Assembly: GCA_021324755.1 (NCBI GenBank) | Contig: JAJPIL010000028.1 | Location: forward strand, 62,001-126,000 | Origin: Pseudomonadota bacterium | GTDB lineage: Bacteria; Desulfobacterota; Binatia; Binatales; Binataceae | Direction of reading: 5' to 3' | Length of the DNA stretch: 64,000 nt | Part shown: positions 1 to 64,000 of the stretch, one piece after another | Layout: every line of letters begins with the position of its first letter | Position numbering within the stretch: the stretch's first letter is position 1 | The notes under the pieces: generated by a model | The model's database searches: none | What the model was told of the DNA's origin: nothing | Seen by the model: the letters and a program-made list of their open reading frames with translations, nothing else | Made by a program: the position numbers and the translations under genes

Positions 1-156
1 GAACAGGGTTCTGCGATCCTAAGTACCATGTCGCGCGCCGATGCGCTGCTCGTTGGCCCAGCGGATAAGACACTTCTTCCCGCTGGCTCTTACGCAGACG
101 TCTTATTACTGGCCTCGGATGCGATCGTCGACTGGGCTAGCTCTTTCGAGACATGA
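1..156 (+). CDS. moeA: MoeA C-terminal end (molybdopterin molybdotransferase), partial
   Basis: The window opens inside an open frame that runs 51 codons to a TGA at 154-156. It begins EQGSAILSTMSRADALLV and continues PAGSYADVLLL. This matches the C-terminal domain IV of MoeA, where a QGSG-type turn, an ANAL-type helix and an AGxxVxVLLL strand are typical. MoeA inserts molybdate into adenylylated molybdopterin in molybdenum cofactor synthesis. The last 67 bases overlap the 3' end of the convergent small membrane-protein gene. The N-terminal part lies outside the window, so this is recognition from the tail only. Confidence 0.72.
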   Translation, partial: EQGSAILSTMSRADALLVGPADKTLLPAGSYADVLLLASDAIVDWASSFET

Positions 157-377
157 CGACGGCGCCACAGGCCCTGTATCGCCAACGTAATCAAGCATCC
201 AAACAGCATCGCGCCCAGGACCAAGGCCCACAGCCGCACCACCAGTTTTGCCGCCAGGGGAAACACGGAGATCGCCGCAGCCTGGTCAATGTTGGCGTAA
301 AAAAAATAGCAAAGCCACAAAATAACTAGTGCCGCGCCGACTAGCCGCGGATTTTTGATAAACTTCGGAACTTGCAA
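90..377 (-). CDS. Small LapA-like inner-membrane protein
   Basis: The frame is open from a TTG at 440, but a TTG at 377 follows a strong AAGGAGG run with good spacing and gives a 95-residue protein, so I place the start there. Two hydrophobic segments (about residues 14-30 and 45-70 of the short form) are followed by a basic WRRRH stretch and a polar tail. This layout resembles LapA/DUF1049-type lipopolysaccharide assembly proteins, which hold two membrane helices and a short cytoplasmic tail. The family call is tentative. The 3' end overlaps moeA on the opposite strand. Confidence 0.5.
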   Translation of the reverse strand: MQVPKFIKNPRLVGAALVILWLCYFFYANIDQAAAISVFPLAAKLVVRLWALVLGAMLFGCLITLAIQGLWRRRHVSKELAQSTIASEASNKTSA

Positions 378-440
378 CTCCTCTTCTCCTCCTTGGCTTA
401 GTTTTCCAATAACTAAAAGCGCTTCTCTGGCCCCATTCAA

Positions 441-833
441 TCCATGCGCACGCCTTTATCCCTTGAAAAAGCCTCCCACGCCGCTAGCGCGGTAGCTGAC
501 GATCTATTGTGTACTGGTGAGCCGACGCGTCAAACTTTGCTTTATAGTGGCGCAAACGACGAGACCGAATCACTATCGCCTAACTCTTAATCATGTGAGC
601 CAGCTAAGACACGAAGCGTAAGTATATCGATGGGGCTGCGCCCTATGCGGGATCGCTTTACGCCAAAGATTCGTGTAAGACGACGCACCTGGACCGCTAG
701 AGCAGGGTGCGTACTCGCGCGTCTGAAGCGACGCGGAAGTGGCGCTAACGAAACTGAACGTGCAGCCCGCAGGCAAAATATTTTGTGACACACTCGCGCT
801 CTTTTGATCTACGAAAGTCGGAGGACAAGTTCT
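441..833. other. Intergenic region upstream of ispF
   Basis: About 390 bases between the divergent small membrane protein and ispF. Short frames on the minus strand (for example 591-869) have no recognisable motifs and run into ispF. I see no RNA gene or convincing promoter. Confidence 0.5.
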
Positions 834-1313
834 TTGAAGCTGAGAATTGGTCAGGGTTTTGACTTTCATCCGCTAATTGAAGGGCGCACTCTCGTCCTTG
901 GAGGTGTCGAAATTCCTCACTCGCGGGGTCTCAGTGGGCACTCGGACGCAGACGTCGTCACACACGCCCTCGCTAACGGTATCTTGGGAGCCCTGGGAAA
1001 AGGGGACCTCGGAAGCCATTTCCCCGATCGCGACGAGCGCTACAAGGGGATCAGCAGTTTGAAGCTTTTGAGGCAGGTTTGGGAGCTTGCACGTCAAGAA
1101 GGGTGGTGCCTGGTGAACGCCGACCTGACTATCTTTGCGCAGGAGCCCCGCCTATCGCCTTACGTGGCCACGATGCGCTCGAAACTTGCCGCCACGTTGG
1201 ACGTTGCCGCCGAGCTTATAAACGTCAAGGTGTCCAGCCCTGAGCGCCTCGGTTCGCTCGGCAGAGCTGAGGGAATGGCAGCAGCGGCGGCAGTTTTGCT
1301 CGAGGCACGATGA
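834..1313 (+). CDS. ispF: 2-C-methyl-D-erythritol 2,4-cyclodiphosphate synthase
   Basis: IspF cyclises CDP-ME 2-phosphate to MEcPP, releasing CMP, in the cytosolic MEP isoprenoid pathway. The frame is open from TTG 804, but TTG 834 lies nine bases after a GGAGG and yields 159 residues, the normal IspF length. Zinc ligands D10 and H12 (GFDFH) and H44 (SDADVVTH) are present, followed by GDLGSHFPD and the C-terminal KVSSPERLGSLGRAEG segment that lines the CMP pocket. The family's usual D-A after HAL is N-G here, which is a mild deviation. It converges on the antiporter gene with only 12 bases between stops. Confidence 0.95.
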   Translation: MKLRIGQGFDFHPLIEGRTLVLGGVEIPHSRGLSGHSDADVVTHALANGILGALGKGDLGSHFPDRDERYKGISSLKLLRQVWELARQEGWCLVNADLTIFAQEPRLSPYVATMRSKLAATLDVAAELINVKVSSPERLGSLGRAEGMAAAAAVLLEAR

Positions 1314-1325
1314 GGCCTTGGCAAA

Positions 1326-3467
1326 TTACTCCGTTCGGTCAGGGACTACCACTACGGCTACCGAACACTTCGCGCGGCTCAAAATACGCTCGATCTTTGG
1401 GCCGAGATATATCCCTTCCTCGACACTACGGTGGGGAGCACCTAAAAAGAGCATATCGAAGTCGCCATTGTTGACAAACCGCAGTATAACCGAGTCTGGG
1501 TCCTTTCCTTCGACGAGCAGTGTTTCGACTGGCGTCCTGAAATGCGCGCCTAGTTGCTTGGCCTCCTCGAGCACCGCATTGCCCGGTTGCGCGTCACGCC
1601 TATGAGACCGACCTATGAGGAAGTACCACGGCGCCTCCGCTACGTACAACGCTGTGATATGCGACTTCATTGCATTAGCGCATAGAATGGCAAGCGTCAT
1701 AGCTAGTCGAGAGTAATACGTGCCAGTGACAGGCACCAAAATTCGGCGCACCGTTTCTCCTGTTTCGACGCTTCGGGTGATAATCATTGGTACCGTCACT
1801 CCGTTCATCAGCTCGCGCAACATCGCGCCGCCCAGAGAACCGTGTCCATGTATCTCGGAGGCGCCTGCGAACACGGCGCTATAGCCGCGCTGACTTTCCT
1901 GCAGCACCGCGTCGATCAATCCGTCTTTGGAGACAGGCACTGACCGGCTGTACACCGTCGGCGCTCCGATAGTTTCGGCAAGGAGCTTCAATTGTGCCAA
2001 TCGTTCTTCGCTCAGCGCTGGGCGTCCGCTCGTGCTGTTCGCTTCAAACGCATGGAAGATAGTCAAGCTTGCTTCGTGATGGTTGCTCGAGGCCGCGGCA
2101 AGTTTCACCGCAAGCTCCGCATTAGGCCCGCCGCCGGCAAGCGCGAGCAACTTAGCGCCCACATTGCTAAACGGAAGGCGCGAAAGAAACCTCTCCCGCT
2201 CCTGTCGCTCTATTTCCTCGGGCAGCAACTCTATGCCCTGTAAAACCCAGTTGAGCAGAGGCGGACTCATAAGCGAGGTGCCGAGCGCCAGCACGATGAG
2301 GACCGCATACATCTCCGGCGTCAGCACCCCCAAGCGCAAGCCAACGTGGGCAACGATCACGCCCATCCCACCCAGGGCGTTCATGCCTACTGCCACCGCT
2401 AACGACTCTCGGAGTTTAAGTCCAGCAGCTAAACCACCAACGGTACAGCCGACCAGCTTGCTCAGACACGCGATACCAAAAATTACAGCCAGGATGGCAA
2501 CTGAGTGGATCGCTAAAAGATCCGTCGTGAAACCCGAATACGCGAAAAAAATCGGCGACAAAAACCCTGATGCCACCGCACGCAGTTGCGCGCGGTCAGC
2601 CTTGCGCACGCGCGGCGAAGCACTCATCATCAAACCGCCCACGAACGCGCCGAAGACGGCATGTAAGCCAAGAGCCTGGGTTACAACGGCGCAGAGCAGC
2701 CCAATCGCGAGAATAGTCGTAAGCGTGGAATGTTCAATCGTAGCGCGATCGCTTACCCATCGCAGCGTTCGGGCAACGAGCCGGTAGCCAACAAAATAAC
2801 AAAACATCAAGAACAACGCGGTGGCTACAATCGTTAGGAAGAGCGCTTTCAAATCCACCGACGCGTGCGAAGCCAAACCACTGACGACGGATAAAACCAA
2901 CCACCCCAAAAAATCGCTGATCGTGCCTCCTCCCAAGATCACCATCCCGAGCTTGCGCTGAATAAGGTTTAAATCTGCCAATACTTTGGCAATCACCGGT
3001 ATAGCGGAGATCGCTAAAGCCACCGCCAAAAACAGACTGAAAATTAGTCGTTTATCGGAAAACACGAGGTAGCGGTCTGGCAACAACCAACCCAGCGCCA
3101 AACCGGAAAGAAAAGGCACCCCGCTTCCACATAAAGAAACGACAAGCGCGGGACGTCCAACTTCTCCGAGCACCTCCAGGTCGCCCTCAAGCCCAACCTG
3201 AAGTAGCAATAAGATACCGCCGAGCCACACGATGGCCTGCAGGAGCTGATGCACGGCCGGACTTGGGGGAAAAATGAAATGCCATAGCCCAGGCGCAACA
3301 CGGCCCAGGAGCGAAGGGCCAAGCAGCACACCCGCGAGCAACTCGCCGACGACGGTTGCTTGACCCAAACGCTTCATCACTTCGCCTAAAAACCGGCTCG
3401 CAATCAAAAGCAGCGTAAGATCAACCAGAAAACTTAGTACCTGTCTTTCGCCGAGTTCGTTCACCAC
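1326..3467 (-). CDS. CPA2-family cation:proton antiporter with two Usp domains
   Basis: The 713-residue protein has about 12 hydrophobic segments in residues 8-405 typical of the Na+/H+ exchanger (KefB/CPA2) fold, with the early GELLAGVLLGPSLLG signature and a conserved central LGGGTISDFLGW segment. Residues about 430-570 and 580-710 form two universal-stress-protein-like domains; the second contains RRILVPVTGTYYSRLAM and ends in CSVAVVVV. Such soluble tails usually bind nucleotides and gate transport. Start GTG 3467 sits behind GGAGAGG at good spacing. It likely exports Na+ or K+ for protons across the inner membrane; the ion cannot be told from sequence. Confidence 0.85.
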   Translation of the reverse strand: MVNELGERQVLSFLVDLTLLLIASRFLGEVMKRLGQATVVGELLAGVLLGPSLLGRVAPGLWHFIFPPSPAVHQLLQAIVWLGGILLLLQVGLEGDLEVLGEVGRPALVVSLCGSGVPFLSGLALGWLLPDRYLVFSDKRLIFSLFLAVALAISAIPVIAKVLADLNLIQRKLGMVILGGGTISDFLGWLVLSVVSGLASHASVDLKALFLTIVATALFLMFCYFVGYRLVARTLRWVSDRATIEHSTLTTILAIGLLCAVVTQALGLHAVFGAFVGGLMMSASPRVRKADRAQLRAVASGFLSPIFFAYSGFTTDLLAIHSVAILAVIFGIACLSKLVGCTVGGLAAGLKLRESLAVAVGMNALGGMGVIVAHVGLRLGVLTPEMYAVLIVLALGTSLMSPPLLNWVLQGIELLPEEIERQERERFLSRLPFSNVGAKLLALAGGGPNAELAVKLAAASSNHHEASLTIFHAFEANSTSGRPALSEERLAQLKLLAETIGAPTVYSRSVPVSKDGLIDAVLQESQRGYSAVFAGASEIHGHGSLGGAMLRELMNGVTVPMIITRSVETGETVRRILVPVTGTYYSRLAMTLAILCANAMKSHITALYVAEAPWYFLIGRSHRRDAQPGNAVLEEAKQLGAHFRTPVETLLVEGKDPDSVILRFVNNGDFDMLFLGAPHRSVEEGIYLGPKIERILSRAKCSVAVVVVPDRTE

Positions 3468-3931
3468 AACGCCCTCTCCAAACCGCGCTGACCTTGTTAA
3501 TTACAAAAGCTCCTTGAACATCTAGCTCTACGCACTATCTTAAGGCGCGCCCGGCGCGGGTGCGCAAGCCAGCTCAGGTGGGTGGACGAAAAGTTGCAGA
3601 CGTCTTCGTTCTTCAAGCGTGTCTAACTTGATCTCGTAGCTGACCTACAAAAGCGACGGCTCGGCGCGGTTTGCCGAAGGTAACAGCCACGGGAAGGCGT
3701 CAGGCACAAAGCCCTTGGGCAAACTTGCTGTCAGGATAGAAAAAAGCCGAAACGGCGAAAAAGTTGCTTTGTTCGACTCGAATCGCCGATATTGACGACG
3801 CGAAAATCTGCTAGCTGCCTCAGCAATCGATTTTCTTAAAACTTAAAGGTCATGTTCGCGAAGGTTGCGCTGCCGCCTTGATCACGTTTCCTACGCAAGG
3901 GTATCTTGCCGATTAGGATCGCTTACGAAGC
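3468..3931. other. Divergent intergenic region, antiporter / DUF6178
   Basis: This 460-base divergent spacer must hold promoters for both flanking genes. I see no coding frame with family features, no tRNA and no clear hairpin. Confidence 0.4.
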
Positions 3932-5659
3932 ATGGCGACAACGGCGAGGGAAGAGCGAGAATTCCTTAATCTCCCGTTTAAGGAGAAACTTGAGTTTCTC
4001 TACGGTCTTCCTGCGCGCAAAAAGATGGACTTAATCCTTTCGGCACCCGAAGCGGCGCGCCTGGTTCAGTCTTTTTCGCCGGAAACGCTCTTCTATACGC
4101 TCAAGGAAATTGGTCTCGCCGATGCCTCCGACTTGCTCGGCATGGCGTTGCCCGAACAATTCAAGGGCTTGGTTGACCTTGATTGCTGGAACAAAGACCG
4201 TCCAAACCTCGAGCGGTTGCGAGAGTGGCTGGAGGCGCTTTCCGAAGCTGGCCGCAGTCGTACGGCCGAAGCGTTGATGGCCCTGGATATCGAACTCGTA
4301 ACCCTGTTCTTCCGGCAGTATGTCAAAGTCTACCGATTGGAAGAGGTTCAACAAGCGCTCGACGTACCGGTTGAAACCATCGTTCAGTTCGACGACCACT
4401 ACGCCGTGGAATTTATCCGGCACGACGCCGCTACCTCGATGGTTCAGGAGCTACTGGAAGAGATTTTTGAGCGCGACTACGAATACTTCGCTAACTTGAT
4501 GGAGGAAATCTACTGGGGCGTCGAAGCCGAACTTGAGGAACACGCTTATCAGTTTAGGCGGGCGCGTTTGAGCGACCGCGGGTTTCCGGATTTTTTCGAG
4601 GCCCAGGAAGTCTTCGCTTACTTAAACCCTGCCGAATTCGACCGCATAAGACAGTCGTACGTAAAATGCAACCGAGAAAGCCTGCTGACAGAAGACCAGG
4701 ACGCCGGTGAGCTAGCTTTGGTCATAGCGGGTGCGGAGGACTCGCTGTTCAACACCGCCCTCAAGGTTGGGTTCTCAGGCCCAGCACAGCATCAGTTGCG
4801 CAGCGAAAGCGCCCTTGTTGCCAACCAGGTGCTGGCGGCTCGTGCGGTTGACTTCGGCGATCTCGAAGCAGTACGAAACGCGATTCGTTTGACTCACGAT
4901 TACCTCAACGTTGCGTTGGAACACCTGGCAGGCGGGGATCTGCGAACGGCGATCGAATATCTGCGCGACACACACGTTAAACTTCTGTTTAGGTTAGGCG
5001 TAAGCTTAACCATCGACTTGCGCACGCGCGCCGAACGCGTCTTGGCTGAGCTCGGGCTGAGCAAAAAGGAAGGGCGCGACGTTCCATATTTGGATACTCC
5101 ATACCGCGAGGCTTTTAGCGGTTTTCTCGAGAAGCTCCCCACGTTTTACGGGGGACTCGACGGCGACGGGTCGGTTACGTGGCGAGCTTTTCGCCGGATG
5201 CGAGACCTACATATTGCCCATCGCGTGCTCGACCAGATCGCTGTGATGCCGAAGCTCTTTCGCGAGCTGAACGGGCTGGACATCACCTCGGCTTCTTTTC
5301 GAGCCCAGGCAGCTGGACGAGAGATCCGTTTGAGCCAGCTTCTGCTTACGTCGCTCGTCAGGGCGTGTGCGATGGGCGAGAGCCTGGTACCGCATCCATT
5401 CGAACCCACCGATCTTCAACGCGTCTGCAAAAGGCTTATCGATCCTGAATGTACGAACGGCCGACGACTCAGGAACGAATTTCTGGACAGCGTCAATACA
5501 TTGCTAGAAGCGAAGCTTTCGACCGAAACTCGCAAACAAAGCGCCGATTTCGTGAAAAGCTGCTTAAATCTGCTCGAAGAGGAAATAGGCAACCTTAACG
5601 ACGACAGTGCGAAAAGCGCACGATACTTACGAAGTCTTCTGTTTCGCGGCAATCAATGA
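3932..5659 (+). CDS. DUF6178 family protein
   Basis: This 575-residue, acidic and largely helical soluble protein has no signal peptide or membrane segment. The opening (FLNLPFKEKLEFLYGLPARKK, then a PEAARLVQSFSPE block) and the repeated D-I-E-L / Y-x-V-E-F-I-R-H-D type helices match what I associate with DUF6178, a family of unknown function common in deltaproteobacterial-grade genomes. ATG 3932 is the only reasonable start. The gene is monocistronic and is followed by tRNA-Ser. No catalytic motif is visible, so I assign no function. Confidence 0.7.
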   Translation: MATTAREEREFLNLPFKEKLEFLYGLPARKKMDLILSAPEAARLVQSFSPETLFYTLKEIGLADASDLLGMALPEQFKGLVDLDCWNKDRPNLERLREWLEALSEAGRSRTAEALMALDIELVTLFFRQYVKVYRLEEVQQALDVPVETIVQFDDHYAVEFIRHDAATSMVQELLEEIFERDYEYFANLMEEIYWGVEAELEEHAYQFRRARLSDRGFPDFFEAQEVFAYLNPAEFDRIRQSYVKCNRESLLTEDQDAGELALVIAGAEDSLFNTALKVGFSGPAQHQLRSESALVANQVLAARAVDFGDLEAVRNAIRLTHDYLNVALEHLAGGDLRTAIEYLRDTHVKLLFRLGVSLTIDLRTRAERVLAELGLSKKEGRDVPYLDTPYREAFSGFLEKLPTFYGGLDGDGSVTWRAFRRMRDLHIAHRVLDQIAVMPKLFRELNGLDITSASFRAQAAGREIRLSQLLLTSLVRACAMGESLVPHPFEPTDLQRVCKRLIDPECTNGRRLRNEFLDSVNTLLEAKLSTETRKQSADFVKSCLNLLEEEIGNLNDDSAKSARYLRSLLFRGNQ

Positions 5660-5814
5660 GAGAATTCCAGAAAGCATCACGGTAGTTTGCTTGGTGACCG
5701 ACGGAGAGCTTGTGGTCCCGGCGACCCCAAACTAAAAGTCGCGCAATCCAGACGCTGGTCAATTGTTGGTGCGTAAGGGCAGGGGCGCTTAGAATAGATT
5801 AGCTATCGGCACGC

Positions 5815-5906
5815 GGAGAGGTTCGGGAGTCTGGCTTAACCGGCGTGACTCGAAATCACGTGTCCCCTCGTTGGGACCGGGGGTTCAAATCCCCCCCTCT
5901 CCGCCA
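5815..5906 (+). tRNA. tRNA-Ser (CGA)
   Basis: Acceptor strands GGAGAGG (5815-5821) and CCTCTCC pair fully. The anticodon stem CGTGA/TCACG carries the loop CTCGAAA, giving anticodon CGA. A long variable arm (GTCCC...GGGAC) marks a class II tRNA. The T arm is GGGGG-TTCAAAT-CCCCC and CCA is encoded at 5904-5906. It reads UCG serine codons. Confidence 0.95.
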
Positions 5907-6083
5907 AGGCTCTCTGGGCAAGTCTCGCGGCGGGCGATCTTTGCTGAGCGTCCTCGAAAAAAGGCTTCGGCGCCTCGGTCAAAGAAAGGCAAAGCACGCA
6001 GCCCCAAGAGTCGAACTCAGGTAGGGTAAAGCATTTGCAGGCGTAGGGCGTATCAGCGCGACCGCGGTCTCTAGCGGACCCTG

Positions 6084-6840
6084 TTATTCTCGCACCGAAG
6101 TGACGATCATCCGCTTGCCGAACAGAAGCGCTGGCGAGAAGACGTGGTCGAAAATTTCGCTGATCACTTCGCGCGGCGCCACAGCGCGGCAATGCTGGTG
6201 GGCCTTGCGTCTAAAAGCTTTGACCGCAAGACGCGAGGCTACGTACATTACCGGCGTCATCCAACCCAGCGCGATCGAAAAAGGACTTAGACGATCAGTA
6301 TAAACCTGAATTTTGCCGAACCCCGCTAAGCGCATCAGGTAGCGTAGGCGAAAGTAGTCGATTAGGAAGATGTGTCCATGATAAAAACGGTTGCCGATAC
6401 GTGCTCTTAGTGTTTCGATTTCGTTAGCAAGCCCGCGGCGCATCGTCCGCTGTCCCGTCAGCATCGCGCTTACCCGCGCCGCAAGATGCATCACGTTGGG
6501 TGTGGTCAAAACCAAACGCCCACCGGGCCGCAGCACGCGCGCGCACTCGCGCATAAAGCCAGCTTGGTTCTCCAGATGCTCGATGCCTTCGCGCGAAAGG
6601 ACAACGTCAAAGCTTTTGGCGCGAAAGGGCAAAGGTTCGCTGCAATCGGCGCGCACCCAGCATATCTTTCCGCTCGTCGCGGCGCCTGAGGGCGGAAACA
6701 AATCCACGGCGACAACCTCGAAACCCATAGCCGAAAGTCGCTCCGAGTCGCTGCCTGCCCCAGCCGGGATGTCGAGCAGACGCCCCCCGCTGCTTCATCT
6801 CGGCGAATAGCGCGAAAAGATCGATCAGCGTCGAAGGCAT
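6084..6840 (-). pseudogene. SAM-dependent methyltransferase, interrupted by a +1 frameshift
   Basis: Two overlapping frames make one class I methyltransferase. The first starts at ATG 6840 (MPSTLIDLFALFAEMKQRG). After a run of six C on the plus strand (6783-6788) the family frame continues as RLLDIPAGAGSDSERLSAMG. Removing one base of the run joins them into about 251 residues with motif I (DIPAGAGSDSERL), acidic end of beta-2 (VVAVDLFPP), motif II (FDVVLSREGIEHL) and motif III (VLRPGGRLVLTTPN), typical of Methyltransf_11. Without the join, the ATG at 6728 starts after motif I and lacks the SAM-binding loop. This is either a sequencing indel or a real loss; the substrate is unknown. Confidence 0.8.
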
Positions 6841-6979
6841 CTAAACACAAACTGACAGGATTGCCCGCCACAAAAGCCCAAAATTTATTCTTTCCGCGGC
6901 CAGACTCTAGACTGTTGCAGCGGACAGCGCAAGGATGTACCGGCCTGACTCTCACCACACGGTTCTCATTTCGCACTAT

Positions 6980-7004
6980 GGGGTTCAAATCCCTCTCTGC
7001 GCCA
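6980..7004 (+). other. tRNA 3'-end-like fragment, possible attachment-site relic
   Basis: GGGGTTCAAATCCCTC followed by a short spacer and GCGCCA looks like a T arm, acceptor 3' strand and CCA. The first 16 bases are identical to the 3' part of the tRNA-Arg at 12162-12238, and the GGGGTTCAAATCCC core is shared with tRNA-Ser. No matching 5' acceptor, D arm or anticodon arm is found upstream. It stands just before the uncharacterised membrane operon. No integrase is visible, so an integration scar is only inferred. Confidence 0.4.
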
Positions 7005-7075
7005 GCTGGATCTTTCCGTGCACCGCTTAACTCGTTGCCTTTACATGTACACGTGCGATAGGGACCAAGCCCGAT

Positions 7076-7306
7076 TTACCTCGAAAGCCTGAAGAGCGAA
7101 CGGATTCTTGAAAATAACCCGGTCGACTGAGATTTATTTGTCGTCTCTAACTCGTCGAACACTTTCCTAGGGTTCCTAAAGCGTTTCACTAGCTCTCGCA
7201 CCTGGTCTTCGTGGACGCTCAGCTTGCTGAGTCGGGCTAGGCGGATTATAACTTCTGTTTCGAGTTCGACTAAAATGTGTTCAATTTCTGGGTCCAGGTT
7301 CCCCAC
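7076..7306 (-). CDS. Small acidic/basic hypothetical protein at the end of the membrane operon
   Basis: 76 residues from GTG 7306. It is predicted helical, with an acidic first half (PEIEHILVELETE) and a basic tail (FSRIRSLFRLSR), and no membrane segment. It lies 90 bases after the stop of the MotB-like gene on the same strand, so it may be the last gene of that operon. I do not recognise the family. The ribosome site is weak (a GAGAAGG about 18 bases away), so this could also be a non-coding frame. Confidence 0.4.
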   Translation of the reverse strand: MGNLDPEIEHILVELETEVIIRLARLSKLSVHEDQVRELVKRFRNPRKVFDELETTNKSQSTGLFSRIRSLFRLSR

Positions 7307-7396
7307 CGCAAAGTATCGAGACCTTCTCGAAAATCAAATCTATTCACACGTTAGTCATCAAGTTGATGAGCTATTTAGACCGCCTTCACCCTTCGA

Positions 7397-8218
7397 TCAT
7401 TCTCCGACTAGAAGCTTGTAGAACCGGTTTTCAACGGTTCGAAGCTCATCTTTGTAAAGAGCCTTTTGATTGGGCTCGGTTTCATCTTGGACACGCACAA
7501 AAAACCTGCACTCAGGATGTTGGGATCGTTCCCATTGGTACAGTCGTTCTGTAGCCCTCAAGAACTCCGAGCGAGACAAGGGCGAGTCAAATCTCAGGCT
7601 TGGAACAAGCTTAAGCAGTTCTTCCCCATGTTCTGGTAAATCGTTCTTGTGAACCACGATACCCTCGCTTGTGAGCTCAATGTTGAAAATATACTCAATC
7701 GAGCCGTCATCCTTGGTCCAGCACGGAGGCATCACCGTACCATGTCCGCTTACCGCACCAATTCTACCAGTCAAATAGACGACTTCGTTCTGGAGTCTTT
7801 TTTGTTCTTCTTTGTATCGGCTTAGCTCCTCTTCGTACTTGAGTGTCTTCTGATTAGATTCAGCCAATTTATCTTGCGCTTGTTTGATCTGCTCCTTCGC
7901 ACGTCTAAGCTCTCTAAACAGGTCATCGATTATATCTGCGGTTGCCGGGTAAGGCTCCGTGGAAGCTTTTCCTTCCTCTATCAGACTCTTGTTGATGCGA
8001 ATCATTTGTTTGATGCGCTCGATTTGGCTCCGTGGGTCCTCTACCCGGTTTTTAGCGTCTCCGCTCTGGCTATCACCGCCCAGCTTATGGAGGTGTTGTA
8101 AACCCCTGGCAAAAAGGAGCAGCAACACGAAAGCGATTATGATGAATGTTTCCGCTAAGGTGAGGCCGAACGCGAGTCCTCGTCTATAGCTAGTGTTGTT
8201 GTCCAGCGGAGCTTCCAT
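7397..8218 (-). CDS. MotB/ZorB-like single-span coiled-coil protein, unknown C-terminal domain
   Basis: 273 residues. A short N-terminal cytoplasmic stretch is followed by one membrane helix (residues about 17-38, GLTLAETFIIIAFVLLLLFA), the topology of MotB, ExbD, TolR and ZorB. Residues about 60-150 are coiled coil. The C-terminal about 120 residues hold conserved-looking features (PPCW, YIFNIEL, CRFFVRVQDET, ENRFYKLL) but no OmpA-type peptidoglycan motif. ATG 8218 follows an AAGGTAG and lies seven bases after the MotA-like gene, so they are co-translated. I infer the partner subunit of the 8226-9428 protein; the terminal domain is unassigned. Confidence 0.65.
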   Translation of the reverse strand: MEAPLDNNTSYRRGLAFGLTLAETFIIIAFVLLLLFARGLQHLHKLGGDSQSGDAKNRVEDPRSQIERIKQMIRINKSLIEEGKASTEPYPATADIIDDLFRELRRAKEQIKQAQDKLAESNQKTLKYEEELSRYKEEQKRLQNEVVYLTGRIGAVSGHGTVMPPCWTKDDGSIEYIFNIELTSEGIVVHKNDLPEHGEELLKLVPSLRFDSPLSRSEFLRATERLYQWERSQHPECRFFVRVQDETEPNQKALYKDELRTVENRFYKLLVGE

Positions 8219-8225
8219 GTCTACC

Positions 8226-9428
8226 TTACAGGTGCCTATCGCTATTGCGCAATTTCTCCACTATCAACGAAGCGGTGGTCACCATTGCGTCGTGCACCTG
8301 GAAGAAGGTTTCACGCGACTTGTCGAGCTCCTGTTGTAGTGCCTCGCGGTTTTTGCGTATGGCCGTCAGTTGTTCGTTGAGTTGATGTTCGGTTATGTGC
8401 TCGACGTCGGCCAGGCGCTTGTTAGCCTCGGTCAGAGCGTCGACTGTATCTCTGAGCTTCGAACCGAGCGACGCGAGCTCTTGTTTGAAATCGACTACCG
8501 CTTTGACCGCAGCCTGTAAGTTCTCTTCGGCGACTTGTTTTTGTTGCTCGGTTGTTCTCGTCAAAGTTCCAAGCGAATCGTTGAAAAGGCTCAACTGCTG
8601 AGACGTTCGCTCAGCCGATTGGCTTAAGCTCTCGAGCAAGGTCGTATGCTGTTTAATCTTGCCGGCAAGCTTAGTAAACGCGTGGAGAAGAAGGTTATCT
8701 GGAACGTTTATGGCAGACACTCGCTGGCACAAACCTTCGAACTCCAAGACCAGGCGTCCTGACCCCTCATGAAGCTTGGCTAGGATTTCCGAGAAGGCCT
8801 GGATCAGGCCGCTCATCTTCTCCCTAAACGAGACCATCTGCTGCTCAACCAAATCCAGCGACTCTTTAGCTGCCCTAACTGCCTCGCTCGTGCGTGTAGT
8901 TGCTGCATGCCCCAGTTGGTCTAAGCTGTTTCCAAGGCTTTCCCTAAATTGAATAAGGCGTTTATGGGATTCTTTCATTTCTGCTTCTAGCATCTGCACG
9001 TATTCAGCGAATTTACGGCGCCTTTCGGCGTAGATATCGTAAACTGTCACGTCAGACTGGTAGCACAGTGTCCGAAGGAATACGCCAAGCGCCGTTGTTA
9101 GCAGTGCTACACCGAAGTTTGGAAGCACAGCATCTAAAATGCTCGGTTGAAGGTTAATTTCGATAAAGGCTTCAAGCATGCTTCCCAACGTGAAAAGAAG
9201 GCCCAGGTAATAAATATTGTCGCCTAACCGATCTTTCTGATATTTGAAGGCGGGCAATTCCAATGAAAAATATATAAACATAACCGCACACAGTGAGAGT
9301 TCGGCCGCGTAGGCGCCAATTATCCCAAAGAATCGCAAGACAAGAATCACTCCACCAAGGAAAACCGCGATTACGAACGGCGCTGGCTCTTTTATCCGCG
9401 TAACTTTGTATCTCGCTGCCTCGCTCAT
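8226..9428 (-). CDS. MotA/ZorA-like multi-span membrane protein with long coiled-coil tail
   Basis: The open frame reaches 9569 inside the upstream gene, but ATG 9428 (MSEAARYK) sits four bases after that gene's stop behind a GAGGG, giving 400 residues. Four hydrophobic segments lie near residues 18-40, 43-60, 72-95 and 103-125; the last pair (YYLGLLFTLGSML and NFGVALLTTALGVFLRTL) resembles the small-residue pore helices of MotA, TolQ and ZorA. Residues about 135-395 form a long coiled coil with a late HisRxA-rich break. ZorA of the Zorya system has this plan of membrane head plus cytoplasmic tail. The homology is inferred from topology and short motifs. Confidence 0.6.
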   Translation of the reverse strand: MSEAARYKVTRIKEPAPFVIAVFLGGVILVLRFFGIIGAYAAELSLCAVMFIYFSLELPAFKYQKDRLGDNIYYLGLLFTLGSMLEAFIEINLQPSILDAVLPNFGVALLTTALGVFLRTLCYQSDVTVYDIYAERRRKFAEYVQMLEAEMKESHKRLIQFRESLGNSLDQLGHAATTRTSEAVRAAKESLDLVEQQMVSFREKMSGLIQAFSEILAKLHEGSGRLVLEFEGLCQRVSAINVPDNLLLHAFTKLAGKIKQHTTLLESLSQSAERTSQQLSLFNDSLGTLTRTTEQQKQVAEENLQAAVKAVVDFKQELASLGSKLRDTVDALTEANKRLADVEHITEHQLNEQLTAIRKNREALQQELDKSRETFFQVHDAMVTTASLIVEKLRNSDRHL

Positions 9429-9432
9429 TTCG

Positions 9433-10233
9433 TTAGCCCTCAACCGAAATAACTTCCTCCAGCGTGCCTCCTGCATCAGTAAAGTAGTCGTTCCAGAACT
9501 CGATGTGACGTTTCCCTTGAATACGGCTAGCTGTTGTGCGGCGAAGGTAGAAAATCTTGACTTTAACACCAGAAAGCTGAGGTCGTACCTTTAAGTAGTA
9601 CGAGCTTGTGCGAAATGTTTGGAATGATTCGATTCTGCGGTACTGAGAAAGCCCCTTGGTATTCTGGATCATGTCAGAGATGATAATGAGCTCCTTGGGA
9701 ATCTTCTGAACTTTATTTCCGAGATACAGCTGGACAGCGATCTGTTGAATACATTCAAGAATGGGAGATGTCGCATCTGGCTCACTGGTAAGAAGCCGCG
9801 ATAGAGCGTCGTTGAATTTGTTGTAGAAGTTTTTTTGCCATCGCTTTTCTACCAATGCCGGATTGCCAGTAAGCATGTTTACGTCGCTTCCACGTCCTGG
9901 GTTGCAGACCTCGAGCACGGGATGTAAGAGCTCGTTGGATGTGGGTTTGATCGTAAATAGAGCAAGCTCCCCGTACTGCGGGATCGTACTCGTCAAATCA
10001 TCAAGATACTTGATCAGTGCCTCCTTTTGGACGGGACTGACCGGATCGGTCAGATCCAGCAGAATTGCGGTAATGCTATGAGGCCCACTCTGGGGACAGC
10101 CGCTGGCTTTGTCGAGCTTTTGACGATGTGCCGCTGAGGTCCAATATGCGACTAAGAGAGAGATCAACAAAAATCCCGAAATGCACAACAGGATAATTCC
10201 TACTTGGTTTTGTCGCTGAACACTAAGACGCAT
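9433..10233 (-). CDS. Membrane-anchored VWA-like protein
   Basis: About 266 residues from ATG 10233, which follows a GAGG at eight bases; a GTG at 10257 is the alternative start. One membrane helix (VGIILLCISGFLLISLLVAYW) precedes an exported or cytosolic domain. It begins with AILLDLTDPVSPVQK, a D-x-T-D-x-x-S version of the MIDAS metal site of von Willebrand A folds, and later has ELIIISDMIQN, a typical third VWA strand, with CNPGRGSD between. The order, length and motifs support a VWA-like fold, though Ca/Mg binding is inference. It is the second gene of the minus-strand operon. Confidence 0.6.
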   Translation of the reverse strand: MRLSVQRQNQVGIILLCISGFLLISLLVAYWTSAAHRQKLDKASGCPQSGPHSITAILLDLTDPVSPVQKEALIKYLDDLTSTIPQYGELALFTIKPTSNELLHPVLEVCNPGRGSDVNMLTGNPALVEKRWQKNFYNKFNDALSRLLTSEPDATSPILECIQQIAVQLYLGNKVQKIPKELIIISDMIQNTKGLSQYRRIESFQTFRTSSYYLKVRPQLSGVKVKIFYLRRTTASRIQGKRHIEFWNDYFTDAGGTLEEVISVEG

Positions 10234-10275
10234 TTGGGCTGCCTCACGTTCGGTCACGAAAGAACTTGCTCGAAC

Positions 10276-11775
10276 TCAGCTTTCGACTAATTGCTGAACC
10301 GACTCGAACTGCTTGCGCGCACTCTCGTACAACTCAAAAATGGAGCGTCTAGTTTCTTTGAGCTCGTTCAAGGTCTCTTCCACCTTTTGCTCTGGAAAAG
10401 GCGCGATTTGTGGACCCGCCTCGGTGTCGTCAGGGTTGGGGACGGTCCACCGTTGAGGAAAGGAATCGGGCGGTGCTCCAGGTTGAAGGGGCTGGTTTAT
10501 TGGATGATGTTGCTCAGAAACCCGGTCGACAAAATCCTCGATTAATTTTTTGGCACTTTCGAATTCTTCGCGTCGATGTTTTAAGGCTTCCTTAAGCTCA
10601 TGGTATTTGTAGCGTTTCTGTTCGATGCTGTCAGTTCGCTGGTCTAGCCGTTCAACAAGTTGATCTCGCAGTGACTCAAGCCGCTTCGTCTCGGTCTCTT
10701 TTCTAGCCAAAAAACTGTTTAGGATGTTCTGATAACGCTCACTGACTTTTCCATATTGGGGATAAGGATCATCCATCTTGTAGCCCTCGACCGTAGCGAA
10801 CAACCAAAAGGCAATTCCCAATACCCAAAGGAGATACGAGGTCACGTCATTTAGAACGAGTGGATGCTGCCAGAACGAGGAAAGAGCTCTGACAGACGCA
10901 TTCTCAGGATCCGGGCCATTTGACTCGTCGCGGTAATGTGCAACCACGGAATTGACAACAATCGCCAAGACAAATATGACCACGAGGCCTGTGTTTCCAA
11001 CGATTCGATGCCAAAGCGATATATGGTTTCTCTGTCGCAAACACCAGGCGCCAATCACTAGCCCAAGAAAGATCACGTTTATGAAAGAAATTACGATGGC
11101 GAGACCCCATCCGCCGATAAGCCCTGTTTCAAGTCCTTGAGCCAAAACAGAGCCGTTAAGTAATGACTCAATTAACAAAAGGGCTGCGACTATTCCCCCG
11201 AACCACCATCTTGACTCTGGTCTTGCCGAAGGGCGCTGAAGCTTGTTTTCTTGTCTGAATCTCTTGAGCTCATTCGCATGCTCCGAAAGCTGCGTTTTAA
11301 GGTCATATAGAGTATCCCGGCTTCTGCTTACCTCATCGTTGAACTTTATCCGCGCCTCCTGAGCTGCCGTGTGCGCTTGATCGAGCTCCTTTTGAATCTG
11401 AAGTTCATAAATTTGAGCAAAAATTCTCTCCTGTTCGGCTCGATATTTTTCTCTGGCACGAGCAGCCCAGTTTTCAGCGAGGGCAACTAGGTCTTCACGT
11501 TTGAGGTTTCTAATTAAATCTTCGACCGAGCCGATACGTTTTTGGATGTCGGGTAGAAGCCCTAGATCATTCTGACTGGTCGAGGTGGGGGCTTCGTCTC
11601 GACCGAAAGTAGCCCACCGATCGCTGGAGTAGGGCTCGATCACCTCATACTCTACTCGCTCCCTACGCAACATCCGTAAAAGCATTAAGGGGAGCCGCAA
11701 AAGTAGTCTGAGGAACCGTGTCAGTACTGGCCGAGGCTTCGGGGTATTTTGCACCGTGTGAGCTTCAGCCGACAT
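10276..11775 (-). CDS. Four-span coiled-coil membrane protein, first gene of the operon
   Basis: 499 residues from ATG 11775. A basic, proline-rich N-terminus and a long coiled coil (residues about 80-180) lead to four hydrophobic segments at about 190-212, 222-246, 260-280 and 312-332. The first pair carries LLIESLLNGSVLAQGLETGLIGGWG, and the fourth ends in ATVEGYKMDDPYP. A second coiled coil covers about 345-415, then a proline-rich linker and a final helical region. The layout suggests a scaffold whose two cytoplasmic coiled coils straddle a membrane core. I do not recognise a named family. It is followed by the VWA-like, MotA-like and MotB-like genes. Confidence 0.6.
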   Translation of the reverse strand: MSAEAHTVQNTPKPRPVLTRFLRLLLRLPLMLLRMLRRERVEYEVIEPYSSDRWATFGRDEAPTSTSQNDLGLLPDIQKRIGSVEDLIRNLKREDLVALAENWAARAREKYRAEQERIFAQIYELQIQKELDQAHTAAQEARIKFNDEVSRSRDTLYDLKTQLSEHANELKRFRQENKLQRPSARPESRWWFGGIVAALLLIESLLNGSVLAQGLETGLIGGWGLAIVISFINVIFLGLVIGAWCLRQRNHISLWHRIVGNTGLVVIFVLAIVVNSVVAHYRDESNGPDPENASVRALSSFWQHPLVLNDVTSYLLWVLGIAFWLFATVEGYKMDDPYPQYGKVSERYQNILNSFLARKETETKRLESLRDQLVERLDQRTDSIEQKRYKYHELKEALKHRREEFESAKKLIEDFVDRVSEQHHPINQPLQPGAPPDSFPQRWTVPNPDDTEAGPQIAPFPEQKVEETLNELKETRRSIFELYESARKQFESVQQLVES

Positions 11776-11804
11776 TGGGGCAAGCCGCTATTTAGACTGC
11801 TAAA

Positions 11805-11836
11805 ATAATCTAAGCTAGCATTTTGAACTTTTTCAA
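11805..11836 (-). promoter_or_regulatory. Possible sigma-70 promoter of the membrane operon
   Basis: On the minus strand TTGAAA (11836-11831) is followed after 17-19 bases by TTAGAT/GATTAT (ending near 11805), about 30 bases before the ATG at 11775. The -35 box sits in a short inverted repeat TTGAA-N4-TTCAA, which could be an operator. Only the -35 is a good match. Confidence 0.35.
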
Positions 11837-12161
11837 GGGATTTTACTGCCAGTAACGACTTTAAAGTGGAAGTATTGGCTTTTTTAAACCTGTGGCCTTC
11901 TACTGGCACTTATCCTTATCGGTGTTTAAAAGTAGCTCTGCGTATGCGCTATGCTCGGCGGGGGGGGCATGACGCAGAGCCTTCTATGGTCGACAACCGT
12001 CGAACTTCCCAGAAGGTGCATACCTTGGCCCGCAGTTTAATAGGGTCCTAAAAGCGGTAGATTTCGCGTTCGCTCGCAGGCGAGAGTTTCGTAGAGAGCT
12101 AGGTCGCAGAGATTGCTATTGCTGAGATACGCGTTATCGGGAAAAATGGAAGCTTGCAGGC
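11837..12161. other. Intergenic region between membrane operon and tRNA-Arg
   Basis: About 325 bases without a convincing gene. A run of seven or more G near 11960 is the only notable composition feature. A 61-codon frame at 11866-12051 has no motifs. Confidence 0.4.
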
Positions 12162-12238
12162 GCGCCCTTAGCTCAGCGGATTAGAGCAGCAGACTACGGA
12201 TCTGCGGGTCGGGGGTTCAAATCCCTCAGGGCGCGCCA
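12162..12238 (+). tRNA. tRNA-Arg (ACG)
   Basis: Acceptor strands GCGCCCT and AGGGCGC pair fully. The D arm has TAGCTCAGCGGATTAGAGC. The anticodon stem GCAGA/TCTGC holds the loop CTACGGA, so the anticodon is ACG, expected to be deaminated to ICG to read CGN codons. The T arm is GGGGG-TTCAAAT-CCCTC and CCA is encoded at 12236-12238. Confidence 0.95.
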
Positions 12239-12793
12239 ATCAAAATCCTCGCAAAATCACGCCTTTTCCGCCGGTCGCGCCTTTAGATACCTTAAGCGCT
12301 GCAAGGGCCGTGTAGACGCCATGTACACGCAAGCGCCTTCAACCACCAGCGGTCGCCCTTCGTTGGGCGATGGGCGCGGCGAACCGTTCTTGGCAGGGTA
12401 TAGGTACCCTACGCCCTTTGAGCCCTTCCTTGGAATCCCTTTGACGGCATGTTGCAGGTTGGCGCGGGTCCTCAGCGCACCCACCAATAAAACCCACTTC
12501 GCGATCTCGGCTAGTGCTCAGGGGTAACCGTGTCGCGGTTGTTTTGGGCGCCTCAAGAAGTGGGGATACGTAGCGCACGGCTTCGAGCGTCGGCGATGCC
12601 TTACTTAGGGCACGTTGCGGCTGGTTGGGCGTATTCGAAAGGGGCATCGAGGCCAAGGGCGTCGGGGATGCCTTAGGGCGCACTGAGCATGGACATGCGC
12701 CGGGGTGTGCGATGGATTTGTGCGCGTGCTTGGCGGCTACATAAGCACGAGCGAGGCGTGCTGTGCACTGAATGAGCGTCCCGCCTTTACCCG
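12239..12793. other. Debris region after tRNA-Arg
   Basis: About 550 bases downstream of the tRNA. Frames on both strands (for example 12339-12683 minus) are low in recognisable motifs. A direct near-repeat of GCGTCGGxGATGCCTTA occurs near 12584 and 12658. I see no intact gene. Confidence 0.4.
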
Positions 12794-12967
12794 ATGAAAA
12801 GAATACTCAAAGAGGCCGGCTGCTATTTCGTTCGTCGAGGTAGGGGCGAGCACGATATCTGGTACAGCCCTATCTCGAAGAGGAACTTCACGGTCGATAA
12901 CCATATTGCCTCACGCCACCTTGCCAACGCCGTTCTCGAGCAAGCAGGCCTTCCGAAGGCGTTCTGA
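12794..12967 (+). CDS. hicA: HicA-like mRNA interferase toxin, orphan
   Basis: A 57-residue frame starting MKRILKEAGCYFVRRGRGEH and ending in VLEQAGLPKAF. HicA toxins are small dsRBD-fold ribonucleases with a K-x-L-x-x-x-G-(W/C)-x-x-x-R-x-x-G-S-H signature; here the residue before the catalytic H is E (GEHDIWY) rather than S. The C-terminal LEQAGL matches the family's L-x-x-A-G-(L/I) end. It is slightly shorter than usual and lacks the first strand residues upstream of M1 because a TGA precedes the frame. No HicB antitoxin frame follows, so it may be a relic. Confidence 0.55.
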   Translation: MKRILKEAGCYFVRRGRGEHDIWYSPISKRNFTVDNHIASRHLANAVLEQAGLPKAF

Positions 12968-13187
12968 GCGCGGCTTAACTCCCATGTAGGCCTCAAAACG
13001 CAATGTCGTCGCTCCCCGCCGAGCGGCGGCTCTGGGACGTGGCGTCTTTGGGTTTGAACGAAAGCGAGCGGTAGTCGCGCTCGCGCGCGCGTCGCCTGCG
13101 CGTGTTGCGGTCGGTGCGGAGAAAAAACCGCGGGCGGCAGCCATCGTTCTTTTCAGCCAAACGGGCATCGTCGAGCTCTTGGCCTAC

Positions 13188-13322
13188 AGTGTGATACTCG
13201 CGGGCCATCGGTGCGGCGTCGTGCTCAAGGACGCAGGTCGCCTCGAAGCTGTTGTGTTGGTCATTGGCCAGCACGATGATGCGCTCGGCGCGGAGGAAGA
13301 CCACCAGGATGTAACCCTGCCT
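13188..13322 (-). pseudogene. Relic of a COG1112-type SF1 helicase
   Basis: The minus-strand frame reads GYILVVFLRAERIIVLANDQ then HNSFEATCVLEHDAAPMARE. This aligns without gaps to the motif II-III region of the intact helicase nearby (LAKRIVVVGDDKQNSPEAVG, then ILEDDIARLAHE). The key GDDKQ has decayed to ANDQH, and a stop precedes the segment eight codons before it, so only about 45 residues survive. It lies in the opposite orientation to the intact gene and is too divergent to be a recent copy, suggesting a second helicase once stood here. Confidence 0.6.
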
Positions 13323-13518
13323 GTATTAACCCCGCCTGCGACGGGGTCTGCGCCTTGAAGCAGTATTTCAATATTTAGGGACCGGCGCACCGGCATGTTG
13401 CCCACTTGCACGCTTTGGGATCTTCGCTCGACTCCATCGCATCCTTCAGCCCAACGTCCGAAACTATCTGTTTTCACGGAGGCTGCCAAAGCAGCTCTAA
13501 GAACGCTCTCTTGACTGT

Positions 13519-13602
13519 GTGAGCGCGTTTGCCTATCTCAAGTGTGAAAGTTGCGGTCGAGCCTTATCATTTTCCTGCCGTGATAAGCTAAGTGTCGGGT
13601 AA
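13519..13602 (+). pseudogene. Possible IS91-like transposase zinc-finger fragment
   Basis: A short frame reads FAYLKCESCGRALSFSC before a stop at 13600-13602. A C-x-x-C-G...L-x-F-S-C pattern occurs in the N-terminal zinc finger of IS91-type transposases. The match is only about 20 residues and no other part of a transposase is seen, so this is a weak call. Confidence 0.22.
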
Positions 13603-13884
13603 GGGTTTATTTTTTGTGCTCGGGGCTTTCACCAAGCGGGGCCAGGCCTACACGGCGTATCAACGGTTCGTGCTCAGCCCTAGTGCGACAGGTTATCTCC
13701 CGAAGCGGAGCTGTTCGCTCTTCCCCAGACGCGGTAGCGCGGCGGCTTTCGTCCGTCGAATAACTGATCACTTCACGCACGGCTCCCGCCAGCTCACGCA
13801 GGGCCAGCGGGGCTTGGGCGCAGCTCGATCGGCACGGCTGGGAGACAGGTTCTGTCGCGCTCCGGACGCTGCGGCAGGTGGAAG

Positions 13885-14082
13885 GTGAAGCTAGAAGACC
13901 TCAAGCCGCAACTTACGCTGCGTGGTGTTCTTCCGGACGTCGCGGTCACCGTGGTGAACGTCCAGTGGTTCGGCAGCGACGCCCTCGAGCTCACGTACAA
14001 GGACCCCGGGGGACGAGTCGGCAACGTCCTTCTTTACCGCGACGACGAGCCGCGCGCGGAACTGCTGGAGCGAGGGCGGCCT
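13885..14082 (+). pseudogene. N-terminal fragment of a large SNF2-type helicase
   Basis: From GTG 13885 about 66 residues read as a start of a large SNF2-family helicase: VKLEDLKP, then TVVNVQWFGSDALELTYKD and GRVGNVLLYRDDEPR. I associate this head with DUF3883/DrmD-like helicases of defence loci. After ELLERGRP the expected frame is lost: the frame stays open to 14232 but no longer resembles the family, and no Walker motifs follow. A deletion has therefore removed nearly the whole gene, ending less than 300 bases before the intact helicase. Confidence 0.6.
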
Positions 14083-14352
14083 TGTCGCCGATCTCGAAGA
14101 GCCCTTGGCTCGGAAGGTAGATGCGGCTATCTAGCGCGGCCTCTACTCGCTCCTGCGTCGCTGAATCGCTGTGCTGTCTCAACCCCTGGAAGGGTCTTGG
14201 ACGCGACCCGTTCGAAGAGAACGATCCGTTGAACAGCCGCAAGCATGGCTGACAAATCATCTACCTTACGCGGGGCCATAGTCGGCAAAGCGAAATGGCT
14301 TGGCCATGAACAATGCGTGACAATGCTACGTGGGTAGCACACTTGGGGTACC

Positions 14353-17300
14353 ATGAGACCAACGAACAGCGAATCGCAAGTGGCGACGAAGGGAGCGGCT
14401 CTGCTCGCCTTCCTAAGAGAAAACGCAACGATTAGACGGCAGCGTGTCACCAAATACGGTGCTGGAGACAGGATCCTATGGTTCAAGGACGTCCCCAGAG
14501 AAGCTGCCGAGTGCCGGTCCCCCTTCCTATCACATAGGCCGGATGATCTGGGTGAACTGTGGTTAGAGGTACGCAAACCTCCCATGCCTACTCGACCACC
14601 GGAGCCGGCAGAAGTCAAAGATTGGGTCCGGGCCGACGCCCTAAACCAGGCGGAGAAAGCGCCCGAACTTCGCCCTGAAATCACTGTCATCGTCAAACGG
14701 CAAGTGCCTGACCCAGATGCACCTCAGGGCAGCAAAAGGATGATCGTCGAAGAAGTCCCAGAGATTCGTCGGCTCGAGGATCATCCTGAGGTCGAGGAGG
14801 TCTGGCTTCAGTATCTGATTGAGAAGTGGGAACCCTGGGCGGAAAAGATGCGCCGATGGCAGAAGGTGCAAGATGTCTACGAAACTGTCGACTTCATGCG
14901 ACGCCGGCTCGAAGAGGCTGAGGAACGGTACGAGCTTGTGCTTGCGATCGGGTTATTGCAGTGGCGAGATCCGACTGGCACGGATATCAAACGGCACGTT
15001 CTGACCGCGCCCGCAGAGTTCGCATTCGATGCATCACGTGGTGTGTTGACTGTTGTGCCAGCCGCCTCCTTCGAGGGTTTCCGGGTCGAGCTTGACATGC
15101 TCGATTTCAAGCACCGCCCACGGCTCGATGAGGACGAGCTCGAAAGACTTCTCGAAGAGCTCGACGTCCAGGCCTGGGACACCGCTTTGGTTGCTCCAAT
15201 CTTGCGCGAGATCGCAAACCGTCTCAGATCCGACGCACTGGTCGACGACGTGTTTCAGCCCGCCGATCGTATTGAGGAACGCCCGCGGATATCGTTTGCA
15301 CCAGCTCTCGTACTTCGCGAACGGAACCCTACAGCTTACGACGACTTAGTTTGCAAACTCCACGAGGCCGCTCAGTCTGGTGAGCTAAAGCCGACAGAAC
15401 CGTGGGCGCGTCTGCTCCGGGAAGGCGAGCCCGCGAATCCTGGCCAAAACGCTCTTAGCTTTGTCCCGCAGGATCCTAGAGTGAGTGTGGAAAGCTTGGA
15501 ACGCATCCTCTTCCCAAAACCAGCCAACGAGGAACAGCGACAGATCGTGCAACGACTTGAGACGGATCCGTGTGTCCTCGTCAAGGGGCCGCCTGGAACA
15601 GGCAAAAGCCACACAATCGCAAATCTCATCTGTCACCTGCTTTCGCGGGGCGAGCGGGTTCTTGTGACCGCCCATGCGTCCCAAGCGCTCGATGTGCTGC
15701 GCGGGCTACTTCCGAAGGACATTAGGGACCTATGCGTAACGGCACTGGGTTCTTCCAGCAGTGACCAACGCCTACTCGAAGAGAGCGTTCGCGAAATTTT
15801 AAGGCGCAAGAACGAATGGCGTGGACCATCAGCTGCGCAGCAAGCGATCGAAGAAGTAGAGAAGCAACTTCGAAAGCTCGAGGACGAGTTGGCACGGGTT
15901 GAGCGTGACCTCAGGACCTTCCGAGAGGCAGAGACGTACCGGCACGAGCTGCCCGGCGGTTATGCGGGAACCCTTGCACAGATTGCGCGCATGGTGAGCC
16001 AGCAAAAGGAGGAGTACAGCTGGTTTCCCGAGCTGCCCGCGGATACCGAGTTTCCCCTTGACCCCTCGGAGAGCGAATTTCTTGTAGATGCCCAGGCGCG
16101 CTTCACGGCCGAGGCGCGCGCGGAGTTGGAGCTCGACCTCGGGGATGTGGAGCTTCCGAGTCCGGATGCGTTCCGGGAGCTGGTCGAGCGGGCAAGAAGC
16201 GCCGAAGAGAAAAGCCAGAGGCTGAGCCGAGGGGTGGACAGCTCCAAAGCGCATCTACTGGAGGGATTTGGAGTCCAACAACTCCGGAATGCCCGCGAAG
16301 CTGTGCAGAAACTTGCTGATGTTGCTGACCGTGCGGAGCGTGTCTTGGGTGAGATCACAGAGGCTGTCCTTGGTGACCTACTGGCTTCCACTCACGCTAA
16401 ATGGGTACGTCTTCTAAGAAACTTGGCAGGACTCGTGACACACGCTAACCAGTACCGGGAGGCACTCAGAGCGGTTCGGGTCAAGCTGTCAGATAACGTC
16501 ACGGAAAACCAACTAAAAAAAGACGTCGAGCGACGTCTGGCGCACCTGGAGGGTAGAGGCCGGAAAGGTTTTTGGATCTTTGCACCACGAGTTATACGGG
16601 ACACCCGCTACGTGGTCAATGCTTGCCTAGTCGATGGAGCGAAGGCCAAGGGGGTCGAGGAGCTTCGACGTGTTCGCGACTGGCTAGAGCTACGGAGCAA
16701 ACTTAGAGAGCTCGAAGAAGTATCGAACTCCTTGCTGCCTGGAATGTCGAACCCGACGCGAGCGCTTTCCCGCGCGAAAGAGCTGGTGGTGAAATTGAGG
16801 GAACTCTTGGAGTTTTTCGCTTCCGAGGAAGCAGACTCACTGGCGAGGGTTTTGGGCTCCAAGCGCACGGAACTTGTCTCCGCGGTTGGTCGCAGTGACT
16901 GGATCAAGGCGATCGATGGGATTCTAGCCTATCGAGAAGCCCGCGATCTTCAGAAGGAGTTCGACCGGCTCCTCGACGTCGTGCGCGGTTTGCGTCTAGG
17001 ATCGAAAGCCCATCCGTGCCTCAGCGCTCTCGAGGATGCCGCCCGCAGACGCGACGTGGCCATGTGGCGGACCGCCTGGGAGAAGCGAGAACAACTTCGG
17101 CAGGACAAACAGCGCCTCTCTCGCTACGACGCTTTGCTTGTGAGACTTGACGAGTCATGCCCAGGTCTGCGAGAGATCCTTTGCAACTCTGCAGGTGAAC
17201 CAGTCTGGCAAGACCGTGTCCGTAAACTTCGAGACGCCTGGAACTGGGCGGCTGCCTGTGCGTGGCTACGACGAGTCTCCAATCCGTCGGACTACGAGGC

Positions 17301-18990
17301 TCGCGTGCAGGACTACCACCGGTTACAGGACAAGATTCAGAGAGTTACACAGGAACTTGCTTCACTCCGTGCTTGGAAGGCTTTCTTCGACCGGTTGGAC
17401 CAAAAAACCATTCAAAGCCTGAAGGCCTGGACAAAGGCCATGAACAGGATCGGCAAGGGCACTGGAAAATACGCTTACCGCCATCGGCGCACGGCCCGAA
17501 AATATCTTATGGAATGCGTCCCGCGCATTCCGGCGTGGATCATGCCGTTTCACAAGCTTTGGGATTCAGTCGAGCCCCAGCCGGGCCTCTTTGACACGGT
17601 GATCGTGGACGAAGCGTCGCAGGCTGGTGTCGAGGCACTTCTTCTATTGCTCCTGGCAAAGCGCATCGTGGTCGTCGGCGACGACAAACAGAACAGCCCG
17701 GAGGCGGTGGGCATTCTCGAGGACGACATCGCACGGCTGGCCCATGAGCACCTGAGAGAATTTCGGTTTCGGGACGAATTTCGACCGGATACTAGCCTTT
17801 TCGATCACGCGGAGCGAACCTTTGGGCCTCACATCACCCTGCGCGAGCACTTCCGATGTGTGCCCGAGATCATCCGCTTCAGTAACGATTTGTGCTATCG
17901 AGACACGCCCTTGATCCCACTTCGCCAGCCTCCGCCAAAAAGGCTTCCGCCGCTTCTTTCGCGTTTCGTCGCTGAAGGTAGGTGTGAGGAAGGGGGATCA
18001 AAAATCCAAAATCGGGCCGAGGCCGAGGCCATTGTCGAAACTATTGTGAAACTGGTAGACGACCCCGCCTACGAGGGAAAGAGCATGGGGGTTATCGCGT
18101 TACAGGGGCACGCGCAGGCGCAGCTCATCGAGAAATTGCTAGCCGAAAGACTTTTGCCGAAGGTGATCGAAGAACGCCGCTTACGATGCGGCGAACCGGC
18201 CACTTTCCAGGGGGACGAGAGGGACGTTATTTTCCTTTCGTTAGTCATTGCACCGAATGTACATCCCCGAGCTCTCACACGCCTTCCCGACGAGCGGCGT
18301 TTCAACGTGGCAATGAGCCGAGCGCGCGATCAGGTTTGGCTCTTCTACAGTGCGAAACCCTCCGACCTCAGTGAGGAGGACCTCCGATTCAGATTGATCC
18401 AGTTTTTCGAGAATCCTCAAGTGGTGGATTTCGCTTTTGAGGAACTCGACCGCCTGGAGCGGGAAGCCAAAAGGCCACGACGACTCGGTACCCAACCTGA
18501 GCCCTACGAGAGCTGGTTCGAGGTTGATGTCGCGCTCAAGCTTTTGCGCCGAAAATTTAGGATCCGACCCCAGGTTGAAGTTGCCGGTTACCGCATCGAT
18601 CTAGTGGTTGAAGGTCTGGATAAGAGATTGGCTGTCGAGTGCGATGGTGATGCATGGCACGGCCCGGAGCAGTACGAGCGCGATATGGTGCGGCAACGGC
18701 AACTGGAACGAGCTGGCTGGAAGTTTGTGAGAGTGCGCGAGTCTGATTTTTATATCGATAAGGAGCGCGTTGTGACAGAGATCGTAGAGGCATGCAAGGA
18801 ACTTGGGATTCGGCCGGTGGATTTCGCCCCGGGGACTCAGCACGAGCCAACGAAAACCCCTCCGCAGGACGCTGGTCGCCCAGACAGAGTCTCTGCAGCT
18901 ATTGCAAGCGATGATTCCGAGGGAATTCTTCCTGAAGAGGGAAATTCGTCTTCGATTGTTGGGCCGTTCACCGGCTACTCCAAAACTTAG
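14353..18990 (+). CDS. SF1 (COG1112/AAA_12) helicase fused to a DUF559-like PD-(D/E)XK nuclease
   Basis: 1545 residues. Residues 1-390 are an uncharacterised N-terminal region. Walker A is GPPGTGKS at 412-419 with a following TAHASQALD. Residues about 490-1010 are mostly coiled coil inserted in the helicase. Walker B is VDEASQAG with D1086-E1087, motif III is VVGDDKQNSPEAVG, and motifs V-VI are FQGDERDVIFLS and R1316-FNVAMSRAR. Residues about 1380-1500 are a Vsr-like nuclease domain with D1416 (YRIDLVVEG) and E1429-x-D1431 (AVECDGDAWHG), as in DUF559/MTES_1575. Similar COG1112 helicases with other nuclease domains serve in anti-phage systems such as Mokosh. All key residues look intact. It stands alone, likely a one-gene system. 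Confidence 0.85.
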   Translation: MRPTNSESQVATKGAALLAFLRENATIRRQRVTKYGAGDRILWFKDVPREAAECRSPFLSHRPDDLGELWLEVRKPPMPTRPPEPAEVKDWVRADALNQAEKAPELRPEITVIVKRQVPDPDAPQGSKRMIVEEVPEIRRLEDHPEVEEVWLQYLIEKWEPWAEKMRRWQKVQDVYETVDFMRRRLEEAEERYELVLAIGLLQWRDPTGTDIKRHVLTAPAEFAFDASRGVLTVVPAASFEGFRVELDMLDFKHRPRLDEDELERLLEELDVQAWDTALVAPILREIANRLRSDALVDDVFQPADRIEERPRISFAPALVLRERNPTAYDDLVCKLHEAAQSGELKPTEPWARLLREGEPANPGQNALSFVPQDPRVSVESLERILFPKPANEEQRQIVQRLETDPCVLVKGPPGTGKSHTIANLICHLLSRGERVLVTAHASQALDVLRGLLPKDIRDLCVTALGSSSSDQRLLEESVREILRRKNEWRGPSAAQQAIEEVEKQLRKLEDELARVERDLRTFREAETYRHELPGGYAGTLAQIARMVSQQKEEYSWFPELPADTEFPLDPSESEFLVDAQARFTAEARAELELDLGDVELPSPDAFRELVERARSAEEKSQRLSRGVDSSKAHLLEGFGVQQLRNAREAVQKLADVADRAERVLGEITEAVLGDLLASTHAKWVRLLRNLAGLVTHANQYREALRAVRVKLSDNVTENQLKKDVERRLAHLEGRGRKGFWIFAPRVIRDTRYVVNACLVDGAKAKGVEELRRVRDWLELRSKLRELEEVSNSLLPGMSNPTRALSRAKELVVKLRELLEFFASEEADSLARVLGSKRTELVSAVGRSDWIKAIDGILAYREARDLQKEFDRLLDVVRGLRLGSKAHPCLSALEDAARRRDVAMWRTAWEKREQLRQDKQRLSRYDALLVRLDESCPGLREILCNSAGEPVWQDRVRKLRDAWNWAAACAWLRRVSNPSDYEARVQDYHRLQDKIQRVTQELASLRAWKAFFDRLDQKTIQSLKAWTKAMNRIGKGTGKYAYRHRRTARKYLMECVPRIPAWIMPFHKLWDSVEPQPGLFDTVIVDEASQAGVEALLLLLLAKRIVVVGDDKQNSPEAVGILEDDIARLAHEHLREFRFRDEFRPDTSLFDHAERTFGPHITLREHFRCVPEIIRFSNDLCYRDTPLIPLRQPPPKRLPPLLSRFVAEGRCEEGGSKIQNRAEAEAIVETIVKLVDDPAYEGKSMGVIALQGHAQAQLIEKLLAERLLPKVIEERRLRCGEPATFQGDERDVIFLSLVIAPNVHPRALTRLPDERRFNVAMSRARDQVWLFYSAKPSDLSEEDLRFRLIQFFENPQVVDFAFEELDRLEREAKRPRRLGTQPEPYESWFEVDVALKLLRRKFRIRPQVEVAGYRIDLVVEGLDKRLAVECDGDAWHGPEQYERDMVRQRQLERAGWKFVRVRESDFYIDKERVVTEIVEACKELGIRPVDFAPGTQHEPTKTPPQDAGRPDRVSAAIASDDSEGILPEEGNSSSIVGPFTGYSKT

Positions 18991-19535
18991 GTGTTCCCCG
19001 ACCCTAGCGGCGTCCCTAGCAAACATCTGTGAGATCATCCGACAAATCATGGATGGGAAACATCTTAGGGCTGAAAGGGAGGACCGCCTAACCTGCGGGG
19101 GTCAGTGCACACGCGTTCTGTCCGTGGATGATGACCCGGCTGTAGCTGCCGGGCAACGTCAGCTCGGTCCGCCGGCAGTTCGAAATCTCCTAAAGTCTAT
19201 TCTACCGGTGAGAACGGCACCTGACCTACCAGACCAACGTATGTACGTTTGCGCGGTTTAAAAAGGACCTTTCTTTTCCCCCTAATGTAAAAGAGCGATA
19301 AGTGAACTCGTGTTGGAACCTGAGCGCCGCGTAGCAGGCTGGCCGTAGCGTGGCCAGCGTACTTTTCATGGCAGCAAACACTAGCGGAGGCGTGGCCTTC
19401 CACAGGCTCCTCGGGCGGTCCTGCTGCACATCCCGCTTAGAATGCCCTTCGTCATGAACCCGAGCACGACCAAGAACACTCTCGGAAGATCGAAGCGTCC
19501 GTCACGGGCTGACCGCATGAATTGCTTCCATAATC
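18991..19535. other. Intergenic region after the helicase
   Basis: About 545 bases. The plus frame 18803-19261 overlaps the helicase tail and has no family motifs. A short hairpin-like GCTGGCCGtagCGTGGCCAGC occurs near 19339. I see no real gene. Confidence 0.4.
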
Positions 19536-19751
19536 CTAGCGGGTCAGCAGTTGCTTGGCCTCGCTGACCGCCGCGGCCAGACGCGTAAGGCTGGCTTTGG
19601 GTGCGGCGAAGCGTGGCGGAAGCTCGCCGCCAGCTGCGACGACTAGAGCCTCAGGTTTGCGCAGCCCGGCAAGGATGCGCTCAGGGTCATGCAGGTCGCG
19701 CAGCGCCTCGACGCGCTCGCGGACGACAGGTAGAGAGAGAGGCGGTAACAT
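19536..19751 (-). CDS. Hypothetical protein, downstream half of a coupled pair
   Basis: 71 residues from ATG 19751, which begins one base after the stop of the upstream small frame (TAGGATG). Coding-like residues LPPLSLPVVRERVEAL and HDPERILAGLRKPEAL suggest a helical protein. There is no known motif. The tight junction may mean translational coupling, or that a single gene of about 128 residues is broken by a frameshift. Confidence 0.35.
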   Translation of the reverse strand: MLPPLSLPVVRERVEALRDLHDPERILAGLRKPEALVVAAGGELPPRFAAPKASLTRLAAAVSEAKQLLTR

Positions 19752-19752
19752 C

Positions 19753-19923
19753 CTACTTGCGAAGGTAATGGATCATTAGACGGGCCTCGTGGATTATGAA
19801 GATAGGCACGGGTTTGGTCAGGAGCGTGTAAGGCTCGCTCTTGTGCGCTCTTACCTGTGCGAGCAAATCATCCTTGAGTTCGCACACGCGTGCCAGGTAG
19901 AAATTGCCATCGCGCAGAAACAT
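19753..19923 (-). CDS. Hypothetical small protein, upstream half of a coupled pair
   Basis: 56 residues from ATG 19923 (MFLRDGNFYLARVCELKDD) to TAG 19753. Codon third positions are G/C-rich like nearby genes, and the sequence holds a TLLTKPVPIFIIHEARL strand-like stretch. I do not recognise it. It may be the first part of the protein continued at 19751. Confidence 0.35.
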   Translation of the reverse strand: MFLRDGNFYLARVCELKDDLLAQVRAHKSEPYTLLTKPVPIFIIHEARLMIHYLRK

Positions 19924-20138
19924 TTGCTTGCGCTCGGGCTACTCTACCGCAGGGCGCGTCAAGCGCAAGCTATTGTTTTTGGGGAGATTTCGAGCTCTCC
20001 CCTGACCCTGCTCCGAAGCACGTGCGAGGCGACAATCGGGAATTCCTCGCCACCTGGTAAGACTTTTTCATTCTTGGAGAGACATCCCCATCTGGCGGTC
20101 CGCTTGTAATGTTCGGTGGTCTTACGAGCGAAAACTTT

Positions 20139-22955
20139 TTACCGCGGGTCGATTCGAATGGAAGAAAGATAGTTAGAGAGAGTTTGTATGAGACGCCTGA
20201 TTTCTTCGAGGTTTTCTCCCTCTGCGGCTATTTCTAACGCCTGCCCAACCTTACTCATCACCTCGAAACCCATCATCTGGCCATCGCCTTTGATCCTGTG
20301 TCCGAGAGCTCGAATTGTCGCGTAGTCGCGATGCTTCGAAGCGTCTAGTAATTGAGCCAGGTCTTGGCGCTTTCGTGTAATAAATTGGGGCATGAGCGAT
20401 CCTAGGTCTGGCGGAACGACCTCCGCCACTTGACTCTGATTACCCGAGCGATTATCAGCCGACAGCGGTAAACTGAGCGACATCGAGCGCCCTGCGTTCC
20501 GCGCTTGTTCAAGCACCTCAAGAAGCGTTCTTTTGCGCACCGGCTTGGCGATGTAACTATCGCATCCTGCCTCAAAACACTTCGATATGTCCTCGCTCAA
20601 AGCTGAAGCCGTAAGCGCAACTATAAAGGCGCGCGACTCACCGTTCTGCTGCTCCCATTGCCTAATCAGCCTCACTGCGGTGTATCCGTCCATCACCGGC
20701 ATCTGAATATCCATCAGGACGACGTCATAGCCCGTTGCGGCTTTGCGCGCGGCAATGAAGCGTTCAACCGCCTTCTCGCCATTCTCTGCGAAATCGAGCT
20801 TATGGGGCGTGTTTTTAAGGTAGGCACTGATAACGAACTTATTGTCCTCAGAATCCTCGGCGAGCAAAATGCTCAATGGCGCATCGAACGCCTCTGCTAC
20901 AGCGTCACCCGCCTGGGTTTGCAAAGATGCCTGCGCAAATTCCCGCTTGCCACCGAGTACCTTGCCGACGACCGACAGCAGGTCCGCGCGCCTTACCGGT
21001 TTAACGATATAGTAATCCACGCCCAGCGCTTCAGCCCGCTTGACCTGCTCGTTCAAATGAGCCGTCGTTAGCATCATAATGATCGGGAGCGCACCGATTC
21101 CGTCGCCGGCCAACGCACGATTCTTTACGTTCTCTACCAGCTGGAAGCCATCCGGATCGGATATAGTGCTGTCGATGATGAGAAGTCCGTATGGAGCGCC
21201 GATTTCGATAGCCCGCTCGAGCTTTGCCAAAGCCTGTTCGCTGCTAGATGCCCCCTCGATTTCCGCTCCGCTTTCTGAAAGGATTTCCTTGACAACTTCT
21301 TGATTAAGCTCGCTGTCGTCGACCACTAATACCCTAAGCCCCTCCAGACGAAGCGCTTCATCCCATTCACCCTTGGGTTTGTCGGCCCGCAATGCGTCCG
21401 TTTGCACTCGGAACGGCAGAATGACGTGAAAAGTGCTTCCTTTTCCTACTTCGCTTTCCACCCAAATCGAGCCGCCCTGCAACTCGACTAGGCGCTTTAC
21501 TATCGCGAGCCCAAGTCCCGCACCCCCAAATCGGCGCGTGGTGGAGGAGTCGGCTTGGGCAAAGCTGTCGAAAATCGTCTGAAGCCGGGTCTGCGGAATT
21601 CCGATTCCAGTATCGGACACGGTAAAGTGCAACCACGATCGGTTGGCGTCCGCCGAGTCAGTTGTCGATACGCCGGAAACTCCCTCCTCGGTAGACGGTT
21701 GTGCCACTGCTACGGAGAGTAGGACCTGGCCGGCCGAGGTGAATTTAATGGCGTTGCTCAGCAGGTTCGTCAAAATCTGGGTAAGCCGCAATGGGTCTCC
21801 GATCAGAGCGGTAGGGACTTGGGGTTCAATACGCGCGATCAGCTCAAGTCCTTTCTCGTGGGCCAAAATCGCCGTATCACTGACAAGTTGTTCAACTAAG
21901 CGGTCCAGCTCGAAATTGGCGCTTTCGAGCTCAATACGGCCGCTTTCGATCCGGGCCAAATCGAGCACGTCCGAAATCAGCGCTAACAAGGCGCTAATGT
22001 TAGACCGCATGACCTCGAGGAACCTGCGCTGCTCGCCGGTAAGTGCCGTCTCGGACAAAAGCTCGGCCATTCCGAGAATCACGTTTACGGGCGTGCGAAT
22101 TTCATGCGACATGCTCGAGAGAAATTCCGACTTCGCCTTCGACGCCGCAAGCGCGTCCTCGCGCGCCCTGACCAGTTCCTCCTGAATTCGTTTAAGCTCG
22201 GTGAGGTTTTCTCGAAGCTTCTGTTCAGCCTCGACGCGACGGGCTATTTCCATCCGCAACCGCTCGCCACTCTCGGTAAGCTGCTTGACGTGTCGATCCT
22301 GCTCGCGCGAATATTCGGCTAGCCATGAAGCGCTCTGCGCCAAAGCGGCGGCGAAAACCAAACCGAACCAATGCAGCGCCATCACGTCGCTCCCCGGCGG
22401 AACCAGAACGTCATTCAGCGCCATGTCAGCGATTACAACTATGTTGAGCGCTGCCTGCCATCTGAAACCCCAGGGCACAAGCAAGGCCGTACCGAAGACC
22501 ATCAGAAGAAGCGACACGAACAGGGCCTCAGTTAAGTTCCCCCCGACAACGTTCTTCGCGGTGGCGTTGACAACGACAAGGCAGCACGCAATGAACATCG
22601 TGACGGGCCACCATCGCCTAAACTTAGGACTGGCGCTGAGCGCGAGAACAACGACGGCCACCACCGTGTTGAAGCCATGGTACCAGGCTAGCCTTGCCAA
22701 AGGCTCCACACCTAAAGATAGCTGCGAAAAAAAGCGCAGCAGCTGTGATACGATTACGATGACGGCAAATATACGAAGCAAACGAACGGGATCGGAACTC
22801 AGCACATAACTAACAGCGTAAAAAGCGCGCAACTTATTGTCGCTGCCGTTCGATTTTTTTCTACTTTCATAGTCGCTATTCTCCTGTCCCATCTCCGATT
22901 CAAACGCTTTCAAACTTTGCACAGCACGCCACCGCCACTTATCTGACGTTCTCAA
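20139..22955 (-). CDS. Hybrid histidine kinase, HisKA-HATPase-REC-REC-HPt
   Basis: 938 residues from TTG 22955 (ATG 22892 is an alternative; neither has a clear ribosome site). About six hydrophobic segments in residues 58-212 form a membrane sensor, followed by a coiled coil. The H box is SMSHEIRTPVN with H284; the ATPase has NLLSNAIKF, DTGIGI and GGAGLGLAI. A first receiver (541-660) has D595 in an unusual LIIDSTISDPDGF; a second (695-815) has D749 in LMDIQMPVMDG. The HPt module has H886 in LGHRIKGDG. Such ArcB/BarA-type kinases relay phosphate H-D-H to a separate regulator, which is not present nearby. The stimulus is unknown. Confidence 0.93.
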   Translation of the reverse strand: MRTSDKWRWRAVQSLKAFESEMGQENSDYESRKKSNGSDNKLRAFYAVSYVLSSDPVRLLRIFAVIVIVSQLLRFFSQLSLGVEPLARLAWYHGFNTVVAVVVLALSASPKFRRWWPVTMFIACCLVVVNATAKNVVGGNLTEALFVSLLLMVFGTALLVPWGFRWQAALNIVVIADMALNDVLVPPGSDVMALHWFGLVFAAALAQSASWLAEYSREQDRHVKQLTESGERLRMEIARRVEAEQKLRENLTELKRIQEELVRAREDALAASKAKSEFLSSMSHEIRTPVNVILGMAELLSETALTGEQRRFLEVMRSNISALLALISDVLDLARIESGRIELESANFELDRLVEQLVSDTAILAHEKGLELIARIEPQVPTALIGDPLRLTQILTNLLSNAIKFTSAGQVLLSVAVAQPSTEEGVSGVSTTDSADANRSWLHFTVSDTGIGIPQTRLQTIFDSFAQADSSTTRRFGGAGLGLAIVKRLVELQGGSIWVESEVGKGSTFHVILPFRVQTDALRADKPKGEWDEALRLEGLRVLVVDDSELNQEVVKEILSESGAEIEGASSSEQALAKLERAIEIGAPYGLLIIDSTISDPDGFQLVENVKNRALAGDGIGALPIIMMLTTAHLNEQVKRAEALGVDYYIVKPVRRADLLSVVGKVLGGKREFAQASLQTQAGDAVAEAFDAPLSILLAEDSEDNKFVISAYLKNTPHKLDFAENGEKAVERFIAARKAATGYDVVLMDIQMPVMDGYTAVRLIRQWEQQNGESRAFIVALTASALSEDISKCFEAGCDSYIAKPVRKRTLLEVLEQARNAGRSMSLSLPLSADNRSGNQSQVAEVVPPDLGSLMPQFITRKRQDLAQLLDASKHRDYATIRALGHRIKGDGQMMGFEVMSKVGQALEIAAEGENLEEIRRLIQTLSNYLSSIRIDPR

Positions 22956-24692
22956 GTTTAGCGTTCGTCAAGTAGACGCCTTCAGCCAAGCTGACCTCTC
23001 GAACGACCCAAGTTCAATCCAAACCGCTAATTGTTCTAGTTCCTTGCAACCAAAAAGCTCAATCTGACCAGGAAGCGGAAAGTAAAAAGGCAGGTATAGG
23101 AACAAGGTAACCAACGCTCGGTTCAAGGCGAACCTCAGCTTACGCTTTCTGGTCTTCAATCGAAGATTTTTCGATCCGATTGCTAACTCACTATCAAACC
23201 CGCCTCAAAGTCGCAACTTTGTACTTAAAGCAATTAATGTGGTAATGTCTTGCTTGTTTTAAGCTAATCTATTAAGAGCTAGAGAGAGCTTTTGTGACTT
23301 ATGAGAATCCAAGATCTTTAGGAGGTGCTACACTAGTCGAGTTTTAAATCCTCTGTGTTCAGGTCGTGACTTAGCTACGTCCGCGACCTTGCACGTTCGG
23401 TAGGAGCTCGTACGAGGTCGGTAGCACAGGAAAGATAGAGTAGAAAAACTCGAGTCTCGAATCTGCTGCGCTGCCGATTCGACACAGAGATATTCGTTTA
23501 AGAACGGCCGCTTTCCTTTTAATCGCACGGTTCTGATGGAGCCCGCAGTCTTATACGGTCGCGGTTTCAAAGCGATGTAAAGGTGAGAGCGCAGGCGAGC
23601 GCAACTACTCGATTAATTGGCCAAAACCCTGTCCATTGAACGCGCCACTCGGTTTTTTCCAAGGCCAACAACTTCTGACAGGTGAAGGAACAAAATGGCC
23701 CTTACAATTGTGAGAAAAGAGAGGTGGAGCAATGCTTTAGGGGTATCGCGATTGACGCTTTCGACACCGATGCAGTATCTGTTCGAACCAAAGGCGCAAC
23801 CAGGCGTGGGCGCAGTCACCCCTGCGGTTTAGGCTAATGCCTCGAGCGACCGGAGCACCGGGGGATCCGGTAGTCGACAGCTCGATGGCCGAGATGGGCG
23901 TTGTGGCGCTGGCACAAATACAAGGTTATAGGGCAGGGTGCTCTCCGTATTTTCGAGAAACGTTGGTCGTCTACTTCATAAGGTGCTGCGTCGCGGTGGA
24001 CCGAGGCTTGCTGCTCGTTTTAGGCGCCGAATTACAAATACGAACGTTTGGGACAGATCCCCTTCTGCGCTCCACTTCCTGCGCTGGCCAAACCTTAGCT
24101 GGAGCGATTTTGCTCGAGTAGTATAAGCGAGCGTCCGCCACCAAAAATGGGGAAGCGCATAAACCAGGTAAGGCTTTAAAAAACAACCGTTTTTTCCGAA
24201 GTAACTAGCGCGAGATAACCACACAGAGTAACTAGTTTGCCGCGATATGGTCTTGTCGGTCCTATTTTCAAAAACGAGGGCAGGGCAGCGTAGGTATCTT
24301 ACAGTGAGTTCGTGAGCCTGGTCTTTAAAAACGCGTATTCTTCTGTCCAGAAAGCAGCTAACGCTTTACGTGAGCGTAGCTGAATGGCCGGCTGAAGTTT
24401 GGAACCGTCGGAAGACGGAGACTAAGCCAGTGCTTCTCGAGGCGAAATTGCGGCGTTACGGCTCGGGGGAGGTTGAGCGCCCGGTTTCCGTCGCTCTGCT
24501 CTACATTCAACGTATTCCCTTACGAACACCACAGGCTCGAATAGTGACCGCGGAAGTCCGGGTACCACCTGGCGTCGGATCATGGCAGTTGACGCGCGGC
24601 CCTTGAGGCCGCCGACGTGGCTACGATGACATTACACGCATCGCTGTTAGTTATTAAGCAGTCAATCCCAAGTAACAAGGAGGTAATAAAAA
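22956..24692. other. 1.7-kb region without a recognisable gene
   Basis: Several short frames (23328-23570 minus, 23613-23819 minus, 23837-24121 plus, 24370-24606 plus) lack ribosome sites, motifs and the composition of neighbouring genes. I found no tRNA, RNase P, SRP, tmRNA or 6S signature by eye. The last 35 bases contain the AAGGAGG that serves the gene at 24693. It could hold a decayed gene or an unrecognised RNA. Confidence 0.4.
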
Positions 24693-25469
24693 ATGGAGCT
24701 TCGCCTTGTCTCCACCAAGCGCGAACGGGAAGTCTTCGCTCAAGGGCTTAGAGAAGCCCGCGGACTTAAGGGTCACGGTTTTAGGGAGAAGACCTCTTCG
24801 CTTCTTGGACGAGTGCACCTGGCTTTCAAAGAGCTTTATGGAGTGTACGACGATGAAGGACCCGAACCAGATAAAATGATCGGCGGGTTCGCGATCCACA
24901 ACCTGGCTCAGTTTGGTCCTAGCTGCAGCCGGCCTGACCTTTCCCATCTCCCTCCAGAAACCGTGTTCGAGGTGGGTGAGCTTTGGTCGCTGACCCAGAG
25001 TAGAGGCCTATCGATAAGCGCGGCGCGCACACTGATGACGGCCCGTGCGGGCTGCGTCACTATTCCGCTGCTCAAGGGAGCTCGCGCGCTTTTGATTTAT
25101 GCCATTACTCGACACTCCGACATGACGAAGTTCTACCCAGAATTCGAAGCTGCGGGCCCACCGCTGGTTTACCCATTCTTGGAGACCTTAGACGGAAGGC
25201 CCGTGTACGTGCAGCCGATGGTTCTTCAGGGCGAAGCGCTGATGGAAATAGCGGCGCGGGCAGAAGCATGGGGTATAGAAGCGAATCAGGACTATAGCCG
25301 CGTCAAAATTCGCAACCCATTCGGACTCGTCCACGTGGATATGAGACATGCTCAAAAGCGAGCCGAAATTCGAGCGAACCACCTCCGGAGCGCACAAGAG
25401 TTCACAATCGCCGCCTTCCCCAGCTCAATAAGTTCGCAACCCTCGGACCTTGCGCAAGCGGCGCTTTAA
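24693..25469 (+). CDS. Uncharacterised protein, possible GNAT/acyl-homoserine-lactone-synthase-like fold
   Basis: 258 residues from ATG 24693 behind an excellent AAGGAGG, so it is likely well translated. The soluble protein starts MELRLVSTKREREVFAQGL and has a central VFEVGELWSLTQSRGLS block, where acyltransferases of the GNAT/LuxI superfamily have a V-x-E-x-x-R/L strand followed by a helix. Later motifs are MTKFYPEFEAAGPP and GRPVYVQPMVLQGEAL. The long isolated leader and a perfect hairpin downstream suggest a monocistronic unit. The fold is a guess from pattern; no function is assigned. Confidence 0.6.
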   Translation: MELRLVSTKREREVFAQGLREARGLKGHGFREKTSSLLGRVHLAFKELYGVYDDEGPEPDKMIGGFAIHNLAQFGPSCSRPDLSHLPPETVFEVGELWSLTQSRGLSISAARTLMTARAGCVTIPLLKGARALLIYAITRHSDMTKFYPEFEAAGPPLVYPFLETLDGRPVYVQPMVLQGEALMEIAARAEAWGIEANQDYSRVKIRNPFGLVHVDMRHAQKRAEIRANHLRSAQEFTIAAFPSSISSQPSDLAQAAL

Positions 25470-25649
25470 ATTCCAAACCCTGGAGGAGAGCAACAGAAGC
25501 GATAACTGCTGCATAGCTTAGCAAAGCAAAAGCGGCCGGCGGTTGTGACTTTGAACCAATTGCAAGTGCGGACTGACGCTGTCGCTTTTTCATACCGAAC
25601 GCGCAAGCAGTGGTTCGGAACCGCGGCACGTTCGTTCATGACCCGGAAC

Positions 25650-25684
25650 TAACGATTAGCCGAAAACCATTCGGCTAATCGTTA
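25650..25684. repeat. Perfect 15-bp inverted repeat with 5-base loop
   Basis: TAACGATTAGCCGAA is followed by the loop AACCA and its exact reverse complement. It stands 180 bases after the stop at 25469. No T-run follows, so it is not a classical intrinsic terminator; it may be a bidirectional terminator, a repeat element or a protein-binding palindrome. Confidence 0.75.
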
Positions 25685-26218
25685 TCCGGAGCAACAGGAG
25701 CAGTTTGCCTAAAGCGCGATTTCACTTAAAAACCATTCGAGCCTCGAGTTTCGCAACGCGAACGCTGTCGCTCGGCTCTTCCTTACGCAATTAATTCGTT
25801 TAAACTTGTCACCCTGGCGATCGAAAGCTTACAAAAGCAACCCTAAGACAAAGCGACGTGTTCCAAATTGCGTTTACTAGGTTCTGACGCCTGGCGGCAG
25901 CAGACCGTTTTGACGTCGCGCCGACCTCGCGAGCTTTGTCTCCCACATAAAACTATCGCGTAAAGTTGTCATAATAACACCCCGGCGCGAACGTTGGCCA
26001 AACTCCTTGCCAGAGGGACCACGTGCGGGCTCTTGCCCTAGCACACCTCGCGGCTATTTTTGCTCCGGCTTGCAGCAGTGATTCACGTCGGCGCTTAAAG
26101 GTTTTAAAGCGCCGCGACAACGACTGCAATCACCTGTAAAAGCTAACTTGACTCGGTTTAGCGCTATTGATAAAAGTTTTCAATAGAACATTTGAATATT
26201 GTTTGCTGGAAGCAAGTG
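25685..26218. other. Intergenic region upstream of the fatty-acid hydroxylase
   Basis: About 530 bases without a supported gene. An imperfect hairpin CGGCGCTTAAA...TTTAAAGCGCCG lies at about 26089-26112. The promoter of the 26219-28044 pair should lie here. Confidence 0.4.
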
Positions 26219-27046
26219 ATGCTTGCCGATGAAGCGCTAATCCGCGTAACCCTGTTCGCTCTGGTCTTCCTGCTGATGGCCACCTGGGAGGCCGTAGCGC
26301 CGCGCCGCCAGCGCCTATTTTCACGGCTTCAACGGTGGCCCGCAAATCTCGCCGTTTCGTTTATCGATACCGCCGTGGTAAGAGGCCTCCTTCCCACCAC
26401 AGCGGTCGGAATCGCTACGATAGCAGAACAACGCGCCTGGGGTCTGCTAAACAATATGGCCATTTCGCGAGTCGCAGCCGCTGTAATTTCGGTAATAATT
26501 CTCGACTTCGCGATCTATCTTCAACATGTAATGTTCCATGCTGTTCCAGTATTGTGGCGCGTCCACCGAATGCATCACGCCGACCTCGATTTCGACGTCA
26601 GCACCGGCGTGCGCTTCCATCCGATCGAGATCCTGCTTTCGATGCTTTTTAAGCTTGCTGTGATTGTCGCTCTGGGAGCCCCGCCTGTAGGGGTTTTTGT
26701 CTTTGAGGTTTTGCTAAATGCAACTTCCATGTTCAATCACGCTAACGTCAGCCTTCCAGAGCAGGTCGATCGGTATCTCCGATGGTTTATCGTGACGCCA
26801 GACATGCATCGGGTTCATCACTCGGTTATCGTTAACGAGACCAACAGTAACTTCGGTTTCAACCTACCCTGGTGGGATCGTCTGTTAGGGACTTACCGCC
26901 CACAACCAGAGGCAGGTCATCAGAAGATGACGATCGGCATCGAGCAGTTTCGCGATCCCTCTGAGCTGCAACTCCACCGGATGTTGCTCCAGCCGTTTAG
27001 AGGCGAGGTCGGCACTTACGCGATCACATGGAAGGGCGCTGCATGA
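26219..27046 (+). CDS. Fatty acid hydroxylase / sterol desaturase family protein
   Basis: 275 residues from ATG 26219, seven bases after a GGAAG; the frame is open from TTG 26192. Hydrophobic segments surround the di-iron histidine clusters QHVMFH, HRMHHAD and HRVHHS, which are diagnostic of the membrane-bound fatty-acid hydroxylase superfamily. Enzymes of this type hydroxylate or desaturate lipids, sterols or carotenoids with O2 at a di-iron centre; the substrate cannot be told. The stop overlaps the start of the VTT-rhodanese gene (ATGA), showing translational coupling. Confidence 0.9.
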   Translation: MLADEALIRVTLFALVFLLMATWEAVAPRRQRLFSRLQRWPANLAVSFIDTAVVRGLLPTTAVGIATIAEQRAWGLLNNMAISRVAAAVISVIILDFAIYLQHVMFHAVPVLWRVHRMHHADLDFDVSTGVRFHPIEILLSMLFKLAVIVALGAPPVGVFVFEVLLNATSMFNHANVSLPEQVDRYLRWFIVTPDMHRVHHSVIVNETNSNFGFNLPWWDRLLGTYRPQPEAGHQKMTIGIEQFRDPSELQLHRMLLQPFRGEVGTYAITWKGAA

Positions 27047-28044
27047 GAGGCCGCGGTTCGTCGGCTCTGAGGGTTGGCCTTGTCGCGCTTCTTTGTGGCG
27101 CGGCGCTTTGGGCCTTGTTTCGGCGCGAATATTTTACACCCCATTCGCTCGTAGCTCGGCTGCAGGGACTGGGACCATCCGCTCGCTGCTGGTTCGTCCT
27201 GTTCTATGCTCTGGCAACATTAATTTTGGTACCAGGATCGCTGCTAACGGTGGCAGGCGGAATGGCGTTCGGGCTGTTTTGGGGAACTCTGCTGAGTTTG
27301 CTGGGAGCTACAGTCGGGGCGACACTGGCGTTTTTGATTGCTCGCTACGTAACTGCAGGATGGCTTGATAAAAATCAGCGGCATTTGGTGGCACAAGTCG
27401 TGCGCGGCGTGGAGAAAGAGGGCTGGCGTTTTGTCGCGTTTATAAGGCTGGTGCCAATCTTTCCTTTTAACCTAGTCAATTACGCTCTCGGTCTTACAAG
27501 AATCGGTATGGCTACGTATGTCGTTACGAGCTTCATTTGTATGGCTCCAGGAGCCGCCGCTTATGCCTACATCGGTTACGCCAGCGAGAGTCTGCTGGCC
27601 AGAAAAGCCGATTCGATTAAAATCGCTGTCTCAGCCGCCGGTCTATTAGTAGCGCTCGCACTTCTGCCACGGCTTGTTCGTCGGTTCAGGCGCGAGCGTT
27701 TTATCCACCCGGCAGAACTGCACCAGCGCCTTCGCGATGGATGCGACCTAACGGTGCTAGATGTGCGCACTGTCGACGAGTACAACGGCTCGCTCGGTCA
27801 CATAAGCGGATCTATCAACGTTCCCCTGAGCGAGCTTCCTGAGCGTATCGCAAGCCTTCAAGAACTTAAGAACCGACCTGTTGTACTGGTCTGCCTTACT
27901 CACAAGAGATCTCTAAAGGCAGCGGAAATGCTAGAAGCGAATGGGTTTAAAGACGTGACCGTTCTCCAGGGAGGAATGAAAGCTTGGAGCGAATTTCTCA
28001 TTGAAGATCCTTCGAGCGTGGACTTCAATCGACTCGACAATTAA
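27043..28044 (+). CDS. TVP38/TMEM64 (VTT) membrane protein fused to a rhodanese domain
   Basis: 333 residues. ATG 27043 overlaps the previous stop as ATGA and lies behind GGAAGG, so I prefer it to ATG 27028. Residues about 1-205 contain the VTT/DedA-like core: VPGSLLTVAGGMAFG, then FVAFIRLVPIFPFNLVNYALG, and a following reentrant hairpin. Residues about 220-325 are a rhodanese domain with LTVLDVRTVDEYNG, HISGSINVPL and the active-site cysteine in VVLVCLTHKRS. VTT proteins act in lipid scrambling or small-molecule transport; rhodanese carries sulfur. Coupling with a lipid di-iron enzyme hints at a membrane-lipid or sulfur-oxidation role. Confidence 0.9.
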   Translation: MRGRGSSALRVGLVALLCGAALWALFRREYFTPHSLVARLQGLGPSARCWFVLFYALATLILVPGSLLTVAGGMAFGLFWGTLLSLLGATVGATLAFLIARYVTAGWLDKNQRHLVAQVVRGVEKEGWRFVAFIRLVPIFPFNLVNYALGLTRIGMATYVVTSFICMAPGAAAYAYIGYASESLLARKADSIKIAVSAAGLLVALALLPRLVRRFRRERFIHPAELHQRLRDGCDLTVLDVRTVDEYNGSLGHISGSINVPLSELPERIASLQELKNRPVVLVCLTHKRSLKAAEMLEANGFKDVTVLQGGMKAWSEFLIEDPSSVDFNRLDN

Positions 28045-28196
28045 CTTTAAGCGTTCCGATCGTGAAACGCGCTGGCTGTCTCAATCCATTTCGATTCTTC
28101 AATTGAGCTTCAACAGGTCATCGTCTCCTACTAAATTGCTTTGGCATTGAGTGGTCCGCAGGCCGACGTTGGTAGTTGCGCGCAACTAAACAAGCA

Positions 28197-31100
28197 CTAC
28201 TTTGCTGGCTTCAAATGCGGCAAAGCCTTGTGAGGCAGGTTTTCTGGCTCTTCGCAACGCACAGCCTTGCTCAAGTCCGCCACTGGCTTAAGCGAAAGCG
28301 CGTCAGGAACAAGGTCCTCGGGGATCAAATCCAACGGCAGTTCTATAACGCCTACCAGCGCTGAAACTACGCTACCGAAGAGGTCAGGACTGACATCGAG
28401 CGACTTAGGAGTTCCGCTCACCAAAATGTCGACCGAAAATACCTTGTCGAAAAATTTGACCAGCTGGGTACTAATTAGCGGCGTAAAGTGCAAGAGCCAT
28501 CTCGACGTCGTGAACGGCATCGCTCGCAAATGGAGCTGAATTGCGTTTTCAGGCATTTTCACCACGCCGTGACCGGTCACACGAATGACCGGGCCAACGA
28601 GCAACAGGTTATCCACCGTTATCTCGGGCTTCGAAAAGCTCAGCTCAGTGTACAACTTGTCAAACGGAAGGCCGACCGTATCGAGATCGGGTGGTCGCAG
28701 TTTTATCCAGCTCTCCAAATTCACAAGCTGGATCAGCCGCACTAAAAAATCCGCCTTGCCCAAGCTTCCGTTTGAAACTGCAATGGTGGCCCCTCCGCAC
28801 GAGAGGACCGGTTGTTTTCCTCCACCTTCAAATTCTACTCCGGCGTTAACCGCAAGGCTGAGCTCTCCGGAGATCGGCGGCTTGTCCTTCCATCCCATAG
28901 CCATAAACAGGGCACGGGCATCAAGGGTACGCGCCGCGCCACTAAGATAAAGCATCCGCCCGCTAGCCTGCCACATGCCGGATATGTCAACCGAGCCCTT
29001 AAAGCCGTTGGCGTGAAAGTTCTTGACAATCCAATCGTCATTCTTGTAATCAAGCTCTCCCCGCACGTCAGTTAACTCGACATTTTCGAAAAATACTTTG
29101 TTGACGGCCACAGTGCCGGCAAGTGGCGGAATCCATGTTGAACCCTGCTTAGCAGTTCCTTCTTTGACGCCGCTGCCGTCATGTGCACTTGCGTGAAAAG
29201 GTTTTGACCGTTCCGTGCTCGCACCGTGCGCTAGCGCCGGCTTGAATGCAGCTAAATCGAAACTTTTTCCGGAAACGACGAAACTGACCGCGGGACGCTG
29301 TAAATCGGGAACCTCGACACGGACGTCGAAGTCGCCAGCGCCAACAATAACGTTGCTTAACGCCGCCTGAGCCCGAAATCTATCTACGGTCAGCGTGACG
29401 GTTCGCACCAAGGCCGGCCCCGACGTAAAGGGCGACGCAACGGAGAGATTGCTTACTTCAATCGATCCGTCGATCGTTGGAATGTCACGTTCAAGCGCCC
29501 ATACGAGCGCTATCCGACCTTTCGCTTTGCCCGAAACCTTTACATCTGAAAAGCTACTCCCATCGCCAACCATCAAGAGCAGCTGCTCGAGGTTGACACC
29601 GTTTAAGCGGCTGAATGCGCGAACAGTGCGCGTGGAATGTACAAAGCTTCCGTTCGTGTCAATCCTCGTGCCACCAAGAGTTGAAGCATGCAATGTAAAA
29701 TCCAACTTCTTGTTGTCGTCACTCGCACGTCCACTGAAGTTAACGCCGTTTGCGTTTCCTTTTTTATTAATTCCAAGAAATCCGCGCCTCAACTCTAACC
29801 AGGAACGCGTAAGCTGATAGCCGCGCTCATCGGTATGGAGTCTTCCCCCAGAGCTTATTTGCACATAAAGAGGCGTGCTGCTGAGCAGTAGAGGCCTCAA
29901 CTTTTCCGGGAGCATTAGCTTTATGTCCGGGTCGGAAACGTCGAGTTTCACAAAAGTTTCCACGAACATTTCTATATCAGGAAGTTCTTTCCCCGAAGCA
30001 CCAGAAAGGTTTCCGCGAAAGCGTCCTTCGGTAAGCTGAATCGACCCCAGCTGAGCCTCTAGCGACACGGCTTGAAGCCCGTCTTTGTCAACCCTGATTT
30101 CTACTGGACGGCGCAATCTAAAGTGAGACACGGCTCTGGGAAATCGCTCGTTCTCCAGATCTGCCGCTGCGATCTCGACGCTCAAGTTTGACGTCTTTGC
30201 AGCAGCGGCGATAGCGCAGGACGTATCGGCACATCGCACGAGCGCTTCGCGCAACGACTTCACTCGAAACCCCCACTGCGCTCGCCTTACGGCGATCGAA
30301 CCATGGACCGCGGAAAACACGCCAGCTCCAAAGGCTCGCCCCATAGCCTCCAGGTCGAGTGCAAATCCTCCGAGGACAAGACTGAAGGCTGGGTCGATCG
30401 AAAACGGGTTTGCCAAAAGCGCCGTAACTTTAATGTCACGACTTACTCCGACGGCGGGCGGGGCCTTGACCGTCGCTTTTAAATCAAGAGCGGCCTGGGA
30501 CATGGCATACGAAGCGTCGACCATGACGCTTCCGATTTTAGGCAAATTGGAAATCTCAAAAGTCGTACCGCCGTCAAACTGAAACGTCCGAGCCAAAGAA
30601 AGACCCAGATGGCCCGCAAACCCTACAGCGCCAGCCCGGCTGAATTCGGCGCTTAGCCGAATAGGCTTGTCACTTTGGCTGTCGCTTGCTTCGATCGCCA
30701 GCTTCGCCGAAATAGAAAGGCCGCTAACTGAAGGACCGTTCCAAATCAAGCGCTCGATTTCGACGTTCACCGTCTTTGCGCTGGCGCTAATAGCTCCATC
30801 CAGATCAACCTTGGGGACACTACCGTCGCTTTGCGTTAAGTCTCCAAGGATGATGCGCCCATGGACGATATGGGCGGTCTGCAGAAAGCGGGCCGCTTGA
30901 CCACAGACCGTTCGAACTCTTAGCAGGTATGAGTCGAGCTCTTGTTCCAAGTCATGCGAGCTTTGAGGCTGCTCCTTTGCCGTCGTGATCTCGATAACTG
31001 GCCTTATCAGTGTGACTGACTTGAGCGGTAACACTCGGTCGTGAACGAGTCCGCCGTAGCTGGCAAGCACTTCCACCCGGTCGACGCGATATGAGATGCC

Positions 31101-31337
31101 CTTGTAGGTGAAGCTGACTTGGTCGACGCTGACGTTAATTCCCCGAGTCGAAAGCCCCGCGTCGAACTGCGAGAACTTTATGTCGATACCTGTTTTCGCA
31201 CTTACCGCGGCCAAAACCCGCCGCGCTAGCTCCGTTCGATGACGCACCGCCCAGACAAGCAAACACAAGCTTGCCACGAGCAGAAGAACTGCACCTATTA
31301 GGATGCTGAACAAAAGCCTTCTAACCGCCCGTATCAA
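28197..31337 (-). CDS. AsmA-like inner-membrane-anchored envelope protein
   Basis: 1046 residues from TTG 31337, seven bases after a GGGAG. One N-terminal membrane helix (residues about 10-32, LLFSILIGAVLLLVASLCLLVWAV) anchors a very long beta-rich periplasmic body. The early VLAAVSAKTGIDIKFSQFD block and the C-terminal region (NNLLLVGPVIRVTGHGVVKMP, then LHLRAMPF and a phase ending in LVSGTPKSLDVSPD) are typical of AsmA/TamB/YhdP proteins. These form hydrophobic grooves bridging the envelope for phospholipid transport. It is convergent with the VTT gene and transcribed alone. Confidence 0.82.
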   Translation of the reverse strand: MIRAVRRLLFSILIGAVLLLVASLCLLVWAVRHRTELARRVLAAVSAKTGIDIKFSQFDAGLSTRGINVSVDQVSFTYKGISYRVDRVEVLASYGGLVHDRVLPLKSVTLIRPVIEITTAKEQPQSSHDLEQELDSYLLRVRTVCGQAARFLQTAHIVHGRIILGDLTQSDGSVPKVDLDGAISASAKTVNVEIERLIWNGPSVSGLSISAKLAIEASDSQSDKPIRLSAEFSRAGAVGFAGHLGLSLARTFQFDGGTTFEISNLPKIGSVMVDASYAMSQAALDLKATVKAPPAVGVSRDIKVTALLANPFSIDPAFSLVLGGFALDLEAMGRAFGAGVFSAVHGSIAVRRAQWGFRVKSLREALVRCADTSCAIAAAAKTSNLSVEIAAADLENERFPRAVSHFRLRRPVEIRVDKDGLQAVSLEAQLGSIQLTEGRFRGNLSGASGKELPDIEMFVETFVKLDVSDPDIKLMLPEKLRPLLLSSTPLYVQISSGGRLHTDERGYQLTRSWLELRRGFLGINKKGNANGVNFSGRASDDNKKLDFTLHASTLGGTRIDTNGSFVHSTRTVRAFSRLNGVNLEQLLLMVGDGSSFSDVKVSGKAKGRIALVWALERDIPTIDGSIEVSNLSVASPFTSGPALVRTVTLTVDRFRAQAALSNVIVGAGDFDVRVEVPDLQRPAVSFVVSGKSFDLAAFKPALAHGASTERSKPFHASAHDGSGVKEGTAKQGSTWIPPLAGTVAVNKVFFENVELTDVRGELDYKNDDWIVKNFHANGFKGSVDISGMWQASGRMLYLSGAARTLDARALFMAMGWKDKPPISGELSLAVNAGVEFEGGGKQPVLSCGGATIAVSNGSLGKADFLVRLIQLVNLESWIKLRPPDLDTVGLPFDKLYTELSFSKPEITVDNLLLVGPVIRVTGHGVVKMPENAIQLHLRAMPFTTSRWLLHFTPLISTQLVKFFDKVFSVDILVSGTPKSLDVSPDLFGSVVSALVGVIELPLDLIPEDLVPDALSLKPVADLSKAVRCEEPENLPHKALPHLKPAK

Positions 31338-31723
31338 TGGCTCGCTCCCAAACTGTAGTGGATTGCCTCAAAAGGCGCGTTCAGCCAAAGGTTGACCAGG
31401 AAGTTCGATTAAGCGCGACGTGCCCATCAGAACTAAACCATCGCGACCAAAGCCATCCAGATACGCTTATGTCGGTTCCAGGATTCCAAAACTGCGGCAA
31501 TTACACGTGACTGTAACCGTGTCTCATAGCGATCGAATTTACATTTTTTGGGTCTAAGCACGACAGACAGCCAACGGATCCGCAAAGAAGTAAAAGAGCA
31601 CATGCAACGTGTTCAACGCGGGTTTGCGCACTTCTCGGTCGGGAATTTCCAAGTCGCTACGAATGCGCTGAGGGATCAAGCCGCGGCTCGCATCGTCTGC
31701 ATTATTTAGAGTTTCCTCGGATT
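31338..31723. other. Intergenic region with a possible 53-codon frame
   Basis: A plus-strand frame from TTG 31548 to TAG 31709 reads as a basic helical peptide (RIRKEVKEHMQRVQRGFAHF). It has no clear ribosome site and no family match. No other feature is evident between the two minus-strand genes. Confidence 0.3.
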
Positions 31724-32515
31724 TCAAGCTTGCGAGGAGAAAGTCCTCAGAGCCTCAGCGTGAAGCTCTTTGGTTGCGGCCCCTATCACATTGCCATCCG
31801 AATCGACTGTCAATGGGTTACCTTCCCAATCGGTGATCACACCCCCAGCGCCCTCGACTATCGGGACGACAGCCATAAAGTCATATGGTTTTAATCCGCA
31901 CTCAATCACCATGTCGCAAAAGCCCGAAGCCAACATCCCGAAGATATAACAGTCCCCCCCATAACGCACCCATCTCACACTGGTCTTCAGAGCCTCGAGC
32001 CTCCGCCCGTAGGAGCCCACGAACGTATCAGGCGTGGTGATGCAAAGCTTTGCCTCGCGCAGTCGTTTGCATCCGCTCGCTCGACAGGGCTTGCCGTTAA
32101 AAATGGTGGGCTGACCCTGCACGCGAATCCATCGCTCGGCAGTAACAGGTATATCGATCACCCCAAGTACAGGCTTGCCGTCGTAGGCCAGTGCGATAAG
32201 CGTACCGAATAGCGGAATTCCCGTGATAAAACTTCGCGTACCGTCAATGGGGTCTAACACCCAAACGAACCGGCTCGAACTCTCTCGCCGCTCCATCTCT
32301 TCGCCGAAAATGCCATGGGACGGAAAGCGCTGGATAATCATGCGCCTGAGTTCGTTTTCTATCTCGCGATCAGCTTGCGTTACTGGTGTCAAATCGGCTT
32401 TGTGCTCTAATTCAAGTGGCGCGCGAAAGTACCTAAGCGCTATCGCCCGAGCTCGGTCAGCAAGCTCCACGGCGAATGCAGCGGCTTGGTTCAGAACCAT
32501 TGTGTCAACTTGCAC
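31724..32515 (-). CDS. Inositol-monophosphatase family phosphatase, HisN-like
   Basis: 263 residues from GTG 32515, behind GGGAG. The metal-binding motifs are all present: GIFGEEM, WVLDPIDGTRSFITG and YDFMAVVPIVEGAGG. The last motif and overall pattern (THAT-like VTQADREIE at the N-terminus) match the histidinol-phosphatase HisN subgroup rather than classical inositol phosphatases. HisN dephosphorylates L-histidinol phosphate in histidine synthesis; an inositol or nucleotide phosphate substrate is the alternative. No his genes are adjacent. Confidence 0.8.
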   Translation of the reverse strand: MQVDTMVLNQAAAFAVELADRARAIALRYFRAPLELEHKADLTPVTQADREIENELRRMIIQRFPSHGIFGEEMERRESSSRFVWVLDPIDGTRSFITGIPLFGTLIALAYDGKPVLGVIDIPVTAERWIRVQGQPTIFNGKPCRASGCKRLREAKLCITTPDTFVGSYGRRLEALKTSVRWVRYGGDCYIFGMLASGFCDMVIECGLKPYDFMAVVPIVEGAGGVITDWEGNPLTVDSDGNVIGAATKELHAEALRTFSSQA

Positions 32516-32996
32516 GTTCGTTCTCCCGCAAAATTGCCGTTTTAAAATGCCTGGTATCGCAAATAACTAGCCTTCACGCCACGCTGCGGTGTTCTGTGCG
32601 AAAAGTCTTTATGGTTTCCATCGTAAATGATACAGATGAGCTACGCACTAGGCTTCGTTAAAGCAAGGCAGGAAGTGACTCCGCAATCCGGCACCAGCAT
32701 GGTTCGCCCGAAATGGAGCATGCGCATTCTGCTGGTCTTGGCGCGAAGCAAGCCTCCCACTTTGCCCTGTAGAAGTGAAAATTGCCGTAACATTGTGCCA
32801 TCAACTGCCGAAAGCCAAACAACTGCAGGCGATAAGTGCTTTCTAACCGTCTCCCCACCAGACCTAACAGAGTTTCCTGATAGTCGCGTGGGCCGGTTGA
32901 CGGCCGCTTATGGTTTTGGAGAAGTGGAATTGCATAAACTGATTACAACCGTTCAAGGTCGCAGGCTCTAGAAAAGAAAAAAGGAGAACGAGAGCG
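32516..32996. other. Divergent intergenic region hisN-like / gnd
   Basis: About 480 bases with promoters expected for both flanking genes. A 114-codon plus frame (32627-32971) lacks motifs and a ribosome site, and I do not accept it. AAAGGAG at about 32980 serves gnd. Confidence 0.4.
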
Positions 32997-34013
32997 ATGC
33001 AAGTGGGCATGGTAGGGTTGGGAAGAATGGGAGCGAACATGGTGCGGCGTCTCATGCGAGGCGGCCATCAATGCGTGGTTTACGACGTTAACCCGGAAGC
33101 GGTCAAAAAGCTCGAGCAGGAAGGAGCACAGGGAGCTAGTTCGTTCGACGATTTCGCGGCAAAACTTGTCAAGCCCAGGGTAGCCTGGTTGATGGTGCCG
33201 GCGGCAGTTGTAGATAGTACGCTTGCGGAGCTTTCGCGACGGTTCGAACCAGGAGACATCATCGTTGATGGGGGCAACTCCCATTACGTGGACGACATCC
33301 GTCGCGCCAAAGAACTCAAGCGCCAGGGAATTCATTACGTTGACTGCGGTACAAGTGGCGGCGTCTGGGGACTTGAGCGTGGCTTCTGCCTGATGATTGG
33401 CGGTGAAACCGAGACTGTCAAACATCTTGAGCCGTTGTTCAGGGCGCTAGCTCCGTCGGTCGAGTCGGCGCCACGAACACCCGGACGCGAACGCGTCAAG
33501 GCCAGCACGGCCGAGCATGGCTACCTTCACTGCGGGCCAAACGGGGCAGGTCACTTTGTCAAAATGGTCCACAACGGAATCGAGTACGGACTCATGGCAG
33601 CCTACGCCGAAGGATTCAACATCCTGCGCCACGCCAATATAGGCAAAAAAGAGCACGCCGCCGACGCCGAGACGACACCTTTGAAAGATCCGGAGCTCTA
33701 CCAGTATGACTTCGATATTCCCGAAATCGCCGAACTATGGCGCCGTGGCAGCGTGATTGCCTCATGGCTGCTAGACCTCACTGCCGCCGCGCTTCTGGAA
33801 GACCCCGAGCTGAGCCAATTCTCGGGCCGGGTGTCAGACTCGGGTGAAGGGCGCTGGACTATCCAGGCAGCTATCGATGTAGGCGCACCGGCGCACGTTC
33901 TGAGCGCCGCATTGTATGAGCGTTTCAGCTCTCGCGGAGCCGGCGAATTCGCCAACAAGCTGCTCTCAGCGATGCGCTACGAATTCGGCGGGCACCTGGA
34001 GAAAAAGAACTGA
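32997..34013 (+). CDS. gnd: 6-phosphogluconate dehydrogenase, decarboxylating, short NAD type
   Basis: 338 residues from ATG 32997 with a good AAAGGAG. It oxidatively decarboxylates 6-phosphogluconate to ribulose 5-phosphate in the pentose phosphate pathway. The Rossmann motif is [12 protein letters not shown]; substrate motifs are [27 protein letters not shown] and [21 protein letters not shown]. The length (about 130 residues less than the E. coli enzyme) and VYDVNPEA after beta-2, lacking NRT-type NADP contacts, fit the YqeC/GndA NAD-preferring group. It converges on the MFS transporter gene, 65 bases away; a perfect palindrome CCGCAATTGCGG (34038-34049) lies between them. Confidence 0.93.
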
Positions 34014-34078
34014 TAGAAGAACTTTCGCACCCGCTTACCGCAATTGCGGCTCCGGTTGGCATCAGCTCGTCAGGTGGC

Positions 34079-35422
34079 TCAGCTTGAATGACGCGGTGGA
34101 GCTTGGTGCCGATAAAGCAGGAGCACGATGAGTCCTGCGCAAACTAGCGTAACCGCTAAGATCTCGAGCCCGCCACCGAAGCTACGGGTAAACTGTTTAA
34201 GAACACCCATCAAGGAGGGACCGACAAAACCGCCCACGTTACCCAGCGAGTTTATTAAAGCGATCCCTCCGGCCGCCGCGGTGCCGCGCAAAAACTCCGG
34301 CGGCAACGACCAGAAAGGGCCCAGCGTCGACCAGAGACCTGCGGCCGCCAGGCAAAGGGCCGCTAGCGCAGCCAGCGTTTTGTGGCTTTGGGCCGCCAGC
34401 ACAAGCCCCACTGCACCTACGAAAGCCGCCAGCGCAAGATGCCATCGTCGCTCGCCGCTGCGGTCCGAGGACACGCCCACCATAACCATCGCCACCGCGG
34501 CGCAGAAATACGGAAGTGCCGAGAGGAGGCCAACTTCTAGGTTGCTGAAATTGCCAAGTCCTTTAACTATTTGCGGCAGGAAAAAAGCGATCCCGTAAAT
34601 GGAGACGACGATACAAAAATAGACAAGGCCAAGAGTCCACACTCTCAGGCTTCTCATCGCTTCGCCCAGCAAATGACGTGCTCCCGCCGCTAGTTCATCT
34701 TGCTCGCGCTTGAGCACCGTCGCAAGCGACGTGCGCTCTTCTTCCGAAAGCCATGAAGCCTCGCTCGGATAATCAGGAAGGTAAGCAAGCACGAAGAATC
34801 CGAGGACAACAGATGGGAGCCCCTCCAATAGAAATAGCCATTGCCATCCAGAAAGCCCCAGAAAGCCATGCATTCCAAGGATTGCACCACACAACGGACC
34901 CGCGACAAGACTTGCCAGCGCAGTGGCGGTCAAAAACATCGCGCTCGCTCTGGCACGCTCGGCTCGCGGAAACCAATGTGTGAGATAAAAAATAATTCCA
35001 GGAAAGAAACCAGCTTCCGCCGAACCGAGCAGGAAGCGAAGAAGATAAAAGCTCCTGGCGCCTTTGGCAAACATCGTTGCCGCCGAAAGTAATCCCCACG
35101 AAACCATGATCCGCGCGATCCACCGCCGCGCTCCTACTCGCGCCAGAATCAGATTGCTCGGAATCTCGAAAAGGACATAGCCGATGAAGAAAAGACCGGA
35201 GCCGAAACCGAAAACGACGGGCGAGAAATTGAGTTCGCGGTTCATTTGAAGGGCCGCAAAGCTTACGTTAATCCGGTCAATGTAGTTCGCTATATAGAGA
35301 AGGAACAAAAATGGCAAAAGCCGAAGCTTTGCTTTGCGAAGCGCGACGCCTGCTGCGCTCTCCAGTATACCAGCTGCGGCAAGTCCGCTGGTGGCTGGCC
35401 CCCCTTTGCTGGCGCTATTCAC
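34079..35422 (-). CDS. MFS transporter, anion:cation symporter (ACS) family
   Basis: 447 residues from GTG 35422 behind GGGAGGGAG. Twelve hydrophobic segments start at about residue 33. The family signature appears in YIANYIDRINVSFAAL, the loop RVGARRWIARIMVSWG (GxxxDRxG-type region) and GSAEAGFFPGIIFYLTHWFP, all typical of phthalate, tartrate or hexuronate permeases. It would import an organic anion with protons. The convergent gnd hints at a sugar-acid substrate, but this is only context. Confidence 0.9.
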   Translation of the reverse strand: MNSASKGGPATSGLAAAGILESAAGVALRKAKLRLLPFLFLLYIANYIDRINVSFAALQMNRELNFSPVVFGFGSGLFFIGYVLFEIPSNLILARVGARRWIARIMVSWGLLSAATMFAKGARSFYLLRFLLGSAEAGFFPGIIFYLTHWFPRAERARASAMFLTATALASLVAGPLCGAILGMHGFLGLSGWQWLFLLEGLPSVVLGFFVLAYLPDYPSEASWLSEEERTSLATVLKREQDELAAGARHLLGEAMRSLRVWTLGLVYFCIVVSIYGIAFFLPQIVKGLGNFSNLEVGLLSALPYFCAAVAMVMVGVSSDRSGERRWHLALAAFVGAVGLVLAAQSHKTLAALAALCLAAAGLWSTLGPFWSLPPEFLRGTAAAGGIALINSLGNVGGFVGPSLMGVLKQFTRSFGGGLEILAVTLVCAGLIVLLLYRHQAPPRHSS

Positions 35423-35673
35423 GACGCTCCCTCCCTTGGCGATCGCTGTGAGTACAAGTTTTAGCGAATGACTAAACCAGGGTAAAGCTTCTAAACAACG
35501 GGCTGCCAGTCGGAGCGGTAGGAAGTAGAATTTCTTGCGCTAAACGATGTGCGGATAGCTGGCGTTTTTAGGTACACTTAACAACGGACGACTACGCTTT
35601 GCGTGGCATGGACATTGCGCAAGTGTGCAAGTTGAAACTCGCGGCTGCGCGCCAGGTTTGGTAACGACCGCAA

Positions 35674-37386
35674 ATGGGAATGACTAACGAACAAATCGCT
35701 CGTGTCTTCGATGAAATCGCTGACATGCTGGAAGTGAGCGGCGACGACTTTTTTCGCGTGCGCGCGTATCGCAACGCCGCACGTACCGTGCGCGAGTGCG
35801 CCACAAGCCTCTCCACCATGACACCATCGCAAATTCGTGAACTGCCAGGCATCGGAGAAGATCTCGCCTCTAAAATCGAAACGTTGATTAAAACGGGAGA
35901 ACTGCCGCTCCATCGCGAGCTTTCACGCAAAGTCCCGCCAGGACTGGTTGCGCTCCTGCGGGTCCCTGGGCTCGGACCTAAGCGCGTGCGAGCCTTGAAC
36001 CAGGAGCTTGGTGTGCGCGACTTAAATACGCTTAAGAGCGCGCTCGAGTCGGGCGGAATCGCGAAGCTCAAAGGGTTCGGCCCAAAACTCGAGCAGCATC
36101 TTCGCCAGTATTTGGCGCAGCTCGATAACAAAACACCTGAGCGTTTGCGTTACGTCGATGCCGCCGCTATCGTCGCGCAGTTGATCGGTCACATGAAGAA
36201 AAGCTCAGCGATCGTGAGACTCGAGGTTGCGGGCAGTTTTCGCCGCAAGAAAGACACCGTGGGAGACCTGGATGTTCTCGTAGAATCAACCGAGCCTGAA
36301 GCGGTAGCCGACGCTCTAATTTCGTTCCCAATGGTCAAAGAGGTGGTCGCTAGGGGCGAAACAAAAACTTCCGTCATCCTGCAAAATGGTTTTCAAATCG
36401 ACCTTCGCGTGGTAAGCCGCCAGAGCTTTGGCGCGGCTTTGATTTATTTCACCGGCTCGAAAGCGCATGGTGTGCATCTGCGGCGAATAGCGCAGCGCAA
36501 GGGTTTGCTGCTCAACGAGTACGGCCTTTATCGAGAGGGCAAAATGATCGCTGGGCAGGACGAAGAGGGTATATACCGTGCGCTGGGTCTTGCATGGATT
36601 CCTCCGGAGCTTAGAGAAGACCGCGGAGAAATCGAGGCGGCCGAGCTCGGACGATTGCCAAGGCTTTTGGAGCTGGAAGATATGCGTGGCGATCTTCACA
36701 CGCACACAACCTGGACCGACGGCAGAGCGACATTGGAGGAGATGGCGTTAGCGGCAAGCGCCCGGGGCCTTGAGTATATCGCCGTTACTGACCATTCGCG
36801 GCGGCTTGCGATGGTGCATGGTCTTGACCCCAAGCGCCTGCGCGAACAGTGGCGAGAGATCGAAAAAGTCCAAGCAAAAGTGCCCAATGTCAAACTTTTG
36901 CGAGGCATAGAAGTAGACATCATGGAGGACGGTAGTCTCGACTTGCCCAACGACGTCCTTGCAGAGCTCGACTGGGTGGTAGCTTCTGTTCATTACAAAC
37001 TCAACCAGGCCCCGAATGCGATGACGAAGCGGCTTATCAAGGCGATCCGCAACCCTCACGTCGATGTCATCGGCCATCCTACCGGGCGACTTATCAACCA
37101 ACGCGAGCCGAGCAATTTCGATCTGGATGAAGTGTTGCGCGTGTGCCGCGAGGAAGGCTGCGCGCTCGAAGTTAACTCCCAGCCTGACCGCCTCGACCTG
37201 AACGACGTAGCATGCCTGAGCGCGAAGCGGGCAGGCGTACGTTTGGTCATCTCGACCGACGCCCACCATCCGCGAGACTTCGCCGCAATCGAGTTTGGCG
37301 TGAGTCAGGCGCGCAGGGGATGGATCGAAGCAGCTGACGTTCTCAATACGCGACCGCTAAACGAGCTTTTAAGGCTAAGGCGCTAA
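35674..37386 (+). CDS. polX: DNA polymerase/3'-5' exonuclease PolX
   Basis: 570 residues. The order is typical of bacterial PolX. First come helix-hairpin-helix repeats (ELPGIGEDLASKIETL and VPGLGPKRVRAL). The polymerase palm follows, with GSFRRKKDTVGDLDVLVES carrying the catalytic D-x-D; the fingers/thumb have FTGSKAHGVHLR. From about residue 336 there is a PHP domain with DLHTHTTWTDG, TDHSRR and STDAHHP metal ligands. PolX fills gaps in base-excision repair and trims 3' ends through the PHP domain. All catalytic motifs look intact. ATG 35674 or 35680 are both possible starts. Confidence 0.96.
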   Translation: MGMTNEQIARVFDEIADMLEVSGDDFFRVRAYRNAARTVRECATSLSTMTPSQIRELPGIGEDLASKIETLIKTGELPLHRELSRKVPPGLVALLRVPGLGPKRVRALNQELGVRDLNTLKSALESGGIAKLKGFGPKLEQHLRQYLAQLDNKTPERLRYVDAAAIVAQLIGHMKKSSAIVRLEVAGSFRRKKDTVGDLDVLVESTEPEAVADALISFPMVKEVVARGETKTSVILQNGFQIDLRVVSRQSFGAALIYFTGSKAHGVHLRRIAQRKGLLLNEYGLYREGKMIAGQDEEGIYRALGLAWIPPELREDRGEIEAAELGRLPRLLELEDMRGDLHTHTTWTDGRATLEEMALAASARGLEYIAVTDHSRRLAMVHGLDPKRLREQWREIEKVQAKVPNVKLLRGIEVDIMEDGSLDLPNDVLAELDWVVASVHYKLNQAPNAMTKRLIKAIRNPHVDVIGHPTGRLINQREPSNFDLDEVLRVCREEGCALEVNSQPDRLDLNDVACLSAKRAGVRLVISTDAHHPRDFAAIEFGVSQARRGWIEAADVLNTRPLNELLRLRR

Positions 37387-37667
37387 GGCGAAGAGATTAC
37401 CCCTCCCACAATAAGCCAAGCCGTTTCAGGGTATTGGTAGCCGCTGATCCGTCGAGCTGTATTAGGCAGAAGGAAACCAAAATAAATGGGTGAGTCAAAC
37501 GCCAATCACGTTGCCCGTCCTCACGAATTGACGAGATGAGCAGATACGGCGGGCTTTACGCTGTGGTAGCGCTTTTAGTTCTGACCCAGAATTTGGCAGA
37601 TTTGCCGCGATCGATTAAACTAGGTAGAGTGCTTGGAATTTCCACGCGCGGTTGTTGAAAAGGATCA

Positions 37668-38393
37668 GTGACGACAACAGTCAGTCGCCATTTAGTCCCA
37701 TCTGATCAAGCGTGGAGAACGCTTAAGTACTTTTTTGCTGCCTTGCTGATAGTTCTTGGCATCATACTTCCCAGTCTGCGCCCATCCGGACACTCAGTGC
37801 TCATTTGGTTACAGCGCCAATTCTGGTTACTGGTGACGCAACCAGATCCGTGGCGCCTGTCGTATGAAATGCCTTCAGCCAGGCCGTCTAAAGTCGCAAC
37901 CGAAAAGACTGCTGCACGTAATGCCACCAAGACCCTGCCGGCAGTGTCCAGCGAATCTAAGGCCAAAGAGGCCGCCGCCAAAGGTTGTCGTAACATCGAT
38001 GACCCACTTTCGATCATACCTCGACGACAACTTTTCGACCTGATCGAGCCCTGCATCGTGGTACGAGGAAGAATAGATTCCGAACCCATCCCAGATCCTG
38101 ACGGCCTCGTATTCGACTTCGTGCCCGATCCTAGTCAGGCACAGCTTTTCGAAGATGCCAACAAGGCAGTGGGAATTATCGCGCCTCCCGATATGCCTGG
38201 GTGCACGCCAAGCGAGCTTGGGGAATTTCATCTAGGCGTTTCGGCCGCGACCTGCAGCGGAGCGAATGTGACTGTGCCTCCGCCTGGAACCGAGGTCGAG
38301 ATAGTGGGCGCCTACGTATTCGACCGCGAACTCGAAGCACCCGTAATTGCGCCTGTCTGGGCCGTCAAACCCGCATCGCGAGCTCCCGGATAG
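37668..38393 (+). CDS. Membrane-anchored hypothetical protein with OB-like C-terminal domain
   Basis: 241 residues from GTG 37668 after AAAGGA. One N-terminal helix (YFFAALLIVLGIILP, residues about 21-38) is followed by an alanine/lysine/serine linker (about 70-105) and a domain containing IVVRGRIDSEPIPDPDG, then GTEVEIVGAYVFDRE and PVIAPVWAV. The alternation of V-x-x-x-G-x-x-V-x-D near the end recalls small periplasmic OB-fold domains such as DUF3465. There are four cysteines that could form disulfides. The function is unknown, and the domain call is a guess from pattern. Confidence 0.5.
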   Translation: MTTTVSRHLVPSDQAWRTLKYFFAALLIVLGIILPSLRPSGHSVLIWLQRQFWLLVTQPDPWRLSYEMPSARPSKVATEKTAARNATKTLPAVSSESKAKEAAAKGCRNIDDPLSIIPRRQLFDLIEPCIVVRGRIDSEPIPDPDGLVFDFVPDPSQAQLFEDANKAVGIIAPPDMPGCTPSELGEFHLGVSAATCSGANVTVPPPGTEVEIVGAYVFDRELEAPVIAPVWAVKPASRAPG

Positions 38394-38485
38394 AAGTTTT
38401 CTTGAAAGCCATCGGCAGCTAGGTACGCCCTAACAGAAGCGGCCGAACTGGATCGTTCTGGCTGCGTGGAGCCCGGCACCAAGAT

Positions 38486-41302
38486 TCATGCTGTTTCTTG
38501 CATGGGCTCGCCGCAATGCTCAGGGATATCCTGAACCCCACATTTTGCTCCCATCCAGCAGACCAATCGCGGCCGACCGTCGACCGACTCTACGTGCATT
38601 GGCCGACCGCAATGTTCGGGAAGCGGAATTGTCTGCCCGCATTTGGCGCACTTAAGCCCGGTCGCCATATTTAAACCCTCCACATCTTTTGCTGAAGAAA
38701 CCTCATCTTCACGCCCTTCAGAACGCGCATTTTCTTCCACCGGCATCGCCCCGTCAAAACCCATGCGGTAATCAGCCGCGCCATCAGACGCCAAATAATT
38801 CGAAACCGTCTCTGTCTTGAGTTCCGCGTCTGGTTTGGCGTCTGACAAATCCCCTTTCTGCACAGCTTGAGTTTCAAACTCCGAAGCGAACATCCGGTCC
38901 AGCTTGCGCGCTTCCCAACTCAATAGCAGCGCGTTACTGACTACACACACACTTGACAAGGCCATTGCGAGGCCGGCCAACGCAGGATTAAGAAGCACGC
39001 CGAACCAGGGGTACAGTACGCCCGCGGCAACTGGGATACTTAAGGTATTGTAGAAAAACGCCCAAAATAAGTTTTGGCGCACTTTGCGCAGGGCCAATTT
39101 GCCCAACACGACAGCCCGCACAACATCTCGCAAGTCATCCCGCACCAACACGACGTCGCCCGTCTCTTTGGCAGCATCCGTACCCGAGCCAATCGCGATA
39201 CCTACATCGGCTGCTGCGAGCGCCGGCGCGTCGTTGATTCCGTCGCCAACCATGGCAGTCAGCTGACCGGAATCGCGAAGCCGCCTGACCAGAGCTATCT
39301 TATCTTCCGGCATCATCTCGGCGTAGTATTCGTCCACTCCGACCGCACGGGCAACCGTGCGTCCAACAAGCTCGTTGTCTCCCGTAACCAAAGCGGTCTT
39401 CATCCCGAAAGCTTTCAGGATGCTGACGACCTCTTTCGCCTGCGGTTTTACCGGATCGTCGAACCCTAGTACCGCGATCACTCGTGAATCATGCGCAAGA
39501 AAAAGCGCAGTTGCTCCAGACGCGGCAAGCTCTTCTGCTCGCGCCTTGGCCTCCGCAGATAGCTCGATTCCCAGCTCTTCGAGCAAACGCCTGTTACCTA
39601 GCGCGACTACGTCATCGCCCTCAGCGAGCACGCCCCTTCCAGGCCGCTCTTGCGTGGCAAGCGGTTGCAGCCCAGCTAGATCACCTGACTTGCGGGCGCA
39701 CTCAACAACAGCCTTCGAAAGCGGATGGAGCGAGCCCATCGCGACCGCAGCCGCGAGCCGTAGCGCTTCGTCCGTTTCGACTCCCAAGGCTGCGATGCTT
39801 CGCAGCTGTGGCTTGCCGTAGGTCAAGGTTCCCGTTTTGTCGAACAAAACCGTGTTGACGCGCGCTACCATCTCGAGCGCCGACGCCCGCTTGAATAAGA
39901 TGCCGCGTCGCAAACCGACTGCGCTACCAACCATCAAAGCGGTCGGCGTGGCAAGTCCCATCGCGCACGGGCATGCAACGACCAGCACAGCTGCCATCAC
40001 CGTGAGCGCCTTTGCGACGCCAGCACCGGCCACCATCCAAGCCACGAACGACACGATGGCTATCGCGATCACCACCGGCACGAAACGACCGGCTACGACG
40101 TCAGCAAGGCGCTGAATCGGAGCCTTGTCACTCTGCGCATCTTCCACCATCCGCACAATCCTCGCGACGGCCGTATCGGCCCCTACGCCGAGCGCCTTGA
40201 CCTTGAGCGTGCCGCTCAAATTCAACGTACCACCGCTGACTTTGCTGCCCACGCTCTTTTCCACCGGCATCGACTCGCCGCTGAGCATCGACTCGTCGAC
40301 CGCGCTAGTTCCCTCGATCACTTCGCCGTCCACCGCGATTCGCTCGCCGGGACGGACGAGCACGATATCCCCCACTTCGACTTCGTCAGTGCTCACTACC
40401 GTCTCGGCGCCGTTTCGGACTACCACAACCTGCTGAGGCATCACGCTCAAAAGCTCGCGCAAAGCCCCCATCGCGCGCCCTCGCGCATGGGATTCGAGGT
40501 ATTTGCCGAGCCGAATGAACAGGATCAATTCGACAGCGGTATCGAAAAAGCGCGGCCCCGCGAAGAAAACCTGAGGAAACGTGGTAAGCACGGAATAAAA
40601 ATAGGCAGCCAAAAGACCTAGGGCCACAAGCGTATCCATGTTTGCCGTACGATTACGAGCGCCAATATAAGCGCCGCGCAAAAACGTAAGCCCTGCGCTG
40701 AACAAAGCTACGGTCGCAACCAAAAGCGTGACTACCCCTGCGTAAGCGCCCGAAGCATGCTGTAGCCAGTGAACGGCAACCGCGAAAACAGCGCTTGCGC
40801 AAAGCCAAAACAGGTTCCATCGGGCCTCTCTCTGCTCAGGCTCGGTTGCCGAACGGTAAAAAGTCGAGCTCCTCAGTACGAAAGCGTCGTAGCCCGCACC
40901 TCGCACCGCTTCAACCAGCGTTTGCAACTCGGTCCCGCTCTGAACCTCAACCCGAGCAGTGGAACTTGCGAAATTAACCTGCGCGCGTTGCACACCCGGG
41001 AGCTGCGCGAGCGATTTTTCGATCGCTTGCGCGCAACTCGCACAGTGCATTCCTGAGATTCTGAGCGTCACCGTCTGGCGCGCATCTGCTGTTCCATTGA
41101 GCGGATAGGCTCGATAACCGGCGCGTTCGACCTGTTCGACGATTTGCTTGGCCGATACTGCTTCGGCCGACTCGACCGTAAGCGTTTCGGCGGCAAAATT
41201 GACCTGCGCCTGGCGCACGCCTGAAAGCTCGCCTACAGCGCGTTCGATAGCGGAGGCGCATGCCGCGCAATGCATCCCGCTAACCTTGAAACGTTGCGTC
41301 AT
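38486..41302 (-). CDS. copA: Copper-exporting P1B-type ATPase with Cys-rich C-terminal extension
   Basis: 938 residues from ATG 41302 behind AAGGA. Two N-terminal heavy-metal-associated domains carry MHCAAC (C12, C15) and MHCASC (C87, C90). The transmembrane metal site is CPC at 444-446, the phosphorylation site is D488 in DKTGTLT, and [10 protein letters not shown] completes the core, giving a Cu(I)-type P-ATPase that pumps copper out of the cytosol. After the last membrane helix there is an unusual tail of about 125 residues ending in a CAKC...HCGRPM...C...C...HCGEPM zinc-ribbon-like module. It follows csoR with 67 bases between, as one operon. Confidence 0.95.
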
Positions 41303-41369
41303 TGCGGTAATCCTTCTCTTTCTCGCTCATGAGTTTCATTGCGACTACAAAAGGTCAATCTTCTCAGGG

Positions 41370-41705
41370 CTATGAAGCCAAAAAACGATCGAGCGTTTGA
41401 ATTAGCTCCTCTACCTTGTCGTGCGCTTCTTGCCGCACCATCGCCTGTCTGACGCAGGTCTTGAGATGGTCGCGCAACACGATAAGCGCCACCTTGTCCA
41501 AGGCACGCCTTACCGCTGTGATTTGCTGGAGAATATCCACGCAGTAAACGTTCTCGGCGATCATGCGCTGAAGCCCGCGAAGTTGTCCTTCGGCGCGACT
41601 CAGCCGCGAAATAAGGTCTTCCTTTAGCTCAAATGTCCGTGCCTCGTCCTTGAGACGTCTACGCTTGCTGTTCGTCGACGGATTCCCAGAGCCGGCGTTA
41701 CGCAT
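41370..41705 (-). CDS. csoR: CsoR-type copper-sensing repressor
   Basis: 111 residues from ATG 41705; the frame runs to 41795, but the promoter lies in that stretch, so the long form is excluded. The DUF156 fold is all-helical: LISRLSRAEGQLRGLQRMI then C55 in NVYCVDIL, and H80 and C84 in RDHLKTC, forming the Cys-His-Cys Cu(I) site of CsoR. Copper binding releases DNA, allowing copA expression downstream. A basic N-terminal tail (NSKRRRLKDE) may aid DNA binding. The autoregulatory operator overlaps the 5' UTR. Confidence 0.9.
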   Translation of the reverse strand: MRNAGSGNPSTNSKRRRLKDEARTFELKEDLISRLSRAEGQLRGLQRMIAENVYCVDILQQITAVRRALDKVALIVLRDHLKTCVRQAMVRQEAHDKVEELIQTLDRFLAS

Positions 41706-41756
41706 ATACTCGTACCTAGTATCTGTATCATAGGACAAACGAGAAGGATTGTTCAA
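41706..41756 (-). promoter_or_regulatory. csoR-copA promoter and candidate CsoR operator
   Basis: On the minus strand TTGAAC (41756-41751), 18 bases, and TATGAT (41732-41727) make a good sigma-70 promoter. Between the -10 and the ATG lies an inverted repeat ATACT-N7-AGTAT (41722-41706) touching the start codon. Its position would let a bound repressor block transcription start. The 5' UTR would be only about 15 bases. Confidence 0.6.
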
Positions 41757-42025
41757 GCTGCAAACCGTTAACTTTGCCGACTCGAGGAACGCCAAAGACG
41801 GGCGCCCTCTGCAAAGTAAAAGAAGCGCGCCTGATTAACTTGACATCCGCGGCTATCAGCAACTCCCCAAAAGATCGACGATGGCGTGCAGGCTATGTGT
41901 CATAAAAGTTTTCTTGCGCCTCTCACAAATAGCGAAAAATTCACGCATAATGGGAAACTGACTTGAGGTTTATCTGAAATGTTTTCGGGACTACACCGCA
42001 TAAAGATTCGCAGGGAAGAGCGACG

Positions 42026-42841
42026 ATGATGTACCATTCGAGCAGAACGGTTTGGTCCCCAGCAGTCGCGGTACTGCTGGGAGTCGCTTTGCTTTTCGCT
42101 GGACGATCAGCCGCCCAATCGCCGCTTTTCGAGTCGGGGCCGATTGCCGAGGATCAGGTGCCGCAAGCTATCCGCCAAGCAGTAGCTTCGCCAGGGCGCC
42201 CGGCCGAAGACAAGGCTCTGGATGCTGGGCGTAAGCCCGACCAAGTGATGGCTTTTTTCGGAATCAAGCCTGGAATGAAAGTCGCCGACCTCTTCGCAGG
42301 CACGGGCTATACGACCGAACTCTTAAGCCGTATCGTTGGCCCCACTGGAAAAGTGTATTCGCAAAATCCTAATTTCGAACCGCGGCTTAAGCGTTTAGAA
42401 GAAGCTTGGCGCGCCCGGCTTAAGAAACCTGAACTTTCTAATGTTGTTCCCGTGAGCGCCGACTTCAATTCCGACAATCTGCTGCCGGTACCGTTCGGCT
42501 CGCTCGACGCCGTCGTGATTAATCTTAACTACCACGACCTCGTGTGGCGCGGCGTCGATCGTGACAAATTGAACGCCGCGATCTTTCGCTACCTCAAGCC
42601 GGGCGGTATCTACGGTATCGTCGACAGTAGCGCGCAGCCCGGCTCAGGCACTAGAGACGTCAAAACTCTTCATCGAATCGACGAACAAGTCGTGATCAGG
42701 GACGTAGAAAGAGCCGGCTTCAAGCTCGCTGCAGCATCTAGCGTCCTTCGCAACCCAGCGGACGACCGCACTTGGTTGGTATTCGAGCACCGCGGAACGC
42801 AGGACCGGTTCGTTTTGAAGTTTATAAAGCCCAAAACATAA
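42026..42841 (+). CDS. Exported class I SAM-dependent methyltransferase-like protein
   Basis: 271 residues from ATG 42026 after GGGAAGAG. An N-terminal signal (basic residues, then PAVAVLLGVALLFAGRSAAQS) predicts export with cleavage after residue about 31. The mature part has motif I ADLFAGTGYTTELLS, PTGKVYSQNPNFE for the second strand, DAVVINLNYHDLVW and LKPGGIYGIVDSSA, a complete class I methyltransferase fold similar to COG4798. Such secreted methyltransferase-like proteins recur in proteobacteria, although SAM is not expected in the periplasm. Function is unknown. Confidence 0.82.
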   Translation: MMYHSSRTVWSPAVAVLLGVALLFAGRSAAQSPLFESGPIAEDQVPQAIRQAVASPGRPAEDKALDAGRKPDQVMAFFGIKPGMKVADLFAGTGYTTELLSRIVGPTGKVYSQNPNFEPRLKRLEEAWRARLKKPELSNVVPVSADFNSDNLLPVPFGSLDAVVINLNYHDLVWRGVDRDKLNAAIFRYLKPGGIYGIVDSSAQPGSGTRDVKTLHRIDEQVVIRDVERAGFKLAAASSVLRNPADDRTWLVFEHRGTQDRFVLKFIKPKT

Positions 42842-43130
42842 CCAAGCGCTAAGACATTGAGCTGCGCAAGAGTCTGCGGGCCAAGGCACCCGTTCTGAGC
42901 CACGCGCCCGGCTTGGCCAGCGTTTTGGCCGAACCCCGCCTTTGAGTGTGAGGGCTCGAGATTATGAACTCTGCCGGTTTTAGGAACGCGCGGATGAGAC
43001 AAACCGCGTTTGTGCGACGGAAAGCTTGCAAGCCGAGGAGAGCAGCCCGTATCATTTTGCTTGATACTCTTCGCAAAGCGCACATGCTTTGCAAAACCCT
43101 TCAGTAGAACTAACGAGCAGGAGCCGACCC

Positions 43131-45932
43131 TTGGAACTAACCAAAACCTTCGAGCCAAAAGGTGTTGAAAGCCACTGGTTGACGGTTTGGGAGGAGGGCC
43201 GCTACTTTGTGGCGGACCCAAGCAAGCCTGGCAAAGCGAAAGATCCGGTATCGGGCGACGATTACTTCTCGGTTGTGATTCCTCCGCCCAATGTGACCGG
43301 TCAGCTCCATTTGGGACATGCGCTTAACGCGACTTTACAGGACGTTATTGTCCGCGCGCGGCGCATGCAAGGGTTCAACACGCTCTGGCTGGTGGGCACT
43401 GACCACGCTGGGATTGCGACCCAGAACGTTGTCGAGCGCGAGCTCGCCAAGGAAGGCAAAAGCCGCCACGACCTGGGACGAGAGGCCTTTGTTGCGCGAG
43501 TCTGGCAGTGGCGCGACCTCTACGGACGAAAAATAATTGAGCAGCTCAGAAAACTGGGGGCTTCGTGCGATTTCAGTCGCGAGCGTTTTACTCTCGACCC
43601 TGGCCTTTCCCGAGCGGTCGTAACGGTTTTTGTCCGCCTGTACCGCGAAGGGTTGATTTACCGCGACCGCCAGCTCATAAACTGGTGCCCCAGATGTGAA
43701 ACGGCGCTTTCGGACCTCGAGGTCGACCGTAAAGAGACAGGACCGGCAACGCCTCCTTCATTTGACGAGCATGGCAGGCTTGACGCTAGTAAGCTGCCGC
43801 CGGGAGGGTTGCTGTATTACATCCGATATCCGCTGGCGGACGGAAGCAACACGCTCACGGTCGCAACCACGCGGCCCGAAACGATGCTCGGGGATACTGC
43901 GGTTGCGGTCAATCCCAATGATCAGCGCTACGCAGGCTTAGTCGGCAGGCGCGTAGTCCTACCTATTATTGGTCGGGAGATCCCGATCATAGCCGACGAA
44001 GCCGTGGAAGTGGATTTCGGCACCGGTATTGTCAAGGTAACGCCGGCTCACGACTTCGTCGACTTTGTCGTTGGACGACGCCATCAGCTTGCGGAAATTG
44101 TCGTAATCGATACGCGGGGACGGATGACCGACCAGGCGGGCCCCTATCGTGGGTTGTCACGAGAGCAGGCGCGCGCCCAAGTGGTCGAGGAGTTGCGACG
44201 GCAAGGACTGCTCGAACGAATCGAGCCTCATCGCCATGCCTTAGGCGTCTGCTCGCGATGCGAAACCGTCCTTGAGCCGACGCTTTCGTGGCAATGGTTT
44301 GTGCGCGTTAAGCCGTTGGCAGAAAAAGCGATCGAGGCGGTGCGTAACGGACAGACGCGCTTTCACCCCAAACACTGGGAGAACACTTACTTCGCCTGGC
44401 TGCGCAATGTGCATGACTGGTGTATCTCGCGCCAGCTCTGGTGGGGCCATCGAATTCCAGCCTACTGGTGTCGGCGATGCGGCCATCTGATGGTCGAGGA
44501 GAAGTCCCCGCAAGCTTGCGCGGCCTGCAACGCAACCGAAGTCGAGCAAGAAGAAGACGTTCTCGACACATGGTTCAGCTCAGCCCTCTGGCCGTTTTCG
44601 ACGCTGGGATGGCCCGAGCAGACGCCAGAGTTCAAGCGGTACTACCCGACGACCCTGCTCGTGACCGGTTTCGACATCATCTTTTTCTGGGTAGCACGTA
44701 TGATGATGATGGGGCTCCATTTCACCGGCCAGGTGCCGTTTCGCGACGTCTACATCACTCCTCTGGTTCGCGACCAATACGGCAAGAAAATGACGAAGTC
44801 GCGCGGAAACGTCGTGGACCCTCTCGTAATCATGGAGACCTACGGCACCGACGCAGTACGGTTCACGTTGGCGCAGCTCGCCATCCAAGGCCGTGACCTA
44901 ATACTTTCGGACGACCGTCTAGCTGCCTCCCGAGCCTTCGCCAACAAACTCTGGAACGCCGCGCGATTCATTCTCATGAACCTGGAAGACGCGCCCAAGC
45001 CGCTCCCTTTCATACCAAACGAGAAGCTCGATCTAGCAGCACGCTGGATTCTGGAGCAACTCGAAGAAACGATCGCCGAGACGACGCGCTTTATCGACGC
45101 CTATGAATTCAATTCTGCGGCTCTGACAGTCTACGATTTCGCCTGGCATCGTTTGTGCGACTGGTACATCGAGTTATCCAAGGAACCGCTTCGAGAGGGC
45201 GGCGAAGCTCGCGTGAGGGCGCAATTCGTGCTTGTCAGAAGCATGGAGCGCTTGCTCAGGATTCTCCATCCTTTCATGCCGTTTATTACCGAAGAGCTCT
45301 GGCAGGCGCTTCGTCCCTACATAAGCGAGCCTGAGCTCGCACGCCATCTAGCGGTCGCCAGTTTCCCAAAAAAAGACGAAAGGTTCAAACTAAGCCCGTC
45401 TGAGCGGGTTGCGATGGCTCACTGTGTTCAGTTTGCCCAGACCGTAAATTCGCTGCGCGCCCTGCTGGGCTTCCATCCTGGCGAGCGGGCGGAGGTGATC
45501 GTGAGGCCACTTGCGAGCGCGGACCACGATAAAGCCGCAAGTGAAAGTTTCCGAAGCGAAGTAGAGAGCTGGCGTAAATACGCCGGAGTCATCGCCAAGG
45601 CGCGAATTTTCACGGAAAAAGACGCACCAGCCACATGGCCGCGCGCAGTTCCGTTCGTGCTGCCGTGGTGCGAGCTTTCGCTGGCCGTTGCCGAAAACTT
45701 TGACCAGGAAAAGGCAAAAAGGATACTGAAGAAAAAGCTGGACGAGGCGAGGGCCTACTATGAGCGCCATTCGGCTCGCTATGCCGATGCTGATTTCCAG
45801 GCGAAGGCCGATGAGGAAACCAAACGCGAAACGGCTAGACGCATCAAAGAATTGGAAGAGCAGATTCAAAGGCTCGACGCTCTCGTAAGCTACTTTGAGA
45901 GTTCCGTCCGTGGTAACGCTTCTGCCGCATGA
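43131..45932 (+). CDS. valS: Valyl-tRNA synthetase
   Basis: 933 residues from TTG 43131, seven bases after AGGAG; the frame opens at TTG 43089 but that adds a leader with no ribosome site. It charges tRNA-Val. Class I motifs are PPNVTGQLHLGHALN (HIGH) and KKMTKSRGNVVDP (KMSKS). The editing domain (TTRPETMLGDTAVAVNP, then VTPAHDFVDF) and a C-terminal coiled-coil arm are present. CRRCGHLMV and CAACNATE look like a zinc-ribbon insertion near the catalytic domain. The stop lies inside the start region of nadC, forming an operon. Confidence 0.97.
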   Translation: MELTKTFEPKGVESHWLTVWEEGRYFVADPSKPGKAKDPVSGDDYFSVVIPPPNVTGQLHLGHALNATLQDVIVRARRMQGFNTLWLVGTDHAGIATQNVVERELAKEGKSRHDLGREAFVARVWQWRDLYGRKIIEQLRKLGASCDFSRERFTLDPGLSRAVVTVFVRLYREGLIYRDRQLINWCPRCETALSDLEVDRKETGPATPPSFDEHGRLDASKLPPGGLLYYIRYPLADGSNTLTVATTRPETMLGDTAVAVNPNDQRYAGLVGRRVVLPIIGREIPIIADEAVEVDFGTGIVKVTPAHDFVDFVVGRRHQLAEIVVIDTRGRMTDQAGPYRGLSREQARAQVVEELRRQGLLERIEPHRHALGVCSRCETVLEPTLSWQWFVRVKPLAEKAIEAVRNGQTRFHPKHWENTYFAWLRNVHDWCISRQLWWGHRIPAYWCRRCGHLMVEEKSPQACAACNATEVEQEEDVLDTWFSSALWPFSTLGWPEQTPEFKRYYPTTLLVTGFDIIFFWVARMMMMGLHFTGQVPFRDVYITPLVRDQYGKKMTKSRGNVVDPLVIMETYGTDAVRFTLAQLAIQGRDLILSDDRLAASRAFANKLWNAARFILMNLEDAPKPLPFIPNEKLDLAARWILEQLEETIAETTRFIDAYEFNSAALTVYDFAWHRLCDWYIELSKEPLREGGEARVRAQFVLVRSMERLLRILHPFMPFITEELWQALRPYISEPELARHLAVASFPKKDERFKLSPSERVAMAHCVQFAQTVNSLRALLGFHPGERAEVIVRPLASADHDKAASESFRSEVESWRKYAGVIAKARIFTEKDAPATWPRAVPFVLPWCELSLAVAENFDQEKAKRILKKKLDEARAYYERHSARYADADFQAKADEETKRETARRIKELEEQIQRLDALVSYFESSVRGNASAA

Positions 45933-46761
45933 TCTCGACGAAATTGTCAGACGGGCCCTTTCCGAAGACGTGGGCCACGGCGACATAACGACGGCTGCCA
46001 CGGTTGACCCGGGGCTCGAAGGCGTCGCCCGGATCTCGGCCAAGCAATCCGATATCGTCTTCTGTGGCGGACCCGTGATGGTGCGCGTCTTTGAGCTCGC
46101 TGGCGCGTCGGCGCGCGTCGAGATGCTTAGCAGCGAGGGTGCAGAGCTCAAAGCCGGCGATTGCGTGGCGATTATCCGCGGCAAGGTTGCCGGGCTTCTA
46201 ACAGGTGAGCGCACGGCGCTCAATTTCGTGCAGCTCATGTCTGGGATCGCTACCGCCAGCCGAAGCTTTGTACGCGCGGTAGAGGGCACCAAAGCGCGAA
46301 TCGTCGATACCCGTAAGACCCACCCCGGACTGCGCGCACTCGAGAAATACGCCGTTCGCGTGGGTGGCGCAAGTAACCATCGTTTTGGCCTCGACGACGG
46401 AGTGCTGATCAAGGAGAACCATATCGCGGCTGCAGGCTCCCTGCGCCAAGCGGTCTTGCTGGCGCGCCGACGGGTGCCCCACACTGTGCGGATACAGGTG
46501 GAGTGCGAAACTTTGGCTCAAGTCGAAGAGGCTCTTGCGGCAGGCGCCGATGCGCTGCTGCTGGATAATATGTCGGTCGAAAGCGTTCGTCAGGCGAGAG
46601 CCATGGTAGGAAGCTCGACCCTGATTGAGGTGTCGGGCGGGATCACGCTGGAAAACGTGCGAGAGTACGCGCAGGCGGGCGCCGACCTCATTTCGGTCGG
46701 CGCAATTACCCATTCCCCAAGAGCGGCTGACCTGAGCATGCGTCTAGAATGCCTGCGGTAA
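45910..46761 (+). CDS. nadC: Nicotinate-nucleotide pyrophosphorylase (carboxylating)
   Basis: It converts quinolinate and PRPP to nicotinate mononucleotide in NAD synthesis. Of possible starts (TTG 45895, GTG 45910, GTG 45913) I choose GTG 45910 because of GAGAG eight bases before and usual NadC length (283 residues). It overlaps valS by 23 bases. Diagnostic segments are ALSEDVGHGDITT, LTGERTALNFVQLMSGIAT, VDTRKTHPGLRALEKYAVRVGG, the catalytic DDGVLIKENHI, ALLLDNMSVE and EVSGGITLENVREYA. Confidence 0.95.
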   Translation: MVTLLPHDLDEIVRRALSEDVGHGDITTAATVDPGLEGVARISAKQSDIVFCGGPVMVRVFELAGASARVEMLSSEGAELKAGDCVAIIRGKVAGLLTGERTALNFVQLMSGIATASRSFVRAVEGTKARIVDTRKTHPGLRALEKYAVRVGGASNHRFGLDDGVLIKENHIAAAGSLRQAVLLARRRVPHTVRIQVECETLAQVEEALAAGADALLLDNMSVESVRQARAMVGSSTLIEVSGGITLENVREYAQAGADLISVGAITHSPRAADLSMRLECLR

Positions 46762-46821
46762 AACGATGGAACGCTTTTTCTGTTTCGGAAGCGGGTCATA
46801 CCAGCTTGAAGCCAGGACTTG

Positions 46822-47676
46822 ATGCCCGCGCAAACACTCCTTGGGACAGCGCGGCGGATGAGTCTTCGAAAAACGGCAGCTGGTGGTGGAAGCTTTAATC
46901 CTTACCGCGCCATTCAAAGCGGCAAGCCCGGACGGGTTGGCTGCGAGATAGTGTACGTCGACTCGACCCCGTCAACGCAGGATTTAGCGTTAGAAATGGC
47001 GCGTAACGGAGCTCCGTGTGGAACGGTGGTGATCGCCGAGTCGCAAAGTGCTGGGCGGGGCCGCAAAGGAGCCCGCTGGCATTCGCCACCTGGTCTCAAT
47101 CTCTACTTCACCGTCATTATTCGCCCCGAAATTCCGCCGCACGCCCTTTCGCGGATTAGTTTGGCCGCCGGTGTAGCAGTAGCCGAAACACTGGAAAGAT
47201 ATGCGCCGGGTATCGTCAGGCTCAAATGGCCCAACGACGTGTGGCTGCGGGGCAAAAAGGCGGCTGGGATACTGGTCCAGGCATCTAGGTTGCCAAATGA
47301 CGGCAAGCCGTTGGTTTTACTGGGAATCGGCCTCAACGTAAACATTTCGCACGCCCAGATTCCTCCTGAACTACAGGAGATCGCAACTTCGTTGTTCATC
47401 GAAACTGGTCTTGTGGTGGACAGGGTTGCGCTTGCATCTTGGCTCTTTCGGAACCTTGACGCCGTGATCACTGAACTTGAGATGCGAGGCTTTGCTTCGC
47501 TTCGCGAGCGTTGGGAAAGGTTCTCGGCTCTTACCGGTAAAATGGTACGCGTTGCGGACGGCGCGAGCAGTATAGCTGGCAAAGTAAAAGGGATCGACGA
47601 GCACGGCGCGCTTCTGCTAGAAACAGGAAACGAAATTGTAAGAATCCAATCAGGCGAAGTTCGACCGATTAACTGA
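46822..47676 (+). CDS. birA: Biotin-[acetyl-CoA-carboxylase] ligase, monofunctional
   Basis: About 284 residues from ATG 46822 (TTG 46819 and ATG 46858 are alternatives). The enzyme adenylates biotin and links it to the carboxyl carrier protein. Motifs are VDSTPSTQDLALEMA, the biotinyl-AMP loop GRGRKGARWHSPPG, LKWPNDVWLRGKKAAGIL and GIGLNVN, with a C-terminal SH3-like domain (GKVKGIDEHGALLLE). There is no N-terminal winged helix, so it does not act as a repressor. It follows nadC by 60 bases; valS-nadC-birA is probably one transcript. Confidence 0.95.
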   Translation: MPAQTLLGTARRMSLRKTAAGGGSFNPYRAIQSGKPGRVGCEIVYVDSTPSTQDLALEMARNGAPCGTVVIAESQSAGRGRKGARWHSPPGLNLYFTVIIRPEIPPHALSRISLAAGVAVAETLERYAPGIVRLKWPNDVWLRGKKAAGILVQASRLPNDGKPLVLLGIGLNVNISHAQIPPELQEIATSLFIETGLVVDRVALASWLFRNLDAVITELEMRGFASLRERWERFSALTGKMVRVADGASSIAGKVKGIDEHGALLLETGNEIVRIQSGEVRPIN

Positions 47677-47818
47677 GGAACTTACCCGCTAATCAGATAC
47701 GATCGTCACCTTAAGGGTGAGGATGTTACTGGCTAGCGCGAGAGTGGGGCTCGCAAAATCATAACACTTAAAAGGCTGCGGGGCTGAGATAATAAAGGAC
47801 ATCGGGGGACTAAAACGT

Positions 47819-49927
47819 ATGGCTGTAGCGGAAGTTGGGCAATTGAGAACACTAGCGATCGTAGGGCAGGGAGGCGCCGGCAAGACTCAACTTGCCGAAG
47901 CGATGCTTTTTACGGGAGGCGCGATCAGCCGGCTGGGGCGGCCCGACGACGGCTCGGCTGTGATGGACTTCGAACCGGAAGAATTAAGTCGACATGCCTC
48001 AATCAGTTCGTCGTTCCATCATCTTAACTGGAATCGCAACGAGCTTATTATTGCGGACACGCCGGGATATAGCGCCTTCCTAAACGACACGTTCAACGTG
48101 ATGCGGGCGGTGGACGCGCTAGTGTTTGTCGTTAGCCCAGGCGCGGATATGAAGGTCGAGGCGGAGAAAATTTGGGCATTAGCCAATGACCTTGGCCTCG
48201 CGCGTATAGCCTTTGTTTCGCGCCTCGACCGGGACCGCACAAGTTTCGAGGCGGCGCTCAACGATCTTGAGAAAAATTTGCAGGCTCGGGCCGTAGTGCT
48301 CACGCTTCCGATCGGCAAGGAGGCAGAGTTTCGCGGAGTAATCGACGTGCTCTCGATGAAGGCCATTGTGCTGGTCGAGGGCAGCGACAAACCTCGCCAG
48401 GAAGAGCTGAGTGGGGAGCTTAAAGCACAGGCCGAACAGGCGCGGGCCAAGCTCTGCGACGCGGTCGCTGAAACCGACGACAGTTTGCTCGAAAAATACT
48501 TGGAGCAAGGCGAGCTCGACGCTAAGGAGTTGCGTGAGGGGTTAAGGCGCGCCACGGTCGAGGGCAAGCTCGTCCCTGTGCTGTGCGGCTCGGGAGTCCG
48601 CAACGTCGGGGTGGCCCAATTACTCGACGCGGTTGTGGATTTCCTGCCGTCACCAGCTGACCGAGGCCCTTGGAAGTGCGTAAACGCGCTTAACGGCGAA
48701 CCAACGCAGCGGCGGCCTGATCCGGATGAGCCTTTTTCGGCATTGGTGTTCAAAACCGTTGTTGACCCCTTCGCCGGCCGACTTTCGATTTTCCGCGTTG
48801 TTTCGGGAAAGCTCTCGAGTGACTCGACCGTTTTAAATTCAACCCGGCAAATAAAAGAGCGAATCGGACAGATTTTGCGCCTCGAGGCCAAAAAACAAAG
48901 CCCAACCCAAAGCTGTACCGCGGGCGAAATTGTGGCGGTTGCCAAGCTAAAGGAAACTTATACCGGAGACACGCTGTGTGACGAAAAGGCGCCGGTCATC
49001 TTGCCTGCGCCGCCCAAACCGAACCCGGTGATTTCGTTTGCGCTTCGTCCCAAAAGCAAGGCTGACGAGGAGCGGGCTTCGGTTGCGCTGCAAAAGCTTG
49101 TGGAAGAAGATCCGGCTCTGGAAACTCACCGTGATCCGCAGACCCACGATATTATCCTTGCCGGCGCTGGCCAGTTGCATATAGAAGTTGCGGTAGAGAA
49201 GCTCAAGCGTAAGTTCAATGTTGAAGTAGAACTTCAAGCCCCGAAGGTTCCGTACAAGGAAACCATCAAGGCGCGCGCAGAAGCGCAAGGCAAGTACAAG
49301 CGTCAGACAGGCGGACGCGGGCAGTACGGCGATTGCTGGCTACGGATCGAACCGTTGCCGCGAGGCAAGGGATTCGAGTTCGTCGACGCTATTGTCGGTG
49401 GAGTTATCCCGCGACAGTTTATACCGTCGGTCGAAAAGGGCGTGCGCAATACCTTGGCCGAAGGTTTTCTTGCCGGCTACGAAATCGTGGACATCAAGGT
49501 GACCGTCTTTGACGGATCCTATCACGTGGTCGACTCCTCGGACATAGCATTTCAGATAGCTGCATCGCTCGGACTTAAAGCAGCACTTGAAAAAGCAAAA
49601 CCCGTTCTTTTGGAGCCCATCATGTCGCTCGAGGTTGCTTGTCCCGAGGAGAACATGGGCGACGTCATCGGCGACCTTAACGCGCGCCGCGGCAAAGTGC
49701 TTGGCGTGGATCGGCGCGGATCAAACCAGATAATCAAGGCGCTGGTGCCAATGGCAGAGATTCTGCGCTACGCATCGGAGCTTCGCTCGCTCACTTCAGG
49801 ACGGGGCACCTTCGAAGCGCAGTTCTCGCACTATGAAGAAGTGCCAGCCCCGATTGCGGAACGAATAATAAAGGAAGCCAAAGAAGCGCGAGAAGCTTCA
49901 GGGGCAGGGCGGAGAGCTCACGTGTAG
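47819..49927 (+). CDS. EF-G-like translational GTPase (EF-G2 type)
   Basis: 702 residues from ATG 47819 after GGGGGA. All EF-G domains are present: GTPase (1-275), domain II (DPFAGRLSIFRVVSGKL), domain III (RDPQTHDIILAGAGQLHIEV), domain IV (TGGRGQYGDCWLRIEP) and V (EPIMSLEVACPEENMGDVIGDLNARRG). The GTPase motifs deviate from canonical EF-G: G1 is GQGGAGKT (16-23) instead of AHIDAGKTT, and G4 is SRLD (134-137) instead of NKxD; DTPGY (80-84) is kept. This marks the EF-G-like paralogue group (compare mycobacterial FusA2), whose role is unclear. The weakened G4 may alter nucleotide choice or ribosome cycling. Confidence 0.92.
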   Translation: MAVAEVGQLRTLAIVGQGGAGKTQLAEAMLFTGGAISRLGRPDDGSAVMDFEPEELSRHASISSSFHHLNWNRNELIIADTPGYSAFLNDTFNVMRAVDALVFVVSPGADMKVEAEKIWALANDLGLARIAFVSRLDRDRTSFEAALNDLEKNLQARAVVLTLPIGKEAEFRGVIDVLSMKAIVLVEGSDKPRQEELSGELKAQAEQARAKLCDAVAETDDSLLEKYLEQGELDAKELREGLRRATVEGKLVPVLCGSGVRNVGVAQLLDAVVDFLPSPADRGPWKCVNALNGEPTQRRPDPDEPFSALVFKTVVDPFAGRLSIFRVVSGKLSSDSTVLNSTRQIKERIGQILRLEAKKQSPTQSCTAGEIVAVAKLKETYTGDTLCDEKAPVILPAPPKPNPVISFALRPKSKADEERASVALQKLVEEDPALETHRDPQTHDIILAGAGQLHIEVAVEKLKRKFNVEVELQAPKVPYKETIKARAEAQGKYKRQTGGRGQYGDCWLRIEPLPRGKGFEFVDAIVGGVIPRQFIPSVEKGVRNTLAEGFLAGYEIVDIKVTVFDGSYHVVDSSDIAFQIAASLGLKAALEKAKPVLLEPIMSLEVACPEENMGDVIGDLNARRGKVLGVDRRGSNQIIKALVPMAEILRYASELRSLTSGRGTFEAQFSHYEEVPAPIAERIIKEAKEAREASGAGRRAHV

Positions 49928-50264
49928 TTTGTGTAGAAGACGGCCATTTTGCCGACCGGGTAACTACTTTCCTCGACAGTACTACAGTAAAAAGCCCGCA
50001 AAAAGGGGCAAACGGGCCGTAGCTCTCGAGCAAAAGAGACTTTGCGACAATCTCGTCGAACAAAGAAAATGCCAAGGCTTGGTGACAGGACAGCTTTAAA
50101 GACCGTTTGACGAAGCCGCAGCTTTTCGTCAGACGCACATCGAAGGGCGTGAGGAAAGCGCGGCTAGATTTGTATCCGACACTTGGGCCCCGCGGCTCGC
50201 TAGCATTTGTGGATATTGTTGCTGGCTTAACCCAAGAAGTTCTTAGGGTTGGGACTTGCGGTCG
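49928..50264. other. Intergenic region with a structured segment, EF-G-like / DUF2905
   Basis: About 340 bases. A nested inverted repeat CTAC...GCCCG...CGGGC...GTAG spans 49982-50022 and could be part of an RNA structure or a weak terminator of the EF-G-like gene; no T-run follows. No other gene is seen. Confidence 0.4.
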
Positions 50265-50477
50265 ATGGAAGACTTTGGAAAAAGCCTCGTCATTCTCGGC
50301 CTAGTTTTGATCGGGATCGGGCTTGTCATTTGGCAGGTGTGGCCACTTGGATGGGTGGGGCGATTGCCGGGCGATATCGTGATTCGCAAAGGCAATTTCA
50401 CTTTTTACTTTCCCATCGCGACGTCGATTCTGCTCAGCATAATTTTGACGCTGCTGTTTACGCTTTTTAGACGCTGA
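50265..50477 (+). CDS. DUF2905 family small membrane protein
   Basis: 70 residues from ATG 50265 (MEDFGKSLVILG). Two membrane helices (SLVILGLVLIGIGLVIW and FPIATSILLSIILTLLFTLF) flank the family hallmark GRLPGDIVIRKGNFTFYFP. DUF2905 proteins of about 70 residues are widespread and of unknown function, often beside queA/ruvB or envelope genes. It ends three bases before the GTG of the NtrY-type kinase, so it is in the same transcript. Confidence 0.92.
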   Translation: MEDFGKSLVILGLVLIGIGLVIWQVWPLGWVGRLPGDIVIRKGNFTFYFPIATSILLSIILTLLFTLFRR

Positions 50478-50480
50478 ACC

Positions 50481-52703
50481 GTGGCCGAGCCAACCGCCGA
50501 ACAAGCCCTCAGGAGCGCTGAACAAAAGCGCCGCAAGCGCGAGCTCGTGGTCGTGTGCGCGAGCGCCGCGATGCTGGTTTTGTTTGCGCTGGCCGAAACC
50601 CTTCTGCCGCCTTTTACTCAGCGAACCTCGCTGAGCTCAAATATCGTGGTGATCCTACTCTTCAACCTAAGCTTCATTCTCGCAGGCTTGCTAGTGTTCC
50701 TGGTTGGGCGAAATCTGGCCAAGGTCATCTTCGAGCGTCGCAGCGGGATGATCGGCTCGAAGCTCCAGGCTCGCCTGGTGGTCGGGTTCGTTGCCGCAAG
50801 CCTTTTCCCCACTCTGTTTTTGCTCTACGTCGCCGAGTCATTTTTGCGAGCCAACATTAACGCTTGGTTCGACCCGGAATATCAGAGAGTGCTCGACGAT
50901 TCCCTGGCGATCGCCAAGACCTATTATCTCAACGCTGCGAATCAGGCGCTCCATTACGCGCGCGAGCTTGCTCTGCAAATCTCTACGCAAGAGCTTCTCG
51001 ATGGGAGCAAGCGCGCTTTGCTCAAACGCTTTGTCGAAGTGAAACAAGGCGAGTACGGTTTAGGAACAATCGAGGTCTTCTCAGCCGACGGCCATCTGAT
51101 CGTGTTACAGCTAAGCCCGCAAACTCCTCCCAAAATCGAAGTTCCTCCGGGCTCTGTGTTTCTTTCAAGGGTACTGCATGGGGAGGCGTTGTCGCTTACG
51201 GAACATTTAGGCAGGTCAGACGTAATTCGCGGAGGAGCACCGATTTTTGTCAAGCCCGACTCCGAAACCGTGCTTGGGGCAGTTGTCGTCGATTACTACC
51301 TACCTCGAAGTCTAGTCAAGCGTGCGACCCTGGTCTCGCGAAGCTTCCATGATTATCTCCAATTGCGGACGCTGAAGAGACCGATTTTTCGTAGCTACAT
51401 CCTCGTTCTGGTGCTGATCGCTCTGGTCGTCGCATTACTAGGCAGTTGGTTCGGGATTTATCTCGCAAGAGGCATAACTGGGCCGATAAAGCTGCTTGCC
51501 CAGGGCACGCAGGCAGTGGCAAGCGGTGACTTAAATTACCAGATTACTCCTGTAGGCGACGACGAGATCGCGCATTTGGTGCGCTCGTTCAACCGGATGA
51601 CGGCCGACCTTAAAGCTTCGCAGGCCGAACTGGAAAGACGGCAGCGGGCAATCGAAACATTGCTCCACAAGGTACCGGCAGGTGTGGTAGCGATCGACGC
51701 GCAAGAGCGTTTGCTTACGATCAACCCTTGGGCTGAAAAGCTCCTCGGCGTTGTGGGAAAACCAGCGCTGGGTCGCCGCTGTCACGAGGTCCTGCCAACA
51801 CCGATAAGCAACATCCTCAAAGAGCGCCTGCGCGAGGGCAAACCGCTTGACGACCTGCGGTGTCCTGTCGTTTTGGACGACGGTTCGGCTGCGACCGAAT
51901 TAATGATGACCGTAACCCCGTTGGAAGGCGAGGGTGGAGCCGTCGCCGGCTACCTGCTGTTTTTCGAGGATGTCAGCCAAATCGCCAAGATAGAGCGCAT
52001 GGAGGCTTGGCGCGAAGTGGCTCGCAGAATTGCTCACGAAATCAAAAATCCGCTTACCCCGATTCGCTTGTGTGCTGAACGTATCCGGCGCAATCTGACC
52101 GGCTCGCTCACCTCGGACACAATCTCTCTCATCGACGATTGTAGTCGTACTATTCTGAACGAGGTCGAAGGGCTTAAACGCCTTCTGGACGAGTTCTCCT
52201 CTTTTGCTCGCCTACCTCACCTAAACCCAGTACCGGGAGACCTTAATGCTGTCGTGGTCGAGACGACCAGCAACTTTCGCAAAGCTCATCCTGATATTCA
52301 TTTTGAGCTCGATCTCGAACCCAATTTGCCCCCGATAATGCTCGACCGCGAAGCGATGAGGCGGGCTCTCGTAAATTTGCTCGATAACGCTGCAGCAGCT
52401 GTCGCGGAGCAACCTTCGCAGCCCTGGATCGGACTTAAAACTTTTCTCAATCCCGAAAGCGGCATTGTAACTTTAGAAGTTGCGGACAATGGCCCAGGTA
52501 TCAAGCCCCATCTCAAGACGCGAATTTTCGAGCCTTATTTTTCAACCAAAAAGGATGGAGCAGGTCTCGGGCTCGCCATCGTATCGGCGATCGTCGCTGA
52601 CCATCATGGCTTCGTCAGAGTGTGGGACAATGTACCCAACGGGACGCGATTCGTGCTAGAGTTCCCCATCAAACAGGCGCAGCTGGCGCGCGCCATCAGT
52701 TAG
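50481..52703 (+). CDS. ntrY: NtrY-type membrane sensor histidine kinase
   Basis: 740 residues from GTG 50481. Two N-terminal helix pairs (about 22-43, 55-78, 98-118) and another near 303-328 enclose an extracytoplasmic sensor (about 120-300). HAMP lies at about 328-375, PAS at about 390-500 (PAGVVAIDAQERLLTINPWA). The H box is RRIAHEIKNPLTPIRL with H519, and the ATPase has NLLDNAAAAV, DNGPGI and KDGAGLGLAI. Architecture and the AHEIKNPLTPIRL-S/C-A-E-R-I motif are those of NtrY. In the usual NtrY-NtrX pair the next gene is a REC-AAA-FIS regulator; here the next gene is REC-LpxC. Confidence 0.93.
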   Translation: MAEPTAEQALRSAEQKRRKRELVVVCASAAMLVLFALAETLLPPFTQRTSLSSNIVVILLFNLSFILAGLLVFLVGRNLAKVIFERRSGMIGSKLQARLVVGFVAASLFPTLFLLYVAESFLRANINAWFDPEYQRVLDDSLAIAKTYYLNAANQALHYARELALQISTQELLDGSKRALLKRFVEVKQGEYGLGTIEVFSADGHLIVLQLSPQTPPKIEVPPGSVFLSRVLHGEALSLTEHLGRSDVIRGGAPIFVKPDSETVLGAVVVDYYLPRSLVKRATLVSRSFHDYLQLRTLKRPIFRSYILVLVLIALVVALLGSWFGIYLARGITGPIKLLAQGTQAVASGDLNYQITPVGDDEIAHLVRSFNRMTADLKASQAELERRQRAIETLLHKVPAGVVAIDAQERLLTINPWAEKLLGVVGKPALGRRCHEVLPTPISNILKERLREGKPLDDLRCPVVLDDGSAATELMMTVTPLEGEGGAVAGYLLFFEDVSQIAKIERMEAWREVARRIAHEIKNPLTPIRLCAERIRRNLTGSLTSDTISLIDDCSRTILNEVEGLKRLLDEFSSFARLPHLNPVPGDLNAVVVETTSNFRKAHPDIHFELDLEPNLPPIMLDREAMRRALVNLLDNAAAAVAEQPSQPWIGLKTFLNPESGIVTLEVADNGPGIKPHLKTRIFEPYFSTKKDGAGLGLAIVSAIVADHHGFVRVWDNVPNGTRFVLEFPIKQAQLARAIS

Positions 52704-52766
52704 CACGCTAGAATTTAGTCAGCTCGCGTCATACGCGGGCACGCAGGATTGAGGGGTAGTGGTAAG

Positions 52767-54056
52767 GTGGGAGAAACGACGATTCTCGTAGTTGACGACG
52801 AGGACGGCATCCGCTCCTCGCTCAAAGGTATTCTTTCGGATGAAGGGTTCGCCGTGTTCGACAGCGGCGATTCCTCGAGTGCGCTTACGCTGATAGACCA
52901 ACTGCGTCCTCGCTTGGTCTTATTGGACGTCTGGATGCCCGAGGTCGATGGGATCGAACTCTTACGCAAAATAAAGCAGAGCTCCCCTCAAACCGACGTA
53001 ATAATGATCTCGGGCCACGGTAACATCCAAAGCGCGGTAACCGCGATAAAACTGGGAGCCGCTGACTTTATCGAAAAGCCGTTCTCAGTTGAACATCTTC
53101 TCAACACGATCGCCAGGGTCTTAGCTGATTCGTACGACGCTGACTGGGGAGCTCAAAAACCTAAAGCCGCGATTTCCGAGGGCATCCTCATCCAACCCGG
53201 TAGTTTTCCGACTTTGCGCCAAAAGACTATTAATCGGTCAGCGGTTCTGGCGGGGCAGGGCCTTCATTCAGGTCTAAAGACCGGGGTCATTCTTTATCCC
53301 GGGCCGCTCAACTCAGGTATCGTGTTCATGCCGCTGTCCTCTGACGTAACGATATTCGCCAAGGCAGAGAACGTGTCCGACACAGGTTACAACACCACGC
53401 TTTCATACGACGGCTACAGCGTGCGCACCATCGAACACTTGATGTCTGCGTTACACGGTTTCGGCATAACAAACCTTCTCATCAAAACCGAAGGGGAGGT
53501 TCCCGCGCTGGACGGCTCGGCCGTCGAGTTTTGCAAAGCGATCGCCGAAGTGGGCGTGCGCGAACAAGACGGGTTTATCGCGCCCGTCCAGGTCAAAGAA
53601 CCTATTTTGATAGGAGATTCCGCACGGCGCGGCAAATATATCCTAGTTGAGCCCGCCGATCGTCTGATCATCGACTACACGCTCGAATACCCGCCGCCAA
53701 TCGGAACTCAACGAGTTCATTTCGAACTGACGTCTCCAGAGGACTACATGCGAGAGATAGCCCCAGCGCGAACTTTTGGATTCGTCACCGAGATGAGTAA
53801 ACTTTCGGCGATGGGGCTTGCGCGGGGCGGCCGACTGGACAATTGCATCCTGGTGGACAACGAAAAGGTGATCAACACCGCCCTGCGATACGACAACGAA
53901 TTCGCTCGCCACAAGGTGCTCGATCTAATTGGAGACCTTTATTTGCTTGGACGGCCACTATGGGCGCACGTAACGGCATATAAAACCGGCCACTCCGATA
54001 ATCTGGCTTTGGTGCGCGCATTGTGGCAGCAGGCGGCGCGTGAATACCACCAGTGA
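52767..54056 (+). CDS. lpxC: Response-regulator receiver fused to LpxC (UDP-3-O-acyl-GlcNAc deacetylase)
   Basis: 429 residues from GTG 52767, ten bases after GAGGGG (TTG 52749 is an alternative with no spacing to a ribosome site). Residues 4-122 are a receiver: ILVVDDEDGIRSSL, phospho-acceptor D54 in LLDVWMPEVDG, ISGHG and K104 in FIEKPFS, closest to NtrX/NtrC receivers. After a linker, residues about 152-429 are LpxC: SAVLAGQGLHSG, TIEHLMSALHG with zinc ligand H224, ALDGSA, HKVLDLIGDL with H382 and D386, and KTGHSDN with catalytic H409. LpxC catalyses the first committed step of lipid A. No AAA or DNA-binding domain is present. The kinase gene lies 63 bases upstream. Confidence 0.95.
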   Translation: MGETTILVVDDEDGIRSSLKGILSDEGFAVFDSGDSSSALTLIDQLRPRLVLLDVWMPEVDGIELLRKIKQSSPQTDVIMISGHGNIQSAVTAIKLGAADFIEKPFSVEHLLNTIARVLADSYDADWGAQKPKAAISEGILIQPGSFPTLRQKTINRSAVLAGQGLHSGLKTGVILYPGPLNSGIVFMPLSSDVTIFAKAENVSDTGYNTTLSYDGYSVRTIEHLMSALHGFGITNLLIKTEGEVPALDGSAVEFCKAIAEVGVREQDGFIAPVQVKEPILIGDSARRGKYILVEPADRLIIDYTLEYPPPIGTQRVHFELTSPEDYMREIAPARTFGFVTEMSKLSAMGLARGGRLDNCILVDNEKVINTALRYDNEFARHKVLDLIGDLYLLGRPLWAHVTAYKTGHSDNLALVRALWQQAAREYHQ

Positions 54057-54100
54057 GTCAACCGTGCCCCCGAGAGCTTTGCAAAAACGCAACACGATAA

Positions 54101-54823
54101 ATGGCGTTGTCGCGCAATAAAAGTGGCAACTACATCGCGTCGCGCTACCGGATTACGCCTGTCAAAGGGCGAGTGGCGGTGCTTGTAAGCGGCGGGCTCG
54201 ACAGCTCGGTGCTACTTGCAGAATGCGCCGAAAAGTACCAAGCAGTGTATCCTCTTTACTTGCGCTCGGGCCTTCGCTGGGAGCGAGGCGAGCTTAGGGC
54301 GCTGAAGCGTTTTATCGCGGCGATTAACCTGCCGACAATTCGAGAGCTCTGCGTCCTGGACGTACCGATGAGCGACGTCATCGAAAATCACTGGAGCATC
54401 GGTGGCGACAAAGTTCCAGGCCTTCGCGCCGCTATCTCCTCGAACTATATACCTGGGCGTAACCTGAGCCTTCTTAGCAAAGCTGCCCTTTTTTGCGCGC
54501 TAAACAGAATCGGAGAGATTGCGCTCGCCACGCTGAAAGCTAATCCATTTCCTGACGCTCAGCCGGATTTCTTTGCCACACTTTCACACGCTATCGAGCT
54601 GGGCACAGGGCTTCCGCTTTCGATCCGCGCGCCTTACCTCACGATGACGAAGAGCGAACTAATCAAACGGATGCCGCACCTGCCGCTTGGTCTAACCGTG
54701 TCGTGTATTCGGCCCCGTGGCATCGTCCACTGCGGCGCTTGCACCAAATGCGCCGAACGAGCGCAGGCGTTCAAGCAAGCCCGAGTGGCTGATCCGACGA
54801 AATACGCCAAAGCGCCTGTGTAG
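54101..54823 (+). CDS. queC: QueC-like 7-cyano-7-deazaguanine synthase
   Basis: 240 residues from ATG 54101. The ATP-pyrophosphatase loop is LVSGGLDSSVLL; later NYIPGRNLSLLSKAALF matches the QueC YVPxRN motif, and a C-terminal zinc site is made by CIRP...CGACTKCAERAQAF. QueC turns carboxy-deazaguanine into preQ0 for queuosine. The spacing of the zinc cysteines and the N-terminal extension of about 25 residues are a little atypical, so a paralogue acting on another deazapurine cannot be excluded. It follows rec-lpxC by 44 bases. Confidence 0.85.
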   Translation: MALSRNKSGNYIASRYRITPVKGRVAVLVSGGLDSSVLLAECAEKYQAVYPLYLRSGLRWERGELRALKRFIAAINLPTIRELCVLDVPMSDVIENHWSIGGDKVPGLRAAISSNYIPGRNLSLLSKAALFCALNRIGEIALATLKANPFPDAQPDFFATLSHAIELGTGLPLSIRAPYLTMTKSELIKRMPHLPLGLTVSCIRPRGIVHCGACTKCAERAQAFKQARVADPTKYAKAPV

Positions 54824-54847
54824 AGAGCTTCCCTAGGCAGGGCAGTC

Positions 54848-55606
54848 TTAAATTTCTTTCGAAACTCTTGCTTCGAACCGAGGTAACGGTGCTGGCTCGA
54901 ATGGCGCGCGGCAAGGCGGACCGTCGGCGAAATAATGGCACGCATTAGCGAGCTCGCGCCCGATGGCGATGATGCTCGATGAGCGAGTGCCATAGGTTTC
55001 AAGATGCACGCACAAAGCGCTCGACCGTGGCAAAGCGGGATCGAATCCCTCATGGTCGGCGAGAAGCTCCCCCAGCTTCGTCGGATCGCCACAAAAACAC
55101 TCCAGGGCAGCAAAGCGCCGATAAGCCCGGCTTATCCTGGGGCACTCAAAGTCGTCCACGTCAAGATTTGTAAGCATGTGAAACCCGGGCTCGAGGCGAA
55201 CTGTCTCAATTCGGCCTTTGCTTAGAAAGCAAACGAACGCCTCTTGCGGCGAAACCAAAAGAAGATTGAAGGGATTGTAAAGTTGAGGCCGCTGCCTACT
55301 AACCATCCAAGCTGCCTTGGAAGGAGTCGTCTCCTTTAGAGCGTCCAGGCAAAGCAGCCCTCGAGAGCGGGGCTTAGGGTTCGGAGCCTGGACTGAGCGG
55401 CGGTTAAGTAGCCCAGCAACCATTCCGTACTGGTTGATACCGAGCCAGGTGCCTCCGGCTTTCAGATCGAGGCCTCCCACGATCTCCGGCTGCTCGGCCA
55501 ACTTCCTCGGCGCAAGCGCGGGACGGTCGAAAAATTCGTCGCGATTGGCCGCTATTACGACCGGCCAGTCGTCGAAAACCTGAAAATAAAGAGCCAACGT
55601 GCACAT
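54848..55606 (-). CDS. NRDE (TANGO2) family protein
   Basis: 252 residues from ATG 55606. The start MCTLALYFQ with a free Cys2, followed by PVVIAANRDEFFDRPA and GGTWLGINQYGMVAGLLNRR, is diagnostic of the NRDE family, whose eukaryotic member is TANGO2. The N-terminal Cys suggests an Ntn-hydrolase-like active site after Met removal. Bacterial members may traffic haem or hydrolyse amides; I do not assign a role. It converges on queC with 24 bases between stops. Confidence 0.9.
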   Translation of the reverse strand: MCTLALYFQVFDDWPVVIAANRDEFFDRPALAPRKLAEQPEIVGGLDLKAGGTWLGINQYGMVAGLLNRRSVQAPNPKPRSRGLLCLDALKETTPSKAAWMVSRQRPQLYNPFNLLLVSPQEAFVCFLSKGRIETVRLEPGFHMLTNLDVDDFECPRISRAYRRFAALECFCGDPTKLGELLADHEGFDPALPRSSALCVHLETYGTRSSSIIAIGRELANACHYFADGPPCRAPFEPAPLPRFEARVSKEI

Positions 55607-55857
55607 CAGGAACGAAGTTCAACCTCCGACTTCTAAGATCACCCGAGACTCGCCGTTGCACTCTTTTTGGCACGGGCTACAATTCGAAACACTTGACACC
55701 TTCGAAATTAAAGCGCGCAACTGGCCGATGTCCTCACAAGCCATAATCGCATCAACCTTAACCGAAAAGGCGCCAAGACTTAAACTTGCTCTTAAACAGC
55801 GCGGCGCTTCTACTTTTCATGTTAGCGAACGAACGACGCTCAATGGGATAAGTTCAT

Positions 55858-56649
55858 ATGAACGACGGACAAGCAATCGCTCCGCCTGATGGTCGCCGCT
55901 TGCAAGCTCTAGGCGAAATGTTCAACCTCAGGGGCCGTTTGGCACTGGTTACTGGTGCGAGCCGAGGGCTGGGAAAAGCGATCGCGCTTGCACTGGCGGC
56001 CGCTGGCGCGGATGTGGCAGTCAACTACAAGGAGCACGCAGACAGGGCTCATCAGGTAGTGAAAGAAATAACAGCCCTTGGCGCGCGAGCAGATACTTTT
56101 AGAGCGGATGTCTCCAGCGAGGACGAAGTACGTTCGATGGTGCGCGAGGTTAACCGCCGCTTAGGCGTGATCGATATTCTGGTGAGCAACGCCGGAGTTG
56201 CACGCCCGGTTGAGTTCGACACGTTAACGGTTGAGACGTGGGACGAAGCGATCAGGATCAACCTGCGGGCAGCATTTTTAGTTGCTTCTGAAGTGATGCC
56301 ATCGATGCGACAGCGAAAGTGGGGAAGGATCATATTTATAACTTCAGATGCGGCGAACCTGGGCGGTATCGTTGGTCCCCACTACGCGGCATCCAAAGCT
56401 GGGCTTGCCGGCCTGATGCACTTTTACGCCGCCAATTTGGCTAAAGACGGAGTTACCGTGAATTCCATCTCGCCCGCCCTGGTGGCCACCGACATGCTGC
56501 GCGACAACCCGCGGGCAAAACCTCAAGCCTTACCGGTGGGCCGTTTCGGGACGCCCGAGGAAGTAGGCCTTGTAGCCGTGATGCTCGCATGCAACGGCTT
56601 TATCACCGGACAGACTATCCACGTAAACGGAGGCATCTACATGACGTAG
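55858..56649 (+). CDS. Short-chain dehydrogenase/reductase, FabG-like
   Basis: Up to 263 residues from ATG 55858; the true start may be ATG 55918 (MFNLRGRLALVTGA). The cofactor loop is TGASRGLGKAIA, the acidic/NADP region is VNYKEHADRA, NAG is in LVSNAGVARP, and the catalytic triad is S in FITSDAAN, YAASK and the preceding N of INLRAAF. GFITGQTIHVNGG is the usual C-terminal strand. It would reduce a 3-oxoacyl thioester or a related ketone. It converges on the CoA transferase pair; a role in acyl-CoA metabolism is plausible. Confidence 0.88.
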   Translation: MNDGQAIAPPDGRRLQALGEMFNLRGRLALVTGASRGLGKAIALALAAAGADVAVNYKEHADRAHQVVKEITALGARADTFRADVSSEDEVRSMVREVNRRLGVIDILVSNAGVARPVEFDTLTVETWDEAIRINLRAAFLVASEVMPSMRQRKWGRIIFITSDAANLGGIVGPHYAASKAGLAGLMHFYAANLAKDGVTVNSISPALVATDMLRDNPRAKPQALPVGRFGTPEEVGLVAVMLACNGFITGQTIHVNGGIYMT

Positions 56650-56773
56650 GAACCAAAAAGACACGCGATAAATGCGCACTTTCGGCTCCTTCCGCAGGCT
56701 CAGCAGACGCGCCTGTTGCAGCGTCGGTCCGTAAACTAATTTCCCTTAAACAACGGCAAAAAGTTCTAAGGTT

Positions 56774-57445
56774 CTACAGAAGCTCGATCTCCCTCAACGT
56801 AGGACTTGTTCGAAGATGCGGTTCGGTCAGTGCTTGAATTTCCTCAACCGACCACCCCGGCGCGTATTCCAACAAGGTCAGACCTTCACCCGAAACAGCG
56901 ATCACCGCGATATCGGTAACGATCAGGTTCACGCAGCGCGGTGCCGTTACAGGGGAGGTGCACCGCCTAACTATTTTTGGCCGCCCATCGCGGTCGACGT
57001 GAGTCATGGCAACGATTACCCGTTTTGCACAAAAAGCGAGATCCTGGGCGCCACCGATGCTTCCGATGCTCTTTCCCGGCATCACCGTGTTCGCCAAATC
57101 ACCTTGCTCCGAAACTTGAAATGCTCCAAGCACCGCTAGGTCAAGATGGCCACCGCGGATGACGGCAAAACTTTCGGCTTGGTCGACTATCGCCATGCCG
57201 GGACGGCGCAAGACGGGTTGAGAACCGGCGTTAATCAGCGTCGGGTCGGCGAGATTAGGGTTCTCGATTATTTCCCCGAAGCCGATCACGCCGTTTTCCG
57301 AGTGGAAAAGAATTTCTCGTCCCAAAGGAATAAAATTGGCGCACAGGGTCGGAATACCGATCCCTAGGTTTATCACCATCCCATCGCTAAACTCTTTGGC
57401 GACTCTAAAAGCGATCGCCCTTTCGTCAAGTCTTGAGCGAGCCAA
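56774..57445 (-). CDS. 3-oxoacid CoA-transferase, subunit B
   Basis: 223 residues from TTG 57445, six bases after GAGGG. SENGVIGFGE carries the catalytic glutamate that forms the CoA thioester; VINLGIGIPTL and GAQDLAFCAKRVIVAMTH are family marks. With subunit A it transfers CoA from an acyl-CoA such as succinyl-CoA or acetyl-CoA to acetoacetate or another oxoacid (ScoB/AtoA type). The stretch after VSEQGDLANTVMPG is typical. It follows subunit A by 25 bases. Confidence 0.92.
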   Translation of the reverse strand: MARSRLDERAIAFRVAKEFSDGMVINLGIGIPTLCANFIPLGREILFHSENGVIGFGEIIENPNLADPTLINAGSQPVLRRPGMAIVDQAESFAVIRGGHLDLAVLGAFQVSEQGDLANTVMPGKSIGSIGGAQDLAFCAKRVIVAMTHVDRDGRPKIVRRCTSPVTAPRCVNLIVTDIAVIAVSGEGLTLLEYAPGWSVEEIQALTEPHLRTSPTLREIELL

Positions 57446-57470
57446 CTTAAGCCCTCACGACAAGTTCTTT

Positions 57471-58244
57471 CTAAGATGGGACGTTCCAGGGTCTGGGAGA
57501 ACTTGGCCTTACCACGACTCGTTGCACGTAGACTCCAGGAGTCACTATGTGCTCAGCCTCGAGCTCGCCAAGTTCGACGATCTCGTCGACCTCGGCGATC
57601 GTTATCCTGGCGGCGCCGGCCATCGTGGCATTAAACGTGCGCGTACTTCCCCGATAGACTAGATTTCCATAGCGGTCAGCCCTGTGTGCGCGAATCAGCG
57701 CATAGTCTGCCCGAATAGCTCGCTCCAAAACACATTCACGACCGTCAAACTGACGTACCTCTTTGCCCTGAGCGGTAAAAGTACCAGCTCCGACCGGACT
57801 GTAAAACGCGGGAATTCCGGCCTTGGCGGCCCTAATCCGTTCAGCCATGGTTCCCTGAGGCACGAGCTCGACTTCGACCTCCCCGGCCGCTGCCTTCTTT
57901 TCCAGCGGCGTCTGCACGTGGCCGATGGCCGCCGCGAACGAAACGATGGCCTTACTCACCTGACCCCGCTCAATCAAGATGCCTTGGTCGTAGTAATCCT
58001 CTGGGTACCGGAGCAGCGGGCGCATCCGAGCTACCAACTGGTCCCTGAACTCCAGTCCCCAACCGGCAGAGTTCGCGACAATAGTCAAATTCTTGACGCC
58101 TTTGCGCGCGACCGCGGCAATCAGGTAACTGGGGCATTCAGCAAAACCGCCGAAACCACCAATCAGGAGGGTTGCGCCGTCGCGCATGTCGCTAACCGCC
58201 TCGTCAAAAGATCCAACCACTTTGTCGATCATCGACGCGCTCAA
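57471..58244 (-). CDS. 3-oxoacid CoA-transferase, subunit A
   Basis: 257 residues from TTG 58244 (ATG 58232 is an equally good start). LLIGGFGGFAECPSYLI is the glycine-rich CoA-binding opening of the A subunit, with GVKNLTIVANSAG, IPAFYSPVGAGT and the later ADRYGNLVYRG motif. The A-B order and the short spacing indicate a heterodimeric SCOT/AtoDA enzyme. It is the first gene of the two-gene minus-strand operon. Confidence 0.92.
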   Translation of the reverse strand: MSASMIDKVVGSFDEAVSDMRDGATLLIGGFGGFAECPSYLIAAVARKGVKNLTIVANSAGWGLEFRDQLVARMRPLLRYPEDYYDQGILIERGQVSKAIVSFAAAIGHVQTPLEKKAAAGEVEVELVPQGTMAERIRAAKAGIPAFYSPVGAGTFTAQGKEVRQFDGRECVLERAIRADYALIRAHRADRYGNLVYRGSTRTFNATMAGAARITIAEVDEIVELGELEAEHIVTPGVYVQRVVVRPSSPRPWNVPS

Positions 58245-58583
58245 CCGTAAACAGAAGCAACGCTTACTGCGCCCGCCTACGCAAGGTACGACGCCACTTT
58301 GTGGGCCTGGAGTTTAAACGATCAGCTCTTCAGGCGCGCTAAAGCTAAAAAGACTCGGACACAGTCGTCAGATTTGGGCGAGCGAACGGCTGAATTCTGG
58401 CACCAGCGTAATTTAGAAGACTCTACCAGGGAAAAAGAATTGCAACGCAAAGCCAAACGAAATCGGCTTGAACTAAGCTTTCATCTGACCGCCGCGCCGA
58501 CACGCTTAAACCACGCGATTAGTAGGCAATCCCCACTACTTCTTTCTCGCGACCCATCCCTTCCGCGGTCAACGCAAAAGCTC
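58245..58583. other. Intergenic region upstream of the CoA transferase operon
   Basis: About 340 bases between two minus-strand genes. It should carry the operon promoter. A 96-codon plus frame has no motif. I see nothing else. Confidence 0.4.
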
Positions 58584-59045
58584 CTATGATGCATAAGCTT
58601 CCTGAAATTCTTTAATCGCGATTGCAAAGTTGTGGCTTACTTTCTCGCCAGCGCCTAGCTTGATCAAGGCGTACCGTTCGTCAGCGTCGAGCTTGTCCCA
58701 CAGCGCCTTTGTCAGCTCGACGCCGACGGCCTTTGCGTTTTCCACCAGGCGTGCGGGTGGCTCAGCCGGCAAGTCAGAGGCGGGTTTGTCCGACTCCGGA
58801 AGCATTTCAACCTCCTCGCCTGAGCTCCGCTTAACCGCCTCGCGAACAAAAGCGCGCAAAGCCTCACGCTCTTCTTCGAGATTGACCGGAAAGTGACATA
58901 TCGCTAGGCGTTCGGCCTGTCCTAGCTGCTGCCATTGCCTGAGGCTCAACCGGATACGGCAAAGATCGAACTTGCGGCGCACCGCAAGCGGTATAAATTC
59001 AAGTGTTTCGTAAAGATCCTTCTCGAATTTAAAGCGTCTAAACAC
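58584..59045 (-). CDS. Nitrate reductase-associated protein family
   Basis: 153 residues from GTG 59045 after AAGGG. The start FKFEKDLYETLEFIPLAVRRKFDLCRI in short form matches the family in which an F-x-F-E-x-D-F head is followed by I-P-M-x-V-R-x-K-L-D and L-x-L-x-x-W. A conserved W-x-x-L...ER-x-A-L-x-K-L block ends the protein (WDKLDADERYALIKL). These small soluble proteins are often found near assimilatory nitrate genes; no such genes are in the window. The role is unknown. Confidence 0.75.
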   Translation of the reverse strand: MFRRFKFEKDLYETLEFIPLAVRRKFDLCRIRLSLRQWQQLGQAERLAICHFPVNLEEEREALRAFVREAVKRSSGEEVEMLPESDKPASDLPAEPPARLVENAKAVGVELTKALWDKLDADERYALIKLGAGEKVSHNFAIAIKEFQEAYAS

Positions 59046-59480
59046 CTACTTCGCCCTTAACCCTTGCCATCATGGTCAGCGCTCTTAAAACGATAAAGCA
59101 GCTCGGCATCCGGGCGCAAGGACTCGAAGCCGAATCCAGAGGGCGAGCCGCCTGCGCCTAACTTCGCAACAAAACAAAATTCGTTTCCAGCAAATAAACA
59201 AGCAGAGAAAAAGACGCGAGTATGTAGGGGTCATGGGCCTCAAAACCAGGCCACAGGTGCCAAACACGTGGATTGGGCCGCAAGCCTCAAAAAAGTAATC
59301 CCGGAGCCATCCTCTGCCTTTAGCGACACAGCTTTGCCAGTCTAACCAAGGCACCTTACGCTGGATTTTCTGTAATTTTTACAAATTTTCGCGTTCACGC
59401 CATTGTGCAACAAAGGGCGAATTACGACTTGAGTAAGCCCTTCTTAGGCTCTTAGCGCTACAAGCCGGGCAAAAGACACA
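59046..59480. other. Divergent intergenic region before the exopolysaccharide locus
   Basis: About 435 bases. A short frame on the minus strand (59085-59354) has no motifs. A sigma-54-type promoter lies just beyond its right end. Confidence 0.4.
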
Positions 59481-59494
59481 GGCACGACCTTTGC
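59481..59494 (+). promoter_or_regulatory. Sigma-54 (RpoN) promoter of the exopolysaccharide locus
   Basis: GGCACGACCTTTGC matches the consensus GGCACG-N4-TTGC fully, with GG (-24) and GC (-12) ten bases apart. Transcription would start near 59506, about 140 bases before the Wza-like gene. RpoN needs an enhancer-binding activator. Confidence 0.7.
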
Positions 59495-59644
59495 GTATGT
59501 GAACGTCAGGGCGATCAGGGAAACTTAAAGTAACGGTTCAGGAAAAAAGAACACTGAGTCGCAGCTTTTCGCCCAGGACGATCGACACGTCGGAGGGGTT
59601 TTAAGCAGTTAATAATTCCGACATTGGTAAATCCAGATCCAAAG

Positions 59645-60457
59645 ATGTTTCGGGGAACGCACTTTTGGAATATCGGCACGTTGCGCCTTCTCCGGTCGCA
59701 AGGACAGAGGCCGTTTATTGTCGTCGTTGCATTGATCGTATCGTTGTCGCTACTGGGTTGCTCTTCAAGCGCCAGTAGAGAAGAAGCGAAAATCGCAAGC
59801 CCGCATCCTGCGCTCTTAACGCCTGAACAATGCGAGGCCAACGCCGCTATTCAGAAGGCGGCTCTTTATACCGATACCACATCGCTTATCCAGCCTGGCG
59901 ATCAGCTTGCAATCGACTTTTATCTAAGCCCCGAGTTCAGCACCAAAGTCACTGTCGGACTCGACGGGAACGTCTCGCTTCCTGTCGCTGGCGTGGTGCA
60001 CGCAGCCGGCCTTACCCCAGCCCAGTTCGCCGCTGTGCTCGACAAGGCTTATGAAAAGGAGCTGCGCGAGCCGAACGCAACGGTCCACATAATAGGAACG
60101 CCTGGTCGCCAAGTTTATATCGGTGGCGAAGTGATGCATCCCGGCGCATTTCCATTGCTACCTGGGATGACAGCGCTACAGGCCATTGTCACCGCTGGCG
60201 GCTTCACCGAATATGCCAATAAGAAGAAGGTTTTACTGGTACGACGGGATGCCTGTGGGATAGTTCACAGCGAAATCCTCAATTTACAGGCCGCTATGGC
60301 ACATCCCGATAGCGGCGAAGACGCCACTCTCGCTTCCCGAGACCTCGTGCTGGTCACGCCCAAAAAGATACAGGCAGTCAACCAATGGGCAAGACATTAC
60401 ATACAGAATATGGTGCCCTTCTCGTTCGAACCATACATGATGGTGCCCGCACCCTAG
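59645..60457 (+). CDS. Wza-like polysaccharide export lipoprotein
   Basis: 270 residues from ATG 59645 (TTG 59624 is an alternative). A signal peptide with lipobox LLGC (SLSLLGCSSS) makes it an outer-membrane lipoprotein. The Poly_export domain is IQPGDQLAIDFYLSPEF then TVGLDGNVSLPVAG, followed by a SLBB domain (QVYIGGEVMHPGAFPLLPGM). Wza-type proteins form the outer-membrane channel for capsular or exopolysaccharide. The C-terminal VNQWARHYIQNMVPF is the membrane-crossing helix. A GumC-like partner stands downstream. Confidence 0.93.
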   Translation: MFRGTHFWNIGTLRLLRSQGQRPFIVVVALIVSLSLLGCSSSASREEAKIASPHPALLTPEQCEANAAIQKAALYTDTTSLIQPGDQLAIDFYLSPEFSTKVTVGLDGNVSLPVAGVVHAAGLTPAQFAAVLDKAYEKELREPNATVHIIGTPGRQVYIGGEVMHPGAFPLLPGMTALQAIVTAGGFTEYANKKKVLLVRRDACGIVHSEILNLQAAMAHPDSGEDATLASRDLVLVTPKKIQAVNQWARHYIQNMVPFSFEPYMMVPAP

Positions 60458-60681
60458 AGCTCAACTGTCGAACAGGGGCGGGACTGAAGTGCGAGGGCAG
60501 CGGCGGGACTCTATCTGCGCAGGCGACCAAATTAACGAAGGTGGCACTGGCAGAACTCATTTGAGAATAGCGGTCAAGGCTTTCGAGGATTAGACAGCAT
60601 GAACAGTTATCAAAACCCGGTGCTCGTCGAAAGCAACTTGTAAGAGCGTTTGAAAATACAGGGTCGTGCACATAAACATCG

Positions 60682-61596
60682 ATGCGAAACCCAACACCTA
60701 ATGTAATCTTCGGAGGCGAGGGCGCTATTCGGGTAAAGTGGGTTTCAGTCCTGTCGCTCTTGGTATTTTTCGCTGTCCAAGGGTGTCAAAATGCGATGCT
60801 CTCGAGCGCGCAAAAGGAGGCGGCAGCCGGACGCTATCAGGCGGCACATGAACATTACGAAGCAGCACTAACCCAATCCCAACAGCTAAGTCCACGCGAA
60901 CGTCAACAGGCTTCCGACGGTCTTTGTCTTACGGAGTATTTGATCGGCGCTCCCACTTATTCGCTGAGCAAACAATATCACGATTGCAGTGCTGCTGCCG
61001 CTTCCAACCCAAAGGGCGAGAGCCCCCGAATCGCAGCCGAGCTCGCAGCGCGCTTGCGCAGCGAAGCCGAGGCTCAAATACAACGATCTCTTGAGCGTCG
61101 CGACATAAAAAGCGCTATAACGCAGGTACTCAGCTACGAATCGATCGCTGGGGCGGACAGGTCGAAGGTAGCGAAATGGTCGGAGCAAATATGGCAAATA
61201 CTCGAGCGCAAAGAGCAGCGGAAAACAGCGCGGCCTTCCAAGCGCCTCACCTCAGAAATCGCTAAACTGGCCAAAGAGAATAGCAAGGTGCGGCGACTCA
61301 GCCGGCAGAATTTTGCGAAATGGGTAAAAGAGAACGCTCGCGCGTCGCGCACTGACCCGGAGATAAATCCGAGCCTTCATGGCAAAGTTCTAAACCTGTG
61401 GATTTCCGAATCCGCCTTGCCTCTAAGCACGACCCAGCTCGAGCATTTTGCCAAGATTAACGACGCCTTTGCCGCCTGGTGTGGTTGCGACGCCAAAACC
61501 ACTGTCAGCCTGGCCCATTCGCATCTGCCCGCCTATCTTATGCGCCTCGATCCGGATACTGGCCGCTCGGAAGTCGTCGTATTAGTCGAAAAATAG
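60682..61596 (+). CDS. Lipoprotein of the exopolysaccharide locus, possible TPR protein
   Basis: 304 residues from ATG 60682. A leader ends in a lipobox-like VQGC (VFFAVQGCQNAM). The next 60 residues form a TPR-like pair (AAAGRYQAAHEHYEAALTQS). The rest is helical with two later cysteines (AWCGCDAK). No enzyme motif is seen. Its position between Wza-like and GumC-like genes suggests a periplasmic accessory for polysaccharide export; XrtA-type loci carry comparable lipoproteins. I do not recognise a named family. Confidence 0.6.
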   Translation: MRNPTPNVIFGGEGAIRVKWVSVLSLLVFFAVQGCQNAMLSSAQKEAAAGRYQAAHEHYEAALTQSQQLSPRERQQASDGLCLTEYLIGAPTYSLSKQYHDCSAAAASNPKGESPRIAAELAARLRSEAEAQIQRSLERRDIKSAITQVLSYESIAGADRSKVAKWSEQIWQILERKEQRKTARPSKRLTSEIAKLAKENSKVRRLSRQNFAKWVKENARASRTDPEINPSLHGKVLNLWISESALPLSTTQLEHFAKINDAFAAWCGCDAKTTVSLAHSHLPAYLMRLDPDTGRSEVVVLVEK

Positions 61597-62002
61597 CTTA
61601 CCGCCAGAATCGATCGGGACCGCTAAAACCGGTCTTCGTTTCGAAGCTTGGTCAATTTGCGGCGTACCACACGTATAAGGGATAAACCGCTTAGCAAAGG
61701 CTACCCGGGTTTTTCTCAACAGAATCTATCTTTGCACCCATCTTCGTTATAGTCGCGAAAATCCGCAAACGGCTACTGATGTTGCGCATCGAGCTGTGCC
61801 ACGCACCTGAATGAATGCAAGCGTGGTCGGAGCTAGTCTAGGCGTCAGACTTTTTAGTTCACGGCTTCTCACCATCACTCTAAAGCCTTCGCTTGAATGC
61901 TGTTGCCAGCCACACCGTGTAATTTTTACTGCCTCCCATTTTCCATGAGGCGCCAAATTTCCAAAAAGCGCGTATTTTTCTCGGATCAGCAAAAGATCTG
62001 AC
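61597..62002. other. Intergenic region before the GumC-like gene
   Basis: About 400 bases. Short frames in both directions lack motifs. A second sigma-54-type promoter follows at 62003. Confidence 0.4.
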
Positions 62003-62017
62003 TGGTACGAATTTCGC
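62003..62017 (+). promoter_or_regulatory. Sigma-54-like promoter before the GumC-like gene
   Basis: TGGTACGAATTTCGC has GG and GC ten bases apart and keeps TGG-ACG and the GC of the consensus; the T replacing C at -22 and the C in the -12 box weaken it. Transcription would start near 62029, 53 bases before the ATG. Confidence 0.5.
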
Positions 62018-62081
62018 TTAGATCACACGGCAGCATGGCACGGAAAGGTGCGCAAACAGCGAGTCCCGTAGAAGCTTAGCG

Positions 62082-63596
62082 ATGGAGAAACAGGTCGAAT
62101 ACTGGATCGAGCTTATCTTTCGGCGCGGCGCTACCGTATCTAGAGTTGCCGCGGTTGTGATGGGGATCGTTGTGGCGATAACGCTGGTGACACCACCAGT
62201 TTACGAGTCAAAGGCAAAGGTGCTCATTCAAGATAGCCGCGCACAATTACTTGTCTCGCCAGGGCTTCAAAGCAACTCTTCTTCCCAGCCTTCGGCGGTA
62301 AGCTATCCAGTTACCGAGCAGGATTTGAACTCCGAACGCGACCTCTTAGTCAGTCCCTATCTTGTCGCTCAGGCACTCGCACGCATCGACTGGCCCGACG
62401 CCTCTGGGACGTGGTCGGGCCTCATCAGCAAAACGCTGGCCGCACTCGTAAGCTTGCCGATGCTCGGCTATCAGACGCTCCATCGTACGCCGGCGCTTAC
62501 CGACCAAGCGCGCCGTATCGCCAACGTATCAAAACACCTTTCATCCTGGGTAATCAGGCGATCGAACCTGATCGAAGTGAGTTTTACCGCTCACGATCCC
62601 AAATGGGCACAAACCTTTTTGTCTCGGCTGATCGACCAGTACCTGGACTACCATGCTGGCCTCTCCAACGATCCGCGGGCGATGCGTTTTTTCGAGACTC
62701 AAGCACAGCTTTTGAAGGAACGCCTTCAAAGATCTGAGGAAACCTTGCGCGCGCTTGAGCTTCAAACCGGCATCACCGATCTCGCCGAGCAGCGCCGAAA
62801 GCTCACCGAGGAACTCGCCGCGCTCGAGGACGAGCTCAATGACACCCATGCCGAGCTGGCTGCAACCAACAGCGAAGTGGAGCTCCTCAAGGAGCAGTCC
62901 CGTCACACTCCTCAATTGCTGACCAAGGAGACCCGGCAGGAGCAGAATCTCGCATTACAACAGCTAAAGCCCGAAGTGCTTCGGCTCGAGGCGGAGCGAG
63001 CCGAGCTTTTAAGCCGCTACCAGTCTAGTAGCGCCCGGATCCGACAAATCGAAGCGAAACTTTCGGCTGCGAAATCGATCCTAGAGCACGAAAACGAGCT
63101 CGAAATCAAAGAATCCAGCGTGACACTCAATCCGGTTTGGATAGCCGTCGACACCAGCCTCAAGCAGGCCCAGGCCAAAGCCGCCTCCCTCAAGGCGCGC
63201 GAAGCCGCTTTACAACAACAGATCGCAGCCGTGCGCCAGCGAGTCGGAGAGTTGATAAACGACGGCGTGGAAATCGAGCGTGCCCAACGTCAAGTTGAAG
63301 CTGATCGGGAGGTCTATCTTTCTTACATCCGCAAAGGCGAGGAGGCGCGGGCAAGCCACGGGCTCAACCAGAGTAAAATTTTCAACGTAAGTGTCGCACA
63401 ACCGCCGAGCACTCCGCTCAAGCCTGTCTCACCTAACGTTCCGCTCAACCTCGCCGTCGGCGCCCTGCTAGCGCTGGTTTTGGGCTGTGGGGCGGCCTAC
63501 TGGGAAGAATGGCGTGACCCCAAGGTTTACGCCTTGGCAGCGATAACCCAACTGACCGGACTCGACAGCATAGGGGCGATTCCCGAGGAAGAGTAG
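62082..63596 (+). CDS. GumC/Wzz-type chain-length determinant protein
   Basis: 504 residues from ATG 62082. An N-terminal membrane helix (VVMGIVVAITLVTPPVYESKAKVLI) carries the Wzz motif, the middle (about 215-450) is long coiled coil, and a second helix near 465-485 (LNLAVGALLALVLGCGAAYW) precedes a short cytoplasmic tail. The C-terminal PSTPLKPVSPNVPLNL is the proline-rich segment of this family. Such proteins set polymer length and link the inner-membrane synthase to the Wza channel. No BY-kinase domain is attached. It precedes the XrtA-type ATPase by six bases. Confidence 0.92.
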   Translation: MEKQVEYWIELIFRRGATVSRVAAVVMGIVVAITLVTPPVYESKAKVLIQDSRAQLLVSPGLQSNSSSQPSAVSYPVTEQDLNSERDLLVSPYLVAQALARIDWPDASGTWSGLISKTLAALVSLPMLGYQTLHRTPALTDQARRIANVSKHLSSWVIRRSNLIEVSFTAHDPKWAQTFLSRLIDQYLDYHAGLSNDPRAMRFFETQAQLLKERLQRSEETLRALELQTGITDLAEQRRKLTEELAALEDELNDTHAELAATNSEVELLKEQSRHTPQLLTKETRQEQNLALQQLKPEVLRLEAERAELLSRYQSSSARIRQIEAKLSAAKSILEHENELEIKESSVTLNPVWIAVDTSLKQAQAKAASLKAREAALQQQIAAVRQRVGELINDGVEIERAQRQVEADREVYLSYIRKGEEARASHGLNQSKIFNVSVAQPPSTPLKPVSPNVPLNLAVGALLALVLGCGAAYWEEWRDPKVYALAAITQLTGLDSIGAIPEEE

Positions 63597-63602
63597 CGAG
63601 TT

Positions 63603-64000
63603 ATGTATTATCAACACTTCGGTTTAAGCGGCCCGCCGTTTCAGTTTACACCGTCTCCCCGTCTGCTGTACCTGAGCAGAGCCCATCGCGAAGGTCTGGC
63701 AGCACTCGAATGGGGACTGAAAGAACCTTCCGGCTTTACGTCGCTTATCGGAGAGGCGGGAACGGGCAAAACCACACTGATTTGCTCTCTACTTGCGCGC
63801 GAGCATAGATGGGTGCGCATAGCTTACGTCTCGAACCCGAAGCTAAGTTTTGAGGAGCTGTTGAAGGTAATCCTCGACCAGCTGCCAGTAAGAATTGCCG
63901 AACCAGGGAAACTTGGCTTAATCCAGGCGCTCAACGAGTTGCTTTCGCGACTCAACGAGCAGGAGCGCGTCGCAATCATCATCGACGAAGCGCAGGATCT
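63603..64000 (+). CDS. XrtA-system/ExeA-like ATPase, cut by the window end
   Basis: The first 132 residues run to the window end from ATG 63603 (MYYQHFGLSGPPFQFTPSP). Marks are RLLYLSRAHREGLAALEWGL, Walker A GEAGTGKTT and Walker B VAIIIDEAQDL. This is the start of the ExeA-like AAA family that sits in PEP-CTERM/exosortase polysaccharide loci, beside Wza, GumC-like and a BY-kinase. The rest of the gene and locus lies beyond the window. Confidence 0.9.
   Translation, partial: MYYQHFGLSGPPFQFTPSPRLLYLSRAHREGLAALEWGLKEPSGFTSLIGEAGTGKTTLICSLLAREHRWVRIAYVSNPKLSFEELLKVILDQLPVRIAEPGKLGLIQALNELLSRLNEQERVAIIIDEAQD

Follow-up and report, generated by a model that had tools for sequence, protein, structure and literature searches.

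A receiver domain of NtrX type fused to the deacetylase LpxC beside an NtrY-like kinase suggests direct phosphorylation control of lipid A synthesis

In a 64,000-nucleotide stretch of bacterial DNA (hereafter the window) an NtrY-like histidine kinase is directly followed by a gene that joins a response regulator receiver (REC) to LpxC, and the locus raises the question of where such a protein came from and whether the kinase could act on the enzyme itself. A sequence-only reading had described this gene order, with the D54 phospho-site and the zinc and catalytic residues of LpxC intact; both open reading frames (ORFs) lie where it placed them (Table 1) and Pfam confirms both. Within the ORF 52749-54056 Pfam finds two domains, Response_reg (106 bits, residues 12-121) followed by LpxC (PF03331; 284 bits, residues 158-426), and the NCBIfam lpxC equivalog TIGR00325 matches the fusion at 250 bits, above its cut-off of 187. 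The GTG at 52767 is more likely to be the start than the TTG at 52749 because the same start is used in relatives and GAGGGG lies just before it. With Pfam no AAA+ domain, GAFTGA motif or FIS-type DNA-binding domain was found in the window protein, which as read from its sequence is an intact receiver and a complete LpxC joined by a linker of about 29 residues, mostly disordered by prediction. Linker residues 122-145 have a pLDDT under 50 in the predicted structure with no helix called, and the linker sequence varies, with poor conservation among fused proteins. A coiled coil, which had been suggested for the region between the domains, was rejected on this predicted disorder and lack of helix. 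Nor does the disordered linker point directly to a rigid regulatory contact.

Table 1. Features of the kinase and fusion locus in the window
Feature	Positions	Strand	Basis
NtrY-like membrane histidine kinase	50481..52703	+	Pfam: HAMP, PAS, HisKA, HATPase_c
Gene-free gap of 63 bp, with GAGGGG ahead of GTG	52704..52766	+	direct reading
REC-LpxC fusion gene, 429 aa	52767..54056	+	Pfam, NCBIfam, comparison with relatives
Receiver domain, NtrX type, residues 5-120	52779..53126	+	Pfam, NCBIfam, PDB matches, typical residues
Phospho-acceptor codon D54 (GAC)	52926..52928	+	read from sequence
Variable linker, residues 121-149	53127..53213	+	alignment; residues 122-145 predicted disordered
LpxC deacetylase domain, residues 150-420	53214..54026	+	Pfam, NCBIfam
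E223-H224 of LpxC domain	53433..53438	+	kept in 108/108 fused proteins
Zinc ligands H382 and D386, K383 between	53910..53924	+	kept in 108/108 fused proteins
H409 of LpxC domain	53991..53993	+	kept in 108/108 fused proteins

The architecture of the kinase fits NtrY, with membrane segments, HAMP, PAS, HisKA and HATPase all present; hydrophobic segments lie near residues 19-45, 49-84, 97-122 and 298-332, the HisKA H-box reads HEIKNPL at 519 and the NtrY_N region (PF19312) scores 22 bits against a cut-off of 23.2. A similar kinase abuts the fusion in all 18 distinct loci of the class that were fetched with longer flanks, and NtrY lay within 3 kb upstream of canonical lpxC in 0/63 loci, some of them with shorter flanks. 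The H-box is retained in 84/84 NtrY-like rows, some genes having been entered from two loci, and an N-box pattern matched 46 of these 84 kinases, from which no inference is drawn since the pattern was narrow. The kinases of the Acidobacteriota (221-373 bits) and of three further genomes (G082, G079 and G150; 318-350 bits) are weak NtrY matches. In many lineages NtrY is not linked to the fusion, so that the partnership there is drawn from co-occurrence.

A search for the architecture elsewhere, which the sequence-only reading had called for, found it in three phyla: among the genomes sampled, 57 of 247 in the phylum of the window carry it, as do 51 of 60 in Nitrospinota and 4 of 149 in Acidobacteriota. 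Within the class, whose bacteria are uncultured, all 47 genomes whose locus was read carry the fusion, in one of them cut by a contig edge. Comparison of 108 complete fused proteins, one per genome, shows D10, D11, D54 and K104 of the receiver to be invariant and position 82 to be S or T in 105 and C in three, and the same 108 proteins all keep E223, H224, H382, K383, D386, D390 and H409 of LpxC. We take E223/H224 to be E78/H79 of the E. coli enzyme (catalytic base and zinc ligand), H382/D386 to be H238/D242 and H409 to be H265. Fused LpxC also has residues of its own, namely K240 in 107/108 (canonical rows, which include a few repeats, have E or D there in 105/109), G173, C256 and P333, and these may mark a contact with the receiver, or only ancestry. 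In unrooted LpxC trees the fused rows all fall on one side of a branch with 99% SH-aLRT support. The fused side of one tree also held L066, which was scored as a free LpxC because its contig begins inside the gene.

No second LpxC was found in the genome of the window (95.5% complete), where the fusion is the only match. A single LpxC is likewise present in each of the 55 class genomes with a match, of 57, and in 14/14 named fused genomes. G102 and G257 carry the fusion plus a free LpxC, the latter beside their NtrY.

Several lines point to NtrX as the source of the receiver. The best NCBIfam receiver match of the fusion is the NtrX model NF051870 (131.7 bits over the receiver part only, below the model's cut-off of 600), and its best PDB receiver matches are the Brucella NtrX entries 4d6x and 5m7n. 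The fusion receiver has W56 and D25, residues typical of NtrX-like receivers, and W56 was found in all 64 short and all 14 long fused rows, in 25/28 NtrX-like receivers and in 0/14 of the genome's other regulators. Some relatives keep an AAA+ domain between the receiver and LpxC (the long form, REC-AAA-LpxC); the sigma54 GAFTGA loop occurs in 0/22 of these, and of the four that were scanned with Pfam only L062 gave an HTH_8 (FIS) match. With GAFTGA missing, sigma54 activation is not expected. A receiver tree mixed fused and NtrX-like receivers, with few columns, long branches meeting and mostly weak forks, and was used only for setting apart the genome's other regulators. The long relatives suggest, at the level of sequence, that NtrX was converted into the fusion rather than merely displaced. 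We lean towards a stepwise path from REC-AAA-FIS through REC-AAA-LpxC lacking the sigma54 loop to REC-LpxC, by which an envelope sensor would have come to set lipid A synthesis through receiver phosphorylation in three phyla.

In keeping with the claim that REC-LpxC stands in the place of NtrX, no NtrX-type regulator was found in the genome of the window, the best NF051870 match scoring 382 bits. At a threshold of E 1e-130, picked after a gap between 1e-126 and 1e-136 had been seen, NtrX was detected in 0/28 fused genomes versus 70/78 genomes with a separate lpxC (a Fisher p for this comparison ignores relatedness), 8/78 of the latter likewise lacking it, and in 0/36 further fused genomes, G257 apart. 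With this post hoc threshold a separate NtrX is absent from 85/89 fused genomes, the others being G257 and the Acidobacteriota G302, G390 and G307, in whose phylum the scores show no such gap. Within family f38 three fused genomes lack NtrX and five separate-lpxC genomes have it, and within f59 the numbers are one and four. Where NtrY is unlinked to the fusion no NtrX was found within 1.5 kb or up to the contig end in 16/16 fused genomes of a first set and 19/19 readable ones of a second, L303 (G296) being left out because its contig stops just downstream of the kinase; in separate-lpxC genomes NtrX adjoins NtrY in 3/3 and 4/4 respectively. G436 has an NtrX-like gene about 2.1 kb from the kinase, and G474 has the fusion and no NtrY match. 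Genomes with a free LpxC mostly retain NtrX, some in the order lpxC-ntrY-ntrX.

From these sequence comparisons we judge that the fusion is probably an NtrX-derived enzymatic response regulator through which NtrY directly controls LpxC by phosphorylation of the receiver. The loss of the gene-switching half suggests that a membrane sensor directly controls lipid A synthesis in this way. NtrY, as a membrane kinase and phosphatase, would phosphorylate and dephosphorylate D54, the state of D54 would alter the signalling face of the receiver, and the altered face could shift the activity of the attached LpxC by direct domain contact or by dimerisation. By analogy with CheB the unphosphorylated receiver might restrain LpxC and phosphorylation relieve the restraint, and our guess is that appreciable basal activity would accompany this because no LpxC other than the fusion was found in the cell.

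The receiver could instead govern the abundance of LpxC and not its catalysis, as a phospho-switchable degron or protease adaptor site replacing a C-terminal degron. RssB and CpdR are receiver proteins that act in proteolysis as degron or adaptor, and the tail beyond the LpxC domain is indeed lost, with a median of 4 aa in the 108 fused proteins versus 28 aa in 65 canonical ones. According to excerpts of PMC3333781 regulation in E. coli and Pseudomonas works mainly through the amount of LpxC protein. The linker is poorly conserved, which speaks against control of abundance, and we regard it as unlikely though worth keeping in view. That the receiver, by binding NtrY, places LpxC at the inner membrane, with location and not phosphorylation being what matters, is improbable: the kinase does have membrane segments and an LpxC-localising role has been suggested for a meningococcal LapB homologue (excerpts of the review PMC12444477), but a plain tether would have no need of the phosphorylation quintet that is kept. 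It is more improbable still that the receiver serves chiefly to drain phosphate or to exchange it with other kinases and leaves LpxC unaffected, as the missing linked kinase in some lineages might hint, given a single fusion clade kept across three phyla with key residues on both sides and the apparent conversion of NtrX itself. That two genes were joined by an assembly error or a frameshift, or run on into one another by chance, can practically be dismissed, for although draft and metagenome assemblies are common in the set the same fusion is found in 108 complete proteins, is complete in 28 of 29 other loci of the family and class (in L019 a contig edge cuts it) and is carried by G050, a class genome on one contig of 4.6 Mb. 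Very long frames at five loci (L141, L151, L166, L190 and L192) were considered as NtrY-REC-LpxC hybrid kinases and rejected; Pfam finds only REC and LpxC in them and all but L166, which has no kinase nearby, show a separate kinase ORF upstream, so that the surplus length was taken to be open frame and not protein.

If phosphorylation control through the receiver is true, it would place the committing enzyme of lipid A synthesis itself under direct two-component control, which could account for LpxC regulation in lineages without the C-terminal tail, and it would offer a purified two-protein system linking an envelope signal to outer-membrane synthesis as well as a case of a transcription factor turned regulated enzyme with its intermediates surviving. 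No description of REC-LpxC wiring was found in the literature searched.

Among known systems, NtrX shares with the fusion its receiver type and its partner NtrY, but in the fusion LpxC has taken over from the AAA+ and FIS parts, which are gone or, among the long relatives, degenerate. The fold and catalytic residues are those of the LpxC deacetylases, to which the fusion adds an N-terminal receiver while lacking the C-terminal tail and standing on its own side of the tree (99% SH-aLRT). CheB is an enzymatic response regulator with a receiver linked to an enzyme, in which phosphorylation relieves a restraint imposed by the receiver. The order of receiver, linker and enzyme is the same in CheB-type regulators, but their output is a signalling enzyme whereas that of the fusion is a house-keeping and probably essential biosynthetic one. 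In excerpts of PMC3333781 the Desulfovibrio vulgaris response regulator DVU2934 has lpxC as its single reported target, and in S. fumaroxidans lpxC lies directly upstream of the operon orthologous to that of DVU2934; DVU2934 as described there acts by DNA binding whereas the fusion carries the receiver on the enzyme itself. The link between NtrYX and the envelope that the sequence-only reading named for the alphaproteobacteria is in print and extends to lpxC, which NtrYX represses in Rhodobacter and Caulobacter (excerpts of PMC7240162 and PMC12444477). There the same kinase-regulator family bears on the same enzyme, but the control as given in those excerpts is transcriptional and pleiotropic, and in R. 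sphaeroides is taken to be indirect.

An NtrY-like membrane histidine kinase in the window retains its H-box (HEIKNPL at 519), carries hydrophobic segments in its N-terminal half and scores 22 bits against NtrY_N (cut-off 23.2). The ORF after it encodes a receiver and a complete LpxC, and reading both ORFs and their domains at the locus bears out the sequence-only reading that a receiver is joined to LpxC right after such a kinase. An AlphaFold2 model of the fusion (mean pLDDT 86.8, pTM 0.86) contains two well-predicted domains with residues 122-145 predicted to be disordered, and the predicted LpxC half matches the structure of Aquifex LpxC (2jt2) at a target TM of 0.94.

Coordinates of the kinase, the fusion, other proteins of the window and LpxC proteins of other loci
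Feature	Coordinates	Strand	Description
Membrane histidine kinase	50481-52703	+	HAMP, PAS, HisKA and HATPase (Pfam)
Receiver-LpxC fusion (REC-LpxC)	52767-54056	+	429 aa; start probably GTG 52767, 63 bp past the kinase stop
Possible defence protein	14353-18990	+	1545 aa; AAA_11/AAA_12 helicase parts, MTES_1575 nuclease domain
Hybrid histidine kinase	20139-22955	-	Two receiver stretches
Protein with YhdP-like region	28197-31337	-	1046 aa; envelope-related family, in the same window as the fusion
Canonical-type LpxC (genome G260)	L187:6998-8260		About 115 N-terminal residues without a Pfam match
LpxC with C-terminal extension	L104:5995-7305; L128:5992-7320		About 440 aa; perhaps LpxC-FabZ fusions, a known kind

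Across 108 complete fused proteins, each from a different genome, D10, D11, the phospho-acceptor D54 and K104 are invariant and position 82 is S, T or, in 3/108, C. The checked catalytic and zinc-binding LpxC residues, at positions assigned through their E. coli equivalents, vary only at T336 (S in one protein) and F337 (Y in five).

The search covered 57 genomes from the family and class to which the window belongs, its own included, and found LpxC in 55 of them, as one copy in each, which answers the question raised earlier of a second LpxC. Loci were read in 47 of the 55, yielding 46 complete fusions and one (L019) where a contig edge cuts inside the receiver; the other eight, outside the locus reading, show open frames no shorter than 418 aa. 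Using a profile (A1) of 23 fused proteins, and our own reading of the matches listed, we found the fusion in at least 57/247 genomes of the window's phylum (receiver and LpxC in one match in 38, a long frame in 12, a longer linker in six, a contig edge in one), with domains confirmed in those loci that were fetched. A receiver and fused-clade LpxC share a frame of one length in 51/60 Nitrospinota genomes, three further genomes showing the LpxC part only, and open frames reach at least 675 aa in 48 of the 54 with a match; in Acidobacteriota the fusion is present in 4/149 genomes, the centre genome counted. LpxC is single in 14/14 named fused genomes; among the matches listed, G102 and G257 of the window's phylum have a free LpxC besides the fusion. 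The architecture search proposed earlier finds the fusion in three phyla. In unrooted LpxC trees a branch with 99% SH-aLRT support has all the fused rows grouped on a single side, and in the 82-row tree one change suffices for them.

That the fusion replaces NtrX, the usual REC-AAA-FIS partner of NtrY, also held at genome level. NtrX here means an NtrX-like group of about 440-550 bits, called with model NF051870 at E 1e-130, a threshold picked after the gap was visible; the curated 600-bit cut-off was passed by no genome searched, one control excepted. Among the matches listed, NtrX occurs in 0/28 fused versus 70/78 separate-lpxC phylum genomes, 12 further genomes of unclear status being kept out of the comparison. 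A second set gave 0/36 further fused genomes, with G257 as an exception that has one. In other phyla and unplaced named genomes, NtrX is called at this threshold in 3/24 fused genomes (G302, G390 and G307, three of the nine Acidobacteriota among them) and in 12/12 separate-lpxC genomes, all Acidobacteriota. In total 85/89 fused genomes are without NtrX at E 1e-130. The pattern recurs within families: NtrX is absent in fused G082, G229 and G252 and present in separate-lpxC G118, G152, G179, G205 and G274 of family f38, and absent in fused G184 and present in G124, G156, G234 and G279 of f59.

A kinase like that of the window occurs in 25/25 fused phylum genomes searched and in 23/24 fused genomes outside that set, G474 being without; matches are weak in Acidobacteriota and in phylum genomes G079, G082 and G150. 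Counting distinct loci, an NtrY-like kinase adjoins the fusion in 18/18 class loci fetched with longer flanks and in eight that encode long forms, and is unlinked from it in many other lineages. Around unlinked NtrY genes of fused genomes, a stretch of 1.5 kb, or as much of it as the contig reached, contained NtrX in 0/16 cases and, in another count, 0/19 readable ones; in G436 an NtrX-like gene lies about 2.1 kb from the kinase. NtrX adjoins NtrY in 3/3 and 4/4 separate-lpxC genomes of two sets. Among 17 loci (L329-L345, e.g. L331:1-4826) chosen because lpxC shares a contig with ntrX or ntrY, 15 have the order lpxC-ntrY-ntrX on one strand (about 3.5 kb separating lpxC from ntrY in one) and two have lpxC-ntrY. 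The 15 come from free-LpxC genomes of the window's phylum and Acidobacteriota, and the link between NtrYX and lpxC therefore predates, or is independent of, the fusion.

Free lpxC is NtrY's neighbour in G102 and G257. G257 has a canonical lpxC there (L340, G257:C122), NtrX elsewhere, and, close to the edge of a contig, a divergent REC-LpxC on a long branch (L168, G257:C9); G102, with 5% contamination, has a fused LpxC (L184, G102:C151) and the free gene (L341, G102:C302). G474, a 1.6 Mb Nitrospinota genome, encodes a short REC-LpxC (L289, G474:C134) and has no NtrY match at 1e-40; its receiver may be served by another phosphodonor.

By sequence, NtrX is the source of the fusion's receiver. The best NCBIfam receiver match of the window protein is the NtrX model (131.7 bits, receiver part only) and its top PDB receiver matches are 4d6x and 5m7n, both NtrX of Brucella. 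W56 (64/64 short fused, 14/14 long fused and 25/28 NtrX-like rows) and D25 (78/78 fused and 28/28 NtrX-like rows) are each found in 0/14 other regulators of the window's own genome, and so set the receiver apart from these. In a receiver tree in which most forks are weak, 13 of those 14 form a separate group (98%), and the fourteenth (L038) attaches to the root by a very long branch.

Long forms (L061-L064, L169-L180) carry about 270-350 residues between receiver and LpxC, which in 4/4 Pfam-scanned cases are NtrX-type AAA+ sequence; one of these, L062, has receiver, AAA+ parts, FIS HTH_8 and LpxC in order, and the FIS part is missing from L063 and L064. Walker A is kept in 22/22 long forms (ending GKR, not GKE, in L062), and the sigma54 loop GAFTGA in 0/22; G[AS]FTGA is present in 30/30 NtrX/NtrC proteins obtained from 36 loci via a Walker A filter. 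For Nitrospinota L290-L293 the NtrX profile is covered almost from end to end (430-472 bits), with other sequence in place of GAFTGA. Since the short form L289 is nested among long Nitrospinota forms (100%, unrooted tree), the AAA+ domain was probably lost by deletion at least once inside this phylum. From these intermediates, the trees being unrooted, we infer the order NtrX, REC-AAA-LpxC, REC-LpxC.

NtrY would then act on LpxC in one step, through the receiver; such signalling is supported by the fact that phospho-chemistry and catalysis are kept, the transcription function is lost and other NtrX is nearly absent. We rank a putative effect on LpxC activity first. The E. coli enzyme carries its FtsH degron at the C-terminal end, and a median of 4 residues (range 2-21) follows the LpxC domain in fused proteins and 28 (range 15-166) in 65 canonical ones; an effect on abundance is ranked second because this tail was lost, and one on LpxC's place in the cell third.

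A receiver-fused LpxC appeared in no title or abstract opening among the literature matches listed, subscription literature lying mostly outside their scope, and a search for the terms 'receiver' and 'response regulator' finds neither in the text of a 2025 review (PMC12444477), which describes inhibition of lpxC transcription by NtrYX in two alphaproteobacteria. According to PMC7240162, Rhodobacter sphaeroides without NtrYX shows an 8.8-fold rise in lpxC transcript and about twofold more LPS, and no NtrX site was found upstream of lpxC. PMC3333781 gives lpxC as the single mapped target of regulator DVU2934 in D. vulgaris. It also reports orthologues of this regulator from Geobacter and Acidobacterium, and in S. 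fumaroxidans it places lpxC directly upstream of the orthologous operon. The simplest account would be that a regulator family tuning lpxC transcription elsewhere became part of the LpxC enzyme.
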